Part shown: positions 1-21,205 of the stretch, one piece after another
How the letters are laid out: each line of letters starts with the position of its first letter
Position numbering within the stretch: the first letter of the stretch is position 1
DNA from: a virus
DNA length: 21,205 bases
Strand: one strand, 5' to 3'
Virus record (IMG/VR): IMGVR_UViG_3300009155_000323
Location: 1 to 21,205 of that record
Made by a program: the position numbers and the translations under genes
Notes under the pieces: generated by a model
What the model was told of the DNA's origin: nothing
Databases searched by the model: none
Seen by the model: the letters and a program-made list of their open reading frames with translations, nothing else

Positions 1-893
1 ACCTTTACCATGTCATTGACATCTTTCTTTTCTATTTCATCGGGCCAGATTACTACATTTCGTCCGGCGTCAATATATCTACCAATCAAGTTGACAATTT
101 CAAAGTTTCTAGGCTCATTGTCAAACACAAACACAATCTTTGACTTTGCAATCTTAGCGGGCATAGTATCAAGCCAACCAGCACCTTGCATAGCCACTCC
201 ATTTGGAATGAACATGGAGTCAATCGGACCCTCAGTAACATATACAGTTTCCCGAGGGTCTACTTTATCTAGGTTGTACCAAAGCCGTTCTTCGCCGTCT
301 TTCTTGAGCGTGATGTATCGAATGGAGTCTTTCTTTTCTTCAAAGGATCTCCCCTGTACGCCAAGTAGTGACCCATCCTCGTCATAGAACGGTATGACGA
401 GTCTGTCTTCCTTGGTCCCTTCACGGTCAAAATCCGCCATGATCCGACTGAAATCAGAGCAGTAATAAAAGTTACTATACTTTTCTTTCGGAATTTCTCT
501 AGATTCAACATACTTTACTGCCTTATGAGTTGGGTCGAGCAAGTCAAGCCGGGTTCCGAGATTCGTGAACATAGGCTGACGCACAACTGTTTCCTCTCGT
601 TCAATCGGCTCTGGATTTTTGTCCTTGAAGTTTTCGAACGCATACTCCTTGCAGAGAGATGGGCTGACACTTTCAAGAACAGAATATAGATTACAAGCAA
701 TACCGCAATTGTGACATTTGTAAACATATTTTCCCTTATTCTCAAAGAAATATCCCCTTGTCTTGGATCTATTTTTCTTTGAGTCACCACATGCGAAACA
801 TCTGCAGGTGGCTAGGTTATCTTTCTTCCACTTAAACTTCTGAAGGGCTCCAGAAACCATGTTCACATATTTCTTATCAATATATATGCTCAT
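1..893 (-). CDS. 61: DNA primase, gp61-like (3' end beyond window)
   Basis: Makes the RNA primers for lagging-strand synthesis together with the gp41 helicase. About 297 codons are visible; T4 gp61 is about 342 residues, so roughly 45 are missing at the C-terminus. Seen in the translation: an N-terminal zinc finger (CRCFACGDSK near residues 30-40 and YKCHNCG near 58-64), then a TOPRIM-like region with TEGPIDSMF and, further on, VFVFDNEPRN, whose acidic residues would bind metal. The ATG at 893 overlaps the helicase stop as ATGA and has no Shine-Dalgarno of its own, so translation is probably coupled to gene 41. Zinc finger, TOPRIM motif and position after 41 (the T4 order) together make the call firm. 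Confidence 0.9.
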   Translation of the reverse strand, partial: MSIYIDKKYVNMVSGALQKFKWKKDNLATCRCFACGDSKKNRSKTRGYFFENKGKYVYKCHNCGIACNLYSVLESVSPSLCKEYAFENFKDKNPEPIEREETVVRQPMFTNLGTRLDLLDPTHKAVKYVESREIPKEKYSNFYYCSDFSRIMADFDREGTKEDRLVIPFYDEDGSLLGVQGRSFEEKKDSIRYITLKKDGEERLWYNLDKVDPRETVYVTEGPIDSMFIPNGVAMQGAGWLDTMPAKIAKSKIVFVFDNEPRNFEIVNLIGRYIDAGRNVVIWPDEIEKKDVNDMVK

Positions 894-2308
894 TTTGCAG
901 CGTCTTCAAAAGTCCAGTTGACTGCCTTGTTCTTCTTCTTACCAAATTTTGGATCAAACGCAATCGGATCTGAACCTGAACCAAATCCTTCTTCACCGGT
1001 GTTATTGGCTTCAACAAGATTATTGCTGGAGTTGTCAACATCGTAGAATTTCATCTTGGACTTGTTTACGCCAATAAGGAACTTGCGGTTCTTAGTGGTA
1101 TCATTGCCACGATTCTTTAGTTGCTTGACGACCAGTTGGCCGGCTTCAGCAAGTTCTTCATTCTCAATCAGAGCAAAGAAGAAGTCTGCAGTCTGAGGTA
1201 GACCAAAGCTTTCAGAGGTATCGGTCATCTCCATGTCGCTGCTCTTAGCACCTTCACGGTTTACCTGAGTAGCCGTCCAGAGAGGAACATTGAACTGCTT
1301 GGCAATACCACGAAGTTCTTCTGCAATGCCTTTGACATAGGTGTAACTATTCATGCCGTTGCCCATCTTGAAACGAGCACATGAGCAGATGTTCAGATAA
1401 TCTACAAAGATGACATCGGGTACAAACTTCTTCTTGATCTTCAGTTCTTCCATGAGCACTCTGAAGTGAGTAACGTTTGCAGCAGCAGTGGGGTATTCCT
1501 TGATGATCAGTTTACCACGGCAGGTGCGCTTAAGATTGTCAACCTTGCTCTCATACTGCTTGAGAGGCATCTGCTCAAGGACATGCATGTCTGTATCCAG
1601 AAGATTGGCATCAATACGCTTGGCGATTTCCTCTTCAGCCATTTCAAGCGTGATGTACAAAACATTCATGTTTTGTGATAGGCAGGCTGCTGCGTGATGG
1701 CAGAGGAACGCACTCTTACCAACACCAGATGCTGCCATTACAACATTTAGCGTCTTCTTACGTACACCACCTCTGGTAATGATGTTAAACATTTCCAGAT
1801 CGAACGGAGTCCTCTCTTCGACGCGGTGATAATATTCATAACGCTCATCCACATCTTCAAGAAAATCATGCCCAACTCTTGTATCAAAGGATACTGAAAG
1901 GGCTTTAGACATAATCTCAGGAATTGCATTTTGCGTTTGCTCCTTATCTTTGCCTTCAATGATACCAATAGAGGCCATGATACCATTGTAGATGGCCTTT
2001 TCTTTGCAAAACTTTTCGGTATTCTCAACAAGCCAGTTTGTATCTGACTTCTCACCTTCCTTGTACATTTCGTCTGCAATAGACGAGCACTTCTTGAATT
2101 CCATTTCTCCAAGACCCTTCTCATCTCCTAGAGAGATAAGAATAGCATCCTTGGTTGGAATGTTGTTGTACTTTAGAATGAACTTACTTACGATATTGAA
2201 GACCGTCTTCTCGGCCTTATCGTGAAAGTATTCATCTTGAAGGAATGGGACAACTTTGCGAGCATAGTCCTCATTTAGGACCAAGTTCTTTAGAATAACT
2301 GTTTCCAT
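890..2308 (-). CDS. 41: Replicative DNA helicase, DnaB/gp41 family
   Basis: Hexameric 5'-3' helicase that unwinds the replication fork and works with primase. It has 472 residues, close to T4 gp41 (475). Seen: an N-terminal helical domain to about residue 160, Walker A AASGVGKS (192-199), the H1a segment YITLEMAEEEIAKRI (218-232), Walker B VIFVDYLNI near 300 and a DnaB-type Q-containing segment (TATQVNREGAK) near 345. The start is the ATG at 2308. There is no Shine-Dalgarno before it; instead a sigma70-like promoter ends 6 bases upstream, suggesting a leaderless transcript. Its stop overlaps the primase start (ATGA). The call is secure; the leaderless start is inference. Confidence 0.95.
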   Translation of the reverse strand: METVILKNLVLNEDYARKVVPFLQDEYFHDKAEKTVFNIVSKFILKYNNIPTKDAILISLGDEKGLGEMEFKKCSSIADEMYKEGEKSDTNWLVENTEKFCKEKAIYNGIMASIGIIEGKDKEQTQNAIPEIMSKALSVSFDTRVGHDFLEDVDERYEYYHRVEERTPFDLEMFNIITRGGVRKKTLNVVMAASGVGKSAFLCHHAAACLSQNMNVLYITLEMAEEEIAKRIDANLLDTDMHVLEQMPLKQYESKVDNLKRTCRGKLIIKEYPTAAANVTHFRVLMEELKIKKKFVPDVIFVDYLNICSCARFKMGNGMNSYTYVKGIAEELRGIAKQFNVPLWTATQVNREGAKSSDMEMTDTSESFGLPQTADFFFALIENEELAEAGQLVVKQLKNRGNDTTKNRKFLIGVNKSKMKFYDVDNSSNNLVEANNTGEEGFGSGSDPIAFDPKFGKKKNKAVNWTFEDAAK

Positions 2309-2314
2309 GTTTTT

Positions 2315-2342
2315 ATTGTATCACTGATTTAGGGTTTGTCCA
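2315..2342 (-). promoter_or_regulatory. Sigma70-like promoter for 41-61, probably leaderless
   Basis: Read on the minus strand: -35 TGGACA (2342-2337), 16 bases, -10 TACAAT (2320-2315), 6 bases (AAAAAC), then the ATG of gene 41. Each box matches the consensus at five of six positions. The -35 lies in the last codons of the upstream 107-residue gene. The usual distance from -10 to +1 places transcription start on the A of the ATG. Confidence 0.6.
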
Positions 2343-2652
2343 GAGGATCTTCATGAACATCTGCTTCAAGATCGTTTGGCTCTGCTTCTACTTGACTTTC
2401 AACAATATCTACAAATATTTCACCAGCAACATCTGTAAAATCTTTATCCTGTTGGTCAAATTCTTTTGGTGCTGTAATCATTTGAATATCCATTATCACA
2501 TTTAAATCTCCACTATCAGTTTCTTTAAAAGAAATTTGTCCATATCGGTAGACAATACCCGAAAACTTTCCTTCAAGTATTTGAATTGGACAAGTTTGTG
2601 TAATGTCTACTGATGCTTCTTGTAAAAATTTATACTTCGGAGCCTTGGCCAT
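2329..2652 (-). CDS. Hypothetical protein between uvsX and 41 (gene 40 position)
   Basis: Not recognised by sequence. The protein has 107 residues: a beta-rich body of about 75 residues with IQILEGKFSGIVYRYGQISF, then a strongly acidic tail (many Glu and Asp from about residue 80) ending DPLDKP. It starts at ATG 2652 with a good ribosome site (AAAGGA about 8 bases upstream) and overlaps the end of uvsX by 23 bases, so the two are made together. T4 has its small gene 40 (114 residues, linked to head vertex assembly) at exactly this place, but I see no sequence proof of homology. An acidic tail beside recombination and replication genes would also fit a DNA-mimic or protein-docking role; that is speculation. 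Confidence 0.8.
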   Translation of the reverse strand: MAKAPKYKFLQEASVDITQTCPIQILEGKFSGIVYRYGQISFKETDSGDLNVIMDIQMITAPKEFDQQDKDFTDVAGEIFVDIVESQVEAEPNDLEADVHEDPLDKP

Positions 2653-3658
2653 ACTTGAATTCCTTTTGAATCTGTGCGTCCAATTTATCTAGGATATCCT
2701 TGGTGAAGTACTTCTCTGGATCTTCATCAATGTTCTTCTCAAATACCTTGCTGCCATCTGGAAGTTCTACACGGGTAGATACCTTCTTGAAGATACCATA
2801 CTTGATTGCAAACTCAGTCAAGCCATAGTAACGGCTAAGACCTGAAGTATAGTTCAAGCGAGTCTCTACATGCATGTTTTCCTTGACAAATCGATTCTTA
2901 TAATTGGTGCACTTGATAAAGTTTCCAACTACGCCTTCTTCTGTCTTGTCCTTGCTCTTGGAAAGCATGATGATATTGCTGGCTGCATACTTAAGACCAA
3001 CACCACCGCTTAGATCCTTAGTAGGAACGTAAGAACCAATTACTTGGTAAGTGTGGTTGGTAAGAAGAAGAGGAATCTTTGCTTTACCGAGCTTAATTGT
3101 AAGAACACGGAAAGCACCCTTAGTGACTTGAGCCTTGGTCATGTCACGAACATCCTTGCCTTCAGCCGTGTCGCTCATTTCCTTCTTTGTCGATAACATT
3201 CCCAGAGAATCAAGAACCATAAAGATTGGCTTGCGTTCCTCTTCAGGTGTTTCATTAACTTCATTGACGATCTGGAGAGCCTGTGTCCTGAACTCTTCGA
3301 TTGTTGCAACAGGAATGACCGCAATTCTTTTGGTGTCAATCCCTCTGGATTCAAACATGTCTGAAGTGACTGCTTGCTCAGTGTCAAAGTACATGACAAG
3401 CCCATCTTTGTGGTCTTTAAGGAACTGCGTAGCCATTCCAATTGCATAAAAAGTCTTTCCAGTTGCGGGATCTCCAGCAAGACAAGAAATCTTGTTATTG
3501 GGAAGCCCACCATATATAGAGCCAGACAGCAGAGCATTCAATACATAAGAGCCCGTGTCAATAAATCCAGTTACGTCTGCACCATCGATGCCATCAGCAA
3601 CGATTGATGCATCTGGGTTGTTAATTTTACTTAGTAGATTTTGTAGATACTTCGACAT
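2630..3658 (-). CDS. uvsX: UvsX, RecA-like recombinase
   Basis: ATP-dependent strand-exchange protein for recombination-dependent replication and repair. It has 342 residues from the chosen start. Seen: Walker A GDPATGKT (62-69), a YFDTEQA segment that carries the likely catalytic Glu of RecA-type ATPases (near residue 90), Walker B IFMVLDSLG near 150, and a LLLTNHTYQ segment near 200 that resembles the DNA-binding loop region. The frame extends upstream to an ATG at 3697, but MSKYLQ at 3658 is preferred because AAAGGAAAAGA lies immediately upstream; the longer version adds a very basic 13-residue stretch. The upstream unknown gene overlaps it by 32 bases. Confidence 0.93.
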   Translation of the reverse strand: MSKYLQNLLSKINNPDASIVADGIDGADVTGFIDTGSYVLNALLSGSIYGGLPNNKISCLAGDPATGKTFYAIGMATQFLKDHKDGLVMYFDTEQAVTSDMFESRGIDTKRIAVIPVATIEEFRTQALQIVNEVNETPEEERKPIFMVLDSLGMLSTKKEMSDTAEGKDVRDMTKAQVTKGAFRVLTIKLGKAKIPLLLTNHTYQVIGSYVPTKDLSGGVGLKYAASNIIMLSKSKDKTEEGVVGNFIKCTNYKNRFVKENMHVETRLNYTSGLSRYYGLTEFAIKYGIFKKVSTRVELPDGSKVFEKNIDEDPEKYFTKDILDKLDAQIQKEFKYGQGSEV

Positions 3659-3995
3659 TCTTTTCCTTTTCTTTCTGTGCGTATGCCTGATCGGCATAAT
3701 AATCGGATATCATCAATTGATCATTCATGTTGTGAAAGGTCTGCATGATTTCTTTTTGAACCAGAGACAGTCTATCATAGATAAGAGATATTCTATCTGT
3801 CAAATGATCATTTGCTTTGAATGATTCTACACCATATTGCTCACTAATCAACCTATGTTCGCTTAATAAAAGATATACAGGCATTCCAGTGATGCGGCTC
3901 TTAAAATCCGCTTCGGATTCTGTGAGAACATCATATAGACGACGATATCTGAGCAACTTGGGCATCTTATTCTTTTTAGATTTTGGACTTGCCAC
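3627..3995 (-). CDS. Hypothetical protein upstream of uvsX
   Basis: Not recognised. The protein has 122 residues, charged and mainly helical in appearance, with a Lys-rich N-terminus (MASPKSKKNK) and a Lys/Glu-rich C-terminus (EKEKNVEVSTKSTK). Two starts are possible: GTG at 3995, with AAAGG 6 bases upstream and a 20-base overlap with the previous gene, or ATG at 3965 (MPKLLRYRR), which follows the previous stop but has only a weak ribosome site. The gene runs 32 bases into uvsX. A role as a mediator for UvsX, like T4 UvsY, is conceivable from position only; I see no clear resemblance to UvsY. Confidence 0.75.
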   Translation of the reverse strand: MASPKSKKNKMPKLLRYRRLYDVLTESEADFKSRITGMPVYLLLSEHRLISEQYGVESFKANDHLTDRISLIYDRLSLVQKEIMQTFHNMNDQLMISDYYADQAYAQKEKEKNVEVSTKSTK

Positions 3996-4257
3996 GTTTG
4001 GCCTTTCTTGTATTAATAATAACAGCAGCGTAATCTTCTTTGTCTACGCTTTTATCAATTGTTAAGGATTCAATGATTACGTCATCATCAACGTCAAGTA
4101 GTCTATCGCCAACCATATAGCATGGGCCACCTTCAAAATCAAATAGCCCGTCACCATGGCGAGTATACAGAGTTCGACCTTCAACCTTGTAAGATCCATC
4201 TTCAAGAAGTGTTAGAATTCGTACATCACCGTATCTAGATTTAAATCTCTTTACCAT
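3976..4257 (-). CDS. Hypothetical small beta-rich protein
   Basis: Not recognised. The protein has 93 residues. The first 60 look like short beta strands joined by turns (RILTLLEDGSYKVEGRTLY, then GLFDFEGGPCYMVGDRLLD), followed by an acidic stretch and a basic end (TRKAKRGKSKI). The ATG at 4257 comes 3 bases after the stop of the previous gene, with GGA about 10 bases upstream, so it is probably translated by coupling. It sits in the small-gene run between 43 and uvsX that is transcribed toward uvsX. Confidence 0.75.
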   Translation of the reverse strand: MVKRFKSRYGDVRILTLLEDGSYKVEGRTLYTRHGDGLFDFEGGPCYMVGDRLLDVDDDVIIESLTIDKSVDKEDYAAVIINTRKAKRGKSKI

Positions 4258-4260
4258 TTT

Positions 4261-4500
4261 TTAATTTTCCATTTCAATGAAAGTCTTGAGATCTATCTTG
4301 AGATCTGCAATCTCTTCCTTCAAAGCAGCATTTTCTTCTTGCAATTGTTTTATTATTGTATCTTTTAGTTTTAAAACTTCAAAATCTATATGTGTTTGCT
4401 TTGCATAATATTTTTTAGGTTTCATTTCTTCAAGATGTTTATCAAAATTAATATCTTGTTTAGTCAATTGCCGACTTTGTGTATATTTAATTTCACCCAT
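4261..4500 (-). CDS. Small coiled-coil protein
   Basis: Not recognised. The protein has 79 residues; the C-terminal half (LKLKDTIIKQLQEENAALKEEIADLKIDLKTFIE) is a clear leucine/isoleucine heptad coiled coil, so it is probably a dimer or binds a helical partner. The start is ATG at 4500 (MGEIKYT). A TTG at 4518 would overlap the polymerase stop as TTGA, but it lies upstream of the -10 box and has no ribosome site. The -10 TATAAT ends 6 bases before the ATG, so this first gene of the uvsX unit may be leaderless; a GAGG 12 bases upstream is too far for normal use. Confidence 0.75.
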   Translation of the reverse strand: MGEIKYTQSRQLTKQDINFDKHLEEMKPKKYYAKQTHIDFEVLKLKDTIIKQLQEENAALKEEIADLKIDLKTFIEMEN

Positions 4501-4506
4501 ATGTGT

Positions 4507-4534
4507 ATTATACCTCAACCAAAGAAGGATTCAA
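4507..4534 (-). promoter_or_regulatory. Sigma70-like promoter for the uvsX unit, probably leaderless
   Basis: Minus strand: -35 TTGAAT (4534-4529), 16 bases, perfect -10 TATAAT (4512-4507), 6 bases (ACACAT), then ATG at 4500. It lies across the last codons and stop of gene 43. The spacings equal those before genes 41, dUTPase and the 50-residue gene. Confidence 0.6.
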
Positions 4535-7022
4535 GTGTCACTTGTTCATTTATTGACCATTTGATTGCTTGCAAAATATTATCTAGAGGTTCACCAAATG
4601 TTTTGTCAAACTGCTTCTTACGATCAATGTATTTTTCAAGATTAAATTGTGCAGGAGGTTTTCCAATGAATCCCATGACGGCATCTCTGCCACCCATACC
4701 ATAAGGATTTGGAACACGAACAAACACAAACTTAATCTTGTCATTTTCCTTGATGGGTGGAATCTCCTTGTCCAACTTTATCTTCTTGGTGTATGCATTG
4801 TGCAACAATGCAGCCTTGGTGGCAATAGGAGTACCAGACTTATAAATGTCAGAGGAATCAGTATACTTACTGATACCCTTGACACCCCGAGGAGCAGCGA
4901 CATCTTCTATAGGCATCTTCATAAATTCATCAGAGAATATATTCACAAAGTCGCGTAACTCCTCGGGGGTCTTGGTCAGGATGATCATGATGCAGTCCTT
5001 CAACTTATCTCGGACGACTGCAGGAGTGCTGCTCCTTGCTGTCTCCAATCCCATGATCTTCAATTGAGGTTCGGCATATCTAATTCCTTCGTTGTCGTGC
5101 ACAAGCAATGCATATCGCTTCTTGGCAACAAACATTCCTGCAGAAGCAATGGCTTCACGCTTGAAAGAAATCTTGTTGTTCTTGCAGCCCAACATACCAG
5201 TCAGATCTTTCATGACCTTGTTTAGTTGCTTCTGAATATTATTTTCACAAATGTCATCTACAAAAGAAGTGATATCTTCAATCGGAGTCTTGCTTGAAAC
5301 CTTTGTGATAACTTCATCAAGATTCAAATAGACCGAATCCGTATCGACTGCAATAACATAATCTTTGGGTTCTTCATTCTTCATGACCTTGTTGATATAG
5401 TCATTCATGGAATTCTCAGCGGTACGAATAATCACCTGTCCAGTTACGGTAACTGCCGTAGCCAGTTCAGGAGATGAATATGTAAATGCAGGATTACCAA
5501 GACAACCATAAAGGCTGTTTGCCAAAATCTTCTTTACGGTCTGACGAATATCTAGAGCAGAAATACGAGGAAGAAGATCCTTGTTCTTGGTCTCCTCGTA
5601 CTCTTTCTTTAGTTCCATCATCTTGTTCTTGGCTTCTTTGCGCTGATTGAAAGTGGTCTCAATCAAGATTGGAATGAAGCCCTTGATTTTACGAGTGAAG
5701 AAAGAACCATTGCAAGCAACACAAGAATCTTGGCTTTCAGCATCCTCAATGATCTCTGGAATTTCCTTACGTTTGCTACGAAGAAAGTCATCAGCATTCA
5801 GTGATGAATCCTTGTGGATACAAGTTTCAGGAGAAATGTTCCATGACATAATGATCGATGGATATAGACTGGTTGCGTCAAAACTTACAATATTCTTGTA
5901 GAGTCCCGGTGTAACTTCTTTTACATATGCACCGACAAACTGCTCATCCTTTGCATACTTGGTCTTTAGAGGTGGAACAATGAATTGTTTGGCAAGATAG
6001 TCACAGCAAATGGTCTCCCAAATCCGAGTGGCGAAGAAGACCGTATCAAATGTGATCTTTGCCTCATAGGCAATGGAGATTGCCAAGTCGATCAGTCGGA
6101 GCTTATTGTCAAGCTGTTCAACCAGCACGACATCTTGGACGTTATACTCCGCAAACCTTTGAAAATCTTTCGTATAGAACTCCCGCAAAGATCCATACTC
6201 GCTGTAATCCAGTTTTTGAGCATTTAGTTCCGCCTTTGCAATAAAGTTAAGAGCGTAACTTTCTCTGGGAACAAGCCTGAACTTCTTGTAAAGATCCATG
6301 TAGTCTAGGATCGTGTAGCCGGGAAACTCAAAGAGTTTGTAATCCTTGCCACCGATATTAGTCTCACGCATCTTCATCAAACCAAACGGCATCCAACTCT
6401 GAATCTCTTTTTCCTCAAAGAAAAGCTTTGCCCTACCTATTATATAGGGCATATCGAAGAGTTTGATGTTCCACCCGGTAAGAATATCTATATCTTCTTT
6501 AGCAAGGATATCAAAGATTTTCTTGATCAGTTCCTTCTCTGAAGTAACCATAACCACCTTGCAGTCTGGTAAGGTGAGTGGCTTCATAGTAAGAACATAG
6601 TTGACACCACAGATACGAATCGTCACAAGGTTGATTCGTTCATTGGGATTGTCTAGGTCTGGGAAGCCTCCCTCAGTCTCACATTCCAAGTCTAAGTAGG
6701 CTACTTTGATCTTGGAAAGATCGTATTCCACCTCAGTCGGATAAGTCTCCATGAGATATTGAGTGACGAAATCAGTGTTTCCATAAATCGGGCAATCATC
6801 GAGATCCCTGTATTGGTCTAGAAATTGGCGGCAATCATACAACGTGTCAAACTTCATGCGTTTGACGTTGACGTTGTTGATAGTCCTGTACTTGGATTGG
6901 CTATCAGATTTAATGTATAGGGATGGCTTATAAGCAATGGTGTCGGTAAACCGAACACCATTGTCATAACCACGAACAAGAACCTTGTTTCCCTTCAAAG
7001 CACAGGCAGTATAAAATTTCAT
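4515..7022 (-). CDS. 43: Family B DNA polymerase, gp43-like
   Basis: Replicative polymerase with proofreading exonuclease; 835 residues against 898 in T4. Exonuclease motifs: ExoI D111/E113 (YLDLECETE), ExoII N185 and D190 (TGWNIKLFD), ExoIII Y293 and D297 (YNVQD). Polymerase motifs: A D382 with SLYPSI (385-390), B KKILANSLYG (497-506), C DTDS (560-563), and KKRY (634-637). All catalytic residues are present. The C-terminus ends TLESFFG, an aromatic tail like the clamp-binding peptides of T4-type polymerases (inferred). The ATG at 7022 overlaps the stop of the upstream small gene as TAATG. T4 gp43 represses its own translation through an operator hairpin; I see no clear hairpin at this start. 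Confidence 0.97.
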   Translation of the reverse strand: MKFYTACALKGNKVLVRGYDNGVRFTDTIAYKPSLYIKSDSQSKYRTINNVNVKRMKFDTLYDCRQFLDQYRDLDDCPIYGNTDFVTQYLMETYPTEVEYDLSKIKVAYLDLECETEGGFPDLDNPNERINLVTIRICGVNYVLTMKPLTLPDCKVVMVTSEKELIKKIFDILAKEDIDILTGWNIKLFDMPYIIGRAKLFFEEKEIQSWMPFGLMKMRETNIGGKDYKLFEFPGYTILDYMDLYKKFRLVPRESYALNFIAKAELNAQKLDYSEYGSLREFYTKDFQRFAEYNVQDVVLVEQLDNKLRLIDLAISIAYEAKITFDTVFFATRIWETICCDYLAKQFIVPPLKTKYAKDEQFVGAYVKEVTPGLYKNIVSFDATSLYPSIIMSWNISPETCIHKDSSLNADDFLRSKRKEIPEIIEDAESQDSCVACNGSFFTRKIKGFIPILIETTFNQRKEAKNKMMELKKEYEETKNKDLLPRISALDIRQTVKKILANSLYGCLGNPAFTYSSPELATAVTVTGQVIIRTAENSMNDYINKVMKNEEPKDYVIAVDTDSVYLNLDEVITKVSSKTPIEDITSFVDDICENNIQKQLNKVMKDLTGMLGCKNNKISFKREAIASAGMFVAKKRYALLVHDNEGIRYAEPQLKIMGLETARSSTPAVVRDKLKDCIMIILTKTPEELRDFVNIFSDEFMKMPIEDVAAPRGVKGISKYTDSSDIYKSGTPIATKAALLHNAYTKKIKLDKEIPPIKENDKIKFVFVRVPNPYGMGGRDAVMGFIGKPPAQFNLEKYIDRKKQFDKTFGEPLDNILQAIKWSINEQVTLESFFG

Positions 7023-7345
7023 TAGTCTTTCTTGGGTTCTCTATCTTTGAGAAGCCCTGCAAGTATAACACTGTAATTAATTAGGTCAACAATTGCATCA
7101 TAAACACTCTCATTCTGCAATGAAAGTTCTCCCTTATTCAAATAAGTGGAGATTCTTGACATCTTGTCGGTCATGCGAATAAGAACACCAAGTTCTGCCG
7201 TTGCAAAACCTAAATATTCCGCTCTTCGGAAATTCATAAAAGGATCTGCGCCAGATGCGTAGTCATTGTTCTTTTTACGCATGAGTTCGATGGCTTCCTT
7301 GCAAATTTCTTCGTGTAATTTAAATAATTGTTCTCTTGTCATCAT
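7022..7345 (-). CDS. DUF1599/Nmad1-like protein (possible nucleotide metabolism)
   Basis: The protein has 107 residues, mostly helical. The segment MNFRRAEYLGF, followed by LGVLIRMTDKMSRI and a terminal DAIVDLINYSVILAGLL, resembles the phage family called DUF1599 or nucleotide modification associated domain 1, an all-helical fold akin to MazG/dUTPase-type pyrophosphatases. The acidic residues ExxKE (near 15), KNNDY and DLINY fit that fold. The activity is not proven from sequence. ATG at 7345 or 7342 is chosen; a TTG at 7354 is open but overlaps the -10 box. It is the first gene of the unit that makes the polymerase, to which it is coupled by TAATG. Confidence 0.65.
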   Translation of the reverse strand: MMTREQLFKLHEEICKEAIELMRKKNNDYASGADPFMNFRRAEYLGFATAELGVLIRMTDKMSRISTYLNKGELSLQNESVYDAIVDLINYSVILAGLLKDREPKKD

Positions 7346-7353
7346 AGATGTCA

Positions 7354-7381
7354 ACTATACACCTAAATGGGGTCGTGTCAA
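7354..7381 (-). promoter_or_regulatory. Sigma70-like promoter for Nmad1-like gene and 43
   Basis: Minus strand: perfect -35 TTGACA (7381-7376), 16 bases, -10 TATAGT (7359-7354), 8 bases, then tandem ATGATG at 7345 and 7342. The predicted leader is 0 to 2 bases. The AGGTG that looks like a ribosome site lies inside the 16-base spacer and would not be transcribed. It stands back-to-back with the rightward late promoter at 7383. Confidence 0.65.
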
Positions 7382-7382
7382 A

Positions 7383-7390
7383 TATAAATA
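7383..7390 (+). promoter_or_regulatory. T4-type late promoter for the holin cassette
   Basis: Exact TATAAATA, the T4 late promoter box read by RNA polymerase with gp55 and gp33 and activated by the gp45 clamp. The ATG of the first gene is 21 bases downstream and has its own ribosome site (GGAG), so this late mRNA has an ordinary short leader. Confidence 0.8.
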
Positions 7391-7411
7391 TTAATACACG
7401 GAGTTGTTTAA

Positions 7412-8002
7412 ATGGATTATTCTAAAATATTTGAACTTTCAACTTATTCAGTAGCAGGATTATTGGGATTTGGCTACGGACTTAAAAAATTTTTAAAGTT
7501 TAATAATAATAAAGTTGATAATTTTAATGAAATCCATACTGAAATCCATGAACTGCTCACAGAAATAAGATTAACTGGTACTGCCATGCGCGCAACAATT
7601 CTTCAATTTCATAATGGAGAATATTTTATGGATGGCATATCCATGCGCAAGTTTTCAATAACTCATGAGTCTTCCCACCGTGGATATATCTCACAAGTAA
7701 ATAAATTTAAAAATGTTCTTTGCTCTCTCTTTATTCCACTGTTGAACAGAGTGGTGGACAATAAACCATTGATATTTTCCGTTGAGGCAATGTCGGAAAG
7801 TTATGCAAAACATTTCTTTGAAGATGAAAATGTTTCACATTATGCTTGCCTTCCTTTAAAAAATAAAGGAATCAATGTTGGATTTATATTGCTACAATGG
7901 CACAAAGATTTTAAACCAGAAGTAGCCGAGCACAACATAATGGATCACTTTGAATCTATTCGCAACTCCATAGAATTACAACTTTCACATCAAAAGAATT
8001 GA
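7412..8002 (+). CDS. GAF-like protein with N-terminal membrane segment
   Basis: The protein has 196 residues. Residues 9-30 (STYSVAGLLGFGYGLKKFL) form a short hydrophobic segment that may anchor it in the membrane. A helical linker follows (EIHTEIHELLTEIRLTGTAMRA), then a soluble domain with ATILQFHNGEYFMDG and, near the end, CLPLKNKGINVGFILLQW. The last segment is typical of GAF-type sensor folds (hydrophobic strand, Pro-Leu, Gly, strand). No nucleotide-cyclase or kinase motif is present. The ribosome site is GGAG 7-8 bases before the ATG. It is first in a late unit with a holin-like gene 8 bases downstream, so a role in lysis or envelope sensing is plausible but unproven. Confidence 0.7.
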   Translation: MDYSKIFELSTYSVAGLLGFGYGLKKFLKFNNNKVDNFNEIHTEIHELLTEIRLTGTAMRATILQFHNGEYFMDGISMRKFSITHESSHRGYISQVNKFKNVLCSLFIPLLNRVVDNKPLIFSVEAMSESYAKHFFEDENVSHYACLPLKNKGINVGFILLQWHKDFKPEVAEHNIMDHFESIRNSIELQLSHQKN

Positions 8003-8010
8003 GGTAAATT

Positions 8011-8445
8011 ATGTTTTCAGCCGAGTTAATTAGTTTAGTTGGTGGTGGGTTTACTGGATTTCTTTTTAAGTATCTTGCACAAAAAAGTGCAGACCAAAAA
8101 GAATTATTTCAACAATTAATACAATCTAATAAACAAACTACAGACAATCAAAACCAAGCCGCTCAAAGAGTTCCCCTTGATACTGGAAGAGTTGTAAGAC
8201 AAATAATTGTACTCACAGTATTGTTTGGAGCTTTTGCTGCCCCATTTATTCTTCCATTCTTTGGAGTTCCAACCTTTGTTGAAGTTGATGTAAAGAATCC
8301 AGAATTTTTGTTTGGATTGATTCCCGCAACTGCTAAAAAAGCATTTGTAGAAATTAATGGGTTTTTCTGGACATCAGAAAATAGAGAAGTTCTTTTGAGC
8401 ATTGTTGGATTCTATTTTGGAACCTCTGCCGCAAACAACAAGTAA
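8011..8445 (+). CDS. Probable holin (three-segment membrane protein)
   Basis: The protein has 144 residues with an N-terminal hydrophobic stretch (AELISLVGGGFTGFLFKYL), a polar Gln/Asn-rich helix, a long hydrophobic segment (QIIVLTVLFGAFAAPFILPF) and a C-terminal hydrophobic end (LLSIVGFYFGTSAA). The plan, with RVVRQ before the central segment and GFYFG at the end, resembles the 3TM holin family described from gene transfer agents and many phages. Such proteins make membrane holes at the end of infection. The ribosome site is GAGGT 7 bases before the ATG, immediately after the previous stop. No endolysin is adjacent. Another membrane-protein role cannot be excluded. Confidence 0.7.
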   Translation: MFSAELISLVGGGFTGFLFKYLAQKSADQKELFQQLIQSNKQTTDNQNQAAQRVPLDTGRVVRQIIVLTVLFGAFAAPFILPFFGVPTFVEVDVKNPEFLFGLIPATAKKAFVEINGFFWTSENREVLLSIVGFYFGTSAANNK

Positions 8446-8458
8446 TAGGAGCACTAAT

Positions 8459-8767
8459 ATGAAAATTTTAAAACCACTTCTTTTGACAATTATTCTTGCT
8501 GGATGCTCTAATACTCCTGTCATCGTACCAGACACAACAGCTGATAATGTAATAATGTTGCAGATTAAAGATCAAATTGCTCAATCGGGAACTACAAAAG
8601 CATCATATGGATGGTTGTTTTGGTATTGTCCTATTGCTATTATTGGATTGATGTGGGGATATAGAAATTTGATAAAAAAACCCATAAATTGCCTTGAAGA
8701 AGAGCCAAATTCAACTTCAGTATCAAAAAATATTACTTCTGTGCCCGTCGAAGAGCCAAAGATTTAA
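8459..8767 (+). CDS. Small lipoprotein with an internal membrane segment (spanin-like?)
   Basis: The protein has 102 residues. The start is ATG 8459, with AGGAG 7 bases upstream; an earlier in-frame ATG at 8402 lies inside the holin gene and is rejected. The N-terminus is a lipoprotein signal peptide (MKILKPLLLTIILAGC), with lipobox LAGC and the lipidated Cys at residue 16. A second hydrophobic segment (WLFWYCPIAIIGLMWGY) lies near residues 51-67, followed by a Pro/Ser/Glu-rich tail. A lipoprotein directly after a holin suggests an outer-membrane spanin, but spanins normally lack the second membrane segment, so the function is open. Confidence 0.7.
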   Translation: MKILKPLLLTIILAGCSNTPVIVPDTTADNVIMLQIKDQIAQSGTTKASYGWLFWYCPIAIIGLMWGYRNLIKKPINCLEEEPNSTSVSKNITSVPVEEPKI

Positions 8768-8775
8768 TATAAATA
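8768..8775 (+). promoter_or_regulatory. T4-type late promoter for the 558-residue fibre
   Basis: Exact TATAAATA beginning on the base after the TAA stop of the lipoprotein gene. It is followed by 29 bases with a ribosome site (AAGGA about 8 bases before the ATG at 8805). Confidence 0.8.
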
Positions 8776-8804
8776 TAGTACAGAAACACACATAAGGATA
8801 TCAA

Positions 8805-10481
8805 ATGGGCGTAAAACAATCGATGAATACATTCTTCAGTGCCATGCAAGGACAAAACAGTTCTGGTTATGGAGGAAGACTTGTAAACACTCCAATGGGA
8901 CCATTCCGTTGGGATGACAATTTTAATATGTGGATTAACGTCAACAATGGAATGGCATTGAGCAATATTTCGTTTCAAGACGAATTTGCCAGTATGATGG
9001 ACTACGACACTCTTGAAGGTGGAGGTGATACCACAATAATTACTGCTACTGGTGTTTCTTATTTTATTCCTAATGTATCCGCAACTCTATTTGATTATAC
9101 CACTCTAACTCTTGGAAGCTATGCTACTCTTTCCAGAGGTTCAACTTATGGTTCGTTTGTTGGTTCATGTGGTTATATTACAAATCCTTCTGGAGTAACT
9201 GCTCCAAAATTTGAATATGATAGTATAACTGGACAACTTAAAGGTTTGTTAATTGAACCGGCTTCTACAAATATTGTAATTGGAACAAATATAAATGCTA
9301 TACCTGCATGGTCAAATACATTTTTGGCTGGCGGTGGAGCTAATATCAATTCCGCAGATGAAAATGGTGCAGGAGGACCAGAAAATACAAATATTACAAG
9401 ATCTCCAAGTGGTATTATAAATACTGCTGCAAATGATGGAAACGCTGTTGTTGCTGGTGACGGTTCTTCAAATTCTACTGCAATTAGAAGTAGGACAATT
9501 ACTGCAGAGTCTGGTAGTACTTATTATAATCTTAGCATTTGGGCTAAAAATGGATATACACTATCTGGATTAGGTTTTGCTGGACAAAATTATATTAGAA
9601 TGTATGCCGGTGATTCTACATTAACCAATTATGCATATTCTTCATTCAATCTTGTTACAGGTGCTCTAGAAACTTCAGGTTTAGTAGGTTCTGGATATTC
9701 TATGGCAGCATCGTTTATAGAAGGATACACAACAGGTGGAACAGGTTATAACTACTATAGATGTAGTATGACCTTCCAAAAGCCAGCTGCAGATACTACT
9801 TTAAGAGTTGGATTTGCACCCGGAATAACTCAAACTAATTCAAATGGTTATATTTTTGTGTGGGGACCACAATGCGAAAGAGTCTTTAATTATACTGATG
9901 CTTTAGGTAACAATGTTGTTCCAAGAAGACCTTCTTCATATATAAAAATTCCAACTGGTGGTGGTGCAGCCACAACTCGTCCAGCGGATTTATTTAATAT
10001 CAGCGGAGCATCATTCACCTCATTCTATAACCCATATCAATCCACCATCAGTCTCACCTATACCAAGGGCGATCCATATTATCCAAGATCATATCTTGTC
10101 TTGGGACCAACCGGACCTACCAGCCCAAACATTGCCATCGTAGACTATGTTGGTGGAAATACATATACCAATTATTTTGGTGTTTCGGGAGCAAGTTTCA
10201 ATTATACACTAACTCCAGCAGGATTAAGTTCTGGAACATTCACCTTTGTAGTTGGTTATTGCGGTGCATCAGGTGCAATGGCAATGAACACCTATGGAGT
10301 TACCGGATTCACAATAACTGGAAACACTCTACCCCCCGTAGACCAATTAAGTGTAACCAGACTCGGTACTGGCGGTGCATTCTATCTACAAAATATCAGA
10401 TATTGGAATACAGTAGTTGGAAATAATGCAATATCCGGTATTGCCCAAGGATTCACTGTAGGAAATACCTATACTGCTTAA
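8805..10481 (+). CDS. Tail fibre or receptor-binding structural protein
   Basis: The protein has 558 residues, rich in Ser, Thr, Gly and Asn and mostly beta strand. The N-terminus has a small Trp-rich module (TPMGPFRWDDNFNMWINVNNG). Residues about 150-380 match a module common in phage tail fibres: it opens GLLIEPASTN, has SIWAKNGY in the middle, then YYRCSMTF and VWGPQCERV, and closes with a TTRPADLF segment. This resembles a carbohydrate-binding jelly-roll domain. The C-terminal 170 residues look like a second beta-sandwich of lectin type. It is expressed from its own late promoter and ends at a strong terminator. The exact host target cannot be read from sequence. Confidence 0.8.
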   Translation: MGVKQSMNTFFSAMQGQNSSGYGGRLVNTPMGPFRWDDNFNMWINVNNGMALSNISFQDEFASMMDYDTLEGGGDTTIITATGVSYFIPNVSATLFDYTTLTLGSYATLSRGSTYGSFVGSCGYITNPSGVTAPKFEYDSITGQLKGLLIEPASTNIVIGTNINAIPAWSNTFLAGGGANINSADENGAGGPENTNITRSPSGIINTAANDGNAVVAGDGSSNSTAIRSRTITAESGSTYYNLSIWAKNGYTLSGLGFAGQNYIRMYAGDSTLTNYAYSSFNLVTGALETSGLVGSGYSMAASFIEGYTTGGTGYNYYRCSMTFQKPAADTTLRVGFAPGITQTNSNGYIFVWGPQCERVFNYTDALGNNVVPRRPSSYIKIPTGGGAATTRPADLFNISGASFTSFYNPYQSTISLTYTKGDPYYPRSYLVLGPTGPTSPNIAIVDYVGGNTYTNYFGVSGASFNYTLTPAGLSSGTFTFVVGYCGASGAMAMNTYGVTGFTITGNTLPPVDQLSVTRLGTGGAFYLQNIRYWNTVVGNNAISGIAQGFTVGNTYTA

Positions 10482-10999
10482 TTAATTCCAGTAGATCCAA
10501 ACCCACCAACCCGGTCTGTCTTCAGACCGGGTTTTTCATAGATCTCTGCCAAAATTGGCTGAAAGTATGCAACCAATTCTGCCTGTGCTACACGGTCCTT
10601 ATTATAAATTTTGATTGAATCCTTGCTATTGGTATTCATCATAATAAGTTTGGTCTCGTAGGTATAATCCTCGTCAACAACGCCTTCGCAATTTGTCAGC
10701 GTAAGACCGTATTTAAGGGCCATCCCTGACCGAGGGTGTAGACGGAGGGAATATCCATCGGGCAGCTTAAAAGTCAATCCTGTGCGAATTAGAGCCCTTT
10801 CTCCGGGCATCAGGCAGACATAGGAGTCTTCCTTCTCGGAGTCATAGATTGGGGAAACATCCATACATTCTTTGCCAGAGTAAACTTTGATTTTTTCATT
10901 CTTTGGAATGTATGCAGCAAGATCAAAACATGCTGCCATCTTGGTTTGAAAATTTGGATCTGGAATGTAAGGATTATCTTTAAAATATTTTAAAAGCAT
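10478..10999 (-). CDS. dut: dUTP diphosphatase (dUTPase)
   Basis: Hydrolyses dUTP to dUMP, keeping uracil out of DNA and feeding thymidylate synthesis; trimeric family. It has 173 residues. All five motifs are seen: 1 AACFDLAA (22-29), 2 PRSGM (89-93), 3 LTNCEGVVDEDY (101-112) with the catalytic Asp near 109, 4 KDRVAQAEL (134-142), 5 RVGGFGSTG (163-171). An insertion of about 20 residues (near 40-60) follows motif 1. Its stop shares TTAA with the stop of the convergent fibre gene. It starts at ATG 10999 with no Shine-Dalgarno; a promoter with a perfect -10 ends 6 bases upstream. Its last codons contain the terminator of the opposite strand. Confidence 0.95.
   Translation of the reverse strand: MLLKYFKDNPYIPDPNFQTKMAACFDLAAYIPKNEKIKVYSGKECMDVSPIYDSEKEDSYVCLMPGERALIRTGLTFKLPDGYSLRLHPRSGMALKYGLTLTNCEGVVDEDYTYETKLIMMNTNSKDSIKIYNKDRVAQAELVAYFQPILAEIYEKPGLKTDRVGGFGSTGIN
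10510..10536 (+). terminator. Rho-independent terminator of the rightward late unit
   Basis: A perfect 9-bp GC-rich stem (CCCGGTCTG, loop TCTT, CAGACCGGG) is followed by TTTTT, 29 bases after the stop of the fibre gene. On the minus strand no T-run follows the stem, so it acts one way only. It lies within codons 154-163 of dUTPase. Confidence 0.9.
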
Positions 11000-11005
11000 A
11001 CAAAT

Positions 11006-11033
11006 ATTATATTATAATATCTAATAAAGTCAA
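11006..11033 (-). promoter_or_regulatory. Sigma70-like promoter for dUTPase, probably leaderless
   Basis: Minus strand: -35 TTGACT (11033-11028), 16 bases, perfect -10 TATAAT (11011-11006), 6 bases (ATTTGT), then the ATG of dUTPase. It stands in a short AT-rich gap between the fibre gene and dUTPase, so it cannot be explained by coding sequence. Confidence 0.7.
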
Positions 11034-11052
11034 GTAATTAATAAAATATATA

Positions 11053-12347
<1,295 letters not shown>

Positions 12348-12527
12348 TTAGAGTTGAACCCAAATAAAGCCTGATGCGCCTGTTATGGCTGTATATAAAA
12401 TTCCAGTATCTGTATTAAACCAACGATCTCCGGGTATATTAATATTGGGTTCTTCTTCAGATGGTGCTTCTGTAAATATTGTAGAACCAATTATCGGACT
12501 AGAACCACCTGAAATATTAACTTCTAT
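12348..12527 (-). pseudogene. Small fibre-tip ORF without a standard start codon
   Basis: A 59-codon open frame that ends PGDRWFNTDTG, then ILYTAITGASGFIWVQL and TAA. This is a typical fibre module and matches in style the C-terminus of the 94-residue protein at 20599. In frame there is no ATG, GTG or TTG; a TGA lies just upstream. The best start position is an ATA at 12527, 7 bases after AAGG, which would give (M)EVNISGG. One A-to-G change would make it ATG. It is therefore a gene with an ATA start, a gene inactivated by a start-codon mutation, or a sequencing error. The protein-like composition argues that it is or was coding. It follows the 158-residue gene by 17 bases. Confidence 0.55.
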
Positions 12528-12544
12528 ATTTCAACCTTAGTTTG

Positions 12545-13021
12545 TTAAACTGGTTTTACAACTCGCTTTGGAGCTGGCAATACAACTTCTTCAAACAAGT
12601 TTTTGATCTGGTTTGAGTTACCATAAACCTTTAAAACTTTATTAGATGTTTTTTGTATGAAATAATGTTCACTGATTCCATTGCCAAGTTGAATTTTTTC
12701 ATCATACTGACAAGGAGCAATTTCTTTTAACATCTGATTTTGCATCAATGATGCAACTGGACGGATAACTTTAAAAAGTTTTCCATCCATATTTTCATAA
12801 GTCTTGGAAAGAGCAAACATATCTTTTATTTTGCTAAAGTTACCTTCCAAAAGATATTCTTCGCCATCTGGACTTCTTAAATATAATTTTGATATTCCAG
12901 ATCCTATTTTAATAATTTTTGGATCTGCAGCAGATTCTATTATCAGATAGTCACATCCCGACAGCATTTGTGGATGCTGTTTTATTAGTTTTAGGGATGT
13001 TTTGTTCTTACCAAAGAACAT
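12545..13021 (-). CDS. Hypothetical protein with internal duplication
   Basis: Not recognised. The protein has 158 residues and contains two copies of a unit of about 32 residues: residues 38-69 (KIGSGISKLY, ending FSKIKDMF) and 111-143 (QLGNGISEHY, ending SNQIKNLF). They share GxGIS, an aromatic strand, Gly-Asn and IK-x-[ML]-F. It looks like a small soluble alpha/beta protein, not a fibre, although it sits between fibre genes. It starts at ATG 13021, 6 bases after the stop of the large fibre; no Shine-Dalgarno is seen, so coupling is likely. It could be a fibre chaperone or assembly factor; this is inference from position. Confidence 0.75.
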   Translation of the reverse strand: MFFGKNKTSLKLIKQHPQMLSGCDYLIIESAADPKIIKIGSGISKLYLRSPDGEEYLLEGNFSKIKDMFALSKTYENMDGKLFKVIRPVASLMQNQMLKEIAPCQYDEKIQLGNGISEHYFIQKTSNKVLKVYGNSNQIKNLFEEVVLPAPKRVVKPV

Positions 13022-13027
13022 TATATA

Positions 13028-16000
13028 TTAAGAAGGTTGTATTCCGTTACCATAATTACCTGAAGTTCCAACACCACCACTAGTTATACCACTTAGTTTT
13101 AATACCCAGCCACTGTGGTACCATGTACTGTTTCCTGTCAAATAACTAGACCAATTAGAGGCTGATCCTCCGGGAACAGTTCCACCTATATTATATGTAT
13201 CTATATTTGGAATAGTTAGAGATGGATATGTTAAGCCAACACCTTGTATAATTGTTGTAGAACTAATGCATGGGGGTCCAGAAGATGCATAATCATCCAT
13301 TGCTGCCATATTACTAACCATGAAAGTTCCATCACCAAGTGTTATGTATCCTGTAGCCGCACCAAACGGTGCCAATCCTGAAGAAATTGCTAATTCAGAT
13401 GTAAAGTTTTTATGAGTCCAACTGGTAAATCCACCTATAGTAGATGACAGTGCTGCAATAACCGGTAGTGGTGTTGATATTGCATTTGGTTTTGCAAGAG
13501 TCCAACCACTGTTTCTTATTGCAATAATATCTGAGGTTATTCCGGTAGGTGCCAGAGCGCTTATAGAAACTCCACCACTGATCGCACCTGAGAATCCACC
13601 CATACCTTCAACAAGACCATATAATCTTGTCTTTGTGGTATTTGTACTACCCATTACACTAGTATTTGAACCCAATCCATATGCACACGCACCAATAACA
13701 ATTTCATTTGTTGAGCTCTGTGTAGCTCTTACATCAGATCCTATTAAAACACTGTTTGTTATAGTTGTAAGATTGCTACCAGAAGTTGAAATATATCCAA
13801 CATTCCAGCCAACTGCAGTATTATTACTATTATTTACACTACTAGATAATTGCCATAGACTATTTCTTCCAAAAGCAGAATTTTGTGATCCAATAGTAAT
13901 TTGAGATAAAGAAGAATGCCCCACGGCAGTATTGTCTAGACCACTGCTTACTGAACTCATTACTTGTGTTCCAACAGCAGTATTATTGGCTGCAGAAGCA
14001 TTACTTGATCTAAGAGTTTGAGCGCCTATTGCCACTTGAGCATTTGGAGATCCATTTTCTAAAGCTCTGGCTCCAAGAGCTACACTATTTGAACCCCAGC
14101 CAGCAGCCAAACTAGCCTGAGTACCAATAATAATTGAAGATGCATTGCCGGATCCATCTGTTCTAAAATTTATAGAATTTAAAGCCATAACACCACTGGA
14201 TACAGTAAGACCTCCGGTTAAATTAATATAACCATTTACTGTAAGACCTCTGGTTAAAGTCATACCAGCAGTAGAAATACCTTTAGCAAAAGATTGTGCT
14301 TGCCACCAAGTATATCCAGATCCAGTAGTTATACCTGCTAATGCTGTTGCATCAAATATTAAGGTATTGCCAGAAGGTGTAATGGTAATACTACTTCCGG
14401 CGCCGAGTCCAACATATCCAGACAAACCATTTACATAAAGAACTCCGGTGTTTGCAACTAATGCATAATTTGAATTTGAAGTATCAACTGTGATTCCAGA
14501 TCCAGCACCGCGAATATCACGTATACCGGTATTTGTTAAAACGACATATCCGGTTGTTCCAGAAATTGATATTCCAGATGAAGCTGATATACCAGTTACA
14601 CCTGTATTAGTAATTGTCACCTCACCAGTAATTCCAGAAACATAAATTCCAAAACCAGCAGTAATACCACACACACCTTGAACATCTCCAGTCTGACCAT
14701 TATAACTTAAAACTCCAGTAACACCTGTTAATGCAACAGAATTTATTATTAAAGTATTGCCAGAAGGTGTAATTGTTATATTAGTTCCACCAGATAGACC
14801 TACAGTTCCAGAAAGTCCATTAATCAATGAAACTGCGTATACGGTTCCCGTAGAACCATTTATAGTTGAGACTCCTTGAACTGTTCCAGTTTTACCGTTG
14901 AAAGTTGATACCCCCTCAATAGTTCCTGTCTGTCCATTGAAAGTGGAGACTCCTTGGACTGATCCCGTTTGTCCGTTAAAACTCAGTACACCAGTATTTG
15001 CAACAGAACAAATTCCAACACCACCATTGCTAACAGTAATACCAGTTCCAGCATCAACTCTGCGCGTACCATTAGACGAAATTGTTATGCTTCCTGTGCT
15101 TGCACTGACTTGAATTGGTGATGTTGCAGCCAAAGATACTACACCTGTATTAGATAATTGTATGCTCTGAACACCATTAAGATCTATAGCACTGATTGAA
15201 GTCAATCCTGCTCTTCCTTGTACGCTGCCTACATATGGTAACAATACAGTACCACTCAATCCATTTACTGTAGACACCCCAGACACTGCGGTAGATGTTA
15301 TAGTTAACGTATTTCCAGAATTATTAAAAGAAATTCCTGTTCCAGCAGAAAGTCCGATTACTCCTGTTAGGCCACGCAAAGATACAACATATTGAGATGG
15401 CGTTTCTCCTGTTGCACCAGTTGCACCAGTATTGCCTTTTATTCCTTGTGATCCTTGAGGACCTGCTTGACCTACAGAACCTGCTAGATTGACATCCCAA
15501 GGTTGTAAAGAAATTCCAGAACCACATACACCTGTTACACTTAATGTTAATCCAGTACCAGAATACGAAGATACACTAGCATTAAAATATTGTGTAATAC
15601 TATATGCTGCAAGAATGCTTTGAACTTTACTATATGCCAATCCAGACGGGACTGTCAAGAAAACAGTATCTCCTCCAGTCAAGCCAGTTAAAGTTATACC
15701 TGTTGTAGATGTTGATCTATAAAAATCTCCGCTTGCTCCTTGAATACCCGTTGGGCCAGTTGGGCCTGTAAACCCATATCCGGTATTTCCTGTTGGACCT
15801 GTTATACCAGTCGAACCCCGTGGTCCAGTATCTCCTGCGCCAGTATTTCCTATTGGACCTGTTGGACCAGTTGGACCTGTTCCACCTGTTCCACCACCAA
15901 CTGGTCCTGTTGGACCGGAAGGAAGAATTAAAGGATCGTTTGATTGTTGCCATCCAAACGAAACCGATCTCCAATAATAAATGTATGGCGGATTATTAAA

Positions 16001-16225
16001 TCCATCAGTATAAACAAGTACCCAATACGCACTATAATCGGTACCATTATTTGGATATTGTGCTTGCAATGCTCCTACAGTATTAAATGTACCTGCAAAA
16101 ACCGCTGCTGTTCCTGCTGGTCCAACTGGTCCAGCTGGCCCTTGTGGTCCAGTATCTCTACCACCATTTTCAACAACTTCTACTCGTAAAACAGATGAAT
16201 TTACCGATACATTTACATCAGACAT
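13028..16225 (-). CDS. Large collagen-like tail fibre with YadA-type head repeats
   Basis: The protein has 1065 residues and is the largest in the window. In order: short collagen piece ([13 protein letters not shown] near 27-38); small Trp/Tyr-rich module (to about 95); collagen-like stretch (100-165, [10 protein letters not shown]); beta domain of about 75 residues ending PWDVNLAG; second collagen piece ([16 protein letters not shown]); long beta-repeat shaft with five 13-residue NGxTGxVxGV repeats; YadA/Hia-like head repeats (about 705-845, [22 protein letters not shown]); and a C-terminal tip ending [10 protein letters not shown]. It is trimeric by analogy. The ATG at 16225 has AAAGGAA 9 bases upstream. 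It probably binds the receptor. No intramolecular chaperone motif was recognised. Confidence 0.88.
13690..14095 (-). repeat. YadA/Hia-like head repeats in the fibre
   Basis: Residues about 705-845 of the large fibre contain repeated [AN]xAVG or VALG/VAIG strands every 14-22 residues ([48 protein letters not shown]). These are characteristic of the left-handed beta-roll of trimeric adhesin heads. Confidence 0.75.
14792..14986 (-). repeat. Five 13-residue NGxTGxVxGV shaft repeats
   Basis: Five consecutive 39-base units encode [13 protein letters not shown] and four variants ([51 protein letters not shown] plus one). The protein is well conserved between units but the DNA has diverged, so this array is older than the 18-bp array at 11946. 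Confidence 0.8.
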
Positions 16226-16244
16226 TATAATATTCCTTTAAATT

Positions 16245-16640
16245 TTATGTATTGGTGACTTCTGGAAGAACATTAATTTTTCCACGAAGATATGTTATGA
16301 CTCCAGCATCATTGGGAAGCTGTCCTTGTAAATCATAAAACGCACCAGAATATTCTGAAAAATTTGCAGTATATGTTGATCCAACACAAACATTTACTAT
16401 GCCACCTGTACCAGTAGCCGAAAGACCACCCGTAATTCCATTTAATGTATACAATTGACTTCCTGCTGTAACATTTAAACTAGCAGAAAATAAAGATGGG
16501 CCGGGATAATAAGATTTTCTAACCTGAATAGTTAATGTAACACCAGTTATATTTAAAGTCGCACCACTGGAATCTGTCATTGCGATTTGCCATCTTAGGG
16601 TGTCCCCTTTGACGATTGTTGGATCGAAACTGTCGGCCAT
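16245..16640 (-). CDS. Small baseplate/tail beta-sandwich protein (BppU N-terminal-like)
   Basis: The protein has 131 residues. The pattern KGDTLRWQIAMTDSSG, then NITGVTLTIQVRK and a late YDLQGQLPNDAGVITYLRGK before a closing VLPEVT, matches the small beta-sandwich fold seen at the N-terminus of baseplate upper proteins and as single-domain tail proteins in many phages. The ATG at 16640 is chosen because GGAG lies 7 bases upstream; the frame stays open to an ATG at 16709, but that extension crosses the hairpin and reads poorly. It lies directly before the large fibre and may attach it to the baseplate (inference). Confidence 0.75.
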   Translation of the reverse strand: MADSFDPTIVKGDTLRWQIAMTDSSGATLNITGVTLTIQVRKSYYPGPSLFSASLNVTAGSQLYTLNGITGGLSATGTGGIVNVCVGSTYTANFSEYSGAFYDLQGQLPNDAGVITYLRGKINVLPEVTNT

Positions 16641-16656
16641 TAAGGTTCTCCAAAAG

Positions 16657-16682
16657 ATAATAGCCCTATTACAGGCTATTAT
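16657..16682 (-). terminator. Hairpin between glycosyltransferase and fibre genes
   Basis: A perfect 9-bp stem (ATAATAGCC, 8-base loop, GGCTATTAT). On the minus strand it is followed by only CTTTT, so it would be a weak terminator for the regA/glycosyltransferase transcript; on the plus strand TATTTCTCTT follows. It could instead protect the 5' end of the fibre mRNA, whose ribosome site begins 7 bases further on. A poor late-promoter match (ACTAAATA, 16701-16694) lies just upstream. Confidence 0.5.
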
Positions 16683-16715
16683 TATTTCTCTTATATTTAG
16701 TTGTCCCAAAATGTA

Positions 16716-17933
16716 TCAAAGTTTCACAGTTGCAGCCTCAGGACTCATCTTTAAGGTAGTTTTATTTTCTTCCTTTAGAATTTTCTGAACTTGTTCTTTT
16801 TGTTGTTCTGCCATAGCTTGCTGCATTTGCTGCAATCCTTGCATATAAATTTTATAATTATTTTCTACACGCTCACGATGTTCTTTTGGTAGATATGGTT
16901 CTTTCAACAACTTTTCACATGCACCTAAACCAACTTGTGGTCTACCAGTATAATATGCTGTAGTTGCAATCTCATCGTAAATACCCCATAGATAATTTGC
17001 ACGGTCTACGAACAAGATATCATTTTCTGGCATTGGAATACTTAAGCCAAGAGATGCAATCAAGAATGCGTTTCTTGGTCTATTGTATTTTCTATAAATG
17101 CAAGATAGATGGTATAAAGGCTCAACTCTATTTGGGGCAGTTTCAAATGCCATCATAAATGCATCAGCAATTTCTTCTACTGGCTTTCCTTGGAATTCAC
17201 GACACATTCCAACCCGCATCCAAGAAAAGAATACTTCTTCATGCCATGACCCAAGAGCAATTCTCTTTAGGTATTCTTGTTCTGCTACTTCATACATTCT
17301 AGCGTCAAATGCAGATTGTGCAGCATAGAATTGTTTTCTTGGTTGATTTGGATCTTTTTCCAAATAACCTTTAAGGGTATAGTAGTCTTTAGTATACTTT
17401 TCGACATCGTTGGCAGAAGCTCTTGCACGACAACCCTCCGTGCGAACTTCCCAACTATAATCACCATCCAACTTCTTAACATTCATTGGCTGTTCACAAA
17501 TAGCATATTCGTGAAGAGGTTCTTCGTACCACCATTTCTTTTTGGCAACATTAAAAATCTGTGCACGAAGCCATGCAAACTCTCCACGCTTGATGTTTAC
17601 AACATATCCATCCAAAGAATCATCAAACTTATCTACAGGAAGTGTTCCAGTAAGGAAATCATCGGCGTCAATCATCATAACCCATTTAGTTTTACCAAGG
17701 CAAGCTTCCAAGGCCATAGAACGATTTGTTCCAAAGTCAGACCACTTATGGTCTAAAATTTCACCGGGAATACCCTTTTCATCAAAAAACTTTTTAATGA
17801 TTTCCTTGGTATTGTCAGTGGAACCTGTATCACATATTACATAATAATTAATAAATGGTGCGCATGAAGCCAAGCATCTTTCAATATTTGGAGCTTCGTT
17901 TTTTACGATCATACTTAAAGTTAAATTGTACAT
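16716..17933 (-). CDS. Family 2 glycosyltransferase with TPR-like C-terminus
   Basis: Transfers a sugar from a nucleotide-sugar donor to an unknown acceptor. It has 405 residues. The GT-A domain shows SMIVKNEAPNIERCL (near 7-21), CDTGSTDNT (near 35-43) and the metal-binding DADD (near 89-92). The second half has helical repeats like TPRs (FYAAQSAFDARMYEVAEQEY, then EPLYHLSCIYRKYNRPRNAF) and a Gln/Glu-rich helical tail. The start is the ATG at 17933: AAGGA lies just before it, whereas the ATG at 17939 is only 2 bases after the regA stop with no room for a ribosome site. It is last in the 45-44-62-regA unit. It might modify virion protein, host surface or DNA; I cannot tell which. Confidence 0.85.
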   Translation of the reverse strand: MYNLTLSMIVKNEAPNIERCLASCAPFINYYVICDTGSTDNTKEIIKKFFDEKGIPGEILDHKWSDFGTNRSMALEACLGKTKWVMMIDADDFLTGTLPVDKFDDSLDGYVVNIKRGEFAWLRAQIFNVAKKKWWYEEPLHEYAICEQPMNVKKLDGDYSWEVRTEGCRARASANDVEKYTKDYYTLKGYLEKDPNQPRKQFYAAQSAFDARMYEVAEQEYLKRIALGSWHEEVFFSWMRVGMCREFQGKPVEEIADAFMMAFETAPNRVEPLYHLSCIYRKYNRPRNAFLIASLGLSIPMPENDILFVDRANYLWGIYDEIATTAYYTGRPQVGLGACEKLLKEPYLPKEHRERVENNYKIYMQGLQQMQQAMAEQQKEQVQKILKEENKTTLKMSPEAATVKL

Positions 17934-17941
17934 TGTCATCC

Positions 17942-18367
17942 TTATGAATTAAAAAACTTTCTCAAAGAACCAGTATTAAATTTTGGTACCAGTTCCCACT
18001 TATCTTTTTCATTATATTTAATAATTTTTAAACCGCTCAATGGCATGGAATCTTTGACTTTATCTTTATCAACAAGTTCAATTAATTCCCACTCTTCTAA
18101 TAGATTTACAATAGCATTTCTTCTTTTAATATCTTCTTCCGAAATATTAGAAGGAAGTTCATCTAAAGCAAACAATTCTTTAAAATGAGCAATAACATAA
18201 ACACCATTTTTATGAATTAGATGGCACGATTGATATAGTGTATTTTTCCCTTTGGGTGAAACTCCAATTCTAGATAGAGTTTCCCGAACTACCATAAAAT
18301 CTTCTTCATCAAAAAGTTTTACATGGACACCTATATCTTTAAATATACTATTAGAAACATCAGACAT
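17942..18367 (-). CDS. regA: RegA, translational repressor of early genes
   Basis: An RNA-binding protein that covers the ribosome sites of early mRNAs, including its own and those of the clamp and clamp-loader genes in T4. It has 141 residues against 122 in T4. The core follows T4 RegA closely: VRETLSRIGV, LYQSCHLIHKNGVYVIAHFKE, a helical EEDIKRRNAIVNLLEEWELIE and the closing WELVPKF. About 16 extra residues lie at the N-terminus. The ATG at 18367 has AAGGA 9 bases upstream. It follows gene 62 as in T4. Confidence 0.95.
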   Translation of the reverse strand: MSDVSNSIFKDIGVHVKLFDEEDFMVVRETLSRIGVSPKGKNTLYQSCHLIHKNGVYVIAHFKELFALDELPSNISEEDIKRRNAIVNLLEEWELIELVDKDKVKDSMPLSGLKIIKYNEKDKWELVPKFNTGSLRKFFNS

Positions 18368-18384
18368 ATCACAATCCTTATTAA

Positions 18385-18780
18385 TTATCGAGTTCCACCT
18401 GTATCCAGAGCCTTTTTTATTTGCTCTAGATCTTTTTCACTCAATATATTTAGGACTTCTCTAGCCTTAGATTCTGTATACCCATATACTTGTCTAATCA
18501 ATGATATATCCTTTTCGGTCTCTTTTTTGAGCCACGGAGAAAACCGCTTCTTTTTACGGATTGCCAGACGGTGAAAATCAAACTGACTCTTGTTGTCCAA
18601 CCAAGGAACACAGTTCATTTCATTGGCATGAAAGATAGTATCAGGAAAATATGATAAACATCGGTTTACCACAAAAGCAGGATAAAGACGAGGGTCATTC
18701 TCATCCTTATCCAATAAAGCCTTTTTGTCGTGGTTAATACTTCCCAAATAATCTTTAAGTTTCAGTTCTTCAGGTTTCAT
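18385..18780 (-). CDS. 62: Clamp loader small subunit, gp62-like
   Basis: Partner of gp44 in the ATP-driven loader that places the gp45 clamp on DNA. It has 131 residues, clearly shorter than T4 gp62 (187). Supporting segments are LKDYLGSINHDKKALL near the start, the central YPAFVVNRCLSYFPDTIFHANEMN, and RFSPWLKK. Its ATG overlaps the gp44 stop as TAATG, so the two are translationally coupled as in T4, where coupling helps set the 4:1 subunit ratio. The identification rests on this context and the conserved centre. Confidence 0.88.
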   Translation of the reverse strand: MKPEELKLKDYLGSINHDKKALLDKDENDPRLYPAFVVNRCLSYFPDTIFHANEMNCVPWLDNKSQFDFHRLAIRKKKRFSPWLKKETEKDISLIRQVYGYTESKAREVLNILSEKDLEQIKKALDTGGTR

Positions 18781-19724
18781 TAGTTAAACTCACAGTCCAT
18801 CATAAGTTGCACGATAAGAGCCATAGTATTGATTTCCTGATCTGCAGCAAATCCAGACTTGTATTGATATTCTGCAATAATAAGAATGGCCTGTGGGATA
18901 GAAGTTGGCTTCAATGCGATATATAGTTCTGTATACAAACGCTTATAAAAGTCTGCAGTATTAAGATCTAGATTCTGTATGACCCATTTGCGGCAAGATA
19001 CAAAATCCTTACCTTTCATAAAGCCAAGCAGTTCCTTGTAAGACTCGCTGCTTCCCTGAGCCAAAATACCAACATCAATCTTTCCAGAAGATGCATATCT
19101 CTGTAACTCATTAAGCATTCTACGAATGTCTGGAAAATGCTTCTTTACCAGATTTGAAAGAACTTGAGTATCATAGATGATCTTTTCGTTATTGAGAATG
19201 TATTCAATACGCTTGAGCACTCCCACTGCAACCTGAGCCTTCTCAGCAGTTGGAACGGTAAAGTCAATTCCAGTGCACCGAGAATGCAGAGCATCAATGA
19301 TCCGATTCTTGTAGTTACAAGTCATGATGAATCTACAGTTATTTGCAAATTCCTCCATGGCTCCACGCAATGCTGGCTGAATAGACTGTGCATTTGAATA
19401 GTCAAACTCATCCAGAATTACAATCTTCAGTCCACCGTTAAGTGAGACTGTGGAACAATAATTACGAATCTTTGTCCGAAGAGTATCAATACCATTTTCT
19501 TCAGAGCAGTTGATTATAATGCTGTCGGCACCCAAATCATTTGCCAAGGCACGGGCAACCGTAGTTTTGCCCGTGCCTGCCTTGCCGTATAGCATCATGT
19601 TTGGAATTGTACCTTCCTTGATCATACCTTTAAACACAGTGGCAAGATCGATAGGAAGAATGCAATCAGACAGTGTTTTGGGGCGATACTTTTCGACCCA
19701 AAGTAGATTGGTCACATCAGACAC
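18780..19724 (-). CDS. 44: Clamp loader ATPase, gp44-like
   Basis: AAA+ ATPase that opens and loads the sliding clamp. It has 314 residues (T4 319). Seen: VEKYRPKTLSDCILP at the N-terminus, Walker A GKAGTGKT (47-54), Walker B IVILDEFD (101-108), sensor-1 IMTCN (near 133-137), the SRC arginine-finger motif (148-150) and FPDIRRMLNELQRYASSGKIDVGIL, very like T4 gp44. It starts at GTG 19724, two bases after the clamp stop; GGGG in the last clamp codons lies 6 bases upstream. An out-of-frame ATG a few bases further is not the start. Confidence 0.96.
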   Translation of the reverse strand: MSDVTNLLWVEKYRPKTLSDCILPIDLATVFKGMIKEGTIPNMMLYGKAGTGKTTVARALANDLGADSIIINCSEENGIDTLRTKIRNYCSTVSLNGGLKIVILDEFDYSNAQSIQPALRGAMEEFANNCRFIMTCNYKNRIIDALHSRCTGIDFTVPTAEKAQVAVGVLKRIEYILNNEKIIYDTQVLSNLVKKHFPDIRRMLNELQRYASSGKIDVGILAQGSSESYKELLGFMKGKDFVSCRKWVIQNLDLNTADFYKRLYTELYIALKPTSIPQAILIIAEYQYKSGFAADQEINTMALIVQLMMDCEFN

Positions 19725-19726
19725 GA

Positions 19727-20398
19727 TTAACCCCGCTTGATAGCGATGTAGTAGGAAAGATCCAGACTCTTGTGTGTAAACTTAGAAATAATAGTGTCAG
19801 TCAATTCAACACTATAAGAACCGGGAATGAACTTCATTTCGGAAACATTGATTGTACCCTCAAAGTCCTTGCCAGTATAGTTTTCATCAATAACGATTTC
19901 AAAACTATTGCTTGTGCTTTGACCAGAGTCATCAACACTGATGATAAACTTACCATCTGCACCAACCATACGAAGATCACTGACCTGAAGCACACTGGAA
20001 GCCTTAAGAATCTCATTGAGATCTTTTTCATCCAGATCAAATCGCGTAACAGTAGCAGGCATCTTGATATCACGGGTAGGAACCGTGAGAAGACTTGGTT
20101 CAGAATAGTAATAGGTAACGCTAGACCGACCATTGGTAATCACGACATGGGTGTCATGAAACTCAAGATCGGGATTGTTAAACATGCTGACAATACCAAG
20201 AAACTTATTGAGATCCCAGATGGGAACATCAACATCAAAGTCCTCGGTCACCTTTGCCTCAACATAGATGTTCTTACCAGCAGAAACCGTCTTTAGAAGA
20301 TTTCCGGGCTGAATAAGAATATTGGAGTTGATGGCTGCAAAATTCTTTAGAATGTTATAGGTTTCTTTGCTCAAACGCATTTTGGTCACAGTACTCAT
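19727..20398 (-). CDS. 45: Sliding clamp, gp45-like
   Basis: Trimeric ring that tethers the polymerase and, in T4, activates late transcription through gp33 and gp55. It has 223 residues (T4 228). The N-terminal stretch MRLSKETYNILKNFAAINSNI closely follows T4 gp45, as do FDVDVPIWDLNKFLGIVSM, the central linker with LKASSVLQVSDLRMV, and NVSEMKFIPGSYSVEL. Its ATG at 20398 has only a weak ribosome site (AGAAAG) and lies 17 bases after the stop of the 50-residue gene. The exact late promoters in this window make the transcription role likely here too. Confidence 0.95.
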   Translation of the reverse strand: MSTVTKMRLSKETYNILKNFAAINSNILIQPGNLLKTVSAGKNIYVEAKVTEDFDVDVPIWDLNKFLGIVSMFNNPDLEFHDTHVVITNGRSSVTYYYSEPSLLTVPTRDIKMPATVTRFDLDEKDLNEILKASSVLQVSDLRMVGADGKFIISVDDSGQSTSNSFEIVIDENYTGKDFEGTINVSEMKFIPGSYSVELTDTIISKFTHKSLDLSYYIAIKRG

Positions 20399-20415
20399 AT
20401 ATATCTTTCTGTAAA

Positions 20416-20568
20416 TTAATCAAAGTCTTTACGATAAACACTATCGTTAAGTTGCTGTTTCTGTTCGTGCCGGTTGCCGCGGACATTTCGCTTCTGTTGC
20501 TTCTTGCTTAGGCCAGTAGGCTTGTTCTTACGGCGGTTCTTAAACTTTTCAAAACTCTCTTCATTCAT
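20416..20568 (-). CDS. Small basic protein upstream of the clamp gene
   Basis: Not recognised. The protein has 50 residues and begins MNEESFEKFKNRRKNKP. It is strongly basic and Gln/Asn-rich (KKQQKRNVRGNRHEQKQQ) and probably binds nucleic acid or is disordered. It is the first gene of the 45-44-62-regA unit, where T4 has rpbA (129 residues, RNA polymerase-binding), but I see no resemblance. The ATG at 20568 has no Shine-Dalgarno at normal distance: GGAG is 15 bases away and upstream of the predicted transcript start. A promoter with the same 16/6 spacing as other units stands directly before it, which supports the gene and its start. Confidence 0.75.
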   Translation of the reverse strand: MNEESFEKFKNRRKNKPTGLSKKQQKRNVRGNRHEQKQQLNDSVYRKDFD

Positions 20569-20574
20569 GACTGT

Positions 20575-20602
20575 ATATTATCTCCAATATCAAATAAGTC
20601 AA
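20575..20602 (-). promoter_or_regulatory. Sigma70-like promoter for the 45-44-62-regA unit, probably leaderless
   Basis: Minus strand: -35 TTGACT (20602-20597), 16 bases, -10 TAATAT (20580-20575), 6 bases (ACAGTC), then ATG 20568. The -35 includes the TGA stop of the upstream gene. The -10 is the weakest of the set (four of six consensus positions), but the spacings are identical to the others. Confidence 0.55.
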
Positions 20603-20883
20603 ATAGAAACCCACTGATATCCATTTCCATCATAAAAATATGTGTAGACTACTGTTGAATCTGAAATCCAAAGTTGATTCTCTTTTGGATTGGCTGGTGG
20701 ATTTGTCCCACGGTATTGTTCAGTAGCATTTACATATGTCCACGAAGTAGGGGATTGCAGTGGACTTTTATTGGTTGTTACATTAGATTTATAAAATTTA
20801 CCTTGGTGAATAACAATATCACCATTATTATAAAGAACTGGGGTTCCTTGCTTATTTTTAAATTTATAATTGCCCTTAAACAT
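20599..20883 (-). CDS. Small late protein with carbohydrate-binding-like module
   Basis: The protein has 94 residues. The first half reads YNNGDIVIHQGKFYKSN, then a Thr/Ser/Pro loop and SWTYV, the pattern of small chitin-binding-type (CBM5/12-like) modules. The second half (NPPANPKENQLWIS, then TVVYTYFYDGNGYQWVSI) resembles the Trp-rich modules in the fibre genes of this window. It is therefore probably a virion or fibre-tip protein. The ATG at 20883 has no Shine-Dalgarno; an exact late promoter lies 9 bases upstream. It stands as a single late gene between early genes 46 and 45. The binding specificity is unknown. Confidence 0.75.
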   Translation of the reverse strand: MFKGNYKFKNKQGTPVLYNNGDIVIHQGKFYKSNVTTNKSPLQSPTSWTYVNATEQYRGTNPPANPKENQLWISDSTVVYTYFYDGNGYQWVSI

Positions 20884-20892
20884 TTACACAGA

Positions 20893-20900
20893 TATTTATA
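20893..20900 (-). promoter_or_regulatory. T4-type late promoter, 9 bases from the ATG
   Basis: Exact TATAAATA on the minus strand. Its internal TAA (20898-20896) is the stop codon of gene 46, so the promoter overlaps the end of that gene. Nine bases without a Shine-Dalgarno separate it from ATG 20883, predicting a leader of only a few bases. Confidence 0.75.
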
Positions 20901-21205
20901 CTTGAACTTTAATCTTTGAAAAATTATTTTTCTTTTCAAATTGTAATGTCTGATCAAATTTATCAACTAGTGCATCAGCCTTGTGGCTAATGATGTATAT
21001 AGAACATTTGTTCTTCATCTTGTTCAAAACTTTCATAAATGCTTCTGTGCCTGCTGCATCCAAAGATGAATCTAAAATTTCATCAAAGATCAATAGATTG
21101 CAATTAAGGCTGTTCTTCATCTTGGCAACTTCACGCCAAGTCAGCAGGATCGCCAAGTCGATGCGTTGTTTCTCTCCCTCAGAGAAAGAGGAATATGAGA
21201 ATGCA
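20896..21205 (-). CDS. 46: Recombination endonuclease subunit gp46, Rad50-like (C-terminal part)
   Basis: ATPase subunit of the gp46/47 (Rad50/Mre11-like) nuclease that resects DNA ends for recombination and replication restart. Only the last 102 codons are in the window. Seen: the ABC signature FSEGEKQRIDLAILLTWREV, Walker B LLIFDEILDSSLD with the catalytic Glu and D-loop, and the switch His in IISHK. These are diagnostic of the C-terminal half of the SMC/Rad50 ATPase head. The 5' part, with Walker A and the coiled coil, lies beyond the right edge. Confidence 0.93.
   Translation of the reverse strand, partial: AFSYSSFSEGEKQRIDLAILLTWREVAKMKNSLNCNLLIFDEILDSSLDAAGTEAFMKVLNKMKNKCSIYIISHKADALVDKFDQTLQFEKKNNFSKIKVQV

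Follow-up and report, generated by a model that had tools for sequence, protein, structure and literature searches.

A late three-gene unit with a membrane-anchored GAF-fold protein in an uncultured T4-like phage lineage, and its possible part in lysis

The window analyzed here is a viral fragment of 21,205 bases that carries T4-type replication genes (helicase, UvsX, DNA polymerase, clamp, clamp loader, and RegA) and, flanked by minus-strand blocks, a block of three genes on the plus strand. Gene 1 (7412–8002, +), delineated by its ORF, an AlphaFold2 model, and conservation, encodes a 196-aa protein predicted to be membrane anchored and to have a GAF fold; gene 2 (8011–8445, +), delineated by its ORF and hydrophobicity, encodes a 144-aa membrane protein (phrog_38283 in PHROGs, a family of unknown function) that is no more than a candidate holin; and gene 3 (8459–8767, +) encodes a 102-aa lipoprotein, recognized by its ORF and its lipobox, LAGC. 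Genes 1 and 2 are separated by 8 bases and genes 2 and 3 by 13, and a Shine-Dalgarno-like sequence precedes each of the three. (A TTG at 8402 was also considered as the start of gene 3 but lies too early; the ATG at 8459, behind AGGAG, is the true start.) A gene for a tail protein (8805–10481, +; phrog_5939 in PHROGs) follows and stands outside the three-gene unit. In relatives, this slot between the lipoprotein gene and dUTPase is variable, being either empty or occupied by tail proteins of very different lengths. Elsewhere in the window, a 94-aa ORF (20599–20883) has a weak match, below the cut-off, to a carbohydrate-binding module (CBM_5_12, E 1e-4). The lineage has no close relative among GenBank phages (~50,000 phage records), Pfam, PHROGs, and PDB sequence searches with the three proteins returned nothing informative, and no relatives of the gene 1 GAF protein were found in bacterial genomes.

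Relatives of the unit were collected by a protein-guided scan, which yielded 80 viral loci, and by a second, alignment-based scan, which yielded another 80 on partly shared contigs; removal of duplicates left 88 distinct first genes. Gene 2 lies downstream on the same strand in 83 of these 88 and the lipoprotein gene in 80, two of the losses being contig ends (L138 and L033). The relatives fall into two genomic contexts: in group 1, which includes the window, the three genes are adjacent and sit between DNA polymerase/MazG-like genes and dUTPase; in group 2, located near ribonucleotide reductase, gene 1 and the gene 2–gene 3 pair are split by 2 to 5 kb of other same-strand genes. Gene order is kept in both. 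Because the linkage recurs at this frequency and in two different contexts, the association of the three genes exceeds chance, and the initial annotation's expectation that gene 1 would accompany the putative holin elsewhere is borne out. Insertions of ~610 to 650 bases, possibly mobile genes, occur between genes 2 and 3 at one locus (L018) and between genes 1 and 2 at another (L037).

Transcription of the unit appears to be late. An exact match to the T4-type late promoter, TATAAATA, lies at 7383–7390 (+), ~22 bases upstream of the gene 1 ATG, and the same sequence is found in 47 of 59 distinct upstream regions of group 1 relatives, against a background of ~0.009 per stretch; upstream of genes 2 and 3 in the same relatives, it was found in none. 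Present before gene 1 and absent before its two followers, the promoter makes genes 1 to 3 look like a single late transcription unit. The next TATAAATA, again an exact match (8768–8775, +), stands ahead of the tail-protein gene and therefore marks the end of the unit. The original description of three late genes packed together is thus accurate in its ORFs, spacing, and promoter.

The gene 1 product was modeled using AlphaFold2 with 39 relatives (pLDDT 86.3). Its layout comprises a helix at residues 3 to 32, a second helix at residues 38 to 56, and an alpha/beta GAF domain at residues ~37 to 196, and it resembles many solved GAF domains in the PDB (Z ~16, rmsd 2.6, ~145 residues aligned); at the level of the predicted structure, this confirms the GAF-like domain that had been proposed from sequence. 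The window protein itself has no match to the Pfam GAF family (PF01590), i.e., it falls below the curated cut-off, and 6 of 23 family members match it weakly (best E 0.009); it is the sole Pfam family matched by several members. The fold is common to gene 1 and the GAF superfamily, but the gene 1 family has a near-invariant motif of its own (QFHNGEYFMDGxSMRKxSxTHES) and lacks an output enzyme domain; conservation of the HNG/THES residues suggests a putative ligand site.

The membrane segment that the initial annotation assigned to gene 1 corresponds to a single N-terminal helix (residues 3 to 32 in the model) and is weakly hydrophobic, with a 19-residue mean of 1.12 in the window and of 1.1 to 2.2 in relatives. 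It is preceded by 5 residues in the window protein and by up to ~18 in relatives, mostly acidic or neutral. In most relatives, the flank before the helix is neutral or negative and that after it mostly positive; from these charges and the positive-inside rule, which is an indication and not a proof, we infer that the GAF domain is probably cytoplasmic.

The holin label first given to gene 2 is not confirmed. Of the three membrane segments in the earlier description, one is strongly hydrophobic (residues 65 to 83, mean 2.4), the N-terminal one is weak (1.45), and the C-terminal one is weaker still. It matches no holin family above threshold in Pfam or PHROGs (PF11351 and phrog_3427 included), and its comparison with the holin of Nonlabens phage P12024S is not significant. 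What it has in common with the three-helix holins of those two families is that it is a small late membrane protein with a roughly similar order of segments.

In gene 3, both the lipobox and the second membrane segment, as originally described, are present and are conserved in 78 of 78 distinct relatives. The protein consists of the lipobox LAGC, a linker of ~30 residues, one weak membrane helix, and a mostly basic, cytoplasmic-type tail; the distance from the lipobox cysteine to the helix is 29 to 36 residues in most relatives, and the window copy has no cysteine between the lipid anchor and the helix. Unimolecular spanins, such as T1 gp11, are likewise built from a lipobox and a transmembrane helix downstream of it. 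The characterization of this lipoprotein as odd and unlike classical spanins therefore holds only in part: apart from a linker that seems too short, it is laid out like a unimolecular spanin. In the shortest published two-component spanin pair, the periplasmic residues sum to 62 (PMC6139136), about twice the linker of gene 3, which is probably too short to span the periplasm; no sequence similarity to unimolecular spanins was detected. Membership of gene 3 among simple unimolecular spanins was ruled out by this linker length.

Genes 2 and 3 vary together. Their identity matrices correlate at r 0.92 and 0.83 in the two groups, as against r 0.30 (group 1) and 0.59 (group 2) for genes 1 and 2. 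The window gene 2 is 85% identical to a group 2 copy (L038) and 62% identical to a group 1 copy (L001), and for gene 1 the relationship is reversed (44% to L038 and 76% to L001). These correlations and identities indicate that genes 2 and 3 travel as a pair, and among relatives the two usually share an ATGA overlap. Group 1 contains at least two alleles of the pair, each swapped as one block beneath GAF genes that are alike; the window, which belongs to type A, has an allele that resembles group 2. The idea of a fixed pair of sensor and holin was consequently rejected in that form: gene 2 and the lipoprotein gene change hands jointly, largely independently of the GAF gene. In some relatives, genes 2 and 3 are replaced by a single lipoprotein with a coiled-coil-like region of ~140 residues and C-terminal membrane helices; long enough to bridge the periplasm, it is possibly a spanin fused to a membrane protein. 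Such replacement loci (L079:10027–10908, L073:11386–12288, and L264 to L271) encode three C-terminal hydrophobic segments.

Searches of a viral structure library matched the gene 1 model to annotated T holins (E 7e-6 to 4e-5), and we therefore modeled the T4 holin T as well, from T relatives. The best matches of the T model are T's own crystal structures (6px4, 6psk, and 6pxe; Z ~26), and, among the matches listed, the remaining 47 entries are all GAF domains (Z 13.4 to 14.7); in the viral library, further T holins come first, followed by phage GAF proteins that are also among the matches of the gene 1 model. Judged from these matches of the model, the periplasmic domain of T4 holin T, by which T is bound by the antiholin RI (PMC11413866), is a GAF fold. 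We found no mention of this fold for T in the open literature; it may be stated in the paper on the T structure (Krieger et al. 2020). T can form holes without its globular domain, to which a regulatory role is ascribed, but needs an N-terminal cytoplasmic amphipathic helix to do so (PMC12162936).

As modeled, gene 1 and the class III holin T of T4 and T5 (PF11031) have the same elements in the same order (an N-terminal membrane helix, a connecting helix, and a C-terminal GAF fold), and their structural neighbors overlap. They differ in that gene 1 lacks the N-terminal amphipathic helix, that its GAF domain is probably cytoplasmic and that of T periplasmic, that T lacks the HNGEYFMDG motif, and that gene 1 has a separate small membrane protein encoded alongside. 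PF11031 matches neither gene 1 nor any protein in 20 records with the three-gene unit. Profile comparisons between the gene 1 family and T (three comparisons plus decoys) give E values of ~0.03 to 0.16, not separated from unrelated-family decoys; a GAF-family profile ranks at the top of 34 comparisons, yet it too is not separated from decoys. Homology proven by sequence was thus not achieved. GAF is a common fold, so separate origins are conceivable, and T and the gene 1 protein could have reached it separately; the modeled resemblance of gene 1 to T is one of fold and does not prove it a T holin.

By sequence, gene 1 is homologous to gp12 of Nonlabens phage P12024S and to other phage TM-GAF proteins, which have the same architecture at 17 to 23% identity. 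P12024S gp12 belongs to an apparent lysis cassette (GAF gp12, M15 peptidase, phrog_3427 holin), whereas the window lineage has the 144-aa protein and the lipoprotein with no adjoining endolysin. Contig L163 has the order GAF (87% identical to gp12), two-helix protein, Amidase_2; Polaribacter phage P12002L has a two-helix protein, a 207-aa GAF-like protein (presumed from its unique length to be the structural match), and an M15 peptidase; and Bacteroides phage BS-TP1 has a GAF gene, two small genes, and Amidase_3, three genes downstream. In T5, the T homologue is directly upstream of the endolysin. In Microcystis phages, the related GAF genes have structural or metabolic genes on either side, and no annotated lysis gene is near them. 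A comparison of L085:4548–4931 with L163:6928–7329 shows that two phages whose GAF proteins are 87% identical encode endolysins of different families (M15 peptidase and amidase) just downstream.

The initial annotation's remark that no endolysin is present agrees with the Pfam and PHROGs results for this 21-kb fragment, in which none of the ORFs scanned matches an endolysin family. Among 12 large records, 2 have a PF00959 lysozyme above the cut-off (homologues of one such ORF occur in 4 of 20), and one M15-like ORF falls below it. No endolysin adjoins the unit in this lineage, the candidates lying at least 8 kb away.

We tentatively read the three genes of this uncultured T4-like lineage as a late, envelope-directed unit for the lysis step whose regulator is the GAF protein, and give this reading close to an even chance. 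The gene 1 product would be an inner-membrane protein of T-like architecture, with a single N-terminal helix and a GAF-fold domain, that regulates membrane opening, by holding it back or by triggering it, and does not form the hole; a regulatory role is suggested by the absence of a T-type amphipathic helix and by the probably cytoplasmic position of the GAF domain. The 144-aa protein and the lipoprotein would be a co-inherited envelope pair, probably holin-like and outer-membrane-directed partners, respectively. The lysis-step reading draws on the GAF fold common to gene 1 and T, whose globular domain is regulatory (PMC12162936, PMC11413866), on the position of TM-GAF proteins beside or close to endolysins in unrelated phages, and on the three-gene linkage in two contexts, the late promoter, and the co-variation of genes 2 and 3. 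It draws, too, on the replacement of these two genes in some relatives by a lipoprotein–coiled-coil–membrane protein and on the lack of PF11031 in the 20 unit-bearing records. Against it stand the missing sequence-level homology to T, the commonness of the GAF fold, the lack of an endolysin beside the unit, the 2- to 5-kb separation in group 2, the weak agreement between genes 1 and 2 (r 0.30), and the Microcystis contexts.

The same observations bear on other readings. The helix-plus-GAF architecture as in T, the similar proteins directly upstream of endolysins (like T in T5), and the lack of any PF11031 protein in the unit-bearing records would also fit a GAF protein that is itself a T-type, class III holin, the 144-aa protein then being an antiholin, a second holin, or a spanin partner. 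We consider this unlikely: T requires its N-terminal amphipathic helix (PMC12162936), and here some 5 to 18 mostly acidic or neutral residues precede a weakly hydrophobic membrane helix whose flanking charges suggest the orientation opposite to that of T. Nor do we find it probable that genes 2 and 3 encode an envelope-spanning, spanin-type complex in place of a holin, with the GAF gene a mere neighbor; their tight co-variation and usual ATGA overlap, the long replacement lipoprotein with its coiled-coil-like region and C-terminal membrane helices, and the lack of a holin-family match for gene 2 are all consistent with such a pair, but the linker is short even against the shortest published pair (PMC6139136), and linkage to the GAF gene in 83 of 88 distinct relatives argues that the latter is no bystander. 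More doubtful still is a membrane role outside lysis, e.g., in superinfection exclusion or late membrane remodeling, for which the lack of an adjoining endolysin in the window lineage and the placement of the Microcystis phage relatives could be cited, since other phages repeatedly have TM-GAF proteins beside or close to their endolysins and the unit has a late promoter.

The observation of broadest reach is that the T4 holin, as modeled, carries a GAF-fold regulatory domain in a layout common to many phage proteins. Lysis inhibition is a textbook example of how a virus, T4, senses its environment, and the T4 holin domain that receives the antiholin would have the fold of a sensor domain. By extension, GAF domains might be a common regulator of phage lysis, with T of T4 and T5 as a periplasmic branch read by an antiholin and the window lineage as a branch in which a cytoplasmic sensor of cell state gates a separate membrane-opening protein; we regard this generalization as speculative and rather improbable. 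The many TM-GAF proteins, several of them beside endolysins, offer natural variants for studying the signals that time lysis. Should the window unit be a lysis unit, this T4-like lineage would rely on a lysis system that goes unrecognized by current family libraries.

One further feature concerns the endolysin candidates. Lysozyme- or peptidase-like ORFs in four contigs (L252, L253, L254, and L255) begin with an MKSFxxF-like header, so delivery in the virion may apply to them. The same header is found on many neighbors of the unit in group 2 and is reminiscent of T4 capsid-targeting sequences.
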